Assembly: GCA_024694365.1 (NCBI GenBank)
Contig: JAILJX010000008.1
Span: 1 to 64,000 of the forward strand
Length of the DNA stretch: 64,000 nucleotides
DNA from: Kiritimatiellia bacterium
GTDB taxonomy: Bacteria; Verrucomicrobiota; Kiritimatiellia; RFP12; UBA1067
Direction: 5' to 3'
Part shown: positions 1 to 64,000 of the stretch, piece by piece
How the letters are laid out: each line of letters starts with the position of its first letter
How positions within the stretch are numbered: position 1 is the stretch's first letter
The notes under the pieces: model-generated
What the model saw: the letters and a program-made list of their open reading frames with translations, nothing else
Told to the model about the DNA's origin: nothing
Databases searched by the model: none
Made by a program: the position numbers and the translations under genes

Positions 1-71
1 TTGCGCGCACTCTCGAAAACCTCGGATGAGCGATGAGAAAGCCGAATGAAAGCGATGAAAATGCCAGATAT

Positions 72-91
72 AAAAAATCTTCAGATTTTTT
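72..91. repeat. Perfect inverted repeat, possible terminator hairpin
   Basis: AAAAAATCT at 72-80 and AGATTTTTT at 83-91 are exact reverse complements separated by two bases. The 3' arm ends in a T-run, so it could act as a weak bidirectional terminator. The stem has only two G-C pairs, so this is uncertain. Confidence 0.4.
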
Positions 92-209
92 GGAATTGTG
101 CGGACGGGAAATCCGTTTATTGTTGTAAAGGGCCGGAGTGTGCCGGTTCGCGGCGGTCGCGGACGACGCTCGGCCCAGAAGCGAAAGGAAAGAAAGGTTC
201 TGACATGAG

Positions 210-236
210 TTACTCCACCACTCTTACTCCACCACT
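210..236. repeat. 14-bp tandem duplication
   Basis: TTACTCCACCACT occurs at 210-222 and again at 224-236, separated by a single C. The palindromic GGGTCAGACCC core follows at 238-248. Function unknown. Confidence 0.6.
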
Positions 237-341
237 GGGGTCAGACCCTCCAGACTCCTGGCGGCTTATCTTATTCTTGGATCTCACCATAGAGCAGTGT
301 TATTTTGGGCAATGTTGGTCTGTAGATGTTCCACTTAAAGA

Positions 342-1052
342 ATGGAATTTATAAAATACTATTCCAAAATGTGTATAAGGCATCAAATGAGAATGCATAA
401 AGAACAAATATGGCTTGGGATGGCATTTTTGACATTCTTATTCCTCTTTGAACGGAGTGATACATTGATTGTGCAAGATGGGCAAGTCTGTGTGAATCAA
501 AGGAAATGGTGGTTTGACGAAAAAAAGATTTTGACTATTGATGCGTCCTCGATTGAGAGCGTAACACACATATCAAAGTGGGGAAAAAGCAGTAAAGTGG
601 ATTCGCTTTTATTGAAAGATAAGAAGGGAAGCGTCTTCTACGAATTACATTATTCAGGATTCAAGATTGGAGCAAATTGGTGGGATGAAGTTCATCACGA
701 TGAAATAAAATGCAAAGATGCAATTGCGGGGAATGGCAAGTTTTCAAGAGAGGTGTCTACGGTTTCTCCAATTCCTTATGTCATGTTAATTGTGTCGTTG
801 GTTGTCTTTGTGTACAAATATTCATGGCGGATACATTGCGAGCGCGAAGATAAACAACACATGTGCAATTCTCTCGCAGAGCTCAGTTCGACTTTAGGTA
901 TTGCGAAAAGCGGAAGTGTTGTCTCGTCTATTAAGGCTAAAAGTCATCAATCTCACACTTCGACAACGCGAAATAATCAACGAGCACTACGGAATCATGG
1001 TAAACAACAGGTGGCGGTAACACGCCGAAAGGAGGAAGGCCATGACGCTTAG
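342..1052 (+). CDS. Hypothetical membrane protein, AT-rich
   Basis: I do not recognise this 236-residue protein. It has two likely membrane segments, around residues 24-38 (WLGMAFLTFLFLF) and 145-161 (PYVMLIVSLVVFVYKY). Between them is a basic, beta-looking domain of about 100 residues, and the tail is charged with many Lys, Arg, Ser and His. That layout resembles two-helix membrane proteins with a PH-like extracytoplasmic insert, but no motif proves it. The first 590 bases are clearly richer in A+T than anything around them, which suggests recent acquisition. No good ribosome binding site precedes ATG 342, and a later ATG (369 or 387) is possible. Its 3' end overlaps the next gene by 11 bases. 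Confidence 0.6.
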   Translation: MEFIKYYSKMCIRHQMRMHKEQIWLGMAFLTFLFLFERSDTLIVQDGQVCVNQRKWWFDEKKILTIDASSIESVTHISKWGKSSKVDSLLLKDKKGSVFYELHYSGFKIGANWWDEVHHDEIKCKDAIAGNGKFSREVSTVSPIPYVMLIVSLVVFVYKYSWRIHCEREDKQHMCNSLAELSSTLGIAKSGSVVSSIKAKSHQSHTSTTRNNQRALRNHGKQQVAVTRRKEEGHDA

Positions 1053-1482
1053 ACGCATATTGATGTTGCTGGCGCTTGTTCCGCTTGCGTTCGCGGGCTG
1101 CTTGACAGGGGAAGGCTCCGGCAGGGACGGGCGCAACCAACTCGATCTTGCCGCAGTTGCCGAGTCGCTTAAAGGGGGGAAAGGGTATTGCGGCGAGTAC
1201 GCGCCCATCAAAAAAGGAATATGCGGCCGGACATTCTTTGTGCCCGTTTGGAATCTCAACCGCCGTCAGGACATTGGAGAGCTCGCCAGGTCGGGATTGC
1301 CGCATTTTGACACCTTTTTAGAGTTCAAACTGTTCCTTGATTACTACTTTGACGGGCTCGCGCCTTACAGGACGAATCCAAGGGATCTGGATGAAGATCC
1401 GCGCTTTGAGTATTTCTATGACCATGACTATTACAGGGCAGAGAAGGACGCAAGTTTCTTCTTGTGGAAACCACTTGAGTAG
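1042..1482 (+). CDS. Small lipoprotein, hypothetical
   Basis: The N-terminus MTLRRILMLLALVPLAFAGC is a type II signal peptide with lipobox FAGC, so the mature protein should be a lipidated envelope protein of about 126 residues. The C-terminal half is rich in aromatic and acidic residues (the stretch FEYFYDHDYY is conspicuous). No family is recognised. A strong GGAGG at 1031-1035 sits six bases before the ATG, and the gene overlaps the end of the upstream membrane-protein gene, suggesting translational coupling. Base composition is like the rest of the window, unlike its upstream neighbour. Confidence 0.75.
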   Translation: MTLRRILMLLALVPLAFAGCLTGEGSGRDGRNQLDLAAVAESLKGGKGYCGEYAPIKKGICGRTFFVPVWNLNRRQDIGELARSGLPHFDTFLEFKLFLDYYFDGLAPYRTNPRDLDEDPRFEYFYDHDYYRAEKDASFFLWKPLE

Positions 1483-1548
1483 ATGTGATATATCAGTGAA
1501 GACCGTGAAAGGCGAAACGTACGAAACTTAAACCAAGGAGGGCATGAA

Positions 1549-2331
1549 ATGAAAAGACTGTTGATCGCGATGTCGCTTGCTGTTTGCGCGGCGGTTCTGC
1601 AGGGGTGCAGGAATCCGCAGGGATGCGGGAAAGGGGCGGGCGAAGCGACGGCCGAGGAAGCGACGGCCGAGTCCGAGCGAGGCGTTCAGCTCTGGGAGAA
1701 CGGGCCATACTGGGCGGAGTGCAACGTTGGCGCAACAAAGCCCGAGGAGTACGGCTATTACTTCTGGTGGGGAGACACTGTGGGGTATACTCGAAGCGGG
1801 GGAACTTGGACTGATGATTATTACTATTCTGGTGTGACGTGGGTGTCGAGCACGGGCCAGCAAATGAGCAGCAGTCCGTTTACAGACTCTTCTTGCCCAA
1901 CCTACCGCAAAGACAATTCGGCGCTTTTGTCGGAGGGCTGGATTGACTCGACAGGTAATCTTGTTGCGGCGCATGACGCTGCGACGGCGCATCTCGGCGC
2001 ACCGTGGCGCATGCCGACGAGTGACGAGATTCAGGCGCTTGTCGACAATTGCACCACAGAGTGGACAACGCGTAATGGTGTGAACGGGTATCTTGTCACG
2101 GGCAAAGGCGATTATTCCGACAGAAGCATATTCCTTCCGGCTGCCGGCTACGGCTACGGCTCGTATCTCAGCGGCCCCGGCTCGGGCGGCTACTATTGGT
2201 CTTCAGCGCCTGATTCGGACTATTCGGACCTCGCGTGGTACCTCTACTTCTATTCGAGCTACTTCGGCCGGTACAACGACAGCCGCTACATCGGTCAGTC
2301 TGTCCGTCCTGTCCGAGGATTTGCCCAATAG
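1549..2331 (+). CDS. Lipoprotein with Lcl_C/DUF1566-type (Fibrobacter paralogous) domain
   Basis: This is a 260-residue lipoprotein. The signal peptide ends in LQGC and is followed by a short Ala/Glu linker and a domain with the hallmarks of the DUF1566/Lcl_C and Fibrobacter succinogenes paralogous-domain group. The hallmarks are a PWRMPTSDEIQ block, a GYYWSS block, many aromatic residues and a terminal GQSVRPVRG. In that group the domain is C-type-lectin/formylglycine-generating-enzyme-like in fold and normally surface exposed. The start is fixed by AAGGAGG at 1535-1541, because the nearer ATG at 1543 hits a stop after one codon. Its ligand is unknown; carbohydrate or surface adhesion is plausible. 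Confidence 0.8.
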   Translation: MKRLLIAMSLAVCAAVLQGCRNPQGCGKGAGEATAEEATAESERGVQLWENGPYWAECNVGATKPEEYGYYFWWGDTVGYTRSGGTWTDDYYYSGVTWVSSTGQQMSSSPFTDSSCPTYRKDNSALLSEGWIDSTGNLVAAHDAATAHLGAPWRMPTSDEIQALVDNCTTEWTTRNGVNGYLVTGKGDYSDRSIFLPAAGYGYGSYLSGPGSGGYYWSSAPDSDYSDLAWYLYFYSSYFGRYNDSRYIGQSVRPVRGFAQ

Positions 2332-2758
2332 CGGGATGCGAGCGCATACAATTCTTCAATTCTTTGATTCTTAGGATGTTGCGACGGGTGGATAATGCGA
2401 AAGCCAGATTAATCGGATGGCCGATATCTTTTTGATACGGTTTACCGCAATTGATACTTCATATTTAGTTCAGAAAAGCGGTTTTTTCTTGTCGCTTTGA
2501 CAATTCAACGGACGAAGCTGTCCCTTTTTTGCCTAATTTACGAGAGATTCGTGCAAATTTCCGATTAAATTTTATCCGGTTCATCTGGTCGATTTTCCGA
2601 CTTTAATGTCGGCTGTTCCGCGAAAAAGTGCGATAAGGTGCAATAATCGCGCGAAGATGGCAGAAATGAACGGGGCGGACGGGACTCGCAGGCACTGGTG
2701 CGCTCATCGGGTGGACGCGGGTCGCCGGAAGAATCGATGGCGGTCGTGTGAGGATTGC

Positions 2759-2909
2759 TATGCGGAGCTAGATAGATAAGTCCGCGGAGATAGCTACATA
2801 AGTCCGCGGAGATAAAAGATAAGTCCGCGGAGATATCTTTTGTCTCCGCATAGTTACATAATCCATACCGCGGACTTATGAAGTTTGCTCCGCATAGTTA
2901 TTGCATAAT
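2759..2909. repeat. Cluster of direct and inverted repeats
   Basis: A near-identical 18-bp unit with core TAAGTCCGCGGAGATA starts at 2775, 2797 and 2818 (period 21-22 bp). An inverted partial copy, CCGCGGACTTATG, lies at 2868-2880. A second motif, TATGCGGAG at 2759, recurs inverted as CTCCGCATA at 2844 and 2888, each followed by GTTA. AAAAGAT (2814-2820) and ATCTTTT (2835-2841) bracket the third unit. The helical-turn period on one face suggests a protein-binding array. Three units with almost no spacer do not make a CRISPR. Confidence 0.75.
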
Positions 2910-2943
2910 GTCCCCGATCGCTCTTGCGTTTGTCCGCCGGATG

Positions 2944-2952
2944 TGATACAAT
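2944..2952 (+). promoter_or_regulatory. Extended -10 promoter, leaderless start
   Basis: TG-A-TACAAT ends at 2952, so the expected transcription start is 2959, the A of the start codon of the HU-like gene. A possible -35, TTGCGT, lies near 2924. Confidence 0.6.
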
Positions 2953-2958
2953 GCAACC

Positions 2959-3798
2959 ATGGAAAAAGCATTGCAGACGGCGAAAACAATCGCGAAGGAG
3001 GGAATGGCGTTCCCTTTCCACGCGGTAAGCAACAACACGAAACTCAACTCGGATGCGCGATACCGTCCGATTCTGATGCCTTACAGCCACCCTACCGCCT
3101 CGGTGGAGGAGCTCGCGGAATTCATGGTCGATCGCGGCACTTTGTTCAAGAAAGCGCACATAATTGGCCTTTTGGACGAGATTGCTGAGGCGATACCTCA
3201 ATTCATCTACAATACCAGGCGGGCGGTGAAGCTCGGCGGGATCGCCGTCATAACGCCTTGCGTGACCGGGGCGATGAAGCATGCGAACGATCCCGCAGAC
3301 CCGGCCAAGAACAGGTTGGAGCTCAGAATCACGCCTCTGTCATATTTCCGCCATTCGATGGCGCGCACGCCATTGGAGAACGTGAACCGCAACAGCGGGT
3401 GCATTTTGGGCCTCAAGAACGAAAAATCCAATATCGGCGATGAGGTAGAACCCGGGGCCGATTATCTGATGATGGGCGAGAACATATATGTGGCGCCCTA
3501 CAAGGCGGGCGAGAGCACAGACGGCGGACGCGTCTGGCTTGAGACGGTGAACGGCGATTTTGTCGCGGAATTTTCCGTCACACAGAGCAATCCCAAGGCG
3601 ATATGGGCGAATCTTGCCGAAGACGTGAAGCTTTCCGCGCGGAGGTATGTCGTGGTTGTGGAGTCGTACGGCAGTCCCGAGGCGCTGACTCTTCAGGAAA
3701 AACTCCGGCGGCTCTGCGTATACCGCCTTAGCGTGGACAACAGATTGACGGTGAATGCTTCAGCCGGGCATGGAAAAGGCGCCGGCGAAAAAAACTGA
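2959..3798 (+). CDS. HU-like DNA-binding protein with C-terminal DUF4469 domain
   Basis: Residues about 20-130 resemble the HU/IHF-like domain of the large Bacteroidota/Verrucomicrobiota DNA-binding family, with a helical part (SVEELAEFMVDRGTLFKKA) followed by a beta arm. Residues about 155-255 match the Ig-like DUF4469 pattern, with P-G-A-D-Y-L near its start and RRYVVVVESYG near the end. Proteins of this architecture are thought to bind DNA, although their precise job is not established. The gene stands alone, is preceded by a leaderless-type promoter and lies next to a repeat cluster that could be a target. The family assignment is by pattern recognition only. Confidence 0.7.
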   Translation: MEKALQTAKTIAKEGMAFPFHAVSNNTKLNSDARYRPILMPYSHPTASVEELAEFMVDRGTLFKKAHIIGLLDEIAEAIPQFIYNTRRAVKLGGIAVITPCVTGAMKHANDPADPAKNRLELRITPLSYFRHSMARTPLENVNRNSGCILGLKNEKSNIGDEVEPGADYLMMGENIYVAPYKAGESTDGGRVWLETVNGDFVAEFSVTQSNPKAIWANLAEDVKLSARRYVVVVESYGSPEALTLQEKLRRLCVYRLSVDNRLTVNASAGHGKGAGEKN

Positions 3799-3877
3799 AA
3801 AGCTCCGGCGAATTTCCGTCTCGGGAAACGTTATGTCATTGCAATCCTCCGCGATGTTGACGCGCGGGAATGGAGTA

Positions 3878-3886
3878 TGGTAAAAT
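3878..3886 (+). promoter_or_regulatory. Extended -10 promoter
   Basis: TGG-TAAAAT predicts transcription from about 3893, giving a leader of about 31 bases with AAGGGG ahead of ATG 3924. It also shows that an in-frame ATG at 3870 lies upstream of the transcript. Confidence 0.6.
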
Positions 3887-3923
3887 AACAATCACAATAA
3901 ATCGTCAGAAAGGGGTGTCGCAA

Positions 3924-6008
3924 ATGACCATTAAGAATCTTGCAATCGCCGTGCTTTTCGTGTCGTTGGCCGCGACGGAATCCGCTTTGGCGGAGCCTTT
4001 CCGCTGCCGTCCGGCGTCATTGGACGAGGGGAAAAGGCTCATAACCGCCGACGACCCTTATATCCTGAACGCGACGGAGGCTGACTACGGTCGCGCGATA
4101 GGGCGCAAAAGCGCCACGAAAGAGGAATACAAGGCCTTCGCGGCAGGGGAGGTCAGGGAGTTTACCGGGAGAGAGCTTATGGCCGTATCCAATTCCTTCG
4201 AGCGGCTCAACGCAACCTTCCGGAAGCTCGGCTATCAGGCTCCCTTCACCAACGAAGTCGTCATCGTGAAGACGACAATGCGCGAACAGTTCGGCGCGGG
4301 CGGCTACACGAGAGGAAAGACCATCTACCTCAACATGGACAATCTCGTTGCGCCCGACGAGTTTCTCGACATGATCATGTCCCACGAGCTTTTCCATGTC
4401 CTTACGAGATCGGACGCGGAATTCAAGAAGAAGATGTACGCGACGATCGGCTTCACGATGTGCGAAGAGATCAAGTTCCCCGACGAAGTGCGCTCGCACA
4501 TCATGAACAACCCCGATGTCGAATCGTTCGACGCGAAAGCCGTTTTCACCATAGACGGCAAGCCTACGGAAGCTGTGATTGTCGCGTATCTTCCCGATCT
4601 GGACCGAAAGGGAAGAGGAGCTCTCAGGTCGATGCGCGCGGCTGTTGTCCCCGTGGACGATCCCGGCCGCGCGATCATGTCCGATCAAGTGCCCGATTTC
4701 TGGAATGTGGTCGGTCGCAACACGGAATATGTGATTGCGGCCGAAGAATGCCTGGCGGACAATTTCTCCTTCGCTTGTCTCCGGTACGGCAATCCGGTCG
4801 GTTACGCTGTCCTCCCGACGCCCGAAATCCCGGAGCGCATCATATCCGTACTCAAGGGAGAGGATTGGAGGAAAGAGGCGTCCGCTCCCGAAGAAGACAT
4901 CTACATGAAAGGCGCCCGCGCGGACTGGCTCGGCGACCTCGAGACGGCGAAAGCGGCCTATGAGCAAGGCGCGCGCGAGGGGAATGGAGAGTGCCTGCAG
5001 GCGCTCGGGGAAAGGCTTCTTACGGGCCGGTTCGGGAAGATCGACAAGAAGGAGGCGTTTATCCTCTTCAAGCGCTCCGCCGAGGCGGGGTATTCGCAAG
5101 GCGCATGGGATCTCGGCCTTGCTCTTCTTAGAGGAGAAGGGTGCGAGCGCGATGAAGCGGGAGGGCGTGCGTGGCTGGCGAAAGCGGTAGAGCTCGCAAA
5201 GGCCGATCTCGCCGCCTCAAACAGGGTCGCGGACGCGCATCTCACGCTTTCGTTCGCGTCGGACAATGGCCTCGGGGGCGCAGCAAGGGACATGAAGGCT
5301 GCGCGCGGACATCGCCTCGCGATCCTGAGCATGGACGAAGGGGCCGTCGACCCGTTTACGATGCTGGCGGCGGCGAGCGATGCTCTCGCCGAACAGCCGG
5401 AAAGCGATCGGTTTTACAGGCGCCCCGAAGCCGCGAAGGCCATCGCGTGGCTTGCAAAGCATGCCGCCGACAATGAAGAGACCTGTGAACTGACGTCCGC
5501 CATTCCAGGAATCCCCGGCCAATCCGGTTATTACGAGAAAAAAGCGACCGAACGGTTGAAGGCGCTCATGGAAAAAGGCGACATAGAGGCTATGATGCTC
5601 TATGGGATGGATCTCGCCATGGGCGCATACGGGGAGACGAAGGAGGAGGAAGGCTACCGCCTTCTTGAAACGGCCGCTTCGAAGGGCCTCTCTTGGGCGA
5701 AAATAGAGATGGCCCTGAATCTGCGCGAAGGCGAAGGCGTGGAGAAGGACTGCGGGAAGGCCATTGCGCTCCTGGATGAAGCGGCGGCGGAAGGGGAGCC
5801 GCAAGCCCTCCTTGTCAAGGCGGTCTGGACGCTTCAGGGGGAGTGCGGCCTCAATGCCGACGAAAAGGAGGCGCTGAGGCTCCTCGGCGAGGCGGCGAAA
5901 AGAGCCGATGACGATGCGCTCGACATAAATTCGAAGCGCAATCGCGTCAAGGCCCTGCGCAAAGCCGGCATGGAGCAGGGTTTTATCGATTGGGTTGACG
6001 GGAAGTGA
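3924..6008 (+). CDS. Secreted Sel1-repeat protein with HExxH metallopeptidase motif
   Basis: The start at 3924 is chosen because it gives a clean signal peptide (MTIKNLAIAVLFVSLAATESALA), has AGGGG just upstream, and lies downstream of the predicted transcription start. The N-terminal half contains SHELFHVLTR with HELFH at residues 154-158, the zinc-binding HExxH of gluzincin/zincin peptidases. From about residue 330 onward run several Sel1/TPR-like helical repeats (for example A-Y-E-Q-G-A-R-E-G-N and the GYSQGAWDLGLALLRGEG type). The combination suggests an exported protease or protease-like scaffold. I could not identify a third zinc ligand with certainty, so activity is unproven. A membrane-protein gene follows 24 bases later. 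Confidence 0.75.
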   Translation: MTIKNLAIAVLFVSLAATESALAEPFRCRPASLDEGKRLITADDPYILNATEADYGRAIGRKSATKEEYKAFAAGEVREFTGRELMAVSNSFERLNATFRKLGYQAPFTNEVVIVKTTMREQFGAGGYTRGKTIYLNMDNLVAPDEFLDMIMSHELFHVLTRSDAEFKKKMYATIGFTMCEEIKFPDEVRSHIMNNPDVESFDAKAVFTIDGKPTEAVIVAYLPDLDRKGRGALRSMRAAVVPVDDPGRAIMSDQVPDFWNVVGRNTEYVIAAEECLADNFSFACLRYGNPVGYAVLPTPEIPERIISVLKGEDWRKEASAPEEDIYMKGARADWLGDLETAKAAYEQGAREGNGECLQALGERLLTGRFGKIDKKEAFILFKRSAEAGYSQGAWDLGLALLRGEGCERDEAGGRAWLAKAVELAKADLAASNRVADAHLTLSFASDNGLGGAARDMKAARGHRLAILSMDEGAVDPFTMLAAASDALAEQPESDRFYRRPEAAKAIAWLAKHAADNEETCELTSAIPGIPGQSGYYEKKATERLKALMEKGDIEAMMLYGMDLAMGAYGETKEEEGYRLLETAASKGLSWAKIEMALNLREGEGVEKDCGKAIALLDEAAAEGEPQALLVKAVWTLQGECGLNADEKEALRLLGEAAKRADDDALDINSKRNRVKALRKAGMEQGFIDWVDGK

Positions 6009-6032
6009 AACTCAAATGACCGAAAGGACTCC

Positions 6033-7676
6033 ATGAACGGCAAGAATGGCGCGGCGAAACATTGGATGGAGCAGATTGCCATGGCGGCGGCGAGGTTTCC
6101 CGTCGCGATGCTGTTGACGCTCTTCAACACGTTTTTCGTGTGGTGGGCCGTCGATGACGGTCCGGAGAGCCGCTGGCTCGTTCTTGCGGCGTCGGGGATG
6201 GCGATTCCACTGTCGATCGCATCGCGTCTCATAGTCGAGAAGATCACCTGGAAAAGGGGTTTTGCGCATTTTCTGCAAGCTCTGTCGTTCGCTTTGTTCA
6301 TCGCCCTTGCGGCATGGTTCGACGGCATGTCGCCGCGCGAGCATTTCGCATGGACGTACATGCTTTCCCTCGCCGCGGTGTGGGCTTTTGCCGCATGGGC
6401 AAAGGGGTTCAGGGGCGAGAGCGGGACCGTCGTTTCGTCTCTTGCGTTTGGAGGCTTTATCGGCGGGATCGCGGCTTTGGGAGTCGGATGCGGAACCTCG
6501 CTCATCCTCGTCGCGCTGAACGTGCTTTTCGATGCGGGCTTCGGCAATGCCTTCGCGGTGGCGTGGGGCTCTGCAGTGTTCACGGTCGGTCTTGGTTTTG
6601 CGATAGCGTATGCGCCGAAAAACGAGCCGTTCGCCTGCCCCAAGGCGTGGAAGGCACTCGTCGGATTTCTCGCGTTTCCGATATTTCTTGTTTTTCTCGC
6701 CGTCCTTCTCGTCTATGCGCTGAAATGCGCCGTGACGGTCTCCCTCCCCGACGGAGAGGTCAATTGGCTCGTCGGTTCTGCGACGGCGCTTTGGCTGATC
6801 ATCCATCCCCTTGTCGCCGTTTTCAAGGGTCGAATCTACACCGGCTTCCGCAGAGTCGGACCCTGGTGCATGGCGCCGCTCATCGTTCTTCAGGCGGTAG
6901 CCGTCGCAATACGCATAAACGCCTATGGCCTCACGCCCGCGAGATATGCGAGCGTGCTTCTCGTGGTTTTTGCCGCCATACATATTCTCGCCACGGCGAT
7001 TCGTCCGTCCTTCGCCGACGGTCCGGGCTTTCTCCTGTTCTCCGCAATGGCCCTTTTCGCAGGCCTCTCGCCATGGAATGTGGTCGATTTCGGCGTAGAT
7101 GGACAGGTGAAGCGCCTGGAGTCGTTCGCCGAGAGGAGGAGGAACGGCGAAGAATTCGACGAAGCGGAGAGATGGGCCATCATGGATTCGTGGGATTTCG
7201 TCCATGGATACGACCGCGTCGGGAACCATTGGGAGACTCGTGTTGTCAAGAATCCCGGCAAGGAGCAGGCCGCTCTCATGGCGGAGTTCGAGAAGGAATG
7301 GGGCTTCAAATATCTCGAGAGGCCTTTTGGACCGTCCTCGCGCCGGATCGACGCTCCTTGCCATTGGGTGATGCTGTGCCGTGGGCCTGAGAAGCCAATC
7401 TGGATTTCCGGATTCTCCAGAATGGAAAAAGTCTCGTTCGCCAGCGATGGCGGCAGGGTGTTCGCGAAAACGCGGCGTGCCGGCGGACCGGGGATTGACA
7501 TCACGGACGCCGTGAAAGCCAGAATGAAAGAGGTCGACGATTCGCAGGATTTTGTCGCCGATACGCCGGACGGATGTCGCGTAGTCGCGGAATCGATTGA
7601 CATATGCGTAACCGGAGGAGGGGACGATGCCGAAATCGCATCCGCATCGGGCGACGGCTGGCTTTTGCTCAGATGA
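6033..7676 (+). CDS. DUF4153-type multi-pass membrane protein
   Basis: This 547-residue protein has about ten hydrophobic segments over its first 350 residues and a soluble C-terminal region of about 190 residues. The segment around INAYGLTPARY matches the signature of DUF4153 proteins, whose function is unknown. GAAAGGA precedes ATG 6033. The gene follows the HExxH/Sel1 gene closely and is probably co-transcribed with it. The hydrophilic tail (residues about 360-547) is an addition I do not recognise. Confidence 0.75.
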   Translation: MNGKNGAAKHWMEQIAMAAARFPVAMLLTLFNTFFVWWAVDDGPESRWLVLAASGMAIPLSIASRLIVEKITWKRGFAHFLQALSFALFIALAAWFDGMSPREHFAWTYMLSLAAVWAFAAWAKGFRGESGTVVSSLAFGGFIGGIAALGVGCGTSLILVALNVLFDAGFGNAFAVAWGSAVFTVGLGFAIAYAPKNEPFACPKAWKALVGFLAFPIFLVFLAVLLVYALKCAVTVSLPDGEVNWLVGSATALWLIIHPLVAVFKGRIYTGFRRVGPWCMAPLIVLQAVAVAIRINAYGLTPARYASVLLVVFAAIHILATAIRPSFADGPGFLLFSAMALFAGLSPWNVVDFGVDGQVKRLESFAERRRNGEEFDEAERWAIMDSWDFVHGYDRVGNHWETRVVKNPGKEQAALMAEFEKEWGFKYLERPFGPSSRRIDAPCHWVMLCRGPEKPIWISGFSRMEKVSFASDGGRVFAKTRRAGGPGIDITDAVKARMKEVDDSQDFVADTPDGCRVVAESIDICVTGGGDDAEIASASGDGWLLLR

Positions 7677-7684
7677 CGATATTT

Positions 7685-7693
7685 TGGTATAAT
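7685..7693 (+). promoter_or_regulatory. Extended -10 promoter
   Basis: TGG-TATAAT lies nine bases after the upstream stop codon. It predicts transcription from about 7700 and a leader of about 18 bases that contains AAGGAGG at 7704-7710. Confidence 0.7.
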
Positions 7694-7717
7694 GTTTGCA
7701 CATAAGGAGGGCACTAT

Positions 7718-8416
7718 ATGAAAATGTTTGCGTATGCAGCAGTCGTATCGATGGCGATATTCGCAGGATGCGAAAAAGCCGAAGAGGCGGGAAGGTCAGT
7801 CGCGAGGAAGGCGGGTGACCTCGTAGGGAAAGGCGCTGCGGAATTTGCGAGCGGAGTCGGCGAAGGCGTAGGCGAGGTGACGAAAGGCAACCTGCCCGAT
7901 GTCGCCACAGCGATAGCGACAAGAAAATCCGTGCGCAGGTTCGATCCGGAGCGTCCGGTCGACGATGCGCTTGTCGAGAAGCTGCTTCGCGCGGCGATGG
8001 CCGCCCCGACCGCCGTGAACAAACAGCCGTGGGAGTTTGTCGTCGTCAAGGAGGAGGAGACGCTGAAGGCCCTTGCCGCCGCCCATCCGCACAGCCGGAT
8101 ATCCAACGGCGCTCGGCTTGTCATATGCGTCTGCGGGAATACGGACAACGGGCTCCCAGGCCGCGGAAAAGAATTCTGGATACAGGATTGTTCGGCGGCG
8201 ACGGAGAACCTTCTTCTTGCGGCCCACGGATACGGACTCGGCGCCGTATGGTGCGGCGTGTGGCCGATAGAGGAGCGGGTCGCGGCGATAAGAGACGTTC
8301 TCGCGATACCGGAAGGCTTTGCGCCGCTTTGCCTGGTCACCATCGGCTACCCGGCCGAGAATCCCCCCGCAAAGGACAAGTGGAAGCCGGAGAAGGTGCA
8401 CAAGGGGCGCTGGTGA
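7718..8416 (+). CDS. Lipoprotein nitroreductase-family protein
   Basis: The C-terminal part of this 232-residue protein (from about residue 62) is a nitroreductase-like FMN domain. It has the usual opening (TRKSVRRF), the AAMAAPTAVNKQPWEF block and the late GLGAVWCGVWP segment. Unusually, it begins with a type II signal peptide ending FAGC and a linker of about 40 residues, so the enzyme should be exported and lipid-anchored. Nitroreductases are normally cytoplasmic and depend on NAD(P)H or ferredoxin, so either the electron source outside the membrane is unusual or the flavin domain has another role. AAGGAGG and its own promoter support the start. The next operon begins about 100 bases later. 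Confidence 0.85.
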   Translation: MKMFAYAAVVSMAIFAGCEKAEEAGRSVARKAGDLVGKGAAEFASGVGEGVGEVTKGNLPDVATAIATRKSVRRFDPERPVDDALVEKLLRAAMAAPTAVNKQPWEFVVVKEEETLKALAAAHPHSRISNGARLVICVCGNTDNGLPGRGKEFWIQDCSAATENLLLAAHGYGLGAVWCGVWPIEERVAAIRDVLAIPEGFAPLCLVTIGYPAENPPAKDKWKPEKVHKGRW

Positions 8417-8437
8417 GTTGCATATTGCGTTGGAATA

Positions 8438-8446
8438 TGAGATAAT
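8438..8446 (+). promoter_or_regulatory. Extended -10 promoter of the lpoB-like cluster
   Basis: TGA-GATAAT predicts transcription from about 8453, giving a leader of about 63 bases before the first gene of the five-gene envelope cluster. Confidence 0.5.
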
Positions 8447-8515
8447 ATGCTTGTCGTGGCCAAGGGGCGACGATACATCCATAACTGAAGAATCGAGAAT
8501 GCGAGGACAGAAGAG

Positions 8516-8899
8516 ATGAAAATGTCAACGATGTTTGCGGCCGCGCTGCTTGGCGCGGCGCTGGCAGGGTGCGTAACCGAGCAACTTCCGCCCATGGATC
8601 CGCGCATAACGGTCGCGGGCAATCTCGGCGAGCGGGTTTACGTCACGGAACTGCGGTGCGTCGAGGGGTCGGGGGGATTCCGCACCTTCCAGGCACTGAC
8701 CGTCAACACGACAGGATTGGAGCTTCCTGTCCAGTGGCGGGCTGTATGGTACGATGGCGACGGCATGGAGATCGACACCATCGTCTCGTCGTGGAACGAT
8801 GCGATGCTCCAGCCCAACGAGACGAAGGGGCTCATGTGCACCGCGCCTTCGCCGGATGCCGAAGACGTACGCATATACATACGCGAAATGCCGCGTTGA
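8516..8899 (+). CDS. YcfL-like (DUF1425) lipoprotein
   Basis: This is a 127-residue lipoprotein with lipobox LAGC followed by a DUF1425/YcfL-type beta domain. Residues such as TVNTTGLELPVQWRAVWYDG fit the conserved strand-turn-strand core. YcfL-family genes commonly neighbour lpoB in Gram-negative bacteria, and that is the case here, with lpoB-like 44 bases downstream. It is probably an outer-membrane-associated accessory of the cluster. Its biochemical role is unknown even in model species. Confidence 0.75.
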   Translation: MKMSTMFAAALLGAALAGCVTEQLPPMDPRITVAGNLGERVYVTELRCVEGSGGFRTFQALTVNTTGLELPVQWRAVWYDGDGMEIDTIVSSWNDAMLQPNETKGLMCTAPSPDAEDVRIYIREMPR

Positions 8900-8943
8900 G
8901 TCTTGATTTCTGACACTGCAACAAAAAACAAAGGAAAACGACA

Positions 8944-9498
8944 ATGAAAAAAACGATACTTCCGGTTTTGGCCATAGCGTTGGCGTCCGCCGCCGTGACG
9001 GGATGCACGACAACCACCCGCCGCTATGCCTCCAACGAAACGCGCCAGACCGTAGCGGGATTCTCGGAGGAGGACATCGACTATACGGCGTCCGTCGCAG
9101 TGCAGTCCATACTGCGCCAGGACCGCATAAAACTGCATGACGGCGCCAACAGGGCCGTGACGATCGTCGAAGACGTCACCAACGACACGCTCAGCCGCGG
9201 ACGCGACGCGGGAGCGCTCGCGGAGGCGCTTGGAATGTCGCTGCGCGAGGCGCTGACGAATTCCGGAAGGGTCATCGTCTACAACAAGGAAGCGGCAAGA
9301 TACGCGAAGATCAAGCTGGAGCCTCAGTACCGTCTCGCCGGACGCCTCACCGAGCGCAATCTGCGCCAGGACAACGGCGACTTCCAGAAGGAGTACAATC
9401 TCAACCTCACTCTCGTCGATCTTTCGACTGGCACGGAGTTCTGGCAGAAGCGCGTGCATGTCGGCAAGCTTGTCGACGAGGACAACGTGATGAACTGA
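8944..9498 (+). CDS. lpoB: LpoB-like outer-membrane lipoprotein (PBP activator family)
   Basis: This 184-residue lipoprotein (lipobox VTGC) has the LpoB fold pattern: a paired helix-strand with GRDAGALAEALGMSLREAL, then YRLAGRLTERN, then a terminal LTLVDLSTGTEFWQK strand. In enterobacteria LpoB crosses the periplasm to stimulate the class A penicillin-binding protein PBP1b. This homologue lacks the long Pro-rich N-terminal tether of E. coli LpoB, so its reach or partner may differ. It sits second in a tightly spaced envelope cluster. The family assignment is fairly firm, but the PBP-activating role is inferred. Confidence 0.8.
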   Translation: MKKTILPVLAIALASAAVTGCTTTTRRYASNETRQTVAGFSEEDIDYTASVAVQSILRQDRIKLHDGANRAVTIVEDVTNDTLSRGRDAGALAEALGMSLREALTNSGRVIVYNKEAARYAKIKLEPQYRLAGRLTERNLRQDNGDFQKEYNLNLTLVDLSTGTEFWQKRVHVGKLVDEDNVMN

Positions 9499-9518
9499 CA
9501 GGCGAAAGGGGTGAAAAC

Positions 9519-10919
9519 ATGAAAAAGATATCTGCATTCGCAGTTGCGGCCGCGATTCTTGCTCCGGGGGCGGTTTTTGCGGAAGAAGAGACCCTGCCGG
9601 CGGATTCGGAGGGGGTGGTGGAGTCCGCCCCGGCGGCAGGCGACGCCTCGGTCGAGGCGGCGAACGACGAAGCCGCGGTGACGCTCGACGCCAACGACAA
9701 GGTCCAGGAGGCGTTCGACGGTTTCATCGCCGCGCGAAACAAAAAGGACAAGGGCTTCTCAGCATACGGCAAGGCCCATCCGGTTTCCGGGATCACGTAT
9801 TTTGCGGTGATGGAGCCTGTCAGCGGGCCCGGACCCAAAGACCCCGAATTCATCCAGAAGCGCCAGACCGCTTTCATGAGGGCGTTCGCGAAAATCCGCG
9901 AAGATTACGTGAAGTCGTCCCTCAACGGAACCATACGCAGCTGCGTGGACAATCTCTTCGAAAGCGACAAGGGCGCCTTGGACAAGCAGGATTTCGGATC
10001 GTCCGACCAGGTGGACCGTCTCGCCAAGAAGACGCTCGCCCTCGCCGAGGCCGACCTCGACCGCAAGCTGGAAGACTGCGGCGTGGATCCCGCCCAGTTC
10101 GACGGCGTGGCGGCGAAACGCAAGGCCCTCTCGCAGAAGATTCTCGCAGAGTGCGCTTCGCACGCGTTCGGATCGTGCTCCGGGATAAGCGTCGTCAAGA
10201 CGGTGGAAGGCGGCGCGGCGGACGGCTACACCATCGGAGTAATAGCGAAGTTCGACCCGCAGTACGTCTTTTTCGCGGACTGCATGGCGAAGGGGAAGCG
10301 TCCGATGCCGTCGGCCCCCGGCATAGACGTAGGAGAGATGCTGAAGGGCGATCTTTCGCAGAACTTCGGCACGCGCTTCTATTATGACGAGAAGGGCATG
10401 CCTGCCCTTGTGAGCTTTGGACAGTGGGGAGGCGGAACCGCCGCCGACCGCACCGAAAGGATGCTGCAGGAGAAGGCGGCGAGACTTCAGGCCGAGGCGC
10501 AGGCGAATGTGGACATGAACAACTTCATTTCCGGCAGCCTCACCTTCGACGAAGCCGTGAAAGGCGGCGAGGAATGGAGCAAGACGATAAGCTACAACCC
10601 CGACGGAACGCCCGTCGCTTCCGAGATCTCCGCAACGCTGGCAGATTTCGTTTCGCGCACAAGCACCGTGAAAGCGTCGCTCAGGATGGCCGGACGCGAG
10701 GTCCTCGTCTCGAAGATGGTGACCCATCCCGACACCAAACAGAAGATCGCCGTCGCGGCGGTGGGCTGGAGTTTCACGCGCCTTGCGGAGCAGGTGCGCG
10801 TGGAGGAGATGCGCCGCAGACCCGACCGCGAGGTCGCCCCGGAGCCCCCTCCCGCCGAGCCTGAGCCCGAACAGCCCGGCGAGGCGACGCTGCGCGAGGG
10901 CGACGAGTACGACTTCTGA
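9519..10919 (+). CDS. Exported protein of the lpoB cluster (DUF6844-like, tentative)
   Basis: This 466-residue protein has a standard signal peptide ending AVFA, then an acidic Ala/Glu linker (residues about 22-65), then a soluble domain of about 370 residues and a Pro/Glu-rich tail. I recognise no catalytic motif. The lpoB-adjacent context suggests the uncharacterised family named DUF6844, but that label is tentative. It starts 20 bases after lpoB with GAAAGGGGTG upstream of the ATG. It probably works in the periplasm with the flanking lipoproteins. Confidence 0.7.
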   Translation: MKKISAFAVAAAILAPGAVFAEEETLPADSEGVVESAPAAGDASVEAANDEAAVTLDANDKVQEAFDGFIAARNKKDKGFSAYGKAHPVSGITYFAVMEPVSGPGPKDPEFIQKRQTAFMRAFAKIREDYVKSSLNGTIRSCVDNLFESDKGALDKQDFGSSDQVDRLAKKTLALAEADLDRKLEDCGVDPAQFDGVAAKRKALSQKILAECASHAFGSCSGISVVKTVEGGAADGYTIGVIAKFDPQYVFFADCMAKGKRPMPSAPGIDVGEMLKGDLSQNFGTRFYYDEKGMPALVSFGQWGGGTAADRTERMLQEKAARLQAEAQANVDMNNFISGSLTFDEAVKGGEEWSKTISYNPDGTPVASEISATLADFVSRTSTVKASLRMAGREVLVSKMVTHPDTKQKIAVAAVGWSFTRLAEQVRVEEMRRRPDREVAPEPPPAEPEPEQPGEATLREGDEYDF

Positions 10920-10967
10920 CATGTCGCGGGCAAACGAAACGCATAAAAAACGAAAGGAATCCTCGAT

Positions 10968-12257
10968 ATGAAGCTTAAATTCGCGTCGGTTGCGCTTATG
11001 GCGCTGTGCTTGTTCGCTGCAGACGCAGCGGAGGAGCCGGTGAAGTCGGTGGGTTACGGGAAATCCTATCGCGAAGCCGTCAACGAGGCACTCGTTTCGG
11101 CTCTGCAGCAAAAGACGGGCGTCGCCATAACTGCCGAGGAGAAGTCAAGCCTCGTTTCGTCGCAGAAGGCGGAGTCGTTGAACGACGAGCATATGACGAA
11201 ATCGCAGATCGAAGACTCGGTGAAGTCTGCTTTCAACACCGTGGCCAGCGGAAAAATACTGCGCTACACGGTCGATGAGGACGGCACGTCGTACGACAAG
11301 GACAGCGGCGTTTACAAGGTGTCGGTCACCGCGTATTTCCCGGGCGGATACAAGGCGCCCGGAAGGCCCGAGGGGAACCTGCGCAGGATGGCGGTGTCGG
11401 TGTTCCGCGTCGAGACCGGCGACTCGTACAGCTGGTACGGCACCGCCGAGTCGTCCGCCGCTTGGGTGAAGACGCTCGCGGCGAAACTCAACGAGAGGCT
11501 TGCCCAGACGAGGAAGTTCTCCATGGTCGACCGTGCGTTCGATGAAGAGGTCGACGCCGAACTCGCACGTTTGACGGGTCCGAACGCAAGCGCCGAGGAT
11601 GCGGAGCGGCTTGGCCGCAAGCTCGGAACCGACTACCTCGTCGTAGGCACGGTCAAGCTCCGTCCTGTGCAATCGCCGGGCGAGAATCCGCTCACAGGTC
11701 AGCCGCTGGAGCCTTTCTCCCAGGTCTTCGCTGAGGTTAGCTACCGCGTGCTCGTCGCCCCGACCGGGCAGCTGAAGTGGGCCGACACGGTCACGGTCGA
11801 TGCGTTGGACTGCCCGGCGGTCGATATCGCTTCGTTCGCGTCATTGTCCGCCGACGCCGCATCGCAGGAGATAGCCGACTCGTTGATGGACAACATCCTT
11901 CCGCTCGAAATCGTCGGGAAGACGTCTTCCGGACTTCTGGTCATCGGCGAAGGCGGCAAGTCGCTGGCTCCCGGCGAGATGTTCACGGTATATGCGCTCG
12001 GGGAGAAGGTCCGCGACACGAGGACCGGCGAAGTCCTCGACAGGCTTGAGGAGGCTGTCGGCGAGATAAAGATTGTCGAAGTGAAAAGCAAGCTCAGCTA
12101 TGCCGAAATCGTCGGCGGAGACGCGGACAAGATGGTCCCCGGCGCTCGCTTGAGGCGTCCCGTGACGTCCGGCGCGGAAGAGCAGGCCGCTCCGGCGCTA
12201 TCTCCCGCGCCGACGATTCAGGTGTCGCCTTCGGGCGGAGTCGTTTTCCCGTTCTGA
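10968..12257 (+). CDS. CsgG/FlgT-like exported protein
   Basis: This 429-residue protein has a signal peptide (cleavage near FAADAAE). An N-terminal stretch, GYGKSYREAVNEALVSALQQ, is typical of FlgT/LPP20-type N-domains. It is followed by a CsgG/TolB-N-like middle with KLNERLAQTRKFSMVDR and GTDYLVVGTVKL. The last third, GGKSLAPGEMFTVYALGEKV, resembles the FlgT C-terminal beta domain. Such proteins assemble at the outer membrane (curli secretion, flagellar collar) or act as envelope accessories. No curli or flagellar genes are seen here, so a role in the lpoB cluster is more likely. Confidence 0.7.
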   Translation: MKLKFASVALMALCLFAADAAEEPVKSVGYGKSYREAVNEALVSALQQKTGVAITAEEKSSLVSSQKAESLNDEHMTKSQIEDSVKSAFNTVASGKILRYTVDEDGTSYDKDSGVYKVSVTAYFPGGYKAPGRPEGNLRRMAVSVFRVETGDSYSWYGTAESSAAWVKTLAAKLNERLAQTRKFSMVDRAFDEEVDAELARLTGPNASAEDAERLGRKLGTDYLVVGTVKLRPVQSPGENPLTGQPLEPFSQVFAEVSYRVLVAPTGQLKWADTVTVDALDCPAVDIASFASLSADAASQEIADSLMDNILPLEIVGKTSSGLLVIGEGGKSLAPGEMFTVYALGEKVRDTRTGEVLDRLEEAVGEIKIVEVKSKLSYAEIVGGDADKMVPGARLRRPVTSGAEEQAAPALSPAPTIQVSPSGGVVFPF

Positions 12258-12289
12258 CGGGACATGGATGGAAGTGGGGCGTGGAGAGG

Positions 12290-13750
12290 ATGAAAGGACT
12301 GGATTTTCCGCTTTTCGCGGCCGGGCTCGCGGCGGTGCTTTCCGGCGCGGGCTGCCGGACGACGCGCGAGGTTCTTGACGATTACGAAATGAACTACGCG
12401 CGCGGCGCTTACGAAGAAGCCTCGAAGGAGGTTTCCGAGCTGGCCGCCGAAGAGGACGACTCGCAGCTCATGTACGGGCTTCTTGCGGCGAGCGCGCTGA
12501 GGAATTTCGGTGCGGACGCAAGCGCCAACATCCTGCTGGACAGGGCCGAAGACGTCATGGTCGGGTACGACACGGAGTCGGCATTCGCTTCGGGTGCGCA
12601 CGGCGCCATGGCAATGATGACCAACGACCGCGCGTTCCCGTATGACGGCGGCGGACAGGACCGCGTCTTCACATGCCTTTACAAGGCCATAAACTATGCG
12701 GCGGCCGGCGATTCCGCCGCCGCGCGCACTGAATTCAACCGCGCCGAGCAGTACCAGGAGAACTGGCTCTGGCAGAGGCGCAAGGACATCTCGGCCGCCC
12801 AGGAACGCCTCGACGAGGAGGCTGCCGAATATGCAAAGGAAAACAAAAGCGATTCCGGCGATTCGGGCAAAATCGCGAAGGGGGTTCTTGCGAACAAGGA
12901 TTTCTGCGCACAGCTTGAGGAGAACCTCGGCTATGACGCCGCGAAAAGCGGCGATCTTGACAGGTTGCATCCGTCGGATTGGACGAATCCCTACGCGTCG
13001 CATGTCATGGGCGTTTTCCGCTGGATCAACGGCGATCCGGTCGGGAACTGCCTGAGAGATTCGGCGCAGTACCGCAGGGACTGCAAAACCGCAGCCGCAG
13101 ACAGCAATATGCAGAGGAAGGGGGAAACGCCTTCCGACACCGTTTGGGTGTGGGTGGAAGACGGGCTGTGTCCGATGCGCAAGGAGTGGCGCATAGACCT
13201 CCCCATAGTCCTGATCCCCTACGCAAACAAATACATCCTCTACGCGGGAATGGCGTTCCCCAAGCTGGAGTACCGCCAGACCGGCGCGAACGGATGGACG
13301 GTAATGACCTCCGGGGAAAATGTGAACATGGAGGAGCTCGCCGACATCGACAAGCTGATAAAGCTGGAGTATGACGTGTATCTCCGCGGCGCGCTGACGC
13401 GCGAAATCACAAGAACGGTCGTGAAGATCGGCGCTCAGGTCGCATTGGGGATCGCAGCGGACAATACGAACGACTGGCGCGTAGAGCTCGCCCTCAGGGC
13501 TTCCCAGGCGGGAGTCGCGGCGTGGGCGCTCTCCACCACGGCGGCAGACGAACGCAGCTGGACGGCGTTGCCCAAACGTGTGCTTGTGGGCAAGGTGCGG
13601 CGGCCGGCGGACGGAAAAATCGTGATTGTAGCCGATGGCGGGACCGTCGCGGAAGTCGTTCTTCCCGAGGGCAATTCGATGGTTTTCGTGACGAAGCCGG
13701 CCCCGGGAGCCGCCGCCGCGGTCAAAACGGCCAATTTCCCCAACAGGTGA
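12290..13750 (+). CDS. COG3014-like lipoprotein with helical repeats
   Basis: This is a 486-residue lipoprotein with lipobox SGAGC. Residues about 25-230 are alpha-helical and TPR-like. The remainder is beta-rich and contains the WVWVEDGLCPMRKEWRIDLP segment. Length, order and context match COG3014, an uncharacterised family found beside ycfL and lpoB in Gammaproteobacteria. I place the start at ATG 12290; an in-frame GTG at 12281 is the alternative, and neither has a decisive ribosome binding site. As the last gene of the five-gene cluster it is followed by a new promoter. Confidence 0.75.
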   Translation: MKGLDFPLFAAGLAAVLSGAGCRTTREVLDDYEMNYARGAYEEASKEVSELAAEEDDSQLMYGLLAASALRNFGADASANILLDRAEDVMVGYDTESAFASGAHGAMAMMTNDRAFPYDGGGQDRVFTCLYKAINYAAAGDSAAARTEFNRAEQYQENWLWQRRKDISAAQERLDEEAAEYAKENKSDSGDSGKIAKGVLANKDFCAQLEENLGYDAAKSGDLDRLHPSDWTNPYASHVMGVFRWINGDPVGNCLRDSAQYRRDCKTAAADSNMQRKGETPSDTVWVWVEDGLCPMRKEWRIDLPIVLIPYANKYILYAGMAFPKLEYRQTGANGWTVMTSGENVNMEELADIDKLIKLEYDVYLRGALTREITRTVVKIGAQVALGIAADNTNDWRVELALRASQAGVAAWALSTTAADERSWTALPKRVLVGKVRRPADGKIVIVADGGTVAEVVLPEGNSMVFVTKPAPGAAAAVKTANFPNR

Positions 13751-13761
13751 GCGGCGAATTA

Positions 13762-13770
13762 TGGTATAAT
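13762..13770 (+). promoter_or_regulatory. Extended -10 promoter
   Basis: TGG-TATAAT predicts transcription from about 13777, a leader of about 25 bases with TGGAGG at 13790-13795, and then ATG 13802. Confidence 0.75.
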
Positions 13771-13801
13771 AGACGAAACAAGCGAAGAATGGAGGTTGGA
13801 T

Positions 13802-14515
13802 ATGGTGGATTATGAAAGCCAGTTCGAGAAGCCGGAATATGGATTGACCAGGCAGACGGCCGTGGCGCGCACGTTCAAGCTGGTCTACGGATGGATGTTT
13901 GCGGGGCTCGCGGTATCCGGGGCCGTGGCGTGGTATGCGGCGACATCGCGTCCGTTGATGCGGGCGGTGTTCGCCGTGCCGAACTTCTACATACTCATCG
14001 GTCTCGAGCTTGCCCTCGTTTTCGGGCTCAGCGCCGGGATACGGAAGATTCCCGCCGCGCTGGCTGTCGTGCTGTTCATGGGCTATTCAGCCTTGAACGG
14101 CCTCACGCTTTCGGCGATATTCCACGTATACGATTTGGGGTCGATAGTCCGGGTCTTCTTCATTTCGGCCGGAATGTTCGGCGGCCTCGCCGTGTACGGG
14201 ACAGTCACAAAGAGCGATCTTTCCGGTGTCGGATCCTTCTGCGGCATGGCGCTTTGGGGGTTGATTCTCGCCATTGTGGTCAATATGTTCGCAGGCTCTT
14301 CCGGCTTGGATCTTGTAATCTCGTTCGCGGGCATCGTGATTTTCACCGGCCTTACGATGTATGATGCGCAGAAGGTGCGCCAGATGGCTGCGGAGGAAGG
14401 CTCGATCGATTCCGCGACGGTTCAGAAACTCGGAATAATAGGCGCGCTTGCGCTTTATCTCGATTTCATAAACATCTTTCTCTATCTTCTCAAGCTTTTC
14501 GGCAAGGAACGTTGA
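13802..14515 (+). CDS. Bax inhibitor-1/YccA family membrane protein
   Basis: This 237-residue protein has seven hydrophobic segments. It carries the family blocks NGLTLSAIF in the third or fourth helix and GLTMYDAQKVRQM near the end, where the Asp belongs to the pH-sensing aspartate pair of BI-1 proteins. The family forms Ca2+-leak or stress-related inner-membrane proteins. ATG 13802 is preferred to an upstream in-frame TTG because GGAGG is correctly spaced. Its stop codon overlaps the start of the LysM gene, so the two are translationally coupled. Confidence 0.9.
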   Translation: MVDYESQFEKPEYGLTRQTAVARTFKLVYGWMFAGLAVSGAVAWYAATSRPLMRAVFAVPNFYILIGLELALVFGLSAGIRKIPAALAVVLFMGYSALNGLTLSAIFHVYDLGSIVRVFFISAGMFGGLAVYGTVTKSDLSGVGSFCGMALWGLILAIVVNMFAGSSGLDLVISFAGIVIFTGLTMYDAQKVRQMAAEEGSIDSATVQKLGIIGALALYLDFINIFLYLLKLFGKER

Positions 14516-14934
14516 TGGTAGACAGGGACGAAGCGCCTTCCGGGAAGATAAACTGGCCCGCAGTGATAGTGGTGAGCGTGGCGGTTCATGCCGTCGCGCT
14601 CGGGATATTCTGGCTGTTCTCCGAGGAGAAGTCCGACGCGCCCGCCGATGAAGCCGTCGCCGAGAGCGGCGGAACCGATGCTGCGGCGCCGGAGCGGGCG
14701 CCTGAGACGGGCTCTTCCGTTGAACGTCCGCAGAGGCAGCCCGCAGAAGGGGTGCCAGCCCCCGCCGGGCAGGCTTCGGGGCAATCGGAATACACTGTCG
14801 TAAGAGGCGACAACCTTTCAAAAATCGCGGAGAAATTCGGTTGCACTGTCGATGGCATAAAGAAGGCCAGCAACCTTGAAAGCGACAATCTTCAGATCGG
14901 GCAGAAGCTGAAGATTCCCGCAAAGCATCCCTGA
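14515..14934 (+). CDS. Membrane-anchored LysM-domain protein
   Basis: This 139-residue protein has a short cytoplasmic N-terminus, one membrane helix (residues about 14-33), an Ala/Glu/Pro-rich spacer and a single C-terminal LysM domain. The domain is recognisable by YTVVRGDNLSKIAEKFG and the closing LQIGQKLKIP. It should therefore bind peptidoglycan on the periplasmic side. ATG overlaps the previous stop as TGATG. Its catalytic partner, if any, is not in this operon; the downstream gene is rsmB. Confidence 0.9.
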   Translation: MVDRDEAPSGKINWPAVIVVSVAVHAVALGIFWLFSEEKSDAPADEAVAESGGTDAAAPERAPETGSSVERPQRQPAEGVPAPAGQASGQSEYTVVRGDNLSKIAEKFGCTVDGIKKASNLESDNLQIGQKLKIPAKHP

Positions 14935-14938
14935 CAAG

Positions 14939-16096
14939 ATGAACAATTCCCGCAGAGCGGCGGCGTTTGCGGTCGCCGCGTGGTTGAAAACCAAGGAATT
15001 CCCGTCGAATCTTCTGCCGTCAGGTCCCGACCGGTCTTTTGTGCAGGATATTGTCTACACGGTCGTGAGGCGTCTGCGTCCATTGCGCAAGATCTTGGGC
15101 TCCCTTGTCAAGACATGGCCGAAGGGGGAGCTGGAAGCGCTGCTTTATGTCGGCGCTGCGCAGATCCTGTACATGGACGGTGTCGCCGATTACGCCGCCG
15201 TGAACGAAACGGTCGAGGCTGCGAAAGAGTGTCCGAATCCGTCGGTCGCAAAAGTCGTAAACGGCGTTCTCAGGAATCTCCTCAGGCGCAGGGACGAATT
15301 CCTCGCCGCGCTTGCGTCCGCTCCCGTCGCCGAGCGCGAGGGGTATCCGGAATCGCTTTGGAGGCGTTGGACAGCCCGGTATGGCGCAGCGGACGCCGAA
15401 AAGCTTGCCGTATGGCACAATACCCCGGCCGTCACTTATCTCGCTCGCAAGGACGGCACTTTCACCGCGCTCGGGCGCGGGGAGCGCGTGGACGCGGTCA
15501 AGGGTTTTGCGGAGGGCGATTTCATCGTCCAGGATCCCGCGACGGCGCTTGCGGTCGGTCTTCTGGCGCCCGCGGAGGGGGAGAGAATCCTCGATGCATG
15601 CGCTGCGCCGGGCGGGAAGACTGTGCAGATCGCATGGCGCGGGGCGGACGTTACGGCATGCGAGGTGAATCCAGCGAGGCGCCGCAGGCTTGCCGGGAAT
15701 CTCGAGAGGATGAAGCTCGATGTCGCCGTCGTTCCGTCTTTGCCGGATGCAGGGTCCTTCGACAAGGTGCTGGCCGACGCGCCCTGCACGAACACCGGGG
15801 TCTTGAGGCGGCGCCCCGACGCCAGGTGGAATTGGAGCGGGGAGAAGCTCGCCTCTCTCGTGCGGCTGCAGGCGGAGATACTCGATCGCGTCGCTCCCCT
15901 GGTGAGGCCCGGGGGGATGCTCGTCTACTCGACCTGCTCGAACGAGCCCGAGGAGAATGCGGACCAGGTCCGTGCGTTCCTGTCGCGCCATCCGGAATTC
16001 TCGTTGAAGGACAGCCGGGAAAGCGTTCCTTTCCGTGACGGACGAGATGGTGCCTACGCTGCGGCGCTCCTGCGCTCCGCAAGCAGAGCCGATTGA
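14939..16096 (+). CDS. rsmB: 16S rRNA m5C967 methyltransferase RsmB
   Basis: This 385-residue protein has the RsmB layout. A NusB-like RNA-binding N-domain (residues about 1-130) is followed by a Rossmann methyltransferase domain with the S-adenosylmethionine site LDACAAPGGKT (about residues 217-227). Motif IV is DAPCTNTGVLRRRPD, and the catalytic-cysteine block is YSTCSNEPEEN. The enzyme methylates C967 of 16S rRNA (E. coli numbering). It begins four bases after the LysM gene, so the operon is BI-1-LysM-RsmB. It is slightly shorter than the E. coli enzyme (429 residues). Confidence 0.93.
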   Translation: MNNSRRAAAFAVAAWLKTKEFPSNLLPSGPDRSFVQDIVYTVVRRLRPLRKILGSLVKTWPKGELEALLYVGAAQILYMDGVADYAAVNETVEAAKECPNPSVAKVVNGVLRNLLRRRDEFLAALASAPVAEREGYPESLWRRWTARYGAADAEKLAVWHNTPAVTYLARKDGTFTALGRGERVDAVKGFAEGDFIVQDPATALAVGLLAPAEGERILDACAAPGGKTVQIAWRGADVTACEVNPARRRRLAGNLERMKLDVAVVPSLPDAGSFDKVLADAPCTNTGVLRRRPDARWNWSGEKLASLVRLQAEILDRVAPLVRPGGMLVYSTCSNEPEENADQVRAFLSRHPEFSLKDSRESVPFRDGRDGAYAAALLRSASRAD

Positions 16097-16109
16097 GATA
16101 TGATATAAT
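16088..16109 (+). promoter_or_regulatory. Extended -10 promoter with conserved upstream block
   Basis: TGA-TATAAT ends at 16109 and begins inside the rsmB stop region. The 25 bases 16088-16112 are identical at 24 positions to 62736-62760, another promoter in this window. Transcription should start near 16116, leaving a leader of about 41 bases before ATG 16157. Confidence 0.75.
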
Positions 16110-16156
16110 ATGTGAACCTGCAGGAAAAATTTCAAAAACAGAACGGAGTACAAAAA

Positions 16157-16543
16157 ATGGCGGCAATATACGAGTACACGGGTGTGGTCGAGAAAGTCCT
16201 CCCGACGCAGACATTCGCAAGCGGATTCTCCAAGCGAGATATAGTCATGACGGACGATGTAGGCCAGGAGTCGAAGTGGCCGAACCATATCGCATTCACA
16301 TTCAAGAAGGACAACGCAAGCCTTCTGGAAGGGGTGAAGGAGGGCGCCCGCGCCAAGATACGCTTTGCGATCGACGGCCGCGAATGGACGAATCCTCAGG
16401 GCCAGGTCAAATATTTCACCGATCTCACCGGGCTCAAGCTCGAGGTGCTCAATTCCGACGGCACTTCCACCGAGCCAGTCCCCGCCCCCGCCGAGCCGGA
16501 CTTTCCGGCCGATGCCGGGGATGTGGAAGACATGCCGTTCTGA
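16157..16543 (+). CDS. DUF3127 OB-fold-like protein with SSB-like acidic tail
   Basis: This 128-residue protein matches DUF3127, with FSKRDIVMTDD, HIAFTFKKD, then IDGREWTNPQGQVKYFTDLTG; the GREW block is diagnostic. The fold is presumably an OB barrel. The last residues, DVEDMPF, resemble the acidic D-x-P-F tip by which bacterial SSB recruits partner proteins, and a Pro-rich linker precedes it as in SSB. I infer an ssDNA- or RNA-binding role, but this is not established for the family. The start at 16157 is chosen over an in-frame GTG at 16112 because that codon precedes the predicted transcription start and CGGAG lies upstream of 16157. Confidence 0.8.
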   Translation: MAAIYEYTGVVEKVLPTQTFASGFSKRDIVMTDDVGQESKWPNHIAFTFKKDNASLLEGVKEGARAKIRFAIDGREWTNPQGQVKYFTDLTGLKLEVLNSDGTSTEPVPAPAEPDFPADAGDVEDMPF

Positions 16544-16558
16544 CGGCGGACGCCAGGG

Positions 16559-17419
16559 ATGGTCTGGAGGGAAGTCCTAGCCAAGGCGGAATCGTATCTG
16601 GGCGCAAAGGGCGTGCCGGATCCTTCCGTCGCCGCCGAACTTCTCGCGGCGCGTCTGCTGAAATGCGGCCGCGGAACGCTCGCGGCGCATTCCGGGAAGG
16701 AGGCGCCTGAGCGGTGCCTCGAGGCGATGCGCCGGGGCATGGCCAGGCTTGCCAAAGGCGAGCCGGTGCAGTATGTCCTCGGCGAGTGGGACTTCCGCAC
16801 GCTGACTTTGGGCTGCGACAGGCGCGCGCTCATACCGAGGCCGGAGACGGAGGAGCTCGTCACCAGGGTTCTCGCATACCTGAAGGGCCTGCGCGCGCAG
16901 ACGCCGTTCGTTGTGGATGCGGGAACCGGCACCGGGGCGATAATACTTTCGATCGCCAAGGAATACGATGGCGACGGCGTTTTCCTCGGCACCGACATAT
17001 CCGAGGATGCCATAGCGCTCGCGAAGGAGAACGCTTCGCGGTGCGGGCTTTCCGGAAGGGTGAAATTCGTCGTGGCTGACGGTCTCGACGATTTCGACGA
17101 GCCAGAGTGTTTCGACGCGATAGTCTCTAACCCTCCGTACGTGGAGAGATCGGTCTGCGCGACGCTCGACCCCAGGATAAGGGATTTTGAACCCCGCATC
17201 GCCCTGGACGGAGGCGAATCGGGACTCGATTTCTACGAGAGGTATCTTGCCGACGCCTTGAATCTCCTCAAGCCGGGCGGAGCCGTCTTCTTCGAAATCG
17301 GCGAGAACCAGGGCGCGGCGCTGGAGAGGATGATGTCCGGGTACGGGTTCTGCGGAATTTGCATAGAGAAGGATTATTCCGGACGCGACAGGTACGCCTC
17401 CGCGAGACTTGCGGGGTGA
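16559..17419 (+). CDS. prmC: Release factor glutamine N5-methyltransferase PrmC
   Basis: This 286-residue protein has the N-terminal helical domain and the GEPVQYVLGEWDF segment typical of PrmC (HemK). The SAM-binding site is VVDAGTGTGAIILSIA and the glutamine-binding catalytic motif is NPPY (SNPPYVERS, residues about 189-197). It methylates the GGQ glutamine of RF1 and RF2. It starts 15 bases after the DUF3127 gene and is followed after 15 bases by an ABC exporter, so the three probably form one operon. In many bacteria prmC lies next to prfA, which is not seen here. Confidence 0.93.
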   Translation: MVWREVLAKAESYLGAKGVPDPSVAAELLAARLLKCGRGTLAAHSGKEAPERCLEAMRRGMARLAKGEPVQYVLGEWDFRTLTLGCDRRALIPRPETEELVTRVLAYLKGLRAQTPFVVDAGTGTGAIILSIAKEYDGDGVFLGTDISEDAIALAKENASRCGLSGRVKFVVADGLDDFDEPECFDAIVSNPPYVERSVCATLDPRIRDFEPRIALDGGESGLDFYERYLADALNLLKPGGAVFFEIGENQGAALERMMSGYGFCGICIEKDYSGRDRYASARLAG

Positions 17420-17434
17420 GAAAGGAACTTCTTC

Positions 17435-19396
17435 ATGGCCAGGCACAGAGGCAGCGTAGACTACCGAAAAGAGTTCTTCGACCGTGAATACGGCGCCAAG
17501 GAGGCATACGGCCGGCTTTGGTCGTACGCACGGCGCTACAGGGTAAGGCTCTTCGCGGGAATCATATGCGGAATGCTCACCGCCGGAACGCTCGTGCCGT
17601 TTTTCGGCGTCATACAGCCCGCTCTCGAACGGGTCGAGAACCGGCAGGAGAAAACCGCGCCGGATCAGGCCGCGCAGGACGGAACCGTCTCCGCCGCACA
17701 GGCTCCCGAGGCCGGGCGGGACGGCAAGAAGGCAAAGGGGCTCGCGAAAGACTACGGCAAGGTGAGGAAGATCGCGGAGAAGGTCGGGATAGATCTCCAG
17801 GACGAGGACGACGCTCTCGGGCTGCCGCTCCTTTTCCTCATCATCATCGTCGTTCCCGTCGTCGCTCTTGCCAGATGTGCGCTGCTGTTTCTCAACCACT
17901 ACTGTCTCGCATGGGTCGCAATGCGGTCCATACGGGATATCCGCGTGGACGTCATGAAGCATGTGCAGGAGCAGTCGATGCAGTTTCACGGAAGGATCGA
18001 TGTCGGCCAGCTCATGGCGAGATGCACGAACGATCCGAACCAGTTGAAGCTGGTGCTGCAGAGGGTCGTGCAGGAGCTGGCGCAGGCGCCTTTCGAGATT
18101 GCGGTTTCGGTCGGGTTCATAATCTGGTCCGCCGTGCAGAACCACATGCTGCCGACGCTCGGGATGCTCGTGATAGGATTCCCGATGTTCATGGTCCCCG
18201 TCGTGGCGCTCTCGAAGAAAATCCGCAAATGGAGCAAGAAGTCCCTTGAGCGCTTCTCTGTCGTCGGAAGCCGCATCCACGAGGTTTTGACGTGCATCAG
18301 GGTGGTGAAGGCATACGATACCGAAGAATTCGAAAGCGACAAGTTCGAATCCGCCAACGACCAGACCCTGAAGGCGACGCTGAAGTCGGTGAGGTGGGGG
18401 CTGCTTGTCGGGCCGGCGGTGGAGACCGTCGGGATATTCCTGATATGCGGCTTCGTGGTGTGGTGCTATTTCGAGAACGTGAAGCTCTCGACGATAGTGC
18501 CGATGCTCGCTCCGCTTCTGCTGATATACCGTCCGTTGAAGCAGCTCTCCAAAATCCAGATGCAGGTCGAACAGGGCCGCGCCGCGCTCACAAGGCTTTG
18601 GTCCGTGATGGATGTGGACATGCGCCTGCCCGAGGCCGCGAATCCTGTTTCGAAGGCGTCTTTCTGCGGAAAGATCGTTTTCGACGATGTCAGCTTCCGA
18701 TACGATACGGCCGACAGGGACGCCGTCAGCCATGCAAGTTTTGAGATCCCGCGCGGGAAAGTGGTCGCTGTCGTGGGCGGGACGGGAAGCGGAAAGTCCA
18801 CCATGAGCGCGCTGCTGGCGAGATTCTTCGATCCTGCGTCGGGGAGGATAACCATGGACGGCGTGGACCTCAGGGACATACGCATCAAGGATTTGAGGAA
18901 GCTCATCGGTTCGGTCCAGCAAGAAACGCTGCTTTTCAACGATACGATAGAGGCGAACATCCGCTACGGAAGCCCCGGGGCGACGCACGACGAGGTTGTC
19001 GCGGCCGCGAAAATGGCGAACGCCCACGATTTCATCATGGCCCAGCCCGGCGGATATTCGAGGATAGCGGGAGAGAAGGGGTTCGCCCTTTCGGGCGGGG
19101 AGCGCCAGCGCATCGCAATCGCCCGCGCCATATTGCGCAATCCTCCGATCCTCATACTCGACGAGGCGACGAGCGCGCTCGACACGGTCACCGAGAAACT
19201 GGTGCAGGACGCAATAAACAATCTCATGAAGGACCGCACGACGTTTGCGATCGCCCACCGCCTTTCGACGATCCGCAACGCCGACACGATCCTCGTAATG
19301 CAGAACGGCGAAATCGTCGAGCGCGGAACGCACGACGAACTTTATGCCGCAAACGGCGTCTACAGGCGTCTCTGCGACATGCAGCACCAGAATTGA
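17435..19396 (+). CDS. MsbA-type ABC exporter, fused permease and ATPase
   Basis: This is a 653-residue half-transporter. The membrane domain (residues about 30-370) has six helices, with an unusual Gln/Ala/Lys-rich insertion of about 85 residues between the first two (about residues 65-130). The nucleotide-binding domain follows, with Walker A GGTGSGKST (about 447-455), signature LSGGERQ (about 552), Walker B ILILDEATSALD and the H-loop AHRLST. It should work as a homodimer exporting a lipid or hydrophobic compound; lipid A-core flipping is the natural guess in this envelope type. AAAGGA precedes the ATG. Confidence 0.9.
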   Translation: MARHRGSVDYRKEFFDREYGAKEAYGRLWSYARRYRVRLFAGIICGMLTAGTLVPFFGVIQPALERVENRQEKTAPDQAAQDGTVSAAQAPEAGRDGKKAKGLAKDYGKVRKIAEKVGIDLQDEDDALGLPLLFLIIIVVPVVALARCALLFLNHYCLAWVAMRSIRDIRVDVMKHVQEQSMQFHGRIDVGQLMARCTNDPNQLKLVLQRVVQELAQAPFEIAVSVGFIIWSAVQNHMLPTLGMLVIGFPMFMVPVVALSKKIRKWSKKSLERFSVVGSRIHEVLTCIRVVKAYDTEEFESDKFESANDQTLKATLKSVRWGLLVGPAVETVGIFLICGFVVWCYFENVKLSTIVPMLAPLLLIYRPLKQLSKIQMQVEQGRAALTRLWSVMDVDMRLPEAANPVSKASFCGKIVFDDVSFRYDTADRDAVSHASFEIPRGKVVAVVGGTGSGKSTMSALLARFFDPASGRITMDGVDLRDIRIKDLRKLIGSVQQETLLFNDTIEANIRYGSPGATHDEVVAAAKMANAHDFIMAQPGGYSRIAGEKGFALSGGERQRIAIARAILRNPPILILDEATSALDTVTEKLVQDAINNLMKDRTTFAIAHRLSTIRNADTILVMQNGEIVERGTHDELYAANGVYRRLCDMQHQN

Positions 19397-19404
19397 AGGG
19401 CGCG

Positions 19405-20226
19405 ATGACGGTAGATTTCCACGCCCACAACTTTCCGGATGCGATAGCCGCCCGCGCGATGGCCGGGATGCTGCGCGCGACGGAAGGCGTATTGACGTCC
19501 GTCGGAGACGGGACGCTGTCCAACCATCTCGATCATATGGATCACGACGGAATAGACCGTGCATGCCTTCTGCAGATAGCCACGAAGCCTTCGCAGTTCG
19601 AAGTGCTCTTCCGCACGGCATGTGCGATCCGTGACGGAGAGTTCGGAGAGCGCGCGCAGAGAAAGATCATCGTTTTCCCCTCGGTGCATCCGGCCGATCC
19701 GGACCTGTCCGGGCGTCTCGAGCGTATCGCGTCCGGCGGCTTCAAGGGGGTCAAGGTCCATCCATACTACCAGAATTTCGATCTGGCGGATCCTTCGGTG
19801 TGGCCGATGTTCAGGAAAATCGCGGAACTGGGGCTCGTCGTCGAGAGCCACTGCGGATTCGATGTCGGGTATCCGTCAAGGTCCGATGCGTGCGGGCCGG
19901 CCGAGGTCGCAACGCTTCTGCGGAATGTAAGGGACCTGAAGTTCGTAGCCGCCCATCTTGGAGGCTGCGCCGGGTTTGCGCCTCATGCTACCGATCCGCT
20001 TCTCGACCTCGGCTGCTGGATAGACACTTCGGCGCTGATGAGGAACTGGTACAGGGACGAAGAAATGCGCATTCTGAGGAGTTGGCCTGCGGAGCGGTTG
20101 CTTTTCGCCACCGATTTCCCGTGGACAAGCTACTCCGAGGCGATCCGGTGGGTGAAGGAAGTGCGCGATCCCGCAGACTGGGATGCGGTTTTCGGCGGCA
20201 ACGCAAGGGCGCTTCTAGGCATCTGA
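19405..20226 (+). CDS. Amidohydrolase-2 family metal-dependent hydrolase
   Basis: This 273-residue TIM-barrel protein belongs to the amidohydrolase-related (Amidohydro_2) family. It has the N-terminal metal ligands DFHAHNFPD, a KGVKVHPYYQ strand, VESHCGFD, FVAAHLGG and the terminal LLFATDFPWTSY with the catalytic Asp. Members hydrolyse or decarboxylate diverse small molecules, and the substrate cannot be read from sequence. I start it at ATG 19405 with GAAGGG upstream, nine bases after the exporter stop. It closes the DUF3127-prmC-exporter operon. Confidence 0.85.
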   Translation: MTVDFHAHNFPDAIAARAMAGMLRATEGVLTSVGDGTLSNHLDHMDHDGIDRACLLQIATKPSQFEVLFRTACAIRDGEFGERAQRKIIVFPSVHPADPDLSGRLERIASGGFKGVKVHPYYQNFDLADPSVWPMFRKIAELGLVVESHCGFDVGYPSRSDACGPAEVATLLRNVRDLKFVAAHLGGCAGFAPHATDPLLDLGCWIDTSALMRNWYRDEEMRILRSWPAERLLFATDFPWTSYSEAIRWVKEVRDPADWDAVFGGNARALLGI

Positions 20227-20230
20227 AGCC

Positions 20231-20246
20231 ATGCACCGGCGTGCAT
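20231..20246. promoter_or_regulatory. Palindrome ATGCAC-N4-GTGCAT, possible operator
   Basis: ATGCAC (20231-20236) and GTGCAT (20241-20246) are perfect inverted arms around CGGC. The centre lies 39 bp upstream of the -10 centre of the GH20 gene, a position suitable for an activator. It could also be a small hairpin terminating the preceding operon, but no T-run follows. Confidence 0.4.
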
Positions 20247-20271
20247 CGGCGTTGACGCGCGCCGATTAGTA

Positions 20272-20280
20272 TGGTAAAAT
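20272..20280 (+). promoter_or_regulatory. Extended -10 promoter
   Basis: TGG-TAAAAT predicts transcription from about 20287 and a 30-base leader containing AGAGGGG before ATG 20317. GCCGATT at 20261-20267 recalls the block upstream of the promoters at 16088 and 62736. Confidence 0.65.
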
Positions 20281-20316
20281 TGCCCCATACACGTCTGAAA
20301 AGCAAAGAGGGGTTAC

Positions 20317-21810
20317 ATGAAAGCGATCAATACTGCTGTATTCGCGGCCGCACTGGCGGGAACGCTTGCCGCGTTTGCGTCTGAAACACTCGATCTGGTT
20401 CCGTATCCGCAGGAGGTCAAGGTTCTCGGCGGAACGTACACGGCGAAGTCGGTAGACGATCTTTGGCCGAAAGCGATCCGCGATCCGTCGCTGCCCAAGG
20501 AAGGGTACCGGCTTACGGTCGACGGCACGAACGGCGTGTCGATCGCCTGCTCAGGACGGGAGGGCTTCATGCGCGCCTTGGCTACGCTAACCCAGCTCGG
20601 CAAGTCCGCCGATGGCGGCAAGGCGGAGGTGTTTCCCTGCTGCGAAATCAACGACTGGCCGGCTTTCGCATGGCGAGGCATTCTCTTTGACGATTGCCGC
20701 CATTTCTTCGGCAAGGAGGCGGTGAAGAAGACGCTTGACGCGATGGCGCGCCACAAGATGAACGTCTTCCATTGGCATCTCACCGAGGACCAGGCCTGGA
20801 GACTCGACATCCCCAAGTATCCGGAGCTTGTGAAGTACGGCGCGGTCCGTCCCGAGTCGCAGAACCCCGAGTGCCTCGGGCTTCCGAAGATGGACGGCAA
20901 GCCCTACGGCCCCTACTACTACACCGAGTCTGACGTGAAGGAGATTCTTGCCCATGCGGAGAATCTGGGCATCCGCGTCATACCCGAGATAGAACTTCCC
21001 GGCCACGCGGTCGCGGCGATAGCGGCCTATCCCGAGCTGTGCTGCCGCGGAAAGCTCGAGAGGCGCGCGCCGTGGTGCATGTGGGGCGTTTCCGACGACA
21101 TCTTCTGCGCAGGAAACGACAAGACGATCAAGTTTCTCGAGGATGTGATCGATTACGTCACCGATCTTTTCCCCGACGCCGTGGTCCACATTGGCGGCGA
21201 CGAAGCGCCGAAGGGGCGCTGGAAGGAGTGCCCTAAGTGCCAGGCGAGGATCAAGGCTCTCGGTCTCAAGAACGAGGCGGAGCTCCAGGGGTGGATGGTG
21301 AAGCACTTCACGGAATATCTCGCCAAGAAGGGCAAGCGGGCCATCGGATGGGACGAGATCACCGAGTGCAATCCCCCTACGGCGACGATGATCATGTGCT
21401 GGCGCGGGGCGAACCACGGAATCGCCGCCGCCAAGAAGGGGCATGATGTCGTCATGTGCCCGACGAGCCACTGCTACATGGACTATCCCCAGGATGCCGA
21501 CCACAAAGCCAAAGGCTACGGAAAGCCTGCATGGGCGCCGGTGCTTTCTCTCGAGAAGGTATATACGCTCGACCCTCTCGCCGGAATTCCGTCCGAATAC
21601 CACAAGCACATCCTCGGCACGCAGGGAAACATGTGGTCTGAACACATTCTCACGCCGGCCGAGCACGAGTGGAAGCTTTGGCCGCGCGCCGCGGCTCTTG
21701 CCGAAATCGGCTGGTCAGGCCCCGGGAAGCATGATTTCAAGGATTTCAAGCGCCGTGTCGATGCCGACATGAAGCGCATGGAAGACGAGGGGTGGAACGT
21801 CTGCAGATGA
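20317..21810 (+). CDS. GH20 beta-N-acetylhexosaminidase, exported
   Basis: This 497-residue protein has a signal peptide ending AAFA and a short GH20b-type N-domain (residues about 25-115). The GH20 TIM barrel includes WRGILFDDCRHF, MNVFHWHLTEDQAWRLDIPKYP and the catalytic HIGGDEAPKGRW, where D295 and E296 are the substrate-assisting pair. The closing W-G-N-M-W-S-E-type block is also present. It should release terminal GlcNAc or GalNAc from host glycans or chitin-type oligomers. folB and a second GH20-like gene follow at 4 bases and by overlap, so the three form one operon. Confidence 0.92.
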   Translation: MKAINTAVFAAALAGTLAAFASETLDLVPYPQEVKVLGGTYTAKSVDDLWPKAIRDPSLPKEGYRLTVDGTNGVSIACSGREGFMRALATLTQLGKSADGGKAEVFPCCEINDWPAFAWRGILFDDCRHFFGKEAVKKTLDAMARHKMNVFHWHLTEDQAWRLDIPKYPELVKYGAVRPESQNPECLGLPKMDGKPYGPYYYTESDVKEILAHAENLGIRVIPEIELPGHAVAAIAAYPELCCRGKLERRAPWCMWGVSDDIFCAGNDKTIKFLEDVIDYVTDLFPDAVVHIGGDEAPKGRWKECPKCQARIKALGLKNEAELQGWMVKHFTEYLAKKGKRAIGWDEITECNPPTATMIMCWRGANHGIAAAKKGHDVVMCPTSHCYMDYPQDADHKAKGYGKPAWAPVLSLEKVYTLDPLAGIPSEYHKHILGTQGNMWSEHILTPAEHEWKLWPRAAALAEIGWSGPGKHDFKDFKRRVDADMKRMEDEGWNVCR

Positions 21811-21814
21811 CGTC

Positions 21815-22165
21815 ATGACGAATCTCGAGCTGAACAACCTTTCCGTCGATTGCATCATCGGAGATCTTCCCCGGGAGCGGGAGGAGACCCAAAAGCTGCG
21901 ACTGGACGTTTCTCTTGCCGTGGACGATGCGGCGGCGGAAAGCGACAGGCTGGAGGATACGGTCGATTACGCCGCGCTTTCGGCGGAGCTGCGTTCCGCG
22001 CTCGTCAAGGCGGAATGCAGGATGCTTGAGCGCGCGGCGCAGATAGCCCTCGACGTGTGCCTGAAATGCAGGCGGGTCGTCCGCGCCCGGGTCAAGGTCA
22101 CCAAGTCCGGCGTGATAGCGGGGTTGGAATCGGCGTCGGCGACAAGGGAAGGAGGCGTTGCATGA
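21815..22165 (+). CDS. folB: Dihydroneopterin aldolase-family protein FolB
   Basis: This 116-residue protein has the FolB/FolX tunnel-fold pattern: LNNLSVDCIIGDLPREREETQKLRLDV at the N-terminus, DTVDYAALSAEL in the middle and the acidic MLERAA helix. It would catalyse retro-aldol cleavage of dihydroneopterin in folate synthesis. Folate synthesis has no obvious link to the flanking glycosidases, and its position between two hexosaminidase genes is odd. The spacing (4 bases after GH20, ATGA overlap with the next gene) nevertheless implies co-transcription. The C-terminal part is somewhat diverged from the family. Confidence 0.8.
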   Translation: MTNLELNNLSVDCIIGDLPREREETQKLRLDVSLAVDDAAAESDRLEDTVDYAALSAELRSALVKAECRMLERAAQIALDVCLKCRRVVRARVKVTKSGVIAGLESASATREGGVA

Positions 22166-23544
22166 ATCTGAAATCTTCGTTTTGCGGAATTGCGGCGGCT
22201 GTCTATGCGGTTTGCGCCGCGCAAGCCGCAGATGCTCTCTCCGGGCGCGTGCTTGGCTATCAGCTGGACGTGTCTAGATGCAAGGTCCCGAAACAGGAGG
22301 TCCTCTACAGGATGGTGGACATCCTCTCGTCGCTCGGCTACAACCAGTTTCAGCTCTACACGGAGCATACATTCGCCTACAAAGGGCACGAGACGGTCTG
22401 GTATGACGCAAGCCCCATGACCCCCGAGGATATCCGGGCGCTCGATGATTATTGCGCAAAAAAAGGAATCGAGCTTGTCCCGAACCAGAATTCCTTCGGG
22501 CACATGGAGCATTGGCTGCGCCATCCCGGATACAGCGAATTGGCGCTGGATCCGCTCGAAGGGACGATTCTGAATCCCGGCGATCCGCGCAGCCTTGAAC
22601 TGGTGAAGGGGCTCTACGACCAGCTTCTCCCCTGCTTCCACTCCAGATATTTCAATGTCGGATGCGACGAGGCGGAGGATTGTCCGCCAAGGGCATACTG
22701 CGACTTTCTCAAGAAAATCCATGCCGAGGTGACGAAAAGAGGCCATACGATGATGTTCTGGGGCGACATTGTCCTAAAGCACCCCGAATTCCTCCCGGAG
22801 CTTCCGAAGGACATGATCTGTCTCGATTGGGGCTATGGCGACACGCATCCTTTCGAAGAGCAGACGGCGGCCCTCGAAAAGGCGGGTATGCGTTTTCTGG
22901 TTTGCCCCGGCACATGCGCATGGGGGTCTCTTTCGGGGAGGCTCGACAACATGCTGGGGAACATCGACAATGCCGTGACGGCCGGCGAGCGGCACGGTGC
23001 GGAAGGCTATCTTCTCGCCGATTGGGGCGACGGGGGCTATCCACAGCCGTGGATCGTGTCCCTTCCGGCGATAGTCTATCTTTCGCATCGCGCAAAAGGC
23101 GAAAATCCCGGCAAAGCCGAAATAGCCGCCGAAATCGACAGAATGCTGGGGTGCAAGTGCGGCGATGCGCTGTTCGCCTACGGAGAGGTGTATAGGAAGT
23201 GCGGGGGACGGATGGACAACGCGACGGAGCTCTTTTTCGTCTTGCGTGACGGTCTCGGCTACAAACCCGGCCGCGGCGCGACGGAGGAAGGCTACGAGGC
23301 CGCTTTCGCCCAGGTCGAATATGCGAAGTCTCTCGCCGATCTGGACGGCGCTCAATGGTGGGTGAAGGACGATTTCGAGATTTTGGACCTCCTCTATCGG
23401 GCCGTGAAGGCGAAGCTTGCCTGGAAGGGCGACGACTGGAGGGCTTTCAGGAAAATGTTCGAGCCGAAATACCGCGAACTTTGGCTGAGGCAGAACAGGC
23501 GCGGCGGATTGAAGGATTCTCTCGTCTGGCTGTTCGGGCGCTGA
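22162..23544 (+). CDS. GH20-like glycoside hydrolase, exported
   Basis: This 460-residue protein has a signal peptide ending AQAA followed directly by a TIM barrel without the GH20b N-domain. Diagnostic blocks are GYNQFQLYTEHTF, LVPNQNSFGHMEHWLRHP and FNVGCDEAED, where D169-E170 matches the GH20 catalytic Asp-Glu pair. It likely cleaves N-acetylhexosamine linkages, perhaps with different linkage specificity from the upstream GH20. The start overlaps the folB stop as ATGA and GGAGG lies at 22151-22155. Confidence 0.8.
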   Translation: MNLKSSFCGIAAAVYAVCAAQAADALSGRVLGYQLDVSRCKVPKQEVLYRMVDILSSLGYNQFQLYTEHTFAYKGHETVWYDASPMTPEDIRALDDYCAKKGIELVPNQNSFGHMEHWLRHPGYSELALDPLEGTILNPGDPRSLELVKGLYDQLLPCFHSRYFNVGCDEAEDCPPRAYCDFLKKIHAEVTKRGHTMMFWGDIVLKHPEFLPELPKDMICLDWGYGDTHPFEEQTAALEKAGMRFLVCPGTCAWGSLSGRLDNMLGNIDNAVTAGERHGAEGYLLADWGDGGYPQPWIVSLPAIVYLSHRAKGENPGKAEIAAEIDRMLGCKCGDALFAYGEVYRKCGGRMDNATELFFVLRDGLGYKPGRGATEEGYEAAFAQVEYAKSLADLDGAQWWVKDDFEILDLLYRAVKAKLAWKGDDWRAFRKMFEPKYRELWLRQNRRGGLKDSLVWLFGR

Positions 23545-23552
23545 CCGTCTTG

Positions 23553-23562
23553 CCCGAACGGG
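23553..23562. promoter_or_regulatory. CCC-N4-GGG element upstream of the GH2 gene
   Basis: CCCGAACGGG is a perfect 10-bp palindrome followed by TAG. Its centre is 34 bp upstream of the -10 centre. The same geometry recurs before three other genes (49417, 54448, 56544), so I infer a shared activator site. Confidence 0.6.
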
Positions 23563-23585
23563 TAGTTTTGCGGTGGCGGAAAGTT

Positions 23586-23594
23586 TGATACAAT
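23586..23594 (+). promoter_or_regulatory. Extended -10 promoter, leaderless start
   Basis: TGA-TACAAT ends at 23594, so +1 is expected at 23601, the A of the GH2 start codon. No Shine-Dalgarno sequence is present and no good -35 is seen. Confidence 0.7.
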
Positions 23595-23600
23595 ATCGGC

Positions 23601-26600
23601 ATGAAAGTCAAACTTCTGCTTTTTTCGGCAATCGCCGCTGCGTTTTGCCATGTCCGGGCCGAGACCTTTTCGCTCGATGACGGTTGGATGTTCGCGAAGT
23701 CTCCGGAGACGATCCCTCTCGCACGGGCGAAAGCGGCTCTCGAGACCGGCGGTGCGAAAGTGGAGGATGTTTCTTTCGACGACTCGAAATGGGAAAAAGT
23801 CTCCGTCCCCCATGCGATAAACGCCCATGATTCCTTCGACGGCCGCGCGGTCGATGCCGGCGAGAGCTCGTTCTGGCGCGGGATGGCCTTCTACCGCAAG
23901 CGCTTTTCGCTCGCCTGCGCGCCCGAGAAAGCCTTCATATCGTTCGAGACGGTACGCCAGAGCGTATATCTCTGGGTGAACGGCTCTTTCGCAGGATACT
24001 ATGAAGCGGGAATCGCGCCGGTAGCCTTCGATGTGACGAAGCATCTTCAAGCCGGCGAAAACCTCCTGTGCGTCGCGACCGACAACTGCGCTGCGAGGGG
24101 AACGAAGACATTCACCCGTGAGACGGTCCCGGGCCGCGATCCGGGCGACATGAGCGGCAGCCCCTATCAGTGGAACACGACCGACTTCAACGAGGTGCAG
24201 GGCGGGCTCACTGGCCATGTGAAACTCCATCTGAAGAAGAAAGTCTACCTTACCCTCCCCTGCTACAACAATCTCAAGACTGTCGGACAGTACGTAAGCG
24301 CATCCGGTTTCGACTTCAAGCGAGGCCGGGCCAGGATAACCGTCGAGGCGGAGACAAGGAACGAATCCGGCGCGGCGGTCGGCGTGACGGTTGGCGTGAC
24401 GGTGAAAGATGCGTCCGGAAAGGCGCTCCGTCCGTCCGGGGAAGTCCGCACGCATCTTGCCCCCGCCTCCGATGCGGGCGCAGCATTCCTTACGGCGCTC
24501 GAGCCGGACGTTTATTCGGACAATCCCGAGCCCACGGGCGTAAAGGAGCCTGAAACGGAGAAAACCACCGTTTCGTTCGAAGCGGAAGGGCTTATCTTCT
24601 GGTCGCCCGACACCCCCAAGCTCTACGACGTGACGATAACGCTCATGGGGAAAGGAGGCGAAGTTCTCGATGAAGAGACCGTGAGGACGGGCTTTCGCGA
24701 AGTGAAGTATGACGCCGGCAAGGGCGGACTTGTCCTGAACGGCGAGGCGATATGGCTTACGGGCTACGCACAAAGATCGACCGACGAATGGGCCGCGATA
24801 GGCGTGGCCCCCGATTGGCTGCAGGCATTCGACGCGACGTTGATCCGCAAGTCCAACGCGAACTTTATCCGTTGGATGCACGTCGCCCCCAAGCCCGCGC
24901 CTGTCAGGGCGTACGACGCCAACGGAATCGTCAACGTGTGCCCTGCGGGGGACAAGGAGGGGGATGTCGCGGGACGCCAATGGGCGCAGAGGGTCGAGGC
25001 GATGCGCGATGCCATCATCTATTTCAGGAACTCCCCGTCGATTTTCTTCTGGGAGGCGGGCAACAACCAGATATCCCCCGCCCATATGAAGGAGATGCGG
25101 GAGATGAAGGAGAGGCTCGATCCGGGAAACGGACGTTTCATGGGCTGCCGCACGCTTCAGACCCCGGAGCAGATACGCGAATGCGAGTATGTCGGCACCA
25201 TGCTGCATCGCCATGAAATGCCGGCTTTCCATTCCATGGAGAAGCTCAAAGCGTTCAAGCCCATCATGGAGACGGAGTATGCGCGCCAGGAGTCGCCGCG
25301 CAGGGTGTGGGACGACTATACCCCTCCGCACTACGACTATGTCTGCAGATTCCTCGCCGGCGGGAAAAAAGAGACAGGGTTCGACGTCTACGACCAGACC
25401 CAGGAAGACTTCGCCCTCTCTACCGCGAAAGAATACGCCGCATTCTGGTCCAGCCGGGCGAATGGCGAGGCTGAGAGGACGTATTCCTCTTGCGCGGCCC
25501 TTTGCTGGACAGACTCCAACCAGCACGGGAGGCAAAGCGGGTCCGAAAATTGCCGCTCTTCCGGACGCGTGGACGCCGTGCGCATCCCGAAAATGAACTA
25601 CTTCACCTACAGGGCCATGCAGAGCGGAACGCCCGCAGTGAAGATCGTCGGGCATTGGAACTATCCGAAACTGACGAAAGACAGCTACAGATACGAAGAA
25701 AAAACCTTCAACGGAAAGTGGATGGAGCCCACGGGAAAGATTCTGCAGCGAGATCCCGCGAAGAAGACCGTGTATGTCATCGGTTCGCCTCATGTCGCCA
25801 AGGTGGAGCTTTACGTAAACGGGAAATTGAAGGGAACATGCGACAAGCCGGAAAATCTCTTCATCTGGACTTTCCCCGAGGTCGATGTCACGGAATCGGG
25901 GCGTGTCGAGGCGATGGCCTACGGAAAAGACGGGGAAAGAATCGCATCCGACGCGATCGAGACCGCCGGCGAGGCCGCAGGGCTGGAAATGAAACTTTAT
26001 TCCGACCCGCAAAGGGGCTGGCGTGCAAACGGAGCAGACATAGCGGTTGCGGATCTGAAACTCGTCGACGCCAAGGGCCGCATGCTTCCGCTCGCCTCGA
26101 ACCGCGTGACTTTCACAGTCGAAGGCCCCGCCGTCTTCATGGGCGGCTACAACAGCGGAGTCTGGGACGAGGCTTCGCCGATCGGCAAGGACTGGATCGA
26201 TCTCGAATGCGGAGAAAATCGCGTGTTCCTGAGGGCCGGCCGGAATCCGGGGAAAGTCGTGCTGAAGGCGGCCTGCGACAACGGGATGACGGCCCGGGCG
26301 GAGCTGGCCCTCGCGAAGGCCGATACGGAAGGGGGGCTCGCCAAAGATCCGCTCCTTCCGCAGATGTATGTGGATTGGAGCGCAAAGAAGACCGCTCCCG
26401 TGGTGCAGTCTTCGCTCGCGGCTTCCAATGGGGCCTTGCCTTGGGAAGTGCGGGTGAACGGAACGCCGGTCAGGTTCCCGGGGAATCTCGGTTCTCCTTT
26501 CAGGCCTGACGGCAATACGGGCGTATGCTGCGCGTTCGAGCCGGTCTTGGAGGCCTTGGTGAGGGCCGGAGCGAAATTGGAATATACCATCGAGCACAAG

Positions 26601-26891
26601 AAGATACCGAGAAACAAGAAGTGGCTCAGGCGCATCGCGCCCACCCCGTATCTGCCGATGGTGACGGTGAAGGCCGGAGGACATGAAATCGATGCCTGCA
26701 CAGGCTTCACGGAACTTTTCATCGACAACGGCAGAGATAAGGATCTCACCAATTGTGAAGTGTGGAACGCCGCCAAAAAGAAAGCGCCAGGGGTCGTCTG
26801 CGGCGAGCTTTCCGCGTTGGTCGGATACATCCCCGGCGTTGAGATCAAGGTGGACGATAAGAGCCGTTTTATCGAGTTGACCGTGAAATAA
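23601..26891 (+). CDS. GH2-family glycoside hydrolase, large exported
   Basis: This 1096-residue protein has a signal peptide ending VRA and then the GH2 order. A jelly-roll sugar-binding domain (about 25-215, with FDDSKWEKVSVPH and FRKR-type strands) is followed by an Ig-like domain (about 215-375), a TIM barrel (about 375-600) and further beta domains to the end. The barrel carries YFRNSPSIFFWEAGNNQ where GH2 enzymes normally have W-x-x-G-N-E, so the usual acid/base Glu is Asn here and E485 two residues earlier may substitute. METEYA is the likely nucleophile region. The substrate is probably a beta-galactoside or glucuronide in a complex glycan. It is expressed from a leaderless promoter with a CCC-N4-GGG element. 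Confidence 0.85.
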   Translation: MKVKLLLFSAIAAAFCHVRAETFSLDDGWMFAKSPETIPLARAKAALETGGAKVEDVSFDDSKWEKVSVPHAINAHDSFDGRAVDAGESSFWRGMAFYRKRFSLACAPEKAFISFETVRQSVYLWVNGSFAGYYEAGIAPVAFDVTKHLQAGENLLCVATDNCAARGTKTFTRETVPGRDPGDMSGSPYQWNTTDFNEVQGGLTGHVKLHLKKKVYLTLPCYNNLKTVGQYVSASGFDFKRGRARITVEAETRNESGAAVGVTVGVTVKDASGKALRPSGEVRTHLAPASDAGAAFLTALEPDVYSDNPEPTGVKEPETEKTTVSFEAEGLIFWSPDTPKLYDVTITLMGKGGEVLDEETVRTGFREVKYDAGKGGLVLNGEAIWLTGYAQRSTDEWAAIGVAPDWLQAFDATLIRKSNANFIRWMHVAPKPAPVRAYDANGIVNVCPAGDKEGDVAGRQWAQRVEAMRDAIIYFRNSPSIFFWEAGNNQISPAHMKEMREMKERLDPGNGRFMGCRTLQTPEQIRECEYVGTMLHRHEMPAFHSMEKLKAFKPIMETEYARQESPRRVWDDYTPPHYDYVCRFLAGGKKETGFDVYDQTQEDFALSTAKEYAAFWSSRANGEAERTYSSCAALCWTDSNQHGRQSGSENCRSSGRVDAVRIPKMNYFTYRAMQSGTPAVKIVGHWNYPKLTKDSYRYEEKTFNGKWMEPTGKILQRDPAKKTVYVIGSPHVAKVELYVNGKLKGTCDKPENLFIWTFPEVDVTESGRVEAMAYGKDGERIASDAIETAGEAAGLEMKLYSDPQRGWRANGADIAVADLKLVDAKGRMLPLASNRVTFTVEGPAVFMGGYNSGVWDEASPIGKDWIDLECGENRVFLRAGRNPGKVVLKAACDNGMTARAELALAKADTEGGLAKDPLLPQMYVDWSAKKTAPVVQSSLAASNGALPWEVRVNGTPVRFPGNLGSPFRPDGNTGVCCAFEPVLEALVRAGAKLEYTIEHKKIPRNKKWLRRIAPTPYLPMVTVKAGGHEIDACTGFTELFIDNGRDKDLTNCEVWNAAKKKAPGVVCGELSALVGYIPGVEIKVDDKSRFIELTVK

Positions 26892-26924
26892 GCGCGATTA
26901 TCTCCGTTTTCGCGTGCTTCAGAG

Positions 26925-26936
26925 CGGCAAATGCCG
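26925..26936. terminator. Small hairpin after the GH2 gene
   Basis: CGGCA (26925-26929) and TGCCG (26932-26936) pair around AA and are followed by ATTT. It is a weak terminator at best and may instead be an operator, as it sits 40 bp upstream of the next -10. Confidence 0.3.
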
Positions 26937-26944
26937 ATTTGCGG

Positions 26945-26973
26945 TTGCGTTTCCGCCGAAAATTTGATATAAT
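26945..26973 (+). promoter_or_regulatory. Promoter with -35 and extended -10
   Basis: TTGCGT (26945-26950) and TGA-TATAAT (hexamer 26968-26973) are separated by 17 bp, one of the few promoters here with a recognisable -35. Transcription from about 26980 gives a 45-base leader with AAGGAG before ATG 27025, fitting a strongly expressed glycolytic gene. Confidence 0.75.
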
Positions 26974-27024
26974 TGCGCCCAAATTTCCCTCATTAGGGGG
27001 TTTAAACATAAGGAGAAACCTAAA

Positions 27025-28023
27025 ATGGTCAGCTACAAGAAGCTTGGTCTCGTAAACACCAAGAAAATGTTCGCCAAGGCGGTCAAGGGCGGTTATGCCA
27101 TCCCCGCGTTCAACTTCAATACGATGGAGCAGATGCAGGCCATCGTCCAGGCAGCGGTCGAGACCAAGTCTCCCGTGATCATGCAGGTCTCCAAGGGTGC
27201 GCGCAAGTATGCGAACCCGACGATTCTCCGCTACATGGCTGAAGGCGCCGTCCAGTATGCCAAGGAGCTTGGCTGCAAGAAGCCCCAGATCGTCCTCCAT
27301 CTCGATCACGGTGACAGCTACGAGACGTGCAAGAGCTGCATCGACTCCGGTTTTTCGTCCGTCATGATCGACGGCAGCTCCCTTCCTTTCAAGGAGAACA
27401 TCAAGCTCACGAAGAAGGTCGTGACATACGCCCACAAGCACGATGTCACGGTCGAGGCCGAGCTTGGCGTTCTCGCCGGCGTTGAGGACGAGGTGCAGGC
27501 GGCCGAGAGCCACTACACCAAGCCTGAGGAAGTCATCGAGTTCGCGACCAAGACAGGCTGCGATTCGCTCGCGATCTCCATCGGCACCAGCCACGGTGCT
27601 TACAAGTTCACGCCCGAGCAGTGCACGCGCGATCCCAAGACCGGCAAGCTCGTTCCGCCGCCGCTCGCGTTCGACGTCCTGCGCGCGATCGAAAAGAAGC
27701 TCCCCGGCTTCCCGATCGTCCTCCATGGTTCCTCCAGTGTTCCGCAGGAGCATGTCGACACGATCAACAAGTTCGGCGGCAAGCTTCCCGACGCGGTCGG
27801 CATCCCCGAGGAGCAGCTCCGCAAGGCCGCGAAGAGCGCCGTCTGCAAGATCAACATCGACAGCGACTCCCGCCTTGCGATGACTGCGGCCATCCGCCGC
27901 CACTTCGCCGAGCATCCCGAGCACTTCGATCCCCGCCAGTACCTCACTCCCGCGCGCGATGCGATGAAGGAGATGTACGTGCACAAGATCGTGAAGGTCC
28001 TCGGCTCCAACAACAAGCTCTAA
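27025..28023 (+). CDS. fba: Class II fructose-1,6-bisphosphate aldolase
   Basis: This 332-residue protein shows class II aldolase features. These are AIPAFNFNTMEQMQAI near the N-terminus, HLDHGDSYETC with the zinc-binding His and catalytic Asp, EAELGVLAG, SIGTSHGAYKF with a zinc His, LHGSSSVP and NIDSDSRLAMT. It interconverts fructose-1,6-bisphosphate with dihydroxyacetone phosphate and glyceraldehyde-3-phosphate. The consistent use of C-ending codons suggests high expression. purM follows after 23 bases. Confidence 0.95.
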   Translation: MVSYKKLGLVNTKKMFAKAVKGGYAIPAFNFNTMEQMQAIVQAAVETKSPVIMQVSKGARKYANPTILRYMAEGAVQYAKELGCKKPQIVLHLDHGDSYETCKSCIDSGFSSVMIDGSSLPFKENIKLTKKVVTYAHKHDVTVEAELGVLAGVEDEVQAAESHYTKPEEVIEFATKTGCDSLAISIGTSHGAYKFTPEQCTRDPKTGKLVPPPLAFDVLRAIEKKLPGFPIVLHGSSSVPQEHVDTINKFGGKLPDAVGIPEEQLRKAAKSAVCKINIDSDSRLAMTAAIRRHFAEHPEHFDPRQYLTPARDAMKEMYVHKIVKVLGSNNKL

Positions 28024-28046
28024 TTCCAGAAAACCGGAGAGAATCC

Positions 28047-29087
28047 ATGCCCAAAGAATCGAAATCGGCCTATGCGCAGGCTGGCGTCAACATCGACGTC
28101 AAGATGAATGCGGTCGGCTCCATCAAGCAGATGGTCGCCGCGACGAAGACGGCAAACGTCATCGGCAACATCGGCGCGTTCGGCGGTCTCCACAAAATTC
28201 CGACGGGCAAGGATATGATCCTCGTCGCGTCGACCGATGGTGTCGGCACAAAGCTCAAGGTCGCCGCGATGATGAACAAGCACGACACTGTCGGGCAGGA
28301 TATCGTCAACCATTGCGTGAACGACATCCTCGTGCAGGGCGCGAAACCGCTGTTTTTCATGGATTACGTCGGAACCTCCAAGGTCGATCCGATGCAGTTC
28401 AAGAACGTGGTTTCGGGCCTCTGCAAGGCTTGCAAAGAGAACCACATGGCGCTTCTCGGCGGCGAAACCGCCGAGATGCCCGGTCTCTATCCCGCAGGCG
28501 AGTACGACCTCGTCGGGACGATCGTCGGGTGCGTGAAGCGCAGCCAGCTCGTTACCGGGAAGTCGATCCGCGCGGGGGACATGATCATAGGCTTCCCTTC
28601 GGGCGGCCTCCAGACCAACGGCTTTTCTCTCGCCCGCCGCGTCATTTTCGATCTCTGCCAGTATTCCTGGCAGGACAAACTTCCCGGGACGAATCAGACT
28701 TTCGGCGATGCGCTGCTCGCCGTCCACCGCAGCTTCCTCAAGCCCGTGGCCAAGCTTCTTGAGCGCAAGGTCAGGATTTCCGGCATGGCCCACATCACGG
28801 GCGGAGGCTTCCCCGACAACATTCCGCGCGTTCTTCCCAAGGCCGTCAACGCGGAGATCGACCGCGCCTCCTGGGAAGTCCCGACCATCTTCAAGTTCAT
28901 CCAGAACCAGGGCAAGGTCGACCGCGACGAAATGTATCGCGTCTTCAACATGGGCATCGGGTTTGTCGTCATAATCCCGAAGAACCAGATGGAGAAGGCG
29001 ACAAACATTCTCAAGGCCCAGCATCAGCCCTATAGCGTGATCGGCGTGATTCGCAAGGGAACGGGCATCGTCACCTACAAGAATTGA
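28047..29087 (+). CDS. purM: Phosphoribosylformylglycinamidine cyclo-ligase (AIR synthetase)
   Basis: This 346-residue protein has the PurM pattern: STDGVGTKLKVA, DIVNHCVNDILVQGAKPLFFMDY, LLGGETAEMPGLYP, GFPSGGLQTNGFSL and HITGGGFPDNIPR. It makes aminoimidazole ribonucleotide in purine synthesis using ATP. The start is ATG 28047 with CCGGAGAG upstream. It sits between aldolase and a phosphodiesterase gene, probably in one transcript. Confidence 0.95.
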   Translation: MPKESKSAYAQAGVNIDVKMNAVGSIKQMVAATKTANVIGNIGAFGGLHKIPTGKDMILVASTDGVGTKLKVAAMMNKHDTVGQDIVNHCVNDILVQGAKPLFFMDYVGTSKVDPMQFKNVVSGLCKACKENHMALLGGETAEMPGLYPAGEYDLVGTIVGCVKRSQLVTGKSIRAGDMIIGFPSGGLQTNGFSLARRVIFDLCQYSWQDKLPGTNQTFGDALLAVHRSFLKPVAKLLERKVRISGMAHITGGGFPDNIPRVLPKAVNAEIDRASWEVPTIFKFIQNQGKVDRDEMYRVFNMGIGFVVIIPKNQMEKATNILKAQHQPYSVIGVIRKGTGIVTYKN

Positions 29088-29107
29088 TCCCCGTGAGTGC
29101 CGCCGCT

Positions 29108-29623
29108 ATGCGCATCCTGTTCATAAGCGACGTACACGGAGTGCCTTCCACGCTTGAGACGGCACTCAAGGCAGGTGATGCTTTGGGTTGGGACCGGTTG
29201 GTGCTGTTGGGCGATCTTCTTTATCATGGTCCGCGCAACGGCGTTCCCGATTTTTACAATCCCGTCAAGGTCGTCGAGATCCTGAACTCGCTGAAGGACA
29301 GGATCGTCGCCGTTCGCGGCAATTGCGATGCCGAAGTCGATCAGATGCTTCTCGAGTTCCCCATGATGGGGGACTATTCGGTCTTGGAGGCGGGGAAGGA
29401 GACTTTTTTCCTGACCCATGGCCATATCTGGAATGAATACCGGCTTCCCCCTCTGGGCATGGGGTCCGTTCTGGCCTATGGCCATACGCATATTCCGGAG
29501 CTGAAAAAGCTCGAATGTGGGCTTACGGTTTTCAATCCCGGCTCGGTTTCGCTTCCCAAAGGCGGCTCCTCCCGGTCGTTCGGATATTTCAACGGCAGCG
29601 AACTTGGGATATATTCTATATGA
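29108..29623 (+). CDS. YfcE-type metallophosphodiesterase
   Basis: This 171-residue protein is a calcineurin-like phosphoesterase of the YfcE/MJ0936 group. It has the metal ligands ILFISDVHG, the GDLLYHGPRN block, VRGNCDAEVD, FLTHGH and YGHTHIPEL, closing with NPGSVSLPKGG. It hydrolyses phosphodiesters such as bis-pNPP in vitro; the natural substrate is unknown. ATG 29108 is the first ATG in frame and starts directly with the conserved strand. It overlaps the next gene by four bases (ATGA). Confidence 0.9.
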   Translation: MRILFISDVHGVPSTLETALKAGDALGWDRLVLLGDLLYHGPRNGVPDFYNPVKVVEILNSLKDRIVAVRGNCDAEVDQMLLEFPMMGDYSVLEAGKETFFLTHGHIWNEYRLPPLGMGSVLAYGHTHIPELKKLECGLTVFNPGSVSLPKGGSSRSFGYFNGSELGIYSI

Positions 29624-29940
29624 AAGTGCCTGAGGGGAAAACCATCATTCTTACGATCGTGTCCCATCAGATGAAGGATGAGCGGCTCAGGTGGGCGGTC
29701 AACATCACATTCAAAGGCGGGCTGGAGGGGTCGGACGCCATTCTGCCGATAACGGTCGAAGATGGACTCGGCCAACCGATCCCGGCCGCGGTCTTTGAAT
29801 TCGCCGGAAAGGATTTGCGCGTCAGGGACGGGAAGTCGTCCATGACATACGGCGACTTCATCAAGGGCAAGCACAAGCCGGGAATATGGCTGAAGCGCCG
29901 CGGGGAAGAGCCCGTCCCCGGATCTCTCACATTCGCATAG
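29620..29940 (+). CDS. Hypothetical protein, 106 residues
   Basis: I do not recognise this protein. It is predicted to be beta-rich and soluble, with no signal peptide or membrane segment, and ends shortly after a basic KRRGEEP segment. Its start overlaps the phosphodiesterase stop (ATGA), and its stop abuts AGGAGGGG of the sigma-like gene. It therefore lies in the middle of a coupled three-gene set. The overlap and codon pattern are the evidence that it is real. Confidence 0.65.
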   Translation: MKVPEGKTIILTIVSHQMKDERLRWAVNITFKGGLEGSDAILPITVEDGLGQPIPAAVFEFAGKDLRVRDGKSSMTYGDFIKGKHKPGIWLKRRGEEPVPGSLTFA

Positions 29941-29951
29941 GAGGGGCTGTC

Positions 29952-30551
29952 ATGGCAGAACTTACCGACCATGAGTGGTACGAGCTCGTCAAGGCAGGCG
30001 AAGACGCAGGGTGGAAGCTCGTGTGGGAAAGGGTCGTGGAGCCCGAATCGACGGCCATGCGCAGCGCAGAACTCATGAAGCGCTACTCGATAACCGCGGG
30101 CGATTTGATGGGGATGCTTTACGACGAGATGATCGGACGGAGGAAAATCGATCTCTACCGCGACGATGGAGGCAGCTTGCAGGGGTGGCTGAGGCGCTAT
30201 GTCAGAGGGTTCATACTCAATGCCGACCCCAACAAGCACGGCGAAATCTCGATCGACGGCGTCCATCCCGACGCCGAGAATGGCCATATGGGGCTGGAAG
30301 TCCCCGTCGATGACATCAAGATGACGCGAAACGAGGTTTGGAACATGACCCACCTTTGTTTCAGGGATTTGTGGAACAACGACCCCGAAAGAGCGCTTGT
30401 ACTCCTCTTGAAGACGCGCTTTCACCTCTCCAGCGAGGAGGTCCGCGATTTTCTGGACGTCTCTTCGGTTGCGAATGTCGATCAAATCTTCTCAAGATCG
30501 GTGAAATTCATGCGAAATGCGTGGGGCGAGAGGGACAGGAAAGGTTTTTGA
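29952..30551 (+). CDS. Sigma-70-like (ECF-type) regulator, tentative
   Basis: This 199-residue protein has a layout resembling an ECF sigma factor. A helical region with RKIDLYRDDGGSLQGWLRRYV recalls region 2 (the L-x-x-W-L-x-x-I core). A C-terminal helix-turn-helix, ERALVLLLKTRFHLSSEEV then FLDVSSVANVDQIFSRSVK, recalls region 4. The start has a strong AGGAGGGG. No anti-sigma gene is adjacent. The next gene encodes a small exported Gly/His-rich protein that could be its target. The assignment rests on pattern only, and a non-sigma helix-turn-helix protein is possible. Confidence 0.55.
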   Translation: MAELTDHEWYELVKAGEDAGWKLVWERVVEPESTAMRSAELMKRYSITAGDLMGMLYDEMIGRRKIDLYRDDGGSLQGWLRRYVRGFILNADPNKHGEISIDGVHPDAENGHMGLEVPVDDIKMTRNEVWNMTHLCFRDLWNNDPERALVLLLKTRFHLSSEEVRDFLDVSSVANVDQIFSRSVKFMRNAWGERDRKGF

Positions 30552-30634
30552 AAAATATTTGTCAGTTTTTTCTCCATGGACTTCCTAACCATGTGTAACC
30601 CGCAAAAGCGGAGAAAGAAAAACGAGGTGATGAT

Positions 30635-31144
30635 ATGAACAAGATGAAAACGATAATGGTTGTCGCGATCGCGACTGTGATGGTCGGAGGGACGTGCTTC
30701 GCCCGGGGCCATCATGGATCCCGCGGGGGATTCGGCGACCGTCACGGAGGATACAGCTATCGCGGCGGATACGGTCATCGCGGCGGCATCGTCATCCGCA
30801 GCACCGGTCACGGGCATCACCGTGGCTGCGGCGGATGGGGCCGCGGCGGCAGAAACTTCTGGCCCGGGTTCGTCGGCGGCGTTGTCGGCGGACTTCTTAC
30901 GGATGCCGTCATAGGCCCGAGGCCGATCGTCTCCACAGCCCCGGTGGTTGTCACCCCGGCCCCTGTGGTGACTCCGGCGCCGGTCGTCGTCCAGCAGCCG
31001 GTCGTCGTGCAGACCCAGCCGGTGTACACCACGCAGAACGTCTGGGTCGAGGGGCGCTATGTCGACCGTGTGCAGGCCAACGGGTCCGTGATCCGCGTCT
31101 GGGAGCCCGGCCACTACGAACAGCGGCAAGTGCTGCTGCAGTGA
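30635..31144 (+). CDS. Exported Gly/His-rich protein with W-x-x-G-x-Y motif
   Basis: This 169-residue protein has a signal peptide ending CFA and a Gly/His/Arg-rich segment (residues about 25-70). A small glycine-zipper-like helix (WPGFVGGVVGGLLTDAVIG) is followed by a Pro/Val repeat (TPAPVV type). The end is NVWVEGRYVDRVQANG...RVWEPGHYEQ, the W-x-x-G-x-Y/H-x repeat seen in envelope stress proteins. It is probably anchored in or spans the outer envelope. It lies 83 bases after the sigma-like gene, with a CATGG/CCATG hairpin and GAGGTGAT between them. Confidence 0.75.
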   Translation: MNKMKTIMVVAIATVMVGGTCFARGHHGSRGGFGDRHGGYSYRGGYGHRGGIVIRSTGHGHHRGCGGWGRGGRNFWPGFVGGVVGGLLTDAVIGPRPIVSTAPVVVTPAPVVTPAPVVVQQPVVVQTQPVYTTQNVWVEGRYVDRVQANGSVIRVWEPGHYEQRQVLLQ

Positions 31145-31165
31145 TGGACGGGACACGCCGCAATA

Positions 31166-31174
31166 TGGTATAAT
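31166..31174 (+). promoter_or_regulatory. Extended -10 promoter, leaderless or one-base leader
   Basis: TGG-TATAAT ends at 31174, placing +1 at 31181, one base before ATG 31182. There is no ribosome binding site. Confidence 0.7.
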
Positions 31175-31181
31175 ATCATGC

Positions 31182-32681
31182 ATGTACCGTAATCGGCTTT
31201 TGACAATAACCGCGTTCGCCGTCTGCCTTGCCGGGTTTTCCGTCCCGGCGGCGGGCGACGAATCGTCTTTTCTGGACGATGCGTTGTCGGAGGCGCTGGC
31301 CGAGACGGAACAGCCCGATGCCGGATCTCCGGCCGCCGCCGACCCCGCGCAGCCCCAGTCCGCTCCGGCGGAACCCGCTTCCGAAAGCGCGCCGGCGGAA
31401 AGCGGGCAGGTCGACGGCTTCATTCTCATGCCGCGCGTTTTCCGCCTTGAGCACGCCAATGCGGCCGAGGTCGCCGAACGGTTCAACGAGACATGGAGCG
31501 GCGACTTCGGAGGTACATGGAAGGTCTCCAAAATAGCCCAGGCGTTTCCCGAGGCGAACGCCGTGATGGTCACGGCGCCCAAAGCCGTTCTTGACGCGTG
31601 CGAGGAGGCCGTGCGCCAGCTTGACGTGGACGTCCCGCAGGTCTACATCGAGGCCAGGTTTGTGGAGCTGGCCAACAACGCGTCGCACAAGCTCGGCATA
31701 GACTGGCAGATGCTCGACGGCATGAAAGCCTCCCTGTCGTTGGATGCCGGGCTCAACGAGCGCAAGGTGAAGGGCGTTTCGACCTACACCAGCGCCGACA
31801 GCACATATACGATTTCATCCGACGGGGGGCGCTCCACGGCCAACCTTTCGTACGTCAACGCGACTCTGGGGATGTCCGATCTTTACCTGATCCTCCGGGC
31901 TCTCGAGTCGTCGGAGGACGCCCGCACGTTCTCCAATCCCAAGATCATCGTCTCTTCGGGAAAGAAGGCCACCGTCGACATGACGACTAAGTATCCGAAC
32001 GTCAAGATATCGGCGAAGCGAACGACGAATTCCGGCGGCGACTCCCTCGACCTTGACATGCAGATGGCGGCGATCCCGGGCGAAGACAAGCTCATGTTCG
32101 CCAAAGAGGCGTTCTTCAGCTGGGGCATCGCGCTTGACGTTACGCCAAGAATCGGCACGAACGGGCTCATCAACGTGCAGATCGTGCCTACCATCTCCTC
32201 ACGCTCCGACTGGGTCGTGTCGGGTACGTCTTCGGACGAATCGGACGGCGGAACCATTTCGGCCAAATACCCGGTGATCGACGTGCAGCGGCTCGTCACG
32301 GAATTCAACATGGCCAGCGGAACGACGGCTGTCATAGGCGGGCTTTCTCTCACTGTCGAAACGCAGAAGGACAACGGCATTCCGTTCCTCAGGGACATCT
32401 GGTGGATCGGCCCGAGGCTGTTCGGGTCGAAAATCCGCGTGAAGGAGCAGCGCGAAATCGTGGTCTTCGTCACGGTTGGCCTTGTAGATCCCCACCACGT
32501 CGAGAAGGACGCGGCGCTTCCCAGGAATGCCGTTCTGGGCCGACAGTACGTCGAAGGCGTAAGGCGCGAACCGGGCGAACGCAGAAGGCGTCACGTGGAG
32601 GGCCTTGATTCTCTCGACCTGAGGCCTTTGGAAGAGCAATACAACGATCCAACCAAACGAAAGGAAGAAAACAACCAATGA
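31182..32681 (+). CDS. Secretin-family outer-membrane protein, short form
   Basis: This 499-residue protein has a signal peptide, an Ala/Pro/Glu linker and one N-domain (about residues 78-148, FRLEHANAAEVAERF to VRQLDVDVPQVYIEARFVEL). The secretin beta-domain (about 150-430) includes FSNPKIIVSSGKKA, DVTPRI, GGLSLTVETQKDNGIPFLRDI and REIVVFVTVGLVDP. Secretins form the outer-membrane pore of type II secretion and type IV pili. Having only one N-domain and no neighbouring secretion genes is unusual and suggests a stand-alone or moonlighting pore. The next gene overlaps by ATGA. Confidence 0.88.
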   Translation: MYRNRLLTITAFAVCLAGFSVPAAGDESSFLDDALSEALAETEQPDAGSPAAADPAQPQSAPAEPASESAPAESGQVDGFILMPRVFRLEHANAAEVAERFNETWSGDFGGTWKVSKIAQAFPEANAVMVTAPKAVLDACEEAVRQLDVDVPQVYIEARFVELANNASHKLGIDWQMLDGMKASLSLDAGLNERKVKGVSTYTSADSTYTISSDGGRSTANLSYVNATLGMSDLYLILRALESSEDARTFSNPKIIVSSGKKATVDMTTKYPNVKISAKRTTNSGGDSLDLDMQMAAIPGEDKLMFAKEAFFSWGIALDVTPRIGTNGLINVQIVPTISSRSDWVVSGTSSDESDGGTISAKYPVIDVQRLVTEFNMASGTTAVIGGLSLTVETQKDNGIPFLRDIWWIGPRLFGSKIRVKEQREIVVFVTVGLVDPHHVEKDAALPRNAVLGRQYVEGVRREPGERRRRHVEGLDSLDLRPLEEQYNDPTKRKEENNQ

Positions 32682-33706
32682 AGACGAAACTCCTCTTCGC
32701 CGCTCTTGCCGCGGCGATCTCGGCAGGCTCCGCCATGGCGGACAAGGTTACGCTCAAGTCCGGTTCCGTCCTTACGGGCTCCGCCGGCACGTTCGAGGGC
32801 GATGCGCTGAATTTCGCATCGGACGATCTCGGGGACATGAAGATTCCCGTGGATAAGATCGCTTCGCTCGAATCCGACGCGAAGCACGTGATAGAGTACG
32901 TCGACAGGAGCCGCGAGAGCGACAAGTCCGTGACCGTCAAGGACGGCGACTACGTCGTCGACGGACAAAAGCTCGACAAGTCCAAGGTCAAGGCCATCGA
33001 TCCCGGCGTCGAGACGTGGCATGGTTCGGTCAACGTCGCCTACGAGTCCAACCGCGGAAACACGTACAAGAACAACGCGACCGTCCTCGCCGACATCTCC
33101 CGCCGCTGGGAAGAGGACCGCGTGAAAGCCAATTTCGGCTACTACTACTCCGAGACGGGAACGTCGAAGCAGGACAAGGAAAAATCGACCGACCGCTGGG
33201 AGGTCGAGGGTCAGCACGACCACTTCTGGTCCGAGAAGTTCTATTCGTACGAGAACGGAAAGTACGAGCAGGATGACATCGCCGGAATCGACTACCGCCT
33301 GAGGCTCGGCCTCGGCGTCGGCTACCAGTGGCTGGACAAGTTCAACGCCGAATCGACCGGCATCTGGAGCTTCAACCAGGAAGTCGGCGGCGCGTGGGTC
33401 AAGACGGACTACGTCCACAAGGACCCCGACGCGGACGACAGCTACGCTTCGCTGCGCTACGCCCATCACCTCAACTATGTGCCGAAATGGGCGACGGGCG
33501 TCGAGGTTTTCCACAACCTCGAGTACATGCCCCAGGTCGACGATTGGGAGAACTATCTCATGAAGGCGGATGTCGGCATCACGACGAAAATCATCTTCGA
33601 CTTCGACCTCATCGCGAAGATCGAGTGGGAGTACAACTCCCGTCCGAGCCTCGGGCGCAAGTCCAGCGACACGCGCTATATCGTCGGCCTCGGTTACAAG
33701 TGGTAA
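32678..33706 (+). CDS. DUF481 outer-membrane beta-barrel protein
   Basis: This 342-residue protein has a signal peptide ending AMA and an N-terminal beta domain (DKVTLKSGSVLTGSAGTFEG, IPVDKIASLESD) typical of proteins that precede DUF481/YdiY barrels. A C-terminal barrel begins WHGSVNVAYESNRGN, contains alternating aromatic strands and ends YIVGLGYKW with the terminal aromatic needed for BAM assembly. Codons are strongly biased to C-ending forms, suggesting abundance. It is translationally coupled to the secretin. Its cargo or role is unknown. Confidence 0.88.
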   Translation: MKTKLLFAALAAAISAGSAMADKVTLKSGSVLTGSAGTFEGDALNFASDDLGDMKIPVDKIASLESDAKHVIEYVDRSRESDKSVTVKDGDYVVDGQKLDKSKVKAIDPGVETWHGSVNVAYESNRGNTYKNNATVLADISRRWEEDRVKANFGYYYSETGTSKQDKEKSTDRWEVEGQHDHFWSEKFYSYENGKYEQDDIAGIDYRLRLGLGVGYQWLDKFNAESTGIWSFNQEVGGAWVKTDYVHKDPDADDSYASLRYAHHLNYVPKWATGVEVFHNLEYMPQVDDWENYLMKADVGITTKIIFDFDLIAKIEWEYNSRPSLGRKSSDTRYIVGLGYKW

Positions 33707-33724
33707 TCCGGAACGGGGCCGAGG

Positions 33725-35167
33725 GTGAGGATTGCGATCGCCTATCCGCCGCTTGAAAGCGGCAAGGGGGTTCCCCTCCTCACCCAGAACCGCCAGTTTC
33801 AGTGGTTTTCGCGGCCGACCTACATTTTCCCGGTCGTGCCCGCGACGGCGGCGACGATGCTGAAGAGGGATGGACACGCCGTCCTTTTCCTCGATGGCAT
33901 CGCCGCCGGAATGTCTCAAGGGGAATTCGACGGGCGGCTCGCCGCTTTCAGGCCCGATCTCATCGTCCTCGAGACGAAGACTCCCGTCGTAAAGCGGCAT
34001 TGGGCCTGGATAGATTCGCATGCGCAGTACCGAACGGTCCTTGTCGGCGACCATGTGACGGCGCTTCCCGGGGAGTCGATGTCCGCTTGCCGCGTCGAGG
34101 CGATCCTCACCGGCGGCGACTGGGATTTTCTTCTCTCGAACTACGCGTCGGCCTGCGGCGACGCCTCGAAGTACGAGCCGGGGATATGGTACCGCGATGG
34201 CGGTGCCGTGAAGAACACGGGCCGTTTCCGCCTCGACCACGATCTCGATTCCGCCCCTTGGATAGACCGCGATCTCGTGCATTGGGAGCTTTACGCGAAG
34301 AAAAACGGCAACTTCAAGCGCACTCCTGGAACTTACATAATGTCCGGACGCGACTGCTGGCATGCGAAATGCACTTTCTGCAGCTGGACGACCCTCTACC
34401 CGACCTACCGCACGCGCGATCCGGTCGATGTCGTCGACGAGATCGAGATGCTCGTCGGCAAGTACGGCATAAAAGAGCTTATGGACGATTCGGGCTCGCT
34501 TCCTGTCGGGAAGTGGCTTGAGACGTTCTGCAACGAACTCATCCGCCGCGGACTCCACCGGAAGCTGCGCATCGATTGCAACATGCGCTTCGGACGCCTC
34601 GGATACGAAGACTACGTCCTGATGCGCAAGGCCGGATTCAGGCTTGTGCTGTTCGGGGTCGAGTCCGCCAACCAATCCACGCTCGACCGTTTCTGCAAGG
34701 CCCTTAAGGTGGAGGACGTGGAAAAGGGGGCTGAATGGGCTTCGAAGGCCGGGCTTTCCGTGCATCTTACTTTCATGTTCGGCCATGCGTGGGAGGGTCC
34801 GGCCGAAATCGAAAACACGGTGCGACTTGCGCGCCGGCTTCTTGCGGACGGTCACGCGGCCACCTTGCAGTGCACGCTTACCGTCCCGTATCCGGGAACG
34901 CCGCTTTTCAGGGAGCTTAAGGAGAAGGACGGCCTCGCGACGCTCGACTGGGACGAATACGATCAGCGGCGCACGGTGACCAGAACGCCTCTCGCGACCG
35001 AGGATGAGATAAAATCGGCCATCAGGCGCGTCTACCGCGGATTCCTACAGCCGCGCGCGCTGTGGCACGTTTTCCGCCGCAACCTTTTCGACTTCTCGTT
35101 CTATTACAGGGGCTTCCGATACCTCCTTGGGCATCTCATGGATTTCCGCGGCGGACGAAACGGATGA
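33725..35167 (+). CDS. B12-binding-type radical SAM protein with CX4CX2C cluster motif
   Basis: This 480-residue protein starts at GTG 33725. The N-terminal domain (residues about 1-150) has the Rossmann-like layout of B12-binding radical SAM proteins (RIAIAYPP start, LKRDGHAVLFLDG), but no clear D-x-H-x-x-G cobalamin motif is seen. The radical SAM core follows with DCWHAKCTFCSW. C211, C216 and C219 form CX4CX2C instead of the canonical CX3CX2C. Further blocks are LMDDSGSLPVG and LVLFGVESANQSTLDR. The substrate is probably a lipid or envelope component, judging by the overlapping glycosyltransferase gene. Confidence 0.82.
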   Translation: MRIAIAYPPLESGKGVPLLTQNRQFQWFSRPTYIFPVVPATAATMLKRDGHAVLFLDGIAAGMSQGEFDGRLAAFRPDLIVLETKTPVVKRHWAWIDSHAQYRTVLVGDHVTALPGESMSACRVEAILTGGDWDFLLSNYASACGDASKYEPGIWYRDGGAVKNTGRFRLDHDLDSAPWIDRDLVHWELYAKKNGNFKRTPGTYIMSGRDCWHAKCTFCSWTTLYPTYRTRDPVDVVDEIEMLVGKYGIKELMDDSGSLPVGKWLETFCNELIRRGLHRKLRIDCNMRFGRLGYEDYVLMRKAGFRLVLFGVESANQSTLDRFCKALKVEDVEKGAEWASKAGLSVHLTFMFGHAWEGPAEIENTVRLARRLLADGHAATLQCTLTVPYPGTPLFRELKEKDGLATLDWDEYDQRRTVTRTPLATEDEIKSAIRRVYRGFLQPRALWHVFRRNLFDFSFYYRGFRYLLGHLMDFRGGRNG

Positions 35168-35922
35168 AAATCACTCTCGTCACAGTCTGCTACAGAAGCG
35201 CACGCGTGATACGCACCGCATTCGAGAGCGTCCTGGCGCAAAAGGGGGCCGATCTGGAGTATATCGTCGTCGACGGGGGCAGCGACGACGGTACTGTTGA
35301 AATCATCAGGGAGTACGAGCCGAAGTTCGGCGGGAGGATGCGCTGGATCTCCGGACCTGACGAAGGGATGTATGACGCCATCAACAAGGGCGTGGCCATG
35401 TCGACGGGGGATGCGATCGGGATACTGAACGCCGACGACAGGCTCGACGGCGAAGATGCCCTGGCCGCCGTTTCGGCGTCGTTTGCGGACGGAATAGACG
35501 CGATATACGGGGACGTGAGATTCGTGCGCGGCGAAAGCCTCGAAACCGTCAGGTACTATTCGTCGAAGAGATGGCGGCCGTGGATGCACAACTGGGGCTT
35601 CATGCCTGCGCATCCGTCCGTGTATGTCAGGCGGGAGGTGTTTGCGCGCTGCGGCGGCTACCGGCTCGGCTACGACATAAGCGCGGATTTCGAATGGATG
35701 GTAAGGATATTCTGCCGCGGACGCGTCCGCTCGCTCTACGTGCCGAGGTGCTTCGTCACGATGCGCCTCGGGGGGAAGTCCACCGCGGGGTTGAAGGCGA
35801 TGTGGAAGCTGAACGCGGAGAACGTCCGTGCCAACCGGGAGAACGGATACTTCTCGATAATGCCGATGATGGCGCCGAAGTACCTTTTCAAGATTTGGGG
35901 CTATGTGTTCAGGAAAGGGTGA
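35164..35922 (+). CDS. Family 2 glycosyltransferase
   Basis: This 252-residue GT-A enzyme has the nucleotide-sugar site ITLVTVCYRSARVI, EYIVVDGGSDDGT, the donor-binding DEGMYDAINKG and the metal motif NADDRLDG (D-x-D-like). It resembles WcaE-type GT2 enzymes of exopolysaccharide or lipid-linked sugar assembly. It has no membrane helices and is probably peripheral. ATG overlaps the radical SAM stop, and the gene ends the secretin-DUF481-rSAM-GT2 operon. Confidence 0.9.
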   Translation: MKITLVTVCYRSARVIRTAFESVLAQKGADLEYIVVDGGSDDGTVEIIREYEPKFGGRMRWISGPDEGMYDAINKGVAMSTGDAIGILNADDRLDGEDALAAVSASFADGIDAIYGDVRFVRGESLETVRYYSSKRWRPWMHNWGFMPAHPSVYVRREVFARCGGYRLGYDISADFEWMVRIFCRGRVRSLYVPRCFVTMRLGGKSTAGLKAMWKLNAENVRANRENGYFSIMPMMAPKYLFKIWGYVFRKG

Positions 35923-35948
35923 CGCGTCGGGCGAAGTGCGGGAAATTT

Positions 35949-35957
35949 TGGTATAAT
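35949..35957 (+). promoter_or_regulatory. Extended -10 promoter with very short leader
   Basis: TGG-TATAAT ends at 35957, so +1 is expected at 35964, four bases before the smc start. No ribosome binding site fits in such a leader. Confidence 0.7.
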
Positions 35958-35967
35958 ATACCTTCAC

Positions 35968-38900
35968 ATGTATCTCAAGCAGCTAGACATAGTGGGATTC
36001 AAGAGCTTTGCGGATAGGACCAGGCTCACGTTCGATCCCGGTCTCATCGCGATTGTCGGTCCCAACGGATGCGGCAAGTCGAACGTTTCCGATGCCATAC
36101 GCTGGGTTCTCGGCGAGCAGCGGCCCACGGCGTTGAGATGCTCCAAGCTTGTCGACGTTGTTTTCAACGGAACCGACACGCGCAAGCCCCTCGGGCTCGC
36201 CGAAGTCTCCATCACGTTCGCAGACTGCGAGAAGGAGCTCGGCACCGACTACCATGAGGTGACCATCACCCGCCGCGTCTACCGGGACGGATCGGGCGAA
36301 TATTTCATCAACAAGCAGGCGAGCCGCCTCAAGGACGTGCAGCATCTTTTCATGGGCACGGGCATCGGCACGTCGTCCTATTCCGTGATGGCCCAGGGCC
36401 AGATAGACGCGATCCTTTCCTCGAAGCCGGAGGACCGCCGCGCCGTCTTCGAAGAGGCCGCCGGAATAACGAAGTTCAAGGCAGACCGCAAGGAGGCCCT
36501 CCGCAAGATCGACCAGACCGAGCAGAACCTGCTCAGAGAGGCGGATATCCTGCGCGAGATGAAGCGCCAGATCGGCTCTCTCCAGCGCCAGGTCGGGAAG
36601 GCCCAGAGGTACAAGGAGCTGCGTGACGAGCTGAGAGGCCTTGACATATACGTCTCCAAGCAGCGGATCCACGACTTCGACGCCGTTCTTGAGCAGAACG
36701 CGGCCAACCGCATGGAGGTGGAGAAGGCGATTTCTGAGGCGAGCGCAACCGTCGCCGACGCCGAGGCCCGCCAGCAGGAGCTCCACCGCGAGATACACGA
36801 GCTGGAGGAACGGCTCCAGACTCTCGCCCAGGAGCAGGCCGCCGCCGATGGCGCCTACAGGCGTGCGACCGAGGTCATCGGCGTCAACCGCCAGCGAATC
36901 GAAGAGTACAGGAGCTTCGCCGAGCGCGACGGACGCGAAATCGCCGACACGCGCCGCCAGCTTGAAGACGTGAAGATGCAGGCGGAGTCGCTTGCGCAGA
37001 AGACGAGGCTTCTCGGAGAATCCCTGGAGGCGGCCCGTGCGTCGCTCGAGGAGGCCGAGACGGCTTTCAACGCTTCGCAGGAGAGAATGGACGCCTTGAG
37101 AACGCGTTCGCAGAACGCGAGGGCGGAATCCGTCGCCTGCGACAGGCGGGCGGCGTCCGACCGCGACGAGATTGCCAGGCTCGAGGCCGCCGCGCGCGAG
37201 GCGATAATCCGGAACGAGAGGCTTGCCGCCGACGAGGCGAACCTGAAGGCGGCCGTGGCGGACGCGGAGAAGACGCTTGCCGAGATCACCGCGAGGGCCG
37301 ACGCCGCCCGCGAGGTCGAGCGCGAGGCTGGCGGGCGTTTCTCCGCCGCCAAGGAGTCCCTCGAGAAGCTCCGCGCCGAGATTCAGGATGCGCGCGAACA
37401 TCTGGGCGGCATGCAGGCCGCCGCAGCGGCCAAAGAGGCCCAGCTCGCAATGCTCAAGGACGAGGCGAAGGCTAAGAAGATACTCGAGAGCATTTTCGAG
37501 AATGCCGAAGGCGATGTGCGCCTCGCCGCGATCGAGACCGGCAGGGAAGGGGTGGCGATACGCGAAGGTGACCGGCTCGTCGAGCATCTCGCCCTTGCCG
37601 ACGATCAGGTCGAGACGGCGGAACAGCTCCTCGGCGACATGGTTCTCGCCGGCGGACAAGGCGGAACATGGACGCCTTCCACGTCGATCGAGCCGATATC
37701 CGGACACAAGTCCCCCATAACCGAGGCCGAGATTTCGCTTGCCGACCTCAACGCCAGGATCGAGTCGGCGCGCGAGACGCTCGCCACGGGGGCCGACAGG
37801 ATTTCCGCCCTCTCCGCAGAGCTTTCCGGCGCCGAAGCGCGCCTCGCCGAAGCGCGCCGCGCGGCCGCCCAGGCCGAGGGCGAGGAGGCGATGGTGAAGA
37901 GGGATGCCGCAGGGGCGAGAAGCCGCCTTGACGCCGTCGTCGCCGAGCTTGCCGCAGCGCAGGCGGCGAACGCCGCCGATTCCGAAAGGCGCGAAGCGCT
38001 TGCGCGCGATCTCGGGGATACTGTCGCCAAGCGCGACGCGCTCCTTGATTCCGTGTCGTCGATGGAGGAGGAGCTGCGCTCCCTCGAGACGGAGAACATT
38101 TCCGCCTCACAGCGCCTTACCGAGCGGAGAATCGCGGCGAGCCGCATGGAGCAGGAGCTTTCGTTCGTCGGCCAGCAGTCCGAGACCGCCGGGCAGCGCA
38201 GGGAGGAGCTCTCCCGCGCGATAGAGGGACGCGAAAGCGGGATAAAGGGATACGAGGATTCGATCCGCAGGCTCACCGAAGAGAGCGAAGGGTTGATGGA
38301 CAGCCTCGCCGAGCTTCAGGAGAAGGCGATGGACTCCCACGCGCGCATGGATGACGAGCGCGTCCGCAGGGGCGAGATGATGGCCAAGATTTCCGCTGCC
38401 GACGGCGAGGTCGCCGAGAAGCGCGCGGAACTGGACAGGGCGCGGGATTTCCGCGGCAAGCTTGAAGTCCAGGCGGCCGAATCCACAATGCGCCGCCAGA
38501 ACATATACGACCATCTCCAGGATGAATACGGACTTTTCGCCGACGCCGTTCTGCGCGAACCCGACCCTGAGTGGAAGGATGGCGTCGTCCCTCCCACCGA
38601 CGAGCTGGAGTCCAGGGTCGCAAAGCTTCAGGGCGACATAGCGGCTCTCGGCCCAGTCAACATGGTCGCCATAGACGAATGCCGCGAGCTGGAGGAGCGG
38701 TACGCCAGGGAAAAGGCCCAGGAGGAGGATCTGCTGGCCGCGAAGACGCAGATCATGGACCTCATCGCAAACCTCAACACGACGTCCGGCGAGATGTTCC
38801 GCACGACATTCGAACAGGCGAACCGCAATTTCCAGACCATGTTCACGAAGCTGTTCGGCGGCGGCGAGGCCAGGCTCGTCCTTCTGGAGAACGAAGAGGA

Positions 38901-39267
38901 CCCCCTGGAGTGCGGAATCGATATAATAGCGCGCCCCCCGGGGAAGCGTCCGCAGTCCGTGACGCTCCTTTCGGGCGGAGAGCGCACGATGACCGCGGTG
39001 GCGCTTCTCTTTTCGATCTTCATGATCAAGCCCGCCCCCTTCTGCATGCTCGACGAACTCGACGCCGCGCTCGACGACGCGAACATCGGGCGCTTCGTAG
39101 AACAGCTGAAGGAGTTTCTCGCCCAATCTCAGTTCCTCATCATCACCCACAACCAGCACACGATCGCGGGAAGCGACCTCGTGTATGGAGTCTCCCAGCA
39201 GGAGAAGGGCGTAAGCCGAATTATATCAATGCGACTTTCGGACCTTGGCGTGAAGGAAAAGAAATGA
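35968..39267 (+). CDS. smc: Chromosome segregation ATPase SMC, compact hinge
   Basis: This 1099-residue SMC protein has an N-terminal ATPase half with IVGPNGCGKSNVSDAIRWVLGE (Walker A) and the Q-loop GQIDAILSSKPEDRR. Two long coiled coils (about 165-500 and 590-940) follow. The C-terminal half carries LLSGGERTMTAVALLFSIF (signature) and CMLDELDAALDDANI (Walker B). The hinge region between the coils is only about 85 residues (about 504-590), much shorter than the usual 150 or so, and the protein is below the usual 1150-1200. It condenses and segregates the chromosome with ScpA/ScpB, which are not in this window. Confidence 0.95.
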   Translation: MYLKQLDIVGFKSFADRTRLTFDPGLIAIVGPNGCGKSNVSDAIRWVLGEQRPTALRCSKLVDVVFNGTDTRKPLGLAEVSITFADCEKELGTDYHEVTITRRVYRDGSGEYFINKQASRLKDVQHLFMGTGIGTSSYSVMAQGQIDAILSSKPEDRRAVFEEAAGITKFKADRKEALRKIDQTEQNLLREADILREMKRQIGSLQRQVGKAQRYKELRDELRGLDIYVSKQRIHDFDAVLEQNAANRMEVEKAISEASATVADAEARQQELHREIHELEERLQTLAQEQAAADGAYRRATEVIGVNRQRIEEYRSFAERDGREIADTRRQLEDVKMQAESLAQKTRLLGESLEAARASLEEAETAFNASQERMDALRTRSQNARAESVACDRRAASDRDEIARLEAAAREAIIRNERLAADEANLKAAVADAEKTLAEITARADAAREVEREAGGRFSAAKESLEKLRAEIQDAREHLGGMQAAAAAKEAQLAMLKDEAKAKKILESIFENAEGDVRLAAIETGREGVAIREGDRLVEHLALADDQVETAEQLLGDMVLAGGQGGTWTPSTSIEPISGHKSPITEAEISLADLNARIESARETLATGADRISALSAELSGAEARLAEARRAAAQAEGEEAMVKRDAAGARSRLDAVVAELAAAQAANAADSERREALARDLGDTVAKRDALLDSVSSMEEELRSLETENISASQRLTERRIAASRMEQELSFVGQQSETAGQRREELSRAIEGRESGIKGYEDSIRRLTEESEGLMDSLAELQEKAMDSHARMDDERVRRGEMMAKISAADGEVAEKRAELDRARDFRGKLEVQAAESTMRRQNIYDHLQDEYGLFADAVLREPDPEWKDGVVPPTDELESRVAKLQGDIAALGPVNMVAIDECRELEERYAREKAQEEDLLAAKTQIMDLIANLNTTSGEMFRTTFEQANRNFQTMFTKLFGGGEARLVLLENEEDPLECGIDIIARPPGKRPQSVTLLSGGERTMTAVALLFSIFMIKPAPFCMLDELDAALDDANIGRFVEQLKEFLAQSQFLIITHNQHTIAGSDLVYGVSQQEKGVSRIISMRLSDLGVKEKK

Positions 39268-39273
39268 TATAAT
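39265..39273 (+). promoter_or_regulatory. Extended -10 promoter of tRNA-Arg, overlapping the smc stop
   Basis: TGA-TATAAT: the TGA is the smc stop codon (39265-39267) and also supplies the extended -10 TG. Transcription is expected from about 39280, seven bases before the mature tRNA. Confidence 0.75.
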
Positions 39274-39286
39274 ATCAACCTGTCAC

Positions 39287-39363
39287 GGGATCGTAGCTCA
39301 ACTGGACAGAGCGACGGTTTCCTAAACCGTAGGTTCCGGGTTCGATTCCCGGCGGTCCCACCA
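39287..39363 (+). tRNA. tRNA-Arg (anticodon CCU)
   Basis: The sequence folds as a standard cloverleaf. The acceptor stem pairs GGGATCG with CGGTCCC (one G-T wobble), the D stem pairs GCTC with GAGC, and the anticodon stem pairs ACGGT with ACCGT around TTCCTAA. The T stem pairs CCGGG with CCCGG around TTCGATT. The anticodon CCT reads AGG codons. The discriminator is A and CCA is encoded (39361-39363). Confidence 0.95.
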
Positions 39364-39372
39364 GCTTGACTT

Positions 39373-40056
39373 ATGCGCGTACTTATTGCAGAAGACGAGC
39401 GCAAGCTCGGCAAATTCGTCAAGGCCGGACTTTCCGAGAGCGGCTTTGACGTCGATTGGGTCCAGAACGGCGACGAGGCTTTGGACCGTCTCATGAACCG
39501 GGAGTACGATGCGGCCGTTCTCGACATAATGATGCCGGGCCGCGACGGGCTAAGCATTCTCCGCCAGCTGAGGAAAGCCGGCAACTCCATGCCTGTTCTT
39601 CTCGCGACCGCCCGAACCGCCCTCGACGAGCGCATCGAGGGACTGAATCTCGGGGCCGACGACTACATCTCGAAGCCGTACTATGTCGAGGAGCTCGCGG
39701 CGCGTCTTTCGGCGGCGGTGCGCAGGGGTGCGTCAGGTGTCGCCACGAGCTTTCTCTCCGTCGGCGACGTGAGGCTCGACCTCGTCAGGCACGAGGCCAT
39801 AATCGGCGGCGCGGCCGTCCCTCTGACCGCGCGCGAGTTCAGCCTTCTCGAATACATGATGCGCTCGCCAGGGCGCGTTTTGACGCGTACGCAGATTCTA
39901 GAGCATGTCTGGGGCTACGATTTCGACCCCGAGACGAATGTCGTCGATGTCGCCATCCGGAGGATCCGCAAGAAGTTCAACGACGCCGGAGGGGAAATCG
40001 GCATCGTCTCCGTGCGTGGCGTCGGCTACAGCTACAAGGAAGGCGCCCGAGCTTGA
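39373..40056 (+). CDS. OmpR/PhoB-type response regulator
   Basis: This 227-residue regulator has a receiver domain with acidic pair EDE, phospho-acceptor Asp in VLDIMMPGRDG (residue about 51) and Lys in DDYISKPYY. A C-terminal winged helix follows (TAREFSLLEYMMRSPGRVLTR, then NVVDVAIRRIRKKF and VRGVGYSYK). It starts only nine bases after the tRNA CCA with no ribosome binding site, so it is probably expressed from the tRNA promoter or a promoter inside the tRNA gene. It pairs with the overlapping kinase gene. Confidence 0.92.
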   Translation: MRVLIAEDERKLGKFVKAGLSESGFDVDWVQNGDEALDRLMNREYDAAVLDIMMPGRDGLSILRQLRKAGNSMPVLLATARTALDERIEGLNLGADDYISKPYYVEELAARLSAAVRRGASGVATSFLSVGDVRLDLVRHEAIIGGAAVPLTAREFSLLEYMMRSPGRVLTRTQILEHVWGYDFDPETNVVDVAIRRIRKKFNDAGGEIGIVSVRGVGYSYKEGARA

Positions 40057-41186
40057 AGCGCACGACCAACATCGGCGTGAAGCGCCGCATAGCGATCCTT
40101 TTCGCGCTTGGCCATGCGGTGCTGATCGCCCTGGTGGCGCTTTCGTTCTGGGCGATAATGAAGGATGACGCCGCCGCCGTTCCCGCGATGGACGATGGCG
40201 GACCCGGCGCCGGCTCCATGTCGCGCCCTCCGGCGATCCACAGCCTCGAGATCGAGGACGGCGGCGATGGCCCTTTGGAGCCTTCGAACGCGCCCCATTT
40301 CCGCAATTCCGCCTCGTCCGGCGAAGGCCCGGGCCGGAACGCAGGTTTTGAAGCGGACGATTCACGCCGTCCGTTACGGCATCCGGATTTTTCGAACCAC
40401 CCCTCCCGCCGACGGAGTTCCCGCTTTCTTTTGACCGTCGGCGGCTGTTCGATCATATTCCTCTCGGTCGGAGGGCTCCTATTTTGGCACATCATAGCCG
40501 GCGCGCTGGACAGAAGCGCGGAGAATGCGACCAGGTTCACCGCCGACGTGGCGCATGAGCTCAAGACGCCCCTTGCCGTCATGCAGAGCGTCGTCGAGCA
40601 TGCGATAAGGCATTCCGGGGGCGACGAGGCGGTGGAGAAGTTCGGCGCCGACGTTCTCGAGGAGGTGAAGCGGCTGAAGAATCTCGTCCACCGGCTTCTC
40701 ATCCTCGCCCAGAGCGACGCGGGAAAGCTGAAGCTCAAAAAGGAGCGCGTGGACATCTCCGAATTGGCGAAACTGCTTGCGGAGGATCTTTCGCTGGTCG
40801 TCGGCGAGGAGTCGGTCTCGGTTTCGGTCGCGGAAGGTCTCGCCGTGACGGGCGACAGGTCTTTCCTTACGCAGGCCCTGCAGAACATCATATCGAATGC
40901 GGTCAAATACAACCGCGAAGGCTTTACGATAGGCTTCAAGCTTGCGAAGGTGGGCTCTGCGGCGGAAATCACGGTCTCCAACGGCGTGGACCCTCTCGCA
41001 CCGCCGGACATCTCGCGCGTCTTCGACAGATTCTACCGCGGCGAAACTGCGCGCGGCAGCAAGCTTGAAGGCGCAGGACTCGGTCTCAGCCTCGCGAAAG
41101 AGGTGATCGAGTCTTCCGGAGGGGCTCTTTCTGCGGCTTTGGACGGGGACCGCATATCTTTCAAGGCCACACTCCCCCTGTCGTAA
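40053..41186 (+). CDS. Sensor histidine kinase, partner of the OmpR-type regulator
   Basis: This 377-residue kinase has two membrane helices (about residues 12-34 and 133-155) flanking a Ser/Pro-rich periplasmic segment of about 95 residues with no recognised sensor fold. HisKA follows with phospho-acceptor His168 in VAHELKTPLAV, then HATPase_c with N-box NIISNAVKYN and GAGLGLSLAKEV. There is no HAMP domain. The start is TTG 40053, overlapping the regulator stop, with AAGGAAGG upstream. A GTG at 40077 is the alternative. Confidence 0.9.
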   Translation: MKRTTNIGVKRRIAILFALGHAVLIALVALSFWAIMKDDAAAVPAMDDGGPGAGSMSRPPAIHSLEIEDGGDGPLEPSNAPHFRNSASSGEGPGRNAGFEADDSRRPLRHPDFSNHPSRRRSSRFLLTVGGCSIIFLSVGGLLFWHIIAGALDRSAENATRFTADVAHELKTPLAVMQSVVEHAIRHSGGDEAVEKFGADVLEEVKRLKNLVHRLLILAQSDAGKLKLKKERVDISELAKLLAEDLSLVVGEESVSVSVAEGLAVTGDRSFLTQALQNIISNAVKYNREGFTIGFKLAKVGSAAEITVSNGVDPLAPPDISRVFDRFYRGETARGSKLEGAGLGLSLAKEVIESSGGALSAALDGDRISFKATLPLS

Positions 41187-41190
41187 ATTA

Positions 41191-41199
41191 TGGTATAAT
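41191..41199 (+). promoter_or_regulatory. Extended -10 promoter with very short leader
   Basis: TGG-TATAAT ends at 41199, placing +1 at 41206, three bases before the lysS start codon. It begins five bases after the kinase stop codon. Confidence 0.75.
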
Positions 41200-41208
41200 A
41201 TCCGCCCT

Positions 41209-42657
41209 ATGGAGACAAACGAATATCGCGACCAGCGTCTTGCTTCGATGCAGGCTCTGAAGGAACTGGGCTTCACGCCCTACGGGTTCAAATACGATCA
41301 CGAAGATCTCGCCAAGGTGCGGGAGTCTTTCGAGGAAGGGAAGACCGTCCGCGTCGCAGGGCGCCTTCTCATGATCCGCCGCATGGGGAAGATGAATTTC
41401 GCGACGCTGAACGACGGCACCGGCCGCTTTCAGCTGATCTTCAAGCGCGACGAGCTTTCCGAGAAGATGTTCGCCGGCTTCAAGCAGCTGAATCTTGGCG
41501 ACATCATCGGCGCCGAAGGAACGCTGTTCACGACGCAGAAGGGTGAAAAGTCTCTCGTCGTCAAGGAATGGGCGCTTCTGGCGAAGGCTCTCGAGCAGCC
41601 GCCGGAGAAGTTCCACGGCCTTGCCGACCAGGAGGAGTGCTACCGCAGGCGCTATGTCGATTTGATGACCAACGACGAGTCGCGCAACAGGTTCTTCACG
41701 CGCTCGCGCCTGCTGATGGAGATCAGGAAGTATCTCTGGTCCAAGGGATTCGTCGAGGTCGAGACGCCAATCCTCCAGGATCAGGCCGGCGGGGCGGCGG
41801 CTAAGCCTTTCTTCAGCCATTTCAACGCCCTGGACAAGGATTGCGTCATGCGCATAGCCCCCGAGCTGTATCTCAAGCGGCTCCTCGTCGGCGGCATGAA
41901 CAAGGTCTTCGAGCTCGGCAAGGATTTCCGCAACGAAGGCATCGACCGCACCCACAACCCCGAGTTCACCGTCTGCGAAATCTACGAGGCCTACGGCGAC
42001 CGCACCTCGATGGAGGCGATCATGGAGGGCCTTCTCCCGCATCTTTGCGACACGGTCATCGGCAAGCGCGAAATCGAATACGGAGAATCGAAGACCGTTA
42101 TCGATTTCAATCCGCCGTACCGGCGCGTCGCCTACAAGGACCTCGTGAAGGAGCTAATGGGCGACGACTGGTTCGATCTCGATTTCGGGACCCAGCTTGC
42201 CAGGGCGAAGGCGAAAGGAAAAGAGACCGATACGAATCTCGAGCTTGACGGCGTCGATTCGGAGCTGATGCTGACGCACGAGGTCTACGACAAGCTCATA
42301 GAACGCAATCTCATGCAGCCTACGTTCGTGACGAGGATTCCGCACGAATTCGTGCCGCTTGCCAAGGCCTGCCCCGACGACCCCTCGCTCGTCGACGTGT
42401 TCGAATTCGTCGTGGCGGGGCGCGAGCTCTGCCCCGGCTACACCGAGCAGAACGATCCCATCGAGCAGCGCAAGGCGCTCGAGAACCAGGCCGGCGAGGA
42501 CACCGAGAAGATCGACGAGGACTTCATAAGCGCTCTCGAATGCGGCATGCCGCCTACCGGCGGACTCGGCTTCGGCGTCGACAGGCTTGTCATGTTCCTC
42601 ACCGGCTGCGACTCCATAAGGGACGTCGTTCTCTTCCCGCAGCTGAAAAGAGCCTGA
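41209..42657 (+). CDS. lysS: Lysyl-tRNA synthetase, class II
   Basis: This 482-residue class II synthetase has an N-terminal OB anticodon-binding domain (about 45-140, VRVAGRLLMIRRMGKMNFATL). The catalytic domain carries motif 1 (FVEVETPILQ), motif 2 (GKDFRNEGIDRTHNPEFT) and motif 3 (GLGFGVDRLVMFLTG). It charges tRNA-Lys with lysine. It is read from an almost leaderless promoter. A MATE transporter gene follows after 27 bases. Confidence 0.95.
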   Translation: METNEYRDQRLASMQALKELGFTPYGFKYDHEDLAKVRESFEEGKTVRVAGRLLMIRRMGKMNFATLNDGTGRFQLIFKRDELSEKMFAGFKQLNLGDIIGAEGTLFTTQKGEKSLVVKEWALLAKALEQPPEKFHGLADQEECYRRRYVDLMTNDESRNRFFTRSRLLMEIRKYLWSKGFVEVETPILQDQAGGAAAKPFFSHFNALDKDCVMRIAPELYLKRLLVGGMNKVFELGKDFRNEGIDRTHNPEFTVCEIYEAYGDRTSMEAIMEGLLPHLCDTVIGKREIEYGESKTVIDFNPPYRRVAYKDLVKELMGDDWFDLDFGTQLARAKAKGKETDTNLELDGVDSELMLTHEVYDKLIERNLMQPTFVTRIPHEFVPLAKACPDDPSLVDVFEFVVAGRELCPGYTEQNDPIEQRKALENQAGEDTEKIDEDFISALECGMPPTGGLGFGVDRLVMFLTGCDSIRDVVLFPQLKRA

Positions 42658-42684
42658 TTCCGCGGTGCGATACGCTTGAGGGGT

Positions 42685-44043
42685 ATGCACTCGCCCAGCC
42701 GCCATCTGGCGGGCCATTTCACCTGCGCGAGGCTTCTCCGCTTCGCCCTCCCGATGATTGGGACGGTGATATTCACGTCCATATACTCGATTGTGGACGG
42801 ATTCTTCGTCTCGAACTGGCTCGGCAAGAAGGCTTTCGCCGGCGTCAACCTCGTGTTCCCGTTCGCCATGCTTCTCGCGGCGTTCGGGGTCATGGTCGGC
42901 ACGGGCGGCAACGCGCTCGTCGCGATCCGCCTCGGACGCAAGGCCAAGCGCAACGCGAGCCGCCTTTTCACGACGTTCCTCCTCCTGGACTTTGGCCTTG
43001 GGGCGGCGCTTTCCGCCCTGGGGCTTATCGCGCTGCGGCCCGTCATGCGTTCTTTCGGAACGGATGGAGCGGTCCTCGAGAACGCCGTTCTCTACGGGAC
43101 GATACTGCTCGCAGCAAACCCCCTCGGCATGCTCCAGTACTTCTTCCAGACGTTCATGGTAACTGCCGGCAGGGCGAAGGCCAACGCGGTGATCACCGTG
43201 GCGGCGGGGTTCACGAACGCGGTCCTCGACGCGCTTTTCATCATCGTCTTCGGCTGGGGACTCGCTGGCGCCGCCTTGGCGAGCGCGGCGGGAATGGCGG
43301 TCGGGGGGCTTGTGCCGCTCGTCTTCTTCCGCAAGGAGCGCTCCGCGGTGGGTTTCGCGACTCCGAAGTGGGCGCCCCGGCCCATAATGCTCGCCTGCGG
43401 GAACGGCGCTTCCGAACTCATGACCGCGATAGCGATGCCGTCGGTCGCGATGCTCTACAACTTCCAGCTGCTGAGGTTCGCCGGCGCGGACGGAGTCGCG
43501 GCATGGGGAGCCGTGATGTACCTTTCCTTCGTCTTTGTTTCCGTGTTCCTCGGCTACGCCATGGCCGTCACCCCCGTAGTCGGCTACCAGTTCGGCGCGG
43601 GCGAAAACGGCGAACAGAGAGGGATCCTCAGGCGAAGCCTTGCGATTCTCGGCGTCGCCGGCGGAGTGATGGCCTTCACGGCGTTTTCGCTTTCAGGCCC
43701 CCTCGCGCGCGTCTTCACCGGCTATGATGAAGGGCTTCTCGCCCTGACGCGCCATGCATTCGCGGTATGCGCGGCCGCCTTCATCCCTGTTGGATGGAAC
43801 ATTTTCGCCTCGGCGTTCTTCACGGGGCTCGGGAAAGGGGCGCTTTCGGCCGCCATCGCATTCATCCGTACCTTCCTGTTCGAAGGATTGGCCGTCATCA
43901 TACTTCCGTTTGCATTCGCGCTCGAGGGCGTATGGTGGTCGGCGCCTGTCGCGGAATTCTGCTCCGCCGCGGTTGCACTGTCCCTCCTCGCCTCGGCTTC
44001 GCGCGGATTTTCGCGGGGACTGTCACCCCAAAAATGCCGATAA
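42685..44043 (+). CDS. MATE-family multidrug/cation efflux transporter
   Basis: This 452-residue protein has about twelve membrane helices in two similar halves. It has the MATE N-terminal pattern (ALPMIGTVIFTSIYSIVDGFFVSNWLG) and its counterpart in the second half (NGASELMTAIAMPSVAMLYNF). The sub-type resembles the uncharacterised MepA-like members of anaerobes. It probably exports organic cations with H+ or Na+. I start it at ATG 42685 with GAGGGG upstream rather than TTG 42676. Confidence 0.9.
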   Translation: MHSPSRHLAGHFTCARLLRFALPMIGTVIFTSIYSIVDGFFVSNWLGKKAFAGVNLVFPFAMLLAAFGVMVGTGGNALVAIRLGRKAKRNASRLFTTFLLLDFGLGAALSALGLIALRPVMRSFGTDGAVLENAVLYGTILLAANPLGMLQYFFQTFMVTAGRAKANAVITVAAGFTNAVLDALFIIVFGWGLAGAALASAAGMAVGGLVPLVFFRKERSAVGFATPKWAPRPIMLACGNGASELMTAIAMPSVAMLYNFQLLRFAGADGVAAWGAVMYLSFVFVSVFLGYAMAVTPVVGYQFGAGENGEQRGILRRSLAILGVAGGVMAFTAFSLSGPLARVFTGYDEGLLALTRHAFAVCAAAFIPVGWNIFASAFFTGLGKGALSAAIAFIRTFLFEGLAVIILPFAFALEGVWWSAPVAEFCSAAVALSLLASASRGFSRGLSPQKCR

Positions 44044-44176
44044 GTTGCCATAATTGCGATAAATCGGCGTAAAGTTAACTTGCGGTCTTTATGAGTGATT
44101 GCCGGACGTTGCTTGTGCACGGCGTGCTGAAGCTTCCAACGAAGCCGCAGAGTTGCATTGACATGGCAGGGGGGGC

Positions 44177-44259
44177 GGTGCATTGGGAGGACCGGCAAAA
44201 GTGCATTTGTGGATTTGGCTTGGTGCATTGGGTGGAGACGGCAAAGTGCATTAATGCAC
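44177..44259. repeat. 45-bp imperfect repeat and 14-bp palindrome
   Basis: GGTGCATTGGG starts at 44177 and 44222, 45 bases apart. In both copies GGCAAA followed by AGTGCATT or GTGCATT lies about 18 bases further on. GTGCATTAATGCAC (44246-44259) is a perfect 14-bp palindrome. The arms recall ATGCAC-N4-GTGCAT upstream of the GH20 gene. Confidence 0.6.
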
Positions 44260-44606
44260 AAGCGACTGTCCATTGAAAGCACGGCTGCGCATCCATTGGG
44301 TGCAAAAACTCGCCTCCATTGGTAGCATCGGCATGGCCTCTCGGTAGGATCGCTATTTCCTCTCGCCGGGAGCGGGCGGCCGAGAGCGAGGGCGGCTTTA
44401 ACCAGGAGCGAGGGCTCTCGGCATCGTGGTCGCTCGGCTTGGCACCCCCGGGGCGACATCCGCTTCACGGGTCTGGGCGGGTGAGATGGTGCGTAACGCT
44501 CCCTGGGGTTTACCCATTTTTTGAAGGCAGAATGAGGTTTCGCCCAATGTTTATGCGGGTGAGGTGATTTTGGGAAGTGTATTTTGCGCGGCAGAAGGCG
44601 TGGCGG

Positions 44607-44888
44607 CTATCCGTCGTCGAGGTCGGGCAGTTCCGCAAAGCCGGGCAGGTGCCGGGACAGGTCGACCTTCCCGGTGCGCGGGACGATGCGGGCGATGCTC
44701 CGTGCGAGCCTTCCGGAGGCGGAGAATGCGCGTTTAAGGCCCGACGTGATTGCGTATGCGCCGAACTGCGGCACTTCGTTCAGCCTCTTGTTCAGGTAGG
44801 CGAGATGTTCCGCAAGGACCTGTCGCTTCAAGTGCCGTCCGATCCACACCGTGGCGAAGTAGGCGCACGCGAGGATGGGCGAGGCCAT
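44607..44888 (-). CDS. Possible small gene or gene remnant
   Basis: This 93-residue reverse-strand frame (start MASPILACAYFATVWIG, end ELPDLDDG) shows the C- and G-ending codon preference of genuine genes in this window, which is why I list it. It matches no family I recognise, has no good ribosome binding site, and lies between repeat-rich spacer and a + strand promoter. It may be the decayed 3' end of a larger gene, since the frame remains open for a few residues upstream of the ATG. It is the only minus-strand candidate in the window. Confidence 0.35.
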   Translation of the reverse strand: MASPILACAYFATVWIGRHLKRQVLAEHLAYLNKRLNEVPQFGAYAITSGLKRAFSASGRLARSIARIVPRTGKVDLSRHLPGFAELPDLDDG

Positions 44889-44996
44889 GTTGCGTACTGG
44901 CTGGCAAAAGGGCTCGTATAACGTCTCGCCTTGCTTCGCGCGAGCCGACCAATCGGTGCATTCCGGCGGGAGTGGACATCGTCGTCACAATAGCGG

Positions 44997-45025
44997 TTGT
45001 GAAAGGCGCGCAGATTTGCTATACT
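44997..45025 (+). promoter_or_regulatory. Promoter with -35, leaderless start
   Basis: TTGTGA (44997-45002) and TGC-TATACT (hexamer 45020-45025) are separated by 17 bp. The predicted +1 is 45032, the A of the start codon. Confidence 0.65.
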
Positions 45026-45031
45026 TCTCGC

Positions 45032-45880
45032 ATGACAAACCAACCAACCAGGGAAACGGCGCTTTTCGCGCTGAACGGAGAGCTTTGCGTCAAATGCGGC
45101 GCATGCGTCAGAGACTGCGCCTTCAGGGCGCTGAAAACCGGGCCGGAGGGCTTCCCCGTCATGCCCGACGAGGCGAAATGCATGCACTGCCAGCATTGCT
45201 TCGCCATATGCCCCAAGGGCGCGATAACGTTCTCGGGCCACGAGGCGTCTGAGGCGGAGCCGGTGCGGTCGCTCGCCATCCCGAAGCCCGAGGAGGTGGA
45301 GAACTGGCTCAAGACGCGTCGCAGCATACGGCGCTATCGCGACGCCGATGTCGACAGGTCCGCCCTGGAGCGGATCCTCAAATCGCTGGGCAACGTCCCG
45401 ACAGGCTGCAACGCACGGGGGCTTACGTTCTCCTGCTATCCGGACCGCGCATCCATGAATGCGTTCCGCCATCGTTTCGTCGAGGCTCTTGAATCTCACC
45501 GCGACGGAGGCAAGCTGCTGCCGCGCTGGCTCGCCATTCCGGCGATCAAGCTCAGGAAAGGCGGAGAAGACATACTCTTCCGCGGAGCGACCGGGATGCT
45601 TGTCGTATCCTCCGACGAGCGCAACCCCGCAGTGACGACGCCGAAGGAGGACGTGATTCTCGCGCTGGCGTGTTTCGAGCTTCTCGCCGAGGCCAACGGC
45701 ATAGGCACTTGCTGGTGCGGTTTTCTCAACCTTGCCCAAGGCGAGGTTCCCGAGATATCCGACAAAGTGCTCGGTTTGAGGCGCGGAACGCCTTTCTATG
45801 CGATGCTCTTCGGTCTGCCGGCGGTCTCATACCCAAGGACGGTCGTGCGCGAGAGCGACGCGAAGGTGGAGTGGCGCTGA
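45032..45880 (+). CDS. Ferredoxin-nitroreductase fusion
   Basis: This 282-residue protein begins with a two-[4Fe-4S] ferredoxin domain (CVKCGACVRDC and CMHCQHCFAIC, residues about 18-60). A nitroreductase FMN domain follows (KTRRSIRRYRDADVD, GNVPTGCNARGLTFSC, GIGTCWCGF). Such fusions feed electrons from ferredoxin to the flavin in strict anaerobes and reduce nitro or quinone compounds, although natural substrates are mostly unknown. The start at 45032 fits the leaderless promoter. The frame is open upstream, but that region is promoter. Confidence 0.92.
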   Translation: MTNQPTRETALFALNGELCVKCGACVRDCAFRALKTGPEGFPVMPDEAKCMHCQHCFAICPKGAITFSGHEASEAEPVRSLAIPKPEEVENWLKTRRSIRRYRDADVDRSALERILKSLGNVPTGCNARGLTFSCYPDRASMNAFRHRFVEALESHRDGGKLLPRWLAIPAIKLRKGGEDILFRGATGMLVVSSDERNPAVTTPKEDVILALACFELLAEANGIGTCWCGFLNLAQGEVPEISDKVLGLRRGTPFYAMLFGLPAVSYPRTVVRESDAKVEWR

Positions 45881-45953
45881 AAAAAACTGTCAGATTCCGT
45901 CCCGACGGTCTCCTTACATACCGGGACATAATGCACAAAGAAAGGAATATGCC

Positions 45954-46385
45954 ATGAAAAAGGGTATCGTCGCATGTTTGATCGTCGCCGCCGGGCTCTC
46001 CGTCTTCGCGGGAACGAAAAAGGTCACCTATCGCGACGCGATGGGGCGTCAGCAAGGGTCGGCAACGACAGACAACTACGGAAAAACGACCTACCGCGAC
46101 GCGATGGGGCGTCAGCAAGGGTCGTCGAAGACCGACAGCTACGGCAAGACGACCTACCGCGACGCGATGGGGCGCCAGCAGGGGTCGTCGAAAACCGACA
46201 GCTACGGGAAAACAACCTATCGCGACTCGATGGGAAGGATAACCGGGACATCCAAGACCGATAATTACGGGAAAACCACTTATCGCGATGCACAAGGGCG
46301 AATTACCGGAACTTCGACGACCGACAGCTACGGGAAAACGACCTACCGCGACGCGCAAGGGCGTGTAGTCGGAAGCAAGAAATGA
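45954..46385 (+). CDS. Exported tandem-repeat protein
   Basis: This 143-residue protein has a signal peptide ending SVFA and then six 21-residue repeats of the form TYRDAxGRxxGxxxTDxYGKT filling the mature chain. Similar Tyr/Gly beta-hairpin repeats occur in surface or RHS-like proteins, but I cannot assign a family. The first three repeats share QQGS, while the later ones diverge to ITGT and VVGS. This suggests duplication from the 5' side. GAAAGGA precedes the ATG at good spacing. It is followed by the nrdD control region. Confidence 0.8.
   Translation: MKKGIVACLIVAAGLSVFAGTKKVTYRDAMGRQQGSATTDNYGKTTYRDAMGRQQGSSKTDSYGKTTYRDAMGRQQGSSKTDSYGKTTYRDSMGRITGTSKTDNYGKTTYRDAQGRITGTSTTDSYGKTTYRDAQGRVVGSKK
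46026..46385 (+). repeat. Six tandem 63-bp coding repeats
   Basis: Units start at 46026, 46089, 46152, 46215, 46278 and 46341, exactly 63 bp apart; the last is incomplete. Units 1-3 are nearly identical at DNA level, so copy number may vary between strains. Confidence 0.9.
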
Positions 46386-46433
46386 CACTGATTTTGACGA
46401 AATCTCCCACAACCGATTGTGCTTTATCGATTC

Positions 46434-46445
46434 GTTGTATACAAC
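46434..46445. promoter_or_regulatory. Perfect 12-bp palindrome upstream of nrdD
   Basis: GTTGTATACAAC is fully self-complementary. It lies 48 bases upstream of the proposed NrdR box and may be another operator. No regulator can be named. Confidence 0.35.
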
Positions 46446-46481
46446 CTGTAGATAAGATTTTATAACTTCCCTCTTGTCAGG

Positions 46482-46497
46482 GCACAATATTTAGTGT
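46482..46497. promoter_or_regulatory. NrdR box upstream of nrdD
   Basis: GCACAATATTTAGTGT matches 14 of 16 positions of the known NrdR consensus (ACACWATATATWGTGT). A weaker copy, CCACAACGGAAGGTGT, starts at 46514. The spacing of 32 bp is the usual three-turn spacing of paired NrdR boxes. A TATCAT -10-like hexamer (46497) overlaps the first box, as expected for repression. Confidence 0.65.
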
Positions 46498-46513
46498 ATC
46501 ATATTCGCGTTTT

Positions 46514-46529
46514 CCACAACGGAAGGTGT
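46514..46529. promoter_or_regulatory. Second, degenerate NrdR box
   Basis: CCACAACGGAAGGTGT keeps the CAC and GTGT arms of the consensus with a poor centre. Its start is exactly 32 bp from the first box. Confidence 0.45.
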
Positions 46530-46589
46530 TTCCTGCGTGGGAGACGCGATACTTTTACACTAAAACAAACAAAACAGCGAGAAAAAGGC

Positions 46590-48836
46590 ATGCAAAAAAT
46601 GAAACAGATGAAGATTATCAAGCGGTCGGGCGAGGAGAAGCCGTTTGATATCAGCAAGATTGCGAATGCGATTCGCAAGGCGAGCCAGGTTGTGGACATC
46701 AAGGATGCGCTTTCTGAAGGCCGCATCAACTTGATAGCGGAAGAAGTCGCCGGCGTCTGTGCAGGCCGCGACCGCGCGATGACGGTCGAAGAGATACAGG
46801 ATGTGGTGGAGTCCAAGATAATGGAGATGGGCTCGCACGAAATCGCGAAGAAGTACATCGTCTACCGCTACAAGAGGGCGTTGGCGCGAAAGGCGAACAC
46901 GACGGACGAGCAGATACTCTCGCTGATCGAGTGCAACAACGAGGACGTGAAGCAGGAGAACTCCAACAAGAACCCGACGATCAACTCCGTGCAGCGCGAC
47001 TACATGGCCGGCGAAGTCTCGAAGGACGTCTCGTCGCGTCTCCTTCTCCCGGCGGATGTCGTCCAGGCCCACAGGGACGGCGTGATTCATTTCCACGACA
47101 TGGACTATTTCGCCCAGCACATGCACAACTGCGACCTCGTCAACCTCGAGGACATGCTGCAGAACGGAACCGTCATCTCGGGGACGATGATAGAGCGGCC
47201 GCACTCCTTCTCCACCGCGTGCAACATCGCGACCCAGATCATCGCGCAGGTCGCCTCCAACCAGTACGGCGGGCAGTCGATCTCGCTTACCCATCTCGCG
47301 CCGTTCGTCGATGTCTCCCGCCAGGCGATCCGCAAAGAGCTTTCGGCCGAGCTTGCCGAAGCCGGGGTCGAGATGACGGGCGAAGCGTTCGACGCGGTTG
47401 TCGAAAGGCGCGTGAGGAAAGAGATCAAGAAGGGCGTGCAGACGATACAGTATCAGGTCGTGACGCTCATGACGACGAACGGGCAGGCGCCTTTCGTGAC
47501 GGTGTTCATGTATCTCGGGGAGGCGAGGAGCGACGCCGAGCGCAAGGATCTCGCCATGATCATCGAGGAGGTTCTCAACGAGCGCATCCTCGGGGTGAAG
47601 AACGAGCAGGGCGTCTACATAACGCCTGCGTTCCCGAAGCTCATCTACGTTCTCGAGGAGTCTAACGTGCGCGCGGGCTCGCCCTACTGGTACCTCACCG
47701 AGCTCGCCGCGCGCTGCACCGCAAAGCGCATGGTCCCCGACTACATCTCCGAGAAGAAGATGCGCGAGTACAAGCTCTCCACGGGCGAAGAGGCGGGGCA
47801 CGGCGACTGCTACACGTGCATGGGCTGCCGCTCGTTCCTCACGCCGGACCGTTCCGAAGGCGGTTACGGCAACGTCGCGCGGGCCAAGAACTACGAGCCC
47901 GGAAAGCCCAAGTTCTACGGCAGGTTCAACCAGGGCGTAGTGACGATCAACCTCGTCGACGTCGCGCTCTCGGCCCACGGCGACATGGCGAAGTTCTGGG
48001 ACATCTTCGAAGAGCGCTGCGAGCTCTGCCACAAGGCTCTCAGATGCCGCCACGAGAGGCTTCTCGGCACGACGTCCGACGCGGCGCCGATCCTCTGGCA
48101 GCACGGGGCGCTCGCTCGCCTCGACAAGGGCGAGAAGATCGACAAGCTCCTCTACGGCGGGTATTCCACGATTTCGCTCGGCTACGCCGGCCTTTGGGAG
48201 TGCGTCTACGCGCTCATCGGCAAGAAGCTCACCGAGCCCGAGGGCGAGAAGCTCGGCCTCGAGATAATGGAGAAGCTCAACTTCTACACCGGCAAGTGGA
48301 AAAAGGCGGAGAACATCGACTACTCGCTCTACGGCACGCCGCTCGAGTCGACGACCTACAAGTTCGCGAAGTGCCTGCAGAAGCGCTTCGGGACGATCAA
48401 GGGCGTGACGGACAAGAACTACATCACCAACTCCTACCACATCCACGTGACGGAGCCGATCGACGCGTTCTCGAAGCTCGCGCTCGAATCCAAATTCCAG
48501 AAGCTCTCGCCCGGCGGCGCGATCAGCTATGTGGAAGTGCCCAACATGCAGCAGAACATCCCCGCGGTGCTCTCCATCATGCAGTACATCTACGACCACA
48601 TCATGTACGCGGAGCTCAACACCAAGAGCGACTACTGCCAGGTATGCGGGTTCGACGGCGAGATACAGATCGTCAAGGACGAAGCCGGCAAGCTCATATG
48701 GAAGTGCCCCAAGTGCGGCAACGCCGACGAGTCCAAGCTGAACGTCGCGAGGCGCACGTGCGGGTATATCGGGTCGCAGTTCTGGAACCAGGGCCGCACC
48801 CAGGAGATCAAGGAGCGCGTGCTGCACGTGTCGTAA
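46590..48836 (+). CDS. nrdD: Anaerobic (class III) ribonucleoside-triphosphate reductase
   Basis: This protein of about 748 residues starts with an ATP-cone (IIKRSGEEKPFDISKIANAIRKAS). The class III catalytic domain follows (IHFHDMDYF, NCDLVNLEDML, GGQSISLTHLAPFVD). The C-terminus has two CxxC zinc ligands (CQVCGF and CPKCG) and the glycyl-radical loop RRTCGYIGSQFWNQGRTQEI. It reduces ribonucleotides to deoxyribonucleotides without oxygen, using a glycyl radical installed by NrdG. ATG 46590 is chosen because frames upstream run through the NrdR boxes; ATGs at 46599 and 46608 are alternatives. Confidence 0.96.
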   Translation: MQKMKQMKIIKRSGEEKPFDISKIANAIRKASQVVDIKDALSEGRINLIAEEVAGVCAGRDRAMTVEEIQDVVESKIMEMGSHEIAKKYIVYRYKRALARKANTTDEQILSLIECNNEDVKQENSNKNPTINSVQRDYMAGEVSKDVSSRLLLPADVVQAHRDGVIHFHDMDYFAQHMHNCDLVNLEDMLQNGTVISGTMIERPHSFSTACNIATQIIAQVASNQYGGQSISLTHLAPFVDVSRQAIRKELSAELAEAGVEMTGEAFDAVVERRVRKEIKKGVQTIQYQVVTLMTTNGQAPFVTVFMYLGEARSDAERKDLAMIIEEVLNERILGVKNEQGVYITPAFPKLIYVLEESNVRAGSPYWYLTELAARCTAKRMVPDYISEKKMREYKLSTGEEAGHGDCYTCMGCRSFLTPDRSEGGYGNVARAKNYEPGKPKFYGRFNQGVVTINLVDVALSAHGDMAKFWDIFEERCELCHKALRCRHERLLGTTSDAAPILWQHGALARLDKGEKIDKLLYGGYSTISLGYAGLWECVYALIGKKLTEPEGEKLGLEIMEKLNFYTGKWKKAENIDYSLYGTPLESTTYKFAKCLQKRFGTIKGVTDKNYITNSYHIHVTEPIDAFSKLALESKFQKLSPGGAISYVEVPNMQQNIPAVLSIMQYIYDHIMYAELNTKSDYCQVCGFDGEIQIVKDEAGKLIWKCPKCGNADESKLNVARRTCGYIGSQFWNQGRTQEIKERVLHVS

Positions 48837-48840
48837 GCGG

Positions 48841-49365
48841 GTGAACTACGCATCGATCCGCACTTGCGACATAGCGAACGGAGAGGGAGTCAGGGTCTCC
48901 CTCTTCGTTTCGGGCTGCACCCACAGGTGCAAGGGCTGCTTCAACGAGGAGGCCCAGAACTTCGCGTACGGCAAGCCGTTCACCGAAGAGGTCGAAAACG
49001 AAATCCTGGACGCTCTCGCGCCGAACCACATCGCGGGGCTTACGCTTCTCGGCGGGGAGCCCATGGAGCCCGACAACCAGCGCGGGCTCATAGGGTTTCT
49101 GAGGCGCTTCCGCGAGCGTTACGCGGGGAAGAAGACACTTTGGATATACACGGGGTGCGTCTACGAGATGGACCTCCTGCCGACCTCGGGTCCGGCGCTG
49201 GGTCCGGAAGTGTCCTCTCCCCACAAGCGCTGGCGCACGGAGTTCACCGACGAGATACTGGCGATGACGAACGTCCTTGTCGACGGACCTTTCGTCGAGT
49301 CTTTGAAGGATATTTCCCTTAGGTTCCGTGGAAGCTCCAACCAGCGGCTTCTGAAACTACATTGA
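48841..49365 (+). CDS. nrdG: Anaerobic RNR-activating radical SAM protein NrdG
   Basis: This 174-residue protein starts at GTG 48841, four bases after nrdD. The radical SAM triad is CTHRCKGC (CX3CX2C, residues about 26-33) preceded by VRVSLFVSGC. LTLLGGEPMEPDN is the SAM-binding GGEP motif, and the C-terminal block is VLVDGPFVESLKD. It cleaves SAM to place the glycyl radical on NrdD. The insertion LPTSGPALGPEVSSPHKRW (residues about 117-135) is longer than in most NrdG proteins. Confidence 0.95.
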   Translation: MNYASIRTCDIANGEGVRVSLFVSGCTHRCKGCFNEEAQNFAYGKPFTEEVENEILDALAPNHIAGLTLLGGEPMEPDNQRGLIGFLRRFRERYAGKKTLWIYTGCVYEMDLLPTSGPALGPEVSSPHKRWRTEFTDEILAMTNVLVDGPFVESLKDISLRFRGSSNQRLLKLH

Positions 49366-49378
49366 CCCCCTTTTGGGG
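49366..49378. promoter_or_regulatory. CCC-N4-GGG element upstream of the GH43 operon
   Basis: CCCCC-TTTT-GGGG starts directly after the nrdG stop. The core CCCTTTTGGG (49368-49377) is centred 35 bp upstream of the -10 centre. It could also act as a small hairpin ending nrdG, but the matching position before three other genes argues for an operator. Confidence 0.6.
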
Positions 49379-49401
49379 TATGTGACGGGAGCCGCGGATT
49401 T

Positions 49402-49410
49402 TGGTATAAT
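49402..49410 (+). promoter_or_regulatory. Extended -10 promoter, leaderless start
   Basis: TGG-TATAAT ends at 49410, so +1 is 49417, the A of the GH43 start codon. The -35 region reads GTGACG and is poor, consistent with activator dependence. Confidence 0.75.
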
Positions 49411-49416
49411 TGGCTC

Positions 49417-51915
49417 ATGAAGAACTTGAACACAATGTCCGCGGCGCTCGTCGCAGTTCTTTTCGCCGGCGAAGCGTCCGCCGCGATGGACGGCACCAAT
49501 CCGATCGTTAAAGACCGCTTCACGCCCGATCCGGCGGCAGTGGCGGACGGCGACTGGCTCTACGTCTTCACGGGCCATGACGATCCGCATGCGCGCGGAT
49601 ACAAGATGAAGGACTGGCAAGTCTTCGGGACGACCAACATGACGGATTGGGTCGATTTCGGAGCCGTCATGGACACTTCCGTCTTCAAGTGGGCGCGCCA
49701 GGGCGACAGGGCCTGGGCGTCGCAGGCGATAAAGCGCGGCGGAAAGTGGTACTGGTATGTCGCAGTGCAGCAGGCGGGGGGAGGGGATGCGATAGGCGTC
49801 GCCACGGCGGACGACATCAAGGGCCCCTGGACCGACGCCGCAGGAAAGCCGATGTGCACGGGCAGGGGGTTCATAGACCCTTCCGTCATGATCGACGATG
49901 ACGGCAAGGCGTGGCTCTTCTGGGGCAACTGCGGAGGAGATCCGGGCTGCTGGTACGGAGAGCTCAAGGACAACATGTTCGAGTTCGCCGACGGATACAG
50001 GCCGGTGCCAGGGCTTATGGACGAAAAGGCTTTCGGCAAGCCGATCAAAAAGGCGCGCGGCGCGGGGGCCTACAAGAAGATAGACAGCAATTTCGAGGAG
50101 GCGCCCTGGATCTACAAGGCGGGCGACACGTACTATCTCGAATACGCGGCGGGGGGAGTTCCGGAATACTGGGCGTATTCGACGGCGAAGTCGATACACG
50201 GTCCGTGGACATACGGCGGAAGAATCATGGACGAGGCCGAGAACACGGGGACGATCCACGGCGGAAGCGTGTTCTTCAAGGGCGAGTGGTACATGGTCTA
50301 CCACAACGCCATTCTCCCGGATGGAGCCGACTGCAGGAGGAGCTTCTGCATCGAGCGCTACGAGAGGAATGAAGACGGCTCCATCCCCTTCATCCACCAG
50401 ACGAAGGGGGGAGTCTCGAAAGCCGGAACTCTCGAGCCGACTCTCTGGGCCGACGTCCCCGACATCTCAATGTGCAGGAAGGGGAACAAATACTACATGG
50501 TTTCGACCACGATGCATTTCAATCCCGGAATGCCGGTAATGGTCTCGGAGGACCTTGCCGACTGGAAGATAGCGAGCTACTGCTACCCGACGATAGAGAA
50601 CCGTCCGAAGGACAGGCTGGAGAACGGGGAGAACGACTATCTTTTCGGAACGTGGGCGGCGTCGATAAGGTATTCGGAAGAGGATGACAGGTTATACGTG
50701 ACAGGCTTCAACAACAAGGTGGACTCCACCTACTTCTTCACCTGCAAGGATCCGGAGAAGGGCGATTGGGCGTTCCGCAGGCTCAGCCCGAAGCAGTACG
50801 ACGAGTCGCTCTGGGTAGAGAACGGGAGATTCTGGGTCTACGCGACAGTCCCCGGGAAGCCATACAAAGTCCGCCTAACCGAGATGAACAAGGATTTTTC
50901 GGGCTTTGTCGACGGCGGCAAGATAGTCTTGGGCAATGTTACCGACGTCTTCGGGGCGCGCGGAGGCTTGGGCGAGGGCACTCAGGTTTTCAAGCGCGGG
51001 GATTGGTACTACCTCGTCAACATCTGCTGGCCCAAACCCAAGTGCAGGACCGTGGTGGTGCACCGCTCCAAGAACATGGACGGCCCCTGGGAAGGGAAGG
51101 TCGTCTATCAGCACGAAGGCATCGCCCAGGGGTCGTTCATGGAGTCGGCCGAAGGAAAGTGGTTCGCATACCTCTTCGGAGACCGCGGAGCCGTTGGCCG
51201 CTGCCCTTATATGCTCCCCGTCGAATGGGAGGACGGCTGGCCGGTCGTTTCGAAAGTCAACATTCCGCGCAAGGCGGGGATTCCGGCGATAGTCGAGTCG
51301 GATGAATTCACGGGCGATGGGCTCAAGAGCGTCTGGCAGTGGAACCACAACCCTGCGGACGGGCTGTGGTCGCTCTCGTCGCGTCCGGGATGGCTCGTCC
51401 TTTCCACCGGCCGCACCGACGCGGATCTCTCCACGGCGCGCAACACCTTGACGCAGCGCACGTGGGGTCCCGCCTGCCGCGCAGTGACGAAGGTCGACGT
51501 GTCGTCCATGAAAGACGGCGACAAGGCGGGCCTCGCGCTTTTCCAGCGGGATTACGCTTCGCTGTCGGCGGTGAAGGAGGGCGAGAACTTCGCCGTCGTC
51601 CTGGAGGCGGCGAAAAAAGGCAAGGCCGCCGAACTCGCCAGGGCGCGCCTTCCCAAGGGCGTGCGCGAGGTGTGGCTGAAAGCGACTGGAGACTTCTCGC
51701 GTCTTCCCGGGGAGAGCTTCAAGGAGAATCCTCCGGGGGCTGACGAAGGGCGTTTCTTCTGGTCTGAAGACGGGAACGTGTGGCATCCTGTCGGCAGAAG
51801 CGTGAAACTCGTCTACACGATCCCGCATTTCACCGGATACCGCTTTGCGCTTTTCAACTACTCGACGAAGAATCCCGGCGGACACGCCGACTTCGATTTT
51901 CTGAGGCTTGACTGA
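49417..51915 (+). CDS. Exported tandem GH43 glycosidase with C-terminal beta-sandwich
   Basis: This 832-residue protein has a signal peptide ending ASA and two consecutive five-bladed GH43 propellers. The first (about 28-325) has RFTPDPAAVADGDWLYVFTGHDD, GFIDPSVMIDDDGKAWLFWG and FEEAPWIYKAG (catalytic Glu). The second (about 335-625) starts TLWADVPDISMCRKGNKYYMVSTT in the style of GH43 xylosidase/arabinofuranosidases. A C-terminal concanavalin-like GH43 accessory domain (about 630-832) follows. Two complete GH43 domains in one chain suggest attack on arabinoxylan- or arabinan-type side chains. The gene heads the operon that also encodes the two-component system. Confidence 0.87.
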   Translation: MKNLNTMSAALVAVLFAGEASAAMDGTNPIVKDRFTPDPAAVADGDWLYVFTGHDDPHARGYKMKDWQVFGTTNMTDWVDFGAVMDTSVFKWARQGDRAWASQAIKRGGKWYWYVAVQQAGGGDAIGVATADDIKGPWTDAAGKPMCTGRGFIDPSVMIDDDGKAWLFWGNCGGDPGCWYGELKDNMFEFADGYRPVPGLMDEKAFGKPIKKARGAGAYKKIDSNFEEAPWIYKAGDTYYLEYAAGGVPEYWAYSTAKSIHGPWTYGGRIMDEAENTGTIHGGSVFFKGEWYMVYHNAILPDGADCRRSFCIERYERNEDGSIPFIHQTKGGVSKAGTLEPTLWADVPDISMCRKGNKYYMVSTTMHFNPGMPVMVSEDLADWKIASYCYPTIENRPKDRLENGENDYLFGTWAASIRYSEEDDRLYVTGFNNKVDSTYFFTCKDPEKGDWAFRRLSPKQYDESLWVENGRFWVYATVPGKPYKVRLTEMNKDFSGFVDGGKIVLGNVTDVFGARGGLGEGTQVFKRGDWYYLVNICWPKPKCRTVVVHRSKNMDGPWEGKVVYQHEGIAQGSFMESAEGKWFAYLFGDRGAVGRCPYMLPVEWEDGWPVVSKVNIPRKAGIPAIVESDEFTGDGLKSVWQWNHNPADGLWSLSSRPGWLVLSTGRTDADLSTARNTLTQRTWGPACRAVTKVDVSSMKDGDKAGLALFQRDYASLSAVKEGENFAVVLEAAKKGKAAELARARLPKGVREVWLKATGDFSRLPGESFKENPPGADEGRFFWSEDGNVWHPVGRSVKLVYTIPHFTGYRFALFNYSTKNPGGHADFDFLRLD

Positions 51916-51933
51916 CTCCATGGAGGGGAGACG

Positions 51934-52536
51934 ATGCGCCAGGTAGTGATAGTCGACGATCATCCGATGGTGCGCGACGGAATCGCCGCGCTCCTTACGA
52001 GTTCGAGAAAATTCACTGTGGCGGCGACGCTCGGCGGAGGGGACGGGCTTATGGAGTTCTGCGCGCGGAACGGCTGCCCTGACGCTATCCTCATGGACAT
52101 CCGCATGCCCGGCAAGGACGGCTTCGCGGTCCTTTCGGAGCTGCTTGGCGCATATCCCGGAGCGCGCGTCCTGTTTCTCGCCGGCATGCCTCTCAGGGAG
52201 GAGGAGGCGCGCGCCAGGCGCGAAGGCGCAAAGGGGTATCTCCCGAAAAGCGTCAACCATCTGCGGCTCATCGAGGCGCTGGAGACGGTCATTGCCGACG
52301 ATTCCGCCTTCATACATGAAGCGTTCGTCCCTGCGCCCAGCGAACTTTCGGACCGCGAGATGGACGTTCTGCGCTATCTCGCCCTAGGCAAGGCCCGCGA
52401 GGAGATCGCGGTGATCCTCGGCATATCGTCCGAGACGGTGAAAGTGCACGTGAAGAAAATCCGCGAGAAGCTCGACTGCGCCAACGCCGCAGGAGCCGTA
52501 TCCCGCGCGTACGAACTGGGGATTCTCCGTCCGTGA
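51934..52536 (+). CDS. NarL/LuxR-type response regulator of the polysaccharide block
   Basis: This 200-residue regulator has an N-terminal receiver (VVIVDDHPMVRDG, phospho-acceptor Asp in LMDIRMPGKDG, Lys in YLPKS). A C-terminal GerE/LuxR helix-turn-helix follows (LSDREMDVLRYLALGKAREEIAVILGISSETVKVHV). Such regulators bind inverted repeats as dimers. It is preceded by GGAGGGG, lies 18 bases after GH43 and overlaps the kinase gene. It is the natural candidate to bind the CCC-N4-GGG elements at 23553, 49368, 54400 and 56474, but this is inference. Confidence 0.92.
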   Translation: MRQVVIVDDHPMVRDGIAALLTSSRKFTVAATLGGGDGLMEFCARNGCPDAILMDIRMPGKDGFAVLSELLGAYPGARVLFLAGMPLREEEARARREGAKGYLPKSVNHLRLIEALETVIADDSAFIHEAFVPAPSELSDREMDVLRYLALGKAREEIAVILGISSETVKVHVKKIREKLDCANAAGAVSRAYELGILRP

Positions 52537-54416
52537 CGCCAAGCCGCGCGATTTCCGGCCTTGCGCTCGCTGCCCTCGCGTTTTCGGTGCCGGCGGCGCT
52601 TTCGGCGAAGACGGTTCCCGAAAGGGGGCTGCTGCGCCTCGCTGCAGGCGAGACGCTGGACGACTCGTCGCGCATCTCCCGCGACGCCGCGATCGAGGTC
52701 GATCTGGGCGGCACGCCGGTCGGGCGCGGAATGCTGGTGGACCTCGTGCGCGTGCGCAATCTTTCCCTGGCCGACGGCGAAAAGCCCACCGACGCCATCT
52801 TCCTCTCCGGACCGGTCTCGGTCGATGCGGACATATTCTACGACCCCTCGGCGGGGGTTGTCAGGGCGAGGATACTGGGCGTCCATGAAGGCGTTCCGAT
52901 GAAAGTCACGGTCTGGGGCGCAGGCGGGGCGCAGGGGAAGGAGCCGAGGCAGTTCTGGGACCACGAAGGCGACGGAACGTGGTCTCAAGGCGTACCCGGT
53001 CTCTACGACACGGCTCTCTTTTTCGGCGACGCCTTCGCGCTTGGATGGGAAGGCTCGGGCGAGAACAGGGTCCCTCCGTTCGGCACGCTCGCGCTCAGGA
53101 ATTCGCGCCTCCTTTTCCGCAGCGGCGCCGGATGGCCGTATCTTTCGCCTCGGAGGATCGCAGGCACGGGCGTGCTCGCCCTTTCAGGCAGCGGACTGCA
53201 GACGGTCAAGGACCATCCCTGCACCTCCCGGTCGGGCGTTTCGGTGGACGTCGCGTATTTCAGCGCCGGGCAGGACTCTTGGCTCTGGGGAAAGGAAGCG
53301 CCGATAAGAATCGACGGACCCGTCGTCATGACGAACGGGTTCTTCAGGATCTACCGCGACGTAACGTTCAACGGCGGCATCACCGCCGATTCCCCGTACG
53401 GGCCCGGAATGATCGAGCGCGATGCGCAGTGCGTCATCAACGGAACGTTCACGGTAGGGTCGCCTTTCATCATCTCATCTGGGAACAGGATCAACGGGAC
53501 TGTGATAATGTCCGGCGGCAAGCTCACGCTGGGCAAGGGCGTCGCCGTTCCGCGAATCGAGCCCCCGCCTGGAGGATCCTTCGAAATACGGCGCGTGAAC
53601 GACGATACGGTTATAACGCCCGTCTTCTGGACGACGGCGCGCATATCCTTTCTCGTCGCCGGCTTCATCTCCGCCATCGCCGCTCTTATGGGGCTTGCGT
53701 TCTTCTTCGGCGTGAAGGTCCGCCGGCGTTCGCGCGAACTCGAGGCTTCAAGGCGCGAACGGGATCTCGAACGGGCGGCCTACGATGCGGTGCGCAGGGA
53801 GAGGCTGCGGCTTTCGATGGATCTGCACGACGACTTCCAGCAGCTTCTCACGAGCGCGCGCTTCCGTCTTGTCGCAGGGGAGAATTTCGTGGCGGAAGGC
53901 GCCGGCGCCGCGGGATGCGAACAGCTCAGGGCTGCGCGCGCCGCCCTAGACAGCGCCCAGTCCGGACTGAGGGCCACGCTGTGGACGCTGAGCGAGGAGA
54001 GCGAAGGCCCGGGTTCGCTTCTGGACGTTTTCCGCCACGCGATTTCGCGCATGGCCCATTGGCAGGGCGTCGTCGAGCTCGAGCAGGAGGGCGAAGAGCC
54101 GGAGCTCGCGCGCAGGCTCGTGGGGAGGCTTTTGATGATCCTGCAGGAGGCGGTGGGCAACGCGATAGAGCATGGCGACGCGACGAAGGTCCGCGTGAAG
54201 GTGTCTTTCGGGAAGGGCTGGCTCGAGATGACGGTCGCGGACAACGGCGACGGCTTCGATCCTTCTGCCGTCGGTGAGGCACGCGGACACTTCGGCATAC
54301 GCAACATGGCCATGAGAGCCAAAGCCGGCGGGGGGACGTTCTCCATAGATTCAGCCCCGGGACGCGGCGCGGTTCTGAAAGTCTCTTTTCCGGCAGACCC
54401 CCATTTGGGTAAGTGA
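52533..54416 (+). CDS. HisKA_3 sensor kinase with large beta-solenoid-like sensor domain
   Basis: This 627-residue kinase starts at GTG 52533, overlapping the regulator stop. It has a cleavable-looking signal peptide (to LSA) and then about 340 extracytoplasmic residues. Repeated short strands and turns there (SGPVSVDADIFYD, IDGPVVMTNGFFRIYRDVTF, NGTFTVGSPFIISSGNRI, NGTVIMSGGKLTLGKG) resemble autotransporter-type beta-helix repeats. One membrane helix lies at about 369-392. HisKA_3 follows with phospho-acceptor His432 in LHDDFQQLL, then a HATPase_c domain with DNGDGFDP. The sensor fold is unlike CHASE, PAS or Y_Y_Y sensors and suggests direct binding of a polysaccharide or surface polymer. 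Confidence 0.88.
   Translation: MTPSRAISGLALAALAFSVPAALSAKTVPERGLLRLAAGETLDDSSRISRDAAIEVDLGGTPVGRGMLVDLVRVRNLSLADGEKPTDAIFLSGPVSVDADIFYDPSAGVVRARILGVHEGVPMKVTVWGAGGAQGKEPRQFWDHEGDGTWSQGVPGLYDTALFFGDAFALGWEGSGENRVPPFGTLALRNSRLLFRSGAGWPYLSPRRIAGTGVLALSGSGLQTVKDHPCTSRSGVSVDVAYFSAGQDSWLWGKEAPIRIDGPVVMTNGFFRIYRDVTFNGGITADSPYGPGMIERDAQCVINGTFTVGSPFIISSGNRINGTVIMSGGKLTLGKGVAVPRIEPPPGGSFEIRRVNDDTVITPVFWTTARISFLVAGFISAIAALMGLAFFFGVKVRRRSRELEASRRERDLERAAYDAVRRERLRLSMDLHDDFQQLLTSARFRLVAGENFVAEGAGAAGCEQLRAARAALDSAQSGLRATLWTLSEESEGPGSLLDVFRHAISRMAHWQGVVELEQEGEEPELARRLVGRLLMILQEAVGNAIEHGDATKVRVKVSFGKGWLEMTVADNGDGFDPSAVGEARGHFGIRNMAMRAKAGGGTFSIDSAPGRGAVLKVSFPADPHLGK
54398..54409. promoter_or_regulatory. CCC-N4-GGG element upstream of the GH51 gene
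   Basis: CCCCC-ATTT-GGG lies within the last codons of the kinase gene. The core CCCATTTGGG (54400-54409) is centred 34 bp upstream of the -10 centre and is followed by TAAGTGA, similar to TATGTGA after the GH43 element. Confidence 0.6.
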
Positions 54417-54432
54417 TTCCGTCCGCCGGTTT

Positions 54433-54441
54433 TGCTATAAT
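54433..54441 (+). promoter_or_regulatory. Extended -10 promoter, leaderless start
   Basis: TGC-TATAAT ends at 54441, so +1 is 54448, the A of the GH51 start codon. The -35 region (GTGATT) is poor. Confidence 0.7.
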
Positions 54442-54447
54442 GGGGGC

Positions 54448-56394
54448 ATGAAAACAAAACTCCTCGTCTTTGCGGCGCTTGCCGCATCTCTCGCCGGAGC
54501 TACCGACACAAAGGTCGCTCTCGACTGGTCTGCGCCACGGAACAAGGTTGCCCCTGGCATGTGGGGAATCTTTTTCGAGGACATCAACTGGGCTGCCGAC
54601 GGTGGCCTGAGCCCCGAGCTTCTGGCAAACGGCGGCTTCAACTGGCAACCGCGCGATCATGAGAAATGGACGAAAACGCAGGAAGGCTGGGAAGGGGATT
54701 TCCGTGATGGCGGAATGGCGAGGCTTTCGTTTCAGATGGGAAAGCCCGTCCATCCCAACACGGCGCGGCATTTGAGGATCGAATCCTTCGGTAAGGGGCT
54801 CGCGGGCGTAAAGAACACGGGCCTGGACGGCTTCAAGCTCGTCAAGGGCGAGACTTACCGCATCATCTACGACTTCCGCGAGCTCACCGAGAAGAAGGAC
54901 GGAATCGACTGGGTGCTCCCAAATTGGACTCGCGTCATAACCGAATTCGTCTTCAACGGCGAGCCGATTCTCTTCGCTGAGGACGGAATGCGCGTCGAAG
55001 TGACCGAAACGAGCTTCAGTCTCCTCGTCCGCGGGCGCAGGATTTTCGAGTTTGACAATGTCAGCCTCGAGCCTACGGGCCCCAATCTGGTCCGCGCCGG
55101 CCTCAGGAAGGACCTCGTCGACCGCCTCGCCGACCTGAAGCCTGCGTTCGTCAGGTTCCCCGGCGGATGCATCGTGGAGGAAGGCGACTTCCAGCACTGG
55201 TACGACTGGCGCAGAACGGTCGGCCCGAAAGAGCGCCGCGAATGCGTATGGAACCGCTGGGGCAGGGACGACAAGCCATACTGGGAGACGTTCCGCGTCG
55301 GCTTCTACGAATATTTCGTCCTCTGCGAGGAAATCGGCGCTGAGCCGCTGCCGATCTGCCTCGCAGGCCTCACATGCCAGTTTCAGCGTCCGCCCCAGCT
55401 CGTCGCCGTGGAGGATGCGGACTACTTCGCCAACGTGATTCTCGAGCTCATAGAGTTCGCCAACGGAGACGTGACGACGACCTGGGGCAAGGTTCGCGCC
55501 GACATGGGCCACCCCAAGCCCTTCAACATGAAGATGGTCGGAATCGGCAACGAGAACTGGGACGCCGAGTTCTTCGACCGCGCCGAGCCGATTGCCAGGA
55601 TCGTCCGCAAGAAGCATCCCGAGATCATGATCGTAGGCTCCTCCGGCCCCGCGCCCGAGGACAAGCGCTGGAAATACGCATGGGGACGCGTCACCAAGGA
55701 GACCGCCGACATCGTCGACGAGCACTACTACATGTCTCCCGAGTGGTTCCTGGACAACTTCCGCCGCTACGACAACTACGACAGGAAGAAGCTCCCGGTA
55801 TACGCCGGAGAATACGCCTGCCACCACAAGATCAAGGACGCGAAGGGACACGAGACAAAGCCCAACTCGCTTTGGAGCGCCGTTTGCGAGGCGGTCGTGA
55901 TGTGCGGATTCGAGCGCAACGCCGATATTGTGCAGATGGCGAGCTACGCGCCTCTCTTCGCGCGCTGGGGACATGACCAGTGGACGCCCGACATGATTTG
56001 GTTCGACACTGAAAAGAGCTGGCTCACGCCCAACTACTACGTGCAGCAGCTGTTCTTCACGAACCGTCCGGACTACACCGTTCCCTGCAAGGTCGACAAT
56101 CGCGAAAAGACGGTGTTCGAGTCTGCGGGGGTGGACGCGAAGGCGAACGAAATCGTCGTCAAGCTCGTGAATGTCGGCGAGTCTCCCCGCAGGGTAACCG
56201 TCGATTTCGGCAAGAATCTCCCGAATGGCGAGGCGAAGATGGTCTCGCTTGCGGGCGAGCGTCTTGCGGTCAATACGCGCGAGGCGCCTGAAACTGTCGC
56301 GCCGAAGATGTCGGCGATTCCCTTTGCTGGCGGCAAGATGCTCGTCGTGGAACTTCCCGCGAATTCCGTGAATGTCGTCAGAGTCGCGATGTAA
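54448..56394 (+). CDS. GH51-type alpha-L-arabinofuranosidase, exported
   Basis: This 648-residue protein has a signal peptide (cleavage near LAGA). A beta-sandwich and barrel carry PGMWGIFFEDINWAADGGL, FVRFPGGCIVEEG and the acid/base MVGIGNENW (E369). The nucleophile lies in VYAGEYACHH (E455), and a C-terminal beta domain follows. These blocks are diagnostic of GH51. It removes alpha-L-arabinofuranosyl units, complementing the tandem GH43 upstream. It has its own promoter and CCC-N4-GGG element. Confidence 0.92.
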   Translation: MKTKLLVFAALAASLAGATDTKVALDWSAPRNKVAPGMWGIFFEDINWAADGGLSPELLANGGFNWQPRDHEKWTKTQEGWEGDFRDGGMARLSFQMGKPVHPNTARHLRIESFGKGLAGVKNTGLDGFKLVKGETYRIIYDFRELTEKKDGIDWVLPNWTRVITEFVFNGEPILFAEDGMRVEVTETSFSLLVRGRRIFEFDNVSLEPTGPNLVRAGLRKDLVDRLADLKPAFVRFPGGCIVEEGDFQHWYDWRRTVGPKERRECVWNRWGRDDKPYWETFRVGFYEYFVLCEEIGAEPLPICLAGLTCQFQRPPQLVAVEDADYFANVILELIEFANGDVTTTWGKVRADMGHPKPFNMKMVGIGNENWDAEFFDRAEPIARIVRKKHPEIMIVGSSGPAPEDKRWKYAWGRVTKETADIVDEHYYMSPEWFLDNFRRYDNYDRKKLPVYAGEYACHHKIKDAKGHETKPNSLWSAVCEAVVMCGFERNADIVQMASYAPLFARWGHDQWTPDMIWFDTEKSWLTPNYYVQQLFFTNRPDYTVPCKVDNREKTVFESAGVDAKANEIVVKLVNVGESPRRVTVDFGKNLPNGEAKMVSLAGERLAVNTREAPETVAPKMSAIPFAGGKMLVVELPANSVNVVRVAM

Positions 56395-56434
56395 CAGCCG
56401 GTTTTGACGGGTTACCAAACCTGTTTTTCCTAAA

Positions 56435-56471
56435 GTCGCAGGGCTTGCAGTTGGTGTGCAAGTTCTGCGAC
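56435..56471. other. 15-bp stem-loop after the GH51 gene
   Basis: GTCGCAGGGCTTGCA and TGCAAGTTCTGCGAC pair along 15 positions (two G-T wobbles at the DNA-to-RNA level) around a 7-base loop, GTTGGTG. No T-run follows, so it is not a classic terminator. Transcript-end protection or a protein-binding cruciform is possible. It ends three bases before the CCC-N4-GGG element. Confidence 0.7.
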
Positions 56472-56473
56472 TA

Positions 56474-56484
56474 CCCTTTTGGGG
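56474..56484. promoter_or_regulatory. CCC-N4-GGG element upstream of the large surface-protein gene
   Basis: CCCTTTTGGG (56474-56483) plus one further G is centred 34 bp upstream of the -10 centre, as in the three glycosidase promoters. Confidence 0.6.
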
Positions 56485-56506
56485 AGTTTCAGGGGTGATG
56501 CAAAAA

Positions 56507-56515
56507 TGGTAAAAT
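56507..56515 (+). promoter_or_regulatory. Extended -10 promoter
   Basis: TGG-TAAAAT predicts transcription from about 56522 and a 22-base leader with AGGAGG before ATG 56544. Unlike GH43 and GH51 this gene therefore has a conventional leader. Confidence 0.65.
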
Positions 56516-56543
56516 ATTTACATCACCAAGAGGAGGAACTCTT

Positions 56544-59500
56544 ATGACGACACGTGTAAAGGCATTTTCAGGCGCGCTCGCGCTCGCCCTCATCCCGTTC
56601 ATTTCCGCAAAGGCGGATGCCACCTACTACTGGACAGGCGGCGGCGATGACACCAACTTTGATACGACAGCGAACTGGGGTTCCGATACGGGAACGGCAT
56701 ATCCTGTCGCGGGTGATGGTGCCACATTCCAGACAGGAGCCGCAGACAAAACGGTTACATTCAATGGCTCATATGCCCCTTCTTGGGTTTGGGTGGCGAC
56801 AGGAGATACGGAGAGTCCTGTCACTTGGGCTGCGACGGATTCTGCCAACGGTATGACATCGGCCGGGAATATCACGATTGCCGACTCTGCCGATCAGGTT
56901 GGTGCGCTTAAGATTACCTCCGGTACATATGTTGCAACGGGAGAGTTCCTGCTCGGCTATGGTTCAGGAGCTCTCACGATGGAAGGCGGCTCACTTTCTT
57001 CCACAGGCGCGGCGACTTGGGGATGGGCGGCCGATTCCACAACGTCCGTGCAGCTTAACGGTGGCACACTCTCCATAAACGGCGCGTACGCCAATGATGC
57101 GGGCAACATCGCTCTCAATGCTCTAGCTGGTGCGGGCGGCAAGCTCTACATAGGCGTAAACAACGCGACATTCCAGCTTCCGGCGGGTGATGCTATACTT
57201 GGTGCATACGGCGCATGGGCTGCAGATTACACCGATTCCATTGTCACGGGCTATGTTACGGTTGATGTTGCCAACGGCGGCTCGTTCATCTGCGGTAGCG
57301 ACACCGATCCCCACAAAATACTTCTTGGCCAGTATGGTTCCGAACCTATGACCGTGAATCTCAACGCTGGCGGCACGCTTGGCGCCGGGCGCATTACAAG
57401 AGGGGCGGCGAACGGAACCTCAGCGGTCAATTTCAACGGCGGGACTCTTGAGGTCATCGGCGACTACAATGACGGAACGGCCTTTTTGCCTGACAGCGGT
57501 ATCGTTTATACGGTCGGCACTCAGGGCGGCACGCTCGATACGAACGGCAAGTCAATTACCATAGATGCTACCATTGCAGGTGAAGGCACGCTTGACATTG
57601 TCGGCGGAGGCTCTGTGACATTCTCTGTCGCGCCGACTTGTTCCGTTACATCGTCAGACAATACGACGTATGAGATTCCTACGACCGGGACCTATTATTG
57701 GGTCGGCGGCGCGGTCGGCGACAATCCGCGTGTTGCGTTTAGCGCAACTGCCGGGAAATGGAGTGCGACAAAAGGCGGTGAGGCCATTGCCGATTTTGTT
57801 CCTGGCGAAGGTGACACTGCAGTTTTCGCGACGACTGACGGCGCTGTCTACCTTTATCCAGATAATGTTGCGGCGGATGTCAAAGCGGAAGACGAAGCGC
57901 AGGTAGTGTTTTTCGTCTACAATTCCGCGGACAATATTACGATGACAAGTGATATTGACATTGCAAGTGGAGCGACTGTAACATTGCGTGCTATCCGCAA
58001 CACGATTTCTTTCGCCGGCAAACTTACAGGTTCCGGTACATTGATTGCAAACTCAACGGCTATGAATACATGGGTCCGCCTCATTGGTGACACGTCTAGC
58101 TTTGAGGGTTTGGTTGAATTTGTAGCCACCGGCCATTCCTATGGCGTATGCAGAATCGCCGATGCGGCAGCAGCCGGTAATGCGCTTTCCGCATGGAACA
58201 TATACACAACGCATGATAGTATCATTCCTTACAGAACTGACAAAACCATCGGTTATACAGCGTTCGATCTCGGAAACGGCAAGACATATACTTTCGGTTC
58301 TCTTAACGCGGCTGTAGCTCCGTATGGCTCCTATTTTACCGGTTGTACATTCAATATCGGCGGGCGCGATACAGAGGACAGTTCGTTCTATGGACAATTC
58401 CAGGGCTCGGGCAATGCGATCACTTGGTCTGCGCCCACTACCTTCACCTACGGCGTCACCAATGCTGCTTCTTTCACCGTCACTGGCGGAGGTACGGTGA
58501 AATTCGTCGACTCCGGCGCACTTCCGACCGCCTTTACTGTGAGTGGAACTGGAGCGTACATCGGCATGACGACAGATTCCGATGTTAATGCTGCGGGTGT
58601 GGCCGCGATTACTTCCATAGCAAGCGGTGCGACGATCGGCTTTGACGCTGACGATACCGAAAATGAGTGCGCAGTCAACATTTCAAGCGCATCAATCCTT
58701 GAAGGGCAGACTCTCGTCAAGAAGGGCGCAGGCGTTCTCTATATGTCGGGGATTACGTATACTAATGACATAGTCGTAAATGAAGGAGCTCTCGTCCTGG
58801 CGCATGGCTCAGTCGTGGGTGATGTTACTGTTGCCTCGGGTGCTTCGCTTCTTGTCGATCTCTCGGGTGCAGCCGACGCAGAGGAAGTGTTCACCTACAC
58901 CTCCATTTCCGGCGATGGCACAGTAAGCTACCGCAACAAGTCAGACCGCGCTACCGTCACCACCGATGTAAGTCCGTGGGTGCTCACGATGTCCGGTGAG
59001 GCGATCACCTATACATGGTCCGGCCTTGGCAACGACAACGATTGGTCGAATGTCGCCAACTGGTATGCAGACGGCACTGATGCAACCGAGTTGCCTACGG
59101 CAGGCGATACGGTCAATATCGACCGTGAGGGAGTTGTGATTCTCAGCGCACCCGAAGAGATTACCGCGAATGTCGTTGTGAAAAGCGGATACACGCTGAC
59201 TATTTCGTCCGGCTTTGTATTCTCGTCTCTTACGGTTGAGGATGGCGGTTATATCGCGTTCAATGGCGCAATCGCAGCAGTGGGAGATTCAATGACTCTT
59301 ACCGCAACGGTTGCCGATTTTACTGCGAGCAATTTCGCCAACGCGAGTAATGGAAACTACGAGGTCTCTCTCTCGGAAGGCGTTCTCACTGCCACTCGCA
59401 TCGCTGCGACCTATACCTGGACAGGTGCTGCCGACACGAATTGGGCCACTTCCGGCAACTGGACAGTTGGTGAAACAGCGGTTGCGGAAGTTCCGGAGAC

Positions 59501-61067
59501 TGCCGACAGCGTGATCTTCCCCGCTTCTGACGCCGAGGACTTCACGGGATGGAGCGTTGCTCTCGCGGCGGACGTTTCCGTGCAGGGCGTTGCGGTTAAC
59601 GGCAATGTGGCATTGAGCGGAGGAAAGACAATAAGGACGCTTGCCATTTCCGGCTCTGCTGAGCTTCATCTCAACACCGCCAATATCGGCACTCTCGGCG
59701 CGGCGCTCACAGTCTCTTGCCCGGTGAATATTCTTGCCGGTTCGACGGACTACATCTATCTTGCAGGCTACAATGCGCAGCTTGACGGAGCGCTTATCGG
59801 CAGCGGAACGCTTATCTCCGATGCTAACGGGGTGCAGAATATTGGCGTTACATTCAACGGTGATGTGAGCGAGTTCGCCGGTAAGTTCCAGTCAACCAAA
59901 TACAACAATCGCGACCATACGAATTTTGGAAGCGGTGTGTATGGCTCTACCAACGCTGTTTGGGAAATCAGCCCCAGTGACAGCAAAGACTATAATTCGT
60001 ATGTCATCAACAGCAGCGATGCGACTTATATGTTCGGTGCTCTTATTGGCGACTGTTGGGCAGGCAATTATTACGGAAAAGTTCAGATAGGTGGTAGGGA
60101 TGACGTGGACAGCTCTGTCACGCTCCACTCCCATACGACAAGTCAGGGCGATCCCAGAGCCTATACCATCACAAAGATTGGCAACTCCACTTTGACGATC
60201 AACAATGCGTATAATTCGGAGAAACTTGCTACGCTTTACTTGAACGGCGGAACGGCTGTTCTGGGATGCTATCCTACTTCGACTCTTACGTTCGGCGGCG
60301 GTATTGTCAAAACGCCCGCCTACACGACAACAGTCGATGATGTTGAGACTACGGTCTATCCTGACATCTCCGGCAAAATCACCGATTCGACCGGGCCTAT
60401 CGCTTTCACGAATGATGAGGGCGAAGAGCATGTGTGGGCGACGGAGCTTGCGGCTTCAAACAAGGGTGGACTCTCCAAGTATGGTGACGGCACCCTTACT
60501 CTCTCGGCTGCCCCTCTGTATTTCGGCCTTACGTCGGTTATGGGCGGCACGCTTGTCGTTCCGGAGGATGATAAGGACTGCTTTACCGAAATTTATCATG
60601 ACGACATCGCCGGCAAGTATGTCATCAAGCATCCCGTCAACGCGCTCAGTACAGGCAATCTCATCCACTATTCGTCAGATGCATCCGTGACCAACTATTG
60701 CGACATCGGTCTTTACGCCTATCCGGCCGGAACGACGCTTTACGGAACGGAGGAGGCGGACGACTATCTCACAGCCGATCTCGATTTCTCAGGAGTTGCG
60801 ACTGTCGACGTCTCGGCGAAGGACCTCTATGACGAGGAGAACAACAAGTTCAACAATGTCGTCCTCGCGCGTACGACCGGCGCAATAACAGGAATCGGCA
60901 AGGTCGGCGATGGCCTCACCCTCACCGTCCCCGATTGCCCCGATGGCGTCTCTGCGCAGAAGTGGCAATGGACCGTCCGCACGACAGTCGAAACGGTTGG
61001 CGACGTGACATATCACTGTGTCACTGTCACGCCCAAGATTCTGCCGTTCGTGATAAGCATACAGTAA
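56544..61067 (+). CDS. Very large exported surface protein with repeated beta modules
   Basis: This 1507-residue protein has a signal peptide ending AKADA. At least four module starts of the form Y-x-W-x-G...W are visible: TYYWTGGGDDTNFDTTANWG near residue 27, TYYWVGGAVGDNP near 383, TYTWSGLGNDNDWSNVANW near 822 and TYTWTGAADTNWATSGNW near 954. Between them lie long Gly/Ser/Thr-rich beta-strand repeats of the autotransporter-associated type. There is no autotransporter barrel and no PEP-CTERM or LPXTG tail, so the export and anchoring route is unclear. It may be a cell-surface adhesin or polysaccharide-binding scaffold. G+C is lower than in neighbouring genes. It shares the CCC-N4-GGG element with the glycosidases. 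Confidence 0.88.
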   Translation: MTTRVKAFSGALALALIPFISAKADATYYWTGGGDDTNFDTTANWGSDTGTAYPVAGDGATFQTGAADKTVTFNGSYAPSWVWVATGDTESPVTWAATDSANGMTSAGNITIADSADQVGALKITSGTYVATGEFLLGYGSGALTMEGGSLSSTGAATWGWAADSTTSVQLNGGTLSINGAYANDAGNIALNALAGAGGKLYIGVNNATFQLPAGDAILGAYGAWAADYTDSIVTGYVTVDVANGGSFICGSDTDPHKILLGQYGSEPMTVNLNAGGTLGAGRITRGAANGTSAVNFNGGTLEVIGDYNDGTAFLPDSGIVYTVGTQGGTLDTNGKSITIDATIAGEGTLDIVGGGSVTFSVAPTCSVTSSDNTTYEIPTTGTYYWVGGAVGDNPRVAFSATAGKWSATKGGEAIADFVPGEGDTAVFATTDGAVYLYPDNVAADVKAEDEAQVVFFVYNSADNITMTSDIDIASGATVTLRAIRNTISFAGKLTGSGTLIANSTAMNTWVRLIGDTSSFEGLVEFVATGHSYGVCRIADAAAAGNALSAWNIYTTHDSIIPYRTDKTIGYTAFDLGNGKTYTFGSLNAAVAPYGSYFTGCTFNIGGRDTEDSSFYGQFQGSGNAITWSAPTTFTYGVTNAASFTVTGGGTVKFVDSGALPTAFTVSGTGAYIGMTTDSDVNAAGVAAITSIASGATIGFDADDTENECAVNISSASILEGQTLVKKGAGVLYMSGITYTNDIVVNEGALVLAHGSVVGDVTVASGASLLVDLSGAADAEEVFTYTSISGDGTVSYRNKSDRATVTTDVSPWVLTMSGEAITYTWSGLGNDNDWSNVANWYADGTDATELPTAGDTVNIDREGVVILSAPEEITANVVVKSGYTLTISSGFVFSSLTVEDGGYIAFNGAIAAVGDSMTLTATVADFTASNFANASNGNYEVSLSEGVLTATRIAATYTWTGAADTNWATSGNWTVGETAVAEVPETADSVIFPASDAEDFTGWSVALAADVSVQGVAVNGNVALSGGKTIRTLAISGSAELHLNTANIGTLGAALTVSCPVNILAGSTDYIYLAGYNAQLDGALIGSGTLISDANGVQNIGVTFNGDVSEFAGKFQSTKYNNRDHTNFGSGVYGSTNAVWEISPSDSKDYNSYVINSSDATYMFGALIGDCWAGNYYGKVQIGGRDDVDSSVTLHSHTTSQGDPRAYTITKIGNSTLTINNAYNSEKLATLYLNGGTAVLGCYPTSTLTFGGGIVKTPAYTTTVDDVETTVYPDISGKITDSTGPIAFTNDEGEEHVWATELAASNKGGLSKYGDGTLTLSAAPLYFGLTSVMGGTLVVPEDDKDCFTEIYHDDIAGKYVIKHPVNALSTGNLIHYSSDASVTNYCDIGLYAYPAGTTLYGTEEADDYLTADLDFSGVATVDVSAKDLYDEENNKFNNVVLARTTGAITGIGKVGDGLTLTVPDCPDGVSAQKWQWTVRTTVETVGDVTYHCVTVTPKILPFVISIQ

Positions 61068-61090
61068 TACACGTACCAAACATTTGCCCC

Positions 61091-61130
61091 ACGGGCGAGG
61101 AGGTGTTTAATCCTTCCCGCCCGTTTTTTT
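61091..61130 (+). terminator. Rho-independent terminator of the surface-protein gene
   Basis: ACGGGCG (61091-61097) pairs with CGCCCGT (61118-61124) and is followed by an unbroken T-run. This is the clearest intrinsic terminator in the window. Confidence 0.85.
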
Positions 61131-61190
61131 GCGTTTTGAATATTACAACTCTGTAATTTTTCCACACCCTTTGCTGCAATGGAGTTTTTG

Positions 61191-61196
61191 TACAAT
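61191..61196 (+). promoter_or_regulatory. -10 promoter element
   Basis: TACAAT preceded directly by TG predicts transcription from about 61203, with GAAAGGA before ATG 61225. ATTAC-N6-GTAAT (61142-61157) upstream is an inverted repeat that could be an operator. Confidence 0.55.
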
Positions 61197-61224
61197 ATAG
61201 TCGCAATTTGCGAAAGGATGCGCT

Positions 61225-62553
61225 ATGAAAAGCACAGGCTTCATATCTGTTGTCGCGGCCACTCTTTCCGCCGGGCTCTTCGCCGGCGAACAAAACGATT
61301 TTGCCCTGTCCGGCGGCTGGTTGCCCCCCGAGCCGCCGGCAGGGCTCTCTTCAGACTTCTCCGGGCGCCCTCCCGAGCCTCCGGACGGCTTTATGCATGG
61401 GCGCGGGGGAGACCGTCAAGGCGACCGGCGGGGAATGCGCGGCAGCCGTAAAGGCATGAGGGGAAGCCGTCAGGGCGGACCGAGCGGAAACATGCGCGGA
61501 CCAGGCGGCATGCGAGGCGACGATCCTTCCGATCCCTCCATCTATTCCGGCGTCGAGACGGTAAGCGCCAAAAGCGCTTCGTTCGAGAACGTGTCGTTTG
61601 ATTCGTCCTCCGGCAAAAATACCGCCCCGATGTATGTGAAGGACGCGGGCAAGGCGAAAATCGCCGGCGGACGCCTAACCTCTTCGGTCTCCGGCGCGAA
61701 CGCCGTTCTCGTGATCGGCAAAGGGTCTGAAGCGGATGTCTCCGATCTCGTCATCGAGACGACCAAGGATTCGTCACGCGGACTCTACGCCTTCCAGGGC
61801 GGCGTCATACGCGCGAAGAATGTGAAGATATCCACTCTCGGCGCCCATTGCGCCGCAATGGCCACTGACCGCGGAGAAGGGACCGTTAGCGTGGACGGCG
61901 CGACTTTGAATACAGCGGGTGATGGTTCTCCATGTATCTATTCGACCGGCGTGCTCGAGGCCAGAAACTCCAATGGGCGCGCCACGGGGTCCGAGGCGAT
62001 GGTGATCGAGGGCCGCAACTCCATACTTCTCGAGAACTCTTCTCTCGCAGGCGAGCGCAAATGCGGCGCCATGCTCTACCAGTCCTTCTCTGGCGATGCG
62101 CGCGAAGGCGTAGCCAAGCTCGTCATGCGCAACAGCTCTTTGTCGGCGGCGCAGGGTCCGCTTTTCTTCATCACGAACACCCGCGCCGAAATCGACCTCT
62201 CCGGATGCACGCTTTCGGGCGCCAAGGGAGAGGCGCTTCTTTCCGCGAAGGCGGGACGCTGGGGGCGCAGCGGACAGAACGGCGGCAAGGTCACCTTGAA
62301 AGCGGCGGGTCAGGTGCTTGAAGGTGACATCGAAGCGGATGCCGTTTCCGAGGTCGTTCTGGAGTTTGGCGAAGGAACCGTTTTCACCGGCTCCATCAAC
62401 ACGGCCAAAACGGCGAAAAGCGTTACGCTCAAGATTGCAAAGGGCGCGAAAGTCGTGTTGACGGGTGATTCATGCGTCACCAGGCTGGACAACGAGGACG
62501 GCTCCGGCGGCAATATGGTGAAGGGCGGATACACCCTCGCGGTTTCACCCTAA
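61225..62553 (+). CDS. Exported right-handed beta-helix protein
   Basis: This 442-residue protein has a signal peptide (cleavage near LFAGE) and a Pro-rich then Gly/Arg/Met-rich low-complexity region (residues about 25-105, with MRGSRKGMRGSR). The rest is beta-solenoid with short strands and Ser/Ala/Gly turns (SSVSGANAVLVIGKGSEADV, LEARNSNGRATGSEAMV). It resembles bacterial adhesin-like pectate-lyase-fold proteins without visible catalytic residues. Its position after the 1507-residue surface protein suggests a surface role, but it has its own promoter and lacks the CCC-N4-GGG element. Confidence 0.8.
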   Translation: MKSTGFISVVAATLSAGLFAGEQNDFALSGGWLPPEPPAGLSSDFSGRPPEPPDGFMHGRGGDRQGDRRGMRGSRKGMRGSRQGGPSGNMRGPGGMRGDDPSDPSIYSGVETVSAKSASFENVSFDSSSGKNTAPMYVKDAGKAKIAGGRLTSSVSGANAVLVIGKGSEADVSDLVIETTKDSSRGLYAFQGGVIRAKNVKISTLGAHCAAMATDRGEGTVSVDGATLNTAGDGSPCIYSTGVLEARNSNGRATGSEAMVIEGRNSILLENSSLAGERKCGAMLYQSFSGDAREGVAKLVMRNSSLSAAQGPLFFITNTRAEIDLSGCTLSGAKGEALLSAKAGRWGRSGQNGGKVTLKAAGQVLEGDIEADAVSEVVLEFGEGTVFTGSINTAKTAKSVTLKIAKGAKVVLTGDSCVTRLDNEDGSGGNMVKGGYTLAVSP

Positions 62554-62670
62554 GCGGCGAACATCCTTGCATTCCATGTCCGGCGCCGCCGTCATGTTTG
62601 GCGGTGCCGGTTGCTGTTTTGTCCGCGGCATGGCGAAACATATCATTGTTTGCGTGCGTCGGTCGGATTA

Positions 62671-62764
62671 TTATGATATAATAAGCAGCATCGGTGCAAT
62701 CTTTCGTCGAGGTTGGACAATCTCGCGTGAGTAGTGCCGATTGAGATATGGTATAATATGCGCA
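62671..62764 (+). promoter_or_regulatory. Tandem promoters enclosing a hairpin
   Basis: Two extended -10 elements lie 75 bp apart: TGA-TATAAT (hexamer 62677-62682) and TGG-TATAAT (hexamer 62752-62757). Between them CGAGGTT and AATCTCG form a 7-bp hairpin around GGAC (62708-62725). The outer ATCGG and CCGAT also could pair. The upstream promoter may make a short RNA or an alternative leader for the LURP-one-like gene. The downstream promoter gives a 54-base leader. Confidence 0.6.
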
Positions 62765-62817
62765 TAAATCATCGTGGCGGAATCCTTCCGCTGCACAAGC
62801 AACAAGAAAGGTAGAAC

Positions 62818-63297
62818 ATGCAACTTGCCATAAAGAACAAATGGGTGTCTCTCGGCGGAGCGTCGACCGTCAAGGATATGGACGGCAATGACGTGCTCAA
62901 GGTGAAAGGGAAGATGTTTTCTTTCCGGAAACAGAAATTCCTGACTACGATGGCCGATGAGCCGCTGTACACTGTGCGCAACAAGCTCCTTTCGCTTTTC
63001 GGGAGGACTGCGTTCGTGCTCGATCCGTCAGGCAAGACGGTCGCGACCGTCCGCAGAAAGCTCCTTTCGCTGAGCTCTAAATTCCAGGTGGAGTCTTCCA
63101 TCGGCAAGGTGGAGATCACCGGGAACATACTTGGATTCGACTACCACATTTTCGTCGACGGAAAAGAGGTCGGCCATATCGAGCGGAAGATTTCGCTGCG
63201 CGATTCTTTCGTGCTGAACATCGACGATTCGTTCGACTACAGGCTCTTCGTCGCGTTCGTCATCGCCATCGACAACGTGACCGACCGGAATAAATGA
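62818..63297 (+). CDS. LURP-one-related (Tubby-like fold) protein
   Basis: This 159-residue cytoplasmic protein shows the LOR pattern: VKDMDGNDVLKVKGKMFSFRKQ, YTVRNKLLSLFGRTAFVLDPSGKTVATVRRKLLSL, and FDYHIFVDGKEVGHIERKISL with a final hydrophobic helix. LURP-one proteins are phospholipid-scramblase or Tubby-like twelve-strand barrels around a helix. Their bacterial function is unknown. Its promoter is nearly identical to that of the DUF3127 gene at 16157. Confidence 0.82.
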   Translation: MQLAIKNKWVSLGGASTVKDMDGNDVLKVKGKMFSFRKQKFLTTMADEPLYTVRNKLLSLFGRTAFVLDPSGKTVATVRRKLLSLSSKFQVESSIGKVEITGNILGFDYHIFVDGKEVGHIERKISLRDSFVLNIDDSFDYRLFVAFVIAIDNVTDRNK

Positions 63298-63419
63298 GGA
63301 GTTTTCCGGGCTGGACGTTTCTGCGCGGTTGCGCCACAGTTGGCGAGCTTGACGCGCAGGGGCGGTCCGGGTCGCGGATGCGCAAGGATACACACCAACG
63401 GAAAACAAAGGAGATAACA

Positions 63420-63920
63420 ATGAACAAAATCATCAAGGGCGTTTTTCTTGCTGCGGTCATGTGCATCGCGGCCACGGGTTGCGACAAGCTTGAGGAGCTT
63501 GCGGGTATGAAGAGCGATCCGCTGCCGGCGAAAAACCTGGTGGCGGAGAAAGAGACGGCGAAAGAGCTTGTGAAATGGGTCAAGGCGTTCGGCAAGGAGA
63601 CCGATATGCAGCACGAAGAAGCATTCAAAAAGCTCAAGGGCAAGACTGTCGTTTTCAAGGGCACAGTCAGGGATGTCGGCAAGACCATGATCGAAGAAAC
63701 CCCTTACGTTTCGCTGAAGGTCGGCAAGATCGACATGCTTCAAGATCTGAACATACAGTTCAACTTCGGGAAAAAGGACATCGCCACCATCGGAAAATGG
63801 AACAAGGGCGAGACGCACGCCATCCGCGGACGCATCGCCGAGATAGGCGACCTTGAGGATGACGCAAAGTGCGAAGCGGCGGAATCCGTTTCCGTGGAGG
63901 AATACGACGCCGCGAAATAA
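63420..63920 (+). CDS. Lipoprotein with OB-fold-like domain, hypothetical
   Basis: This 166-residue lipoprotein has lipobox ATGC. A helical linker is followed by a beta domain (GKTVVFKGTVRDVGKTMIEETPYVSLKVG) that resembles the OB-fold tRNA_anti-like group of small exported proteins. AAGGAG at 63408-63413 fixes the start at 63420. The spacer from the LURP-one gene is 122 bases with no obvious promoter, so the two may be co-transcribed. Confidence 0.7.
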   Translation: MNKIIKGVFLAAVMCIAATGCDKLEELAGMKSDPLPAKNLVAEKETAKELVKWVKAFGKETDMQHEEAFKKLKGKTVVFKGTVRDVGKTMIEETPYVSLKVGKIDMLQDLNIQFNFGKKDIATIGKWNKGETHAIRGRIAEIGDLEDDAKCEAAESVSVEEYDAAK

Positions 63921-63947
63921 GCGTGCCGACAAGGTAGGTTGCCTGCC

Positions 63948-64000
63948 ATGAAATTGAAGCTCAACAGGGAATTTCTGGTCCGCCATCTTTTCGCCTTCGC
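63948..64000 (+). CDS. Start of a gene cut by the window end
   Basis: ATG 63948 opens MKLKLNREFLVRHLFAFA, which is a basic N-terminus leading into a hydrophobic segment, suggesting a membrane or exported protein. A short hairpin-like GGTAGG/CCTGCC (63934-63948) overlaps the start. Only 17 codons are present, so nothing more can be said. Confidence 0.5.
   Translation, partial: MKLKLNREFLVRHLFAF

Follow-up and report, generated by a model that had tools for sequence, protein, structure and literature searches.

The 64,000-nt stretch analyzed here, referred to as the window, comes from an uncultivated, rumen-type Kiritimatiellia bacterium and raises the question of whether a short palindrome, CCC-N4-GGG, shared by the promoters of three glycosidase genes and one surface protein gene, serves as a common operator and which regulator might bind it. 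A sequence check located all four sites exactly where a preliminary description of this DNA had placed them. The near-constant distance to the -10 hexamer proposed there was found as well, since the gap after the GGG half comprised 26, 27, 26, and 26 bases for the GH2, GH43, GH51, and surface protein promoters, respectively:

23553..23562, + strand: CCC-N4-GGG box of the GH2 promoter, CCCGAACGGG, gap of 26 bases to the -10
23589..23594, + strand: hexamer of the extended -10 (TGA-TACAAT) of the GH2 promoter, probably leaderless, six bases before the ATG
49368..49377, + strand: CCC-N4-GGG box of the GH43 promoter, CCCTTTTGGG within CCCCCTTTTGGGG, gap of 27 bases to the -10
49405..49410, + strand: extended -10 (TGG-TATAAT) of the GH43 promoter, probably leaderless, ATG at 49417
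54400..54409, + strand: CCC-N4-GGG box of the GH51 promoter, CCCATTTGGG, inside the 3'-terminal codons of the kinase gene, gap of 26 bases to the -10
54436..54441, + strand: extended -10 (TGC-TATAAT) of the GH51 promoter, probably leaderless, ATG at 54448
56474..56483, + strand: CCC-N4-GGG box of the surface protein promoter, CCCTTTTGGG, gap of 26 bases to the -10
56510..56515, + strand: extended -10 (TGG-TAAAAT) of the surface protein promoter, start at 56544 with a leader and a GGAGG ribosome site

Scanning the complete window for the spaced element revealed these four sites and none elsewhere, in agreement with the earlier list of promoters lacking it. The palindrome alone, at any position, was seen 17 times versus about 21 times expected by shuffling, so that chance accounts for its presence, but not for its position. 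As the ATG follows six bases past the -10 in three of the four promoters (GH2, GH43, and GH51), their messages are probably leaderless; assuming such a start, the box centre was computed at -43.5 to -44.5, close to the -44 to -45 given before.

Searches were extended to the window's genome (2.46 Mb) and a set of 61 genomes of the genus, with the reversed pattern as control. In the window's genome, CCCN4GGG-N22..30-TANNAT resulted in 37 matches (control: 5), and the gaps piled up at 25, 26, and 27 bases (8, 14, and 11 sites), with none at 22–24 and three at 28–30. Requiring the extended -10 left 24 matches and restriction to leaderless starts 14, each with a control of 0, while the genus set revealed 232 matches and only two for the control. 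The element and its tight spacing to the -10 are thus confirmed as real, and the controls together with the spacing pile-up rule out chance unless base composition produced an artefact. One boxed promoter was found three times in almost identical form on C9 and C110, which, like the missing enrichment of the palindrome alone in the window, would fit a chance similarity or a duplicated promoter or terminator part without regulatory role. Such an origin is nevertheless highly improbable given the genus-wide counts, the tight spacing, the gene classes behind the boxes (see below), and an alignment of the elements in which flanks and spacers were unrelated between sites; a terminator was also dismissed, as no T-run follows the palindrome at the window sites. 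According to the element matrix, only CCC and GGG are conserved and the flanks are weak, with TACCC/GGGTA occurring in part of the boxes.

When the spacer was left free at gaps of 25–27, N4 accounted for 23 of about 31 sites in the window's genome. A few N5/N6 sites also keep the GGG half 25–27 bases from the -10, but some of them precede non-sugar genes, so that N4 is the trustworthy form; wider box variants near particular regulators (L165, L167, L240, L242, L249, and L251) are unproven. A scan of all species with the exact-TATAAT version hit 49 stretches, where records with several matches were mostly Kiritimatiellae/Verrucomicrobia MAGs and the remainder were scattered single matches, probably due to chance.

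The genes behind the boxes support the polysaccharide regulon suggested in the preliminary description, in which an activator acting near -44 was assumed and no regulator was named. Among the 26 gene-preceding sites of the window's genome, 23 lie before genes for enzymes acting on polysaccharides, for the catabolism of uronate and rhamnose, or for surface proteins rich in repeats. These include enzyme genes (GH2, three GH43, GH51, GH28, GH31, and a GDSL esterase), uronate genes (uxuA, a mannitol-dehydrogenase-family, fructuronate-reductase-like enzyme, and a PfkB kinase followed by uxaC), rhaT-rhaA, and the gene of a hexuronate-like MFS transporter. Leaderless promoters that lack the box in this genome, in contrast, serve mainly housekeeping genes (Fisher P about 3e-9 for the target classes, which were hand-made with approximate counts), and the regulon idea thus survived the comparison with housekeeping promoters. 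The box was also kept in the orthologous operons L166/L239/L252 and L165/L250, which had been selected for the regulator gene they carry, irrespective of the box.

Regarding the core promoter, the -35 regions of the four window promoters are indeed poor, as had been noted, but this is not distinctive, since boxed and un-boxed leaderless promoters revealed mean best matches of 3.20 and 3.04 of 6, respectively (P = 0.47). A poor -35 was thus discarded as a mark of the regulon; it appears to be a trait of the extended -10 promoters of this lineage and does not prove the need for an activator. An alternative sigma factor was rejected as well, because un-boxed promoters have the same extended TGN-TATAAT -10. 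As boxed promoters might therefore work unaided, and as many sugar regulons are repressed, the box could be a repressor operator blocking the promoters until fibre products appear. We regard this as unlikely: repressor sites commonly cover the -35/-10 or the start and may vary in position, whereas the box is set off from the core promoter on its upstream side, at a fixed 25–27 bases from the -10, as is typical of activators, which at a fixed upstream distance touch sigma or alpha.

A candidate for such an activator is encoded in the window itself, where a NarL-type regulator and HisKA_3 kinase pair is located between the GH43 and GH51 boxes:

23601..26891, + strand: secreted GH2-family glycosidase, 1096 aa (Pfam)
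49417..51915, + strand: secreted GH43 with GH43_C2 domain, 832 aa (Pfam), probable first gene of a GH43-regulator-kinase operon
51934..52536, + strand: NarL/LuxR-type response regulator (Response_reg and GerE; Pfam, nearest solved structure), candidate box binder
52533..54416, + strand: HisKA_3 sensor histidine kinase with intact H-box (Pfam, alignment)
54448..56394, + strand: secreted GH51-type alpha-L-arabinofuranosidase, 648 aa (Pfam)
56544..61067, + strand: secreted repeat (PATR/autotransporter-repeat) surface protein, 1507 residues

Pfam detected a receiver (PF00072, 1.2e-18) and a GerE/LuxR HTH (PF00196, 1.6e-16) in the regulator, and HisKA_3 (PF07730) and HATPase_c (PF02518) in the kinase encoded by the adjoining gene, whose H-box (DLHD..QQ.L) was invariant in 11 aligned kinases; both regulator domains and the H-box are intact. 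The sensor part of the kinase is homologous to repeat-rich surface proteins.

A regulator of this type with its HisKA_3 kinase is likely to be the one acting on the boxes. Across genomes, which are not phylogenetically independent, box count correlated with the copy number of the NarL-type subfamily (Pearson 0.86), and among 20 GH43-rich genomes the Spearman coefficient was 0.75 (P = 1e-4). GH43 content itself correlated with box count (Spearman 0.70), and rank control for it lowered the partial correlation between regulator and box to 0.31 (P = 0.015). Within 7 kb of the 26 subfamily regulators, 14 boxes were found versus 2.7 expected, and eight regulators had at least one box in that range (2.5 expected, P = 0.0025), while the remaining 18 of 26 had no strict box there. 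Several boxed operons contain a kinase-regulator (HK-RR) pair, namely GH43-RR-HK in the window, surface-HK-RR (L170), GH-RR-HK (L166, L239, and L252), lyase-like-HK-RR (L165 and L250), and two uronate-reductase-like genes-HK-RR (L240). Genome G053 revealed no AraC or LacI matches, and its three boxes are all situated shortly behind an HK-RR pair. A few boxes (five in G059) can also occur where a genome lacks a close subfamily member, and one conserved subfamily copy, adjoining a pilin cluster, is present in genomes without any box as well; boxes can thus not be predicted from the subfamily alone.

Among other regulator families, the searches covered AraC, LacI, and Crp/Fnr. AraC was rejected, as HTH_18 counts do not track boxes (Spearman 0.07 in the 20 GH43-rich genomes), and so was LacI, which is almost absent above the cut-off, the five genomes with most boxes each giving at most one sub-threshold match. 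A Crp/Fnr class II regulon was also dropped, since no cNMP_binding match was detected in the box-rich genomes G000 (24 boxes) and G105 (29 boxes), both incomplete assemblies. It is still rather doubtful, but conceivable, that a single global regulator from a different family, e.g., a GntR-, IclR-, or DeoR-type uronate/pectin regulator, uses the box as a genuine activator site, with the kinase-regulator pairs merely co-located in polysaccharide loci. This would be in line with the correlation of GH43 content alone with box count, with the large distance of most boxes in the window's genome from any regulator gene, and with the boxes at uronate genes, which are classical GntR/IclR targets. Evidence to the contrary is the misfit of AraC, LacI, and Crp/Fnr, the clustering of boxes near HK-RR pairs including the G053 arrangement, and the fact that no transcription factor gene was evident beside the boxed uxuA, uxuB-like, kdgK-uxaC, rhaT-rhaA, and exuT-like genes.

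Altogether, we favor, with a probability of roughly 0.6, a trans-acting polysaccharide regulon whose operator is the box, to which a phosphorylated NarL-type regulator dimer would bind as activator. The contact of this regulator with the box, its role as activator and not repressor, control by phosphorylation, and the inducing sugar are inferred, in contrast to the element itself, its spacing, target genes, and recurrence in the genus, and its statistical link to the regulator subfamily, which the data show. The periplasmic domain of the kinase would sense plant-fibre products, and the HisKA_3 kinase would phosphorylate its partner, whose dimer would bind the inverted repeat centred at -43.5 to -44.5 and recruit sigma-70 polymerase to the extended -10 promoter with its weak -35, giving mostly leaderless messages. 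The regulon would comprise repeat-rich surface proteins and secreted enzymes (glycosidases, lyases, and esterases), together with the functions for taking up and degrading hexuronate and rhamnose; positive autoregulation may be added in those loci where the kinase-regulator pair itself stands behind a boxed promoter.

The architecture resembles that of ComA promoters, of which this box regulon may be a variation. ComA of the Bacillus subtilis ComP-ComA system is a NarL-family regulator whose inverted-repeat site has a 4-nt spacer and belongs to promoters combining a poor -35 with an extended -10; the pectate lyase gene pel is among its targets (PMC4797271). The boxed promoters revealed the same layout. 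In contrast, the ComA half-site is TTGCGG instead of CCC/GGG, and the box matrix does not match TTGCGG/CCGCAA; moreover, the canonical site of ComA is located farther upstream and joined by an additional direct repeat close to the -35, the signal is quorum and not fibre, and the phylum differs.

The nearest solved structure to the window regulator is NarL (1a04, E 3e-20), and the kinase domain is of the type found in Escherichia coli NarX-NarL/NarQ-NarP, though the regulator lies far below the NarL family cut-offs. In NarL inverted repeats, a 2-bp spacer separates the heptamers, which gives a wider CCC-GGG distance than here, and the signal is nitrate. The NarL heptamer TACYYMT (PMC4886647) resembles the TACCC/GGGTA of part of the boxes. 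As with the hybrid two-component/SusR-type control of Bacteroides PULs, a kinase and a DNA-binding regulator lie beside polysaccharide genes, probably controlling them, many times per genome; unlike there, kinase and regulator are separate, the local regulator is of NarL and not AraC-hybrid type, and one common box serves scattered genes with leaderless extended -10 promoters. In Pontiella agarivorans (Kiritimatiellota), HisKA_3 kinase (PF07730) and response regulator genes likewise adjoin glycoside hydrolase/sulfatase clusters, with no operator, regulon, or promoter architecture found reported (PMC10880615).

A literature search found neither a report of a CCC-N4-GGG operator nor regulatory data for rumen and gut Kiritimatiellae with their many polysaccharide genes. 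The box, located before dozens of fibre-digesting, sugar-using, and surface genes in this bacterium and its relatives, is most likely the binding place of a sensor-controlled activator family that switches them on together. With a recognisable operator, such a regulon can be read directly in assembled metagenomes: it shows which enzymes, transporters, and surface proteins work together in the use of pectin, arabinoxylan, uronate, and rhamnose, assigns large repeat proteins to fibre digestion, and points to a candidate regulator. It also connects a probable response-regulator box with extended -10 promoters of the leaderless type.

As a tentative extension of the NarL-type reading, several paralogous kinase-regulator pairs with similar recognition helices may converge on the one box, so that kinases with swapped sensor domains would feed many fibre signals into one scattered, mostly leaderless promoter set instead of one sensor serving each locus. 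The sensor domains concerned are a repeat domain resembling that of the surface proteins, a short and common domain of a different type, and even a GH43 domain.

The preliminary description had placed a CCC-N4-GGG palindrome upstream of the -10 in four promoters, and all four elements were recovered at the positions given there, listed here together with two regulatory genes; TGN precedes each -10 hexamer, and the gap runs from GGG to the -10.

23553-23562: box of the GH2 gene, gap 26, -10 TACAAT
49368-49377: box of the GH43 gene, gap 27, -10 TATAAT
51934-52536: NarL-type response regulator
52533-54416: HisKA_3 kinase
54400-54409: box of the GH51 gene, gap 26, -10 TATAAT
56474-56483: box of the gene for the 1507-residue surface protein, gap 26, -10 TAAAAT

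When the whole window was scanned for correctly spaced palindromes, only these four sites emerged, and the palindrome alone, without any spacing demand, was not enriched (17 found, 21 expected). Since the GH51 box falls among the final codons of the kinase gene, coding and operator sequence overlap there (54400-54416). As the ATG follows the -10 by six bases in GH2, GH43, and GH51, their transcripts probably start at the ATG itself, which would put the centre of the element at -43.5 to -44.5. A short leader containing a GGAGG site precedes the surface-protein gene. Leaderless promoters are common in this genome (e.g., 2944-2961, 23586-23603, and 49402-49419 in the window), TGNTANNAT-N6-ATG occurring 65 times versus once in the reversed-pattern control, and the fixed distance between -10 and ATG marks the leaderless genes of this lineage.

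The genome scan and the comparison with relatives suggested in the preliminary description confirmed the spaced element. In the 2.46-Mb assembly to which the window belongs (129 contigs, 85% complete), CCCN4GGG followed by TANNAT at 22-30 bases was detected 37 times versus 5 times for the reversed pattern, concentrated at gaps of 25 (8 sites), 26 (14), and 27 (11), with none at 22-24 and three at 28-30; boxes with a leaderless ATG numbered 14 versus 0. Allowing a free spacer of 1-10 bases before an extended -10 gave 67 raw matches versus 2 in the control, which merged to 42 sites, about 31 of them with a gap of 25-27 (23 N4, four N5, one N6). Beyond the palindrome, only weak preferences were seen: A/T within the spacer, and T/G, A/G, A/G, T, G 3' of GGG. 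Among 61 genomes of the genus, CCCN4GGG-N22..24-TGNTANNAT resulted in 232 matches versus 2, spread over 34 genomes (0 to 36 per genome), and two orthologous operons picked via the regulator gene (loci L166/L239/L252 and L165/L250) kept the box in every genome seen. An exact-TATAAT scan of named genomes revealed repeated matches in rumen Kiritimatiellae/Verrucomicrobia MAGs, which points to a lineage of rumen- or gut-type Kiritimatiellae.

For about 30 non-duplicate sites of the window's genome (N4 form, gap 25-27), a gene start was found downstream of 26, and 23 of these belong to polysaccharide, sugar-acid, sugar, or surface genes. They comprise glycosidases (two GH2, three GH43, GH51, GH28, GH31), one GDSL and one SGNH-like esterase, six large secreted proteins of surface type, a CotH/LTD protein, a mannonate dehydratase, a PfkB sugar kinase ahead of glucuronate isomerase, a mannitol-dehydrogenase-family enzyme (nearest models fructuronate reductase/arabinitol dehydrogenase), RhaT ahead of rhamnose isomerase, a fucose-isomerase-like protein, and a hexuronate-like MFS transporter. 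Non-standard boxes precede GH115 (N5) and an alginate-lyase-domain protein (CCCCAAAATGGGG). The rest of the 26 are argJ, citrate synthase, and an AMP-binding enzyme, which fall outside these classes. Box-free leaderless promoters drive mostly ordinary genes, e.g., for GTP cyclohydrolase, DHDPS, formyltransferase, ParB, HIT, and TrkA proteins, and the box is not equally frequent at housekeeping promoters: by hand-assigned classes, about 20 of 22 boxed versus 6 of 41 box-free leaderless genes were of the target class (Fisher P ~3e-9). This contrast is if anything understated, since one listed control, a DUF4838/GH67N gene (contig C116), has a boxed promoter about 330 bases upstream. By a crude rule, 18/23 boxed versus 20/55 box-free products carried a signal peptide (P = 0.001). 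Both the original observation and its reading as a polysaccharide regulon stand. One boxed promoter (L310:5598-5700, C83:20597) has no ORF, only a terminator-like GC hairpin and T-run within about 60 bases, and may be either a chance site or the source of a small RNA. Another occurs three times together with its first codons (C9:14829, C110:1650, C110:3907; L001, L009, L010); only one copy precedes a long GH2 reading frame, and the other two appear to be truncated or to be assembly repeats.

As to the regulator, the GH43 and GH51 boxes flank the response regulator and kinase genes, which probably share an operon with GH43. The number of regulators of this subfamily (E <= 1e-38; 0 to 9 copies per genome) correlated with box count (Pearson 0.86, Spearman 0.57), also when only the 20 genomes rich in GH43 were taken (Spearman 0.75, P = 1e-4) and in all 61 genomes after rank control for GH43 (partial correlation 0.31, P = 0.015; linear 0.55). 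Around 26 such regulators from five genomes we counted 14 strict boxes versus 2.7 expected, a total inflated by clustering; 8 of the 26 had at least one nearby (2.5 expected, P = 0.0025). Boxed operons holding such a pair were arranged as GH43-RR-HK, GH-RR-HK, surface-HK-RR, lyase-like-HK-RR, and two uronate-reductase-like genes-HK-RR. In genome G053, which revealed no AraC or LacI matches, all three boxes found by the genus-wide pattern lie directly downstream of an HK-RR pair with a regulator of 34% identity. Of the other candidates, LacI is nearly absent as a family, AraC counts do not track the boxes (Spearman 0.07 in the 20 GH43-rich genomes), and two of the three box-richest genomes yielded no cNMP-binding domain. 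The assignment to the NarL-type regulator, which is new here, is moderately supported. One conserved subfamily copy adjoins a pilin-like gene cluster (L169, L162, L174, L253), accompanied by its kinase in L169, L162, and L253; being present in box-free genomes as well, it is not the box determinant.

An activator contacting polymerase, as proposed earlier, would account for the fixed distance, for a box lying upstream of the core promoter, and for the extended -10. The response regulator would, after phosphorylation upon a signal, bind the box and activate transcription. The NarL-family regulator ComA recognizes an inverted repeat with a 4-nt spacer, and its promoters are of the same kind as the boxed promoters described here (PMC4797271). 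Since the recognition helices of the paralogues are alike (ETVKTHxK), several regulator-kinase pairs may share one box.

In the kinases, the H-box is invariant and the sensor domains differ. The sensor half of the window kinase (52533-54416) shows homology (blastp 2e-12 and 3e-8) to the regulon's own repeat-rich surface proteins, as if it were built from a surface-protein domain. In the relative G066, a histidine kinase with GH43 plus a BT_3657-like domain as sensor (L241:17502-19577) directly precedes a response regulator of the same subfamily. The last residues of the large surface proteins (56544-61067, L318) form a short hydrophobic segment (FVISIQ, GFLILLK, PIMIIVK, GFAITVR), possibly a sorting signal.
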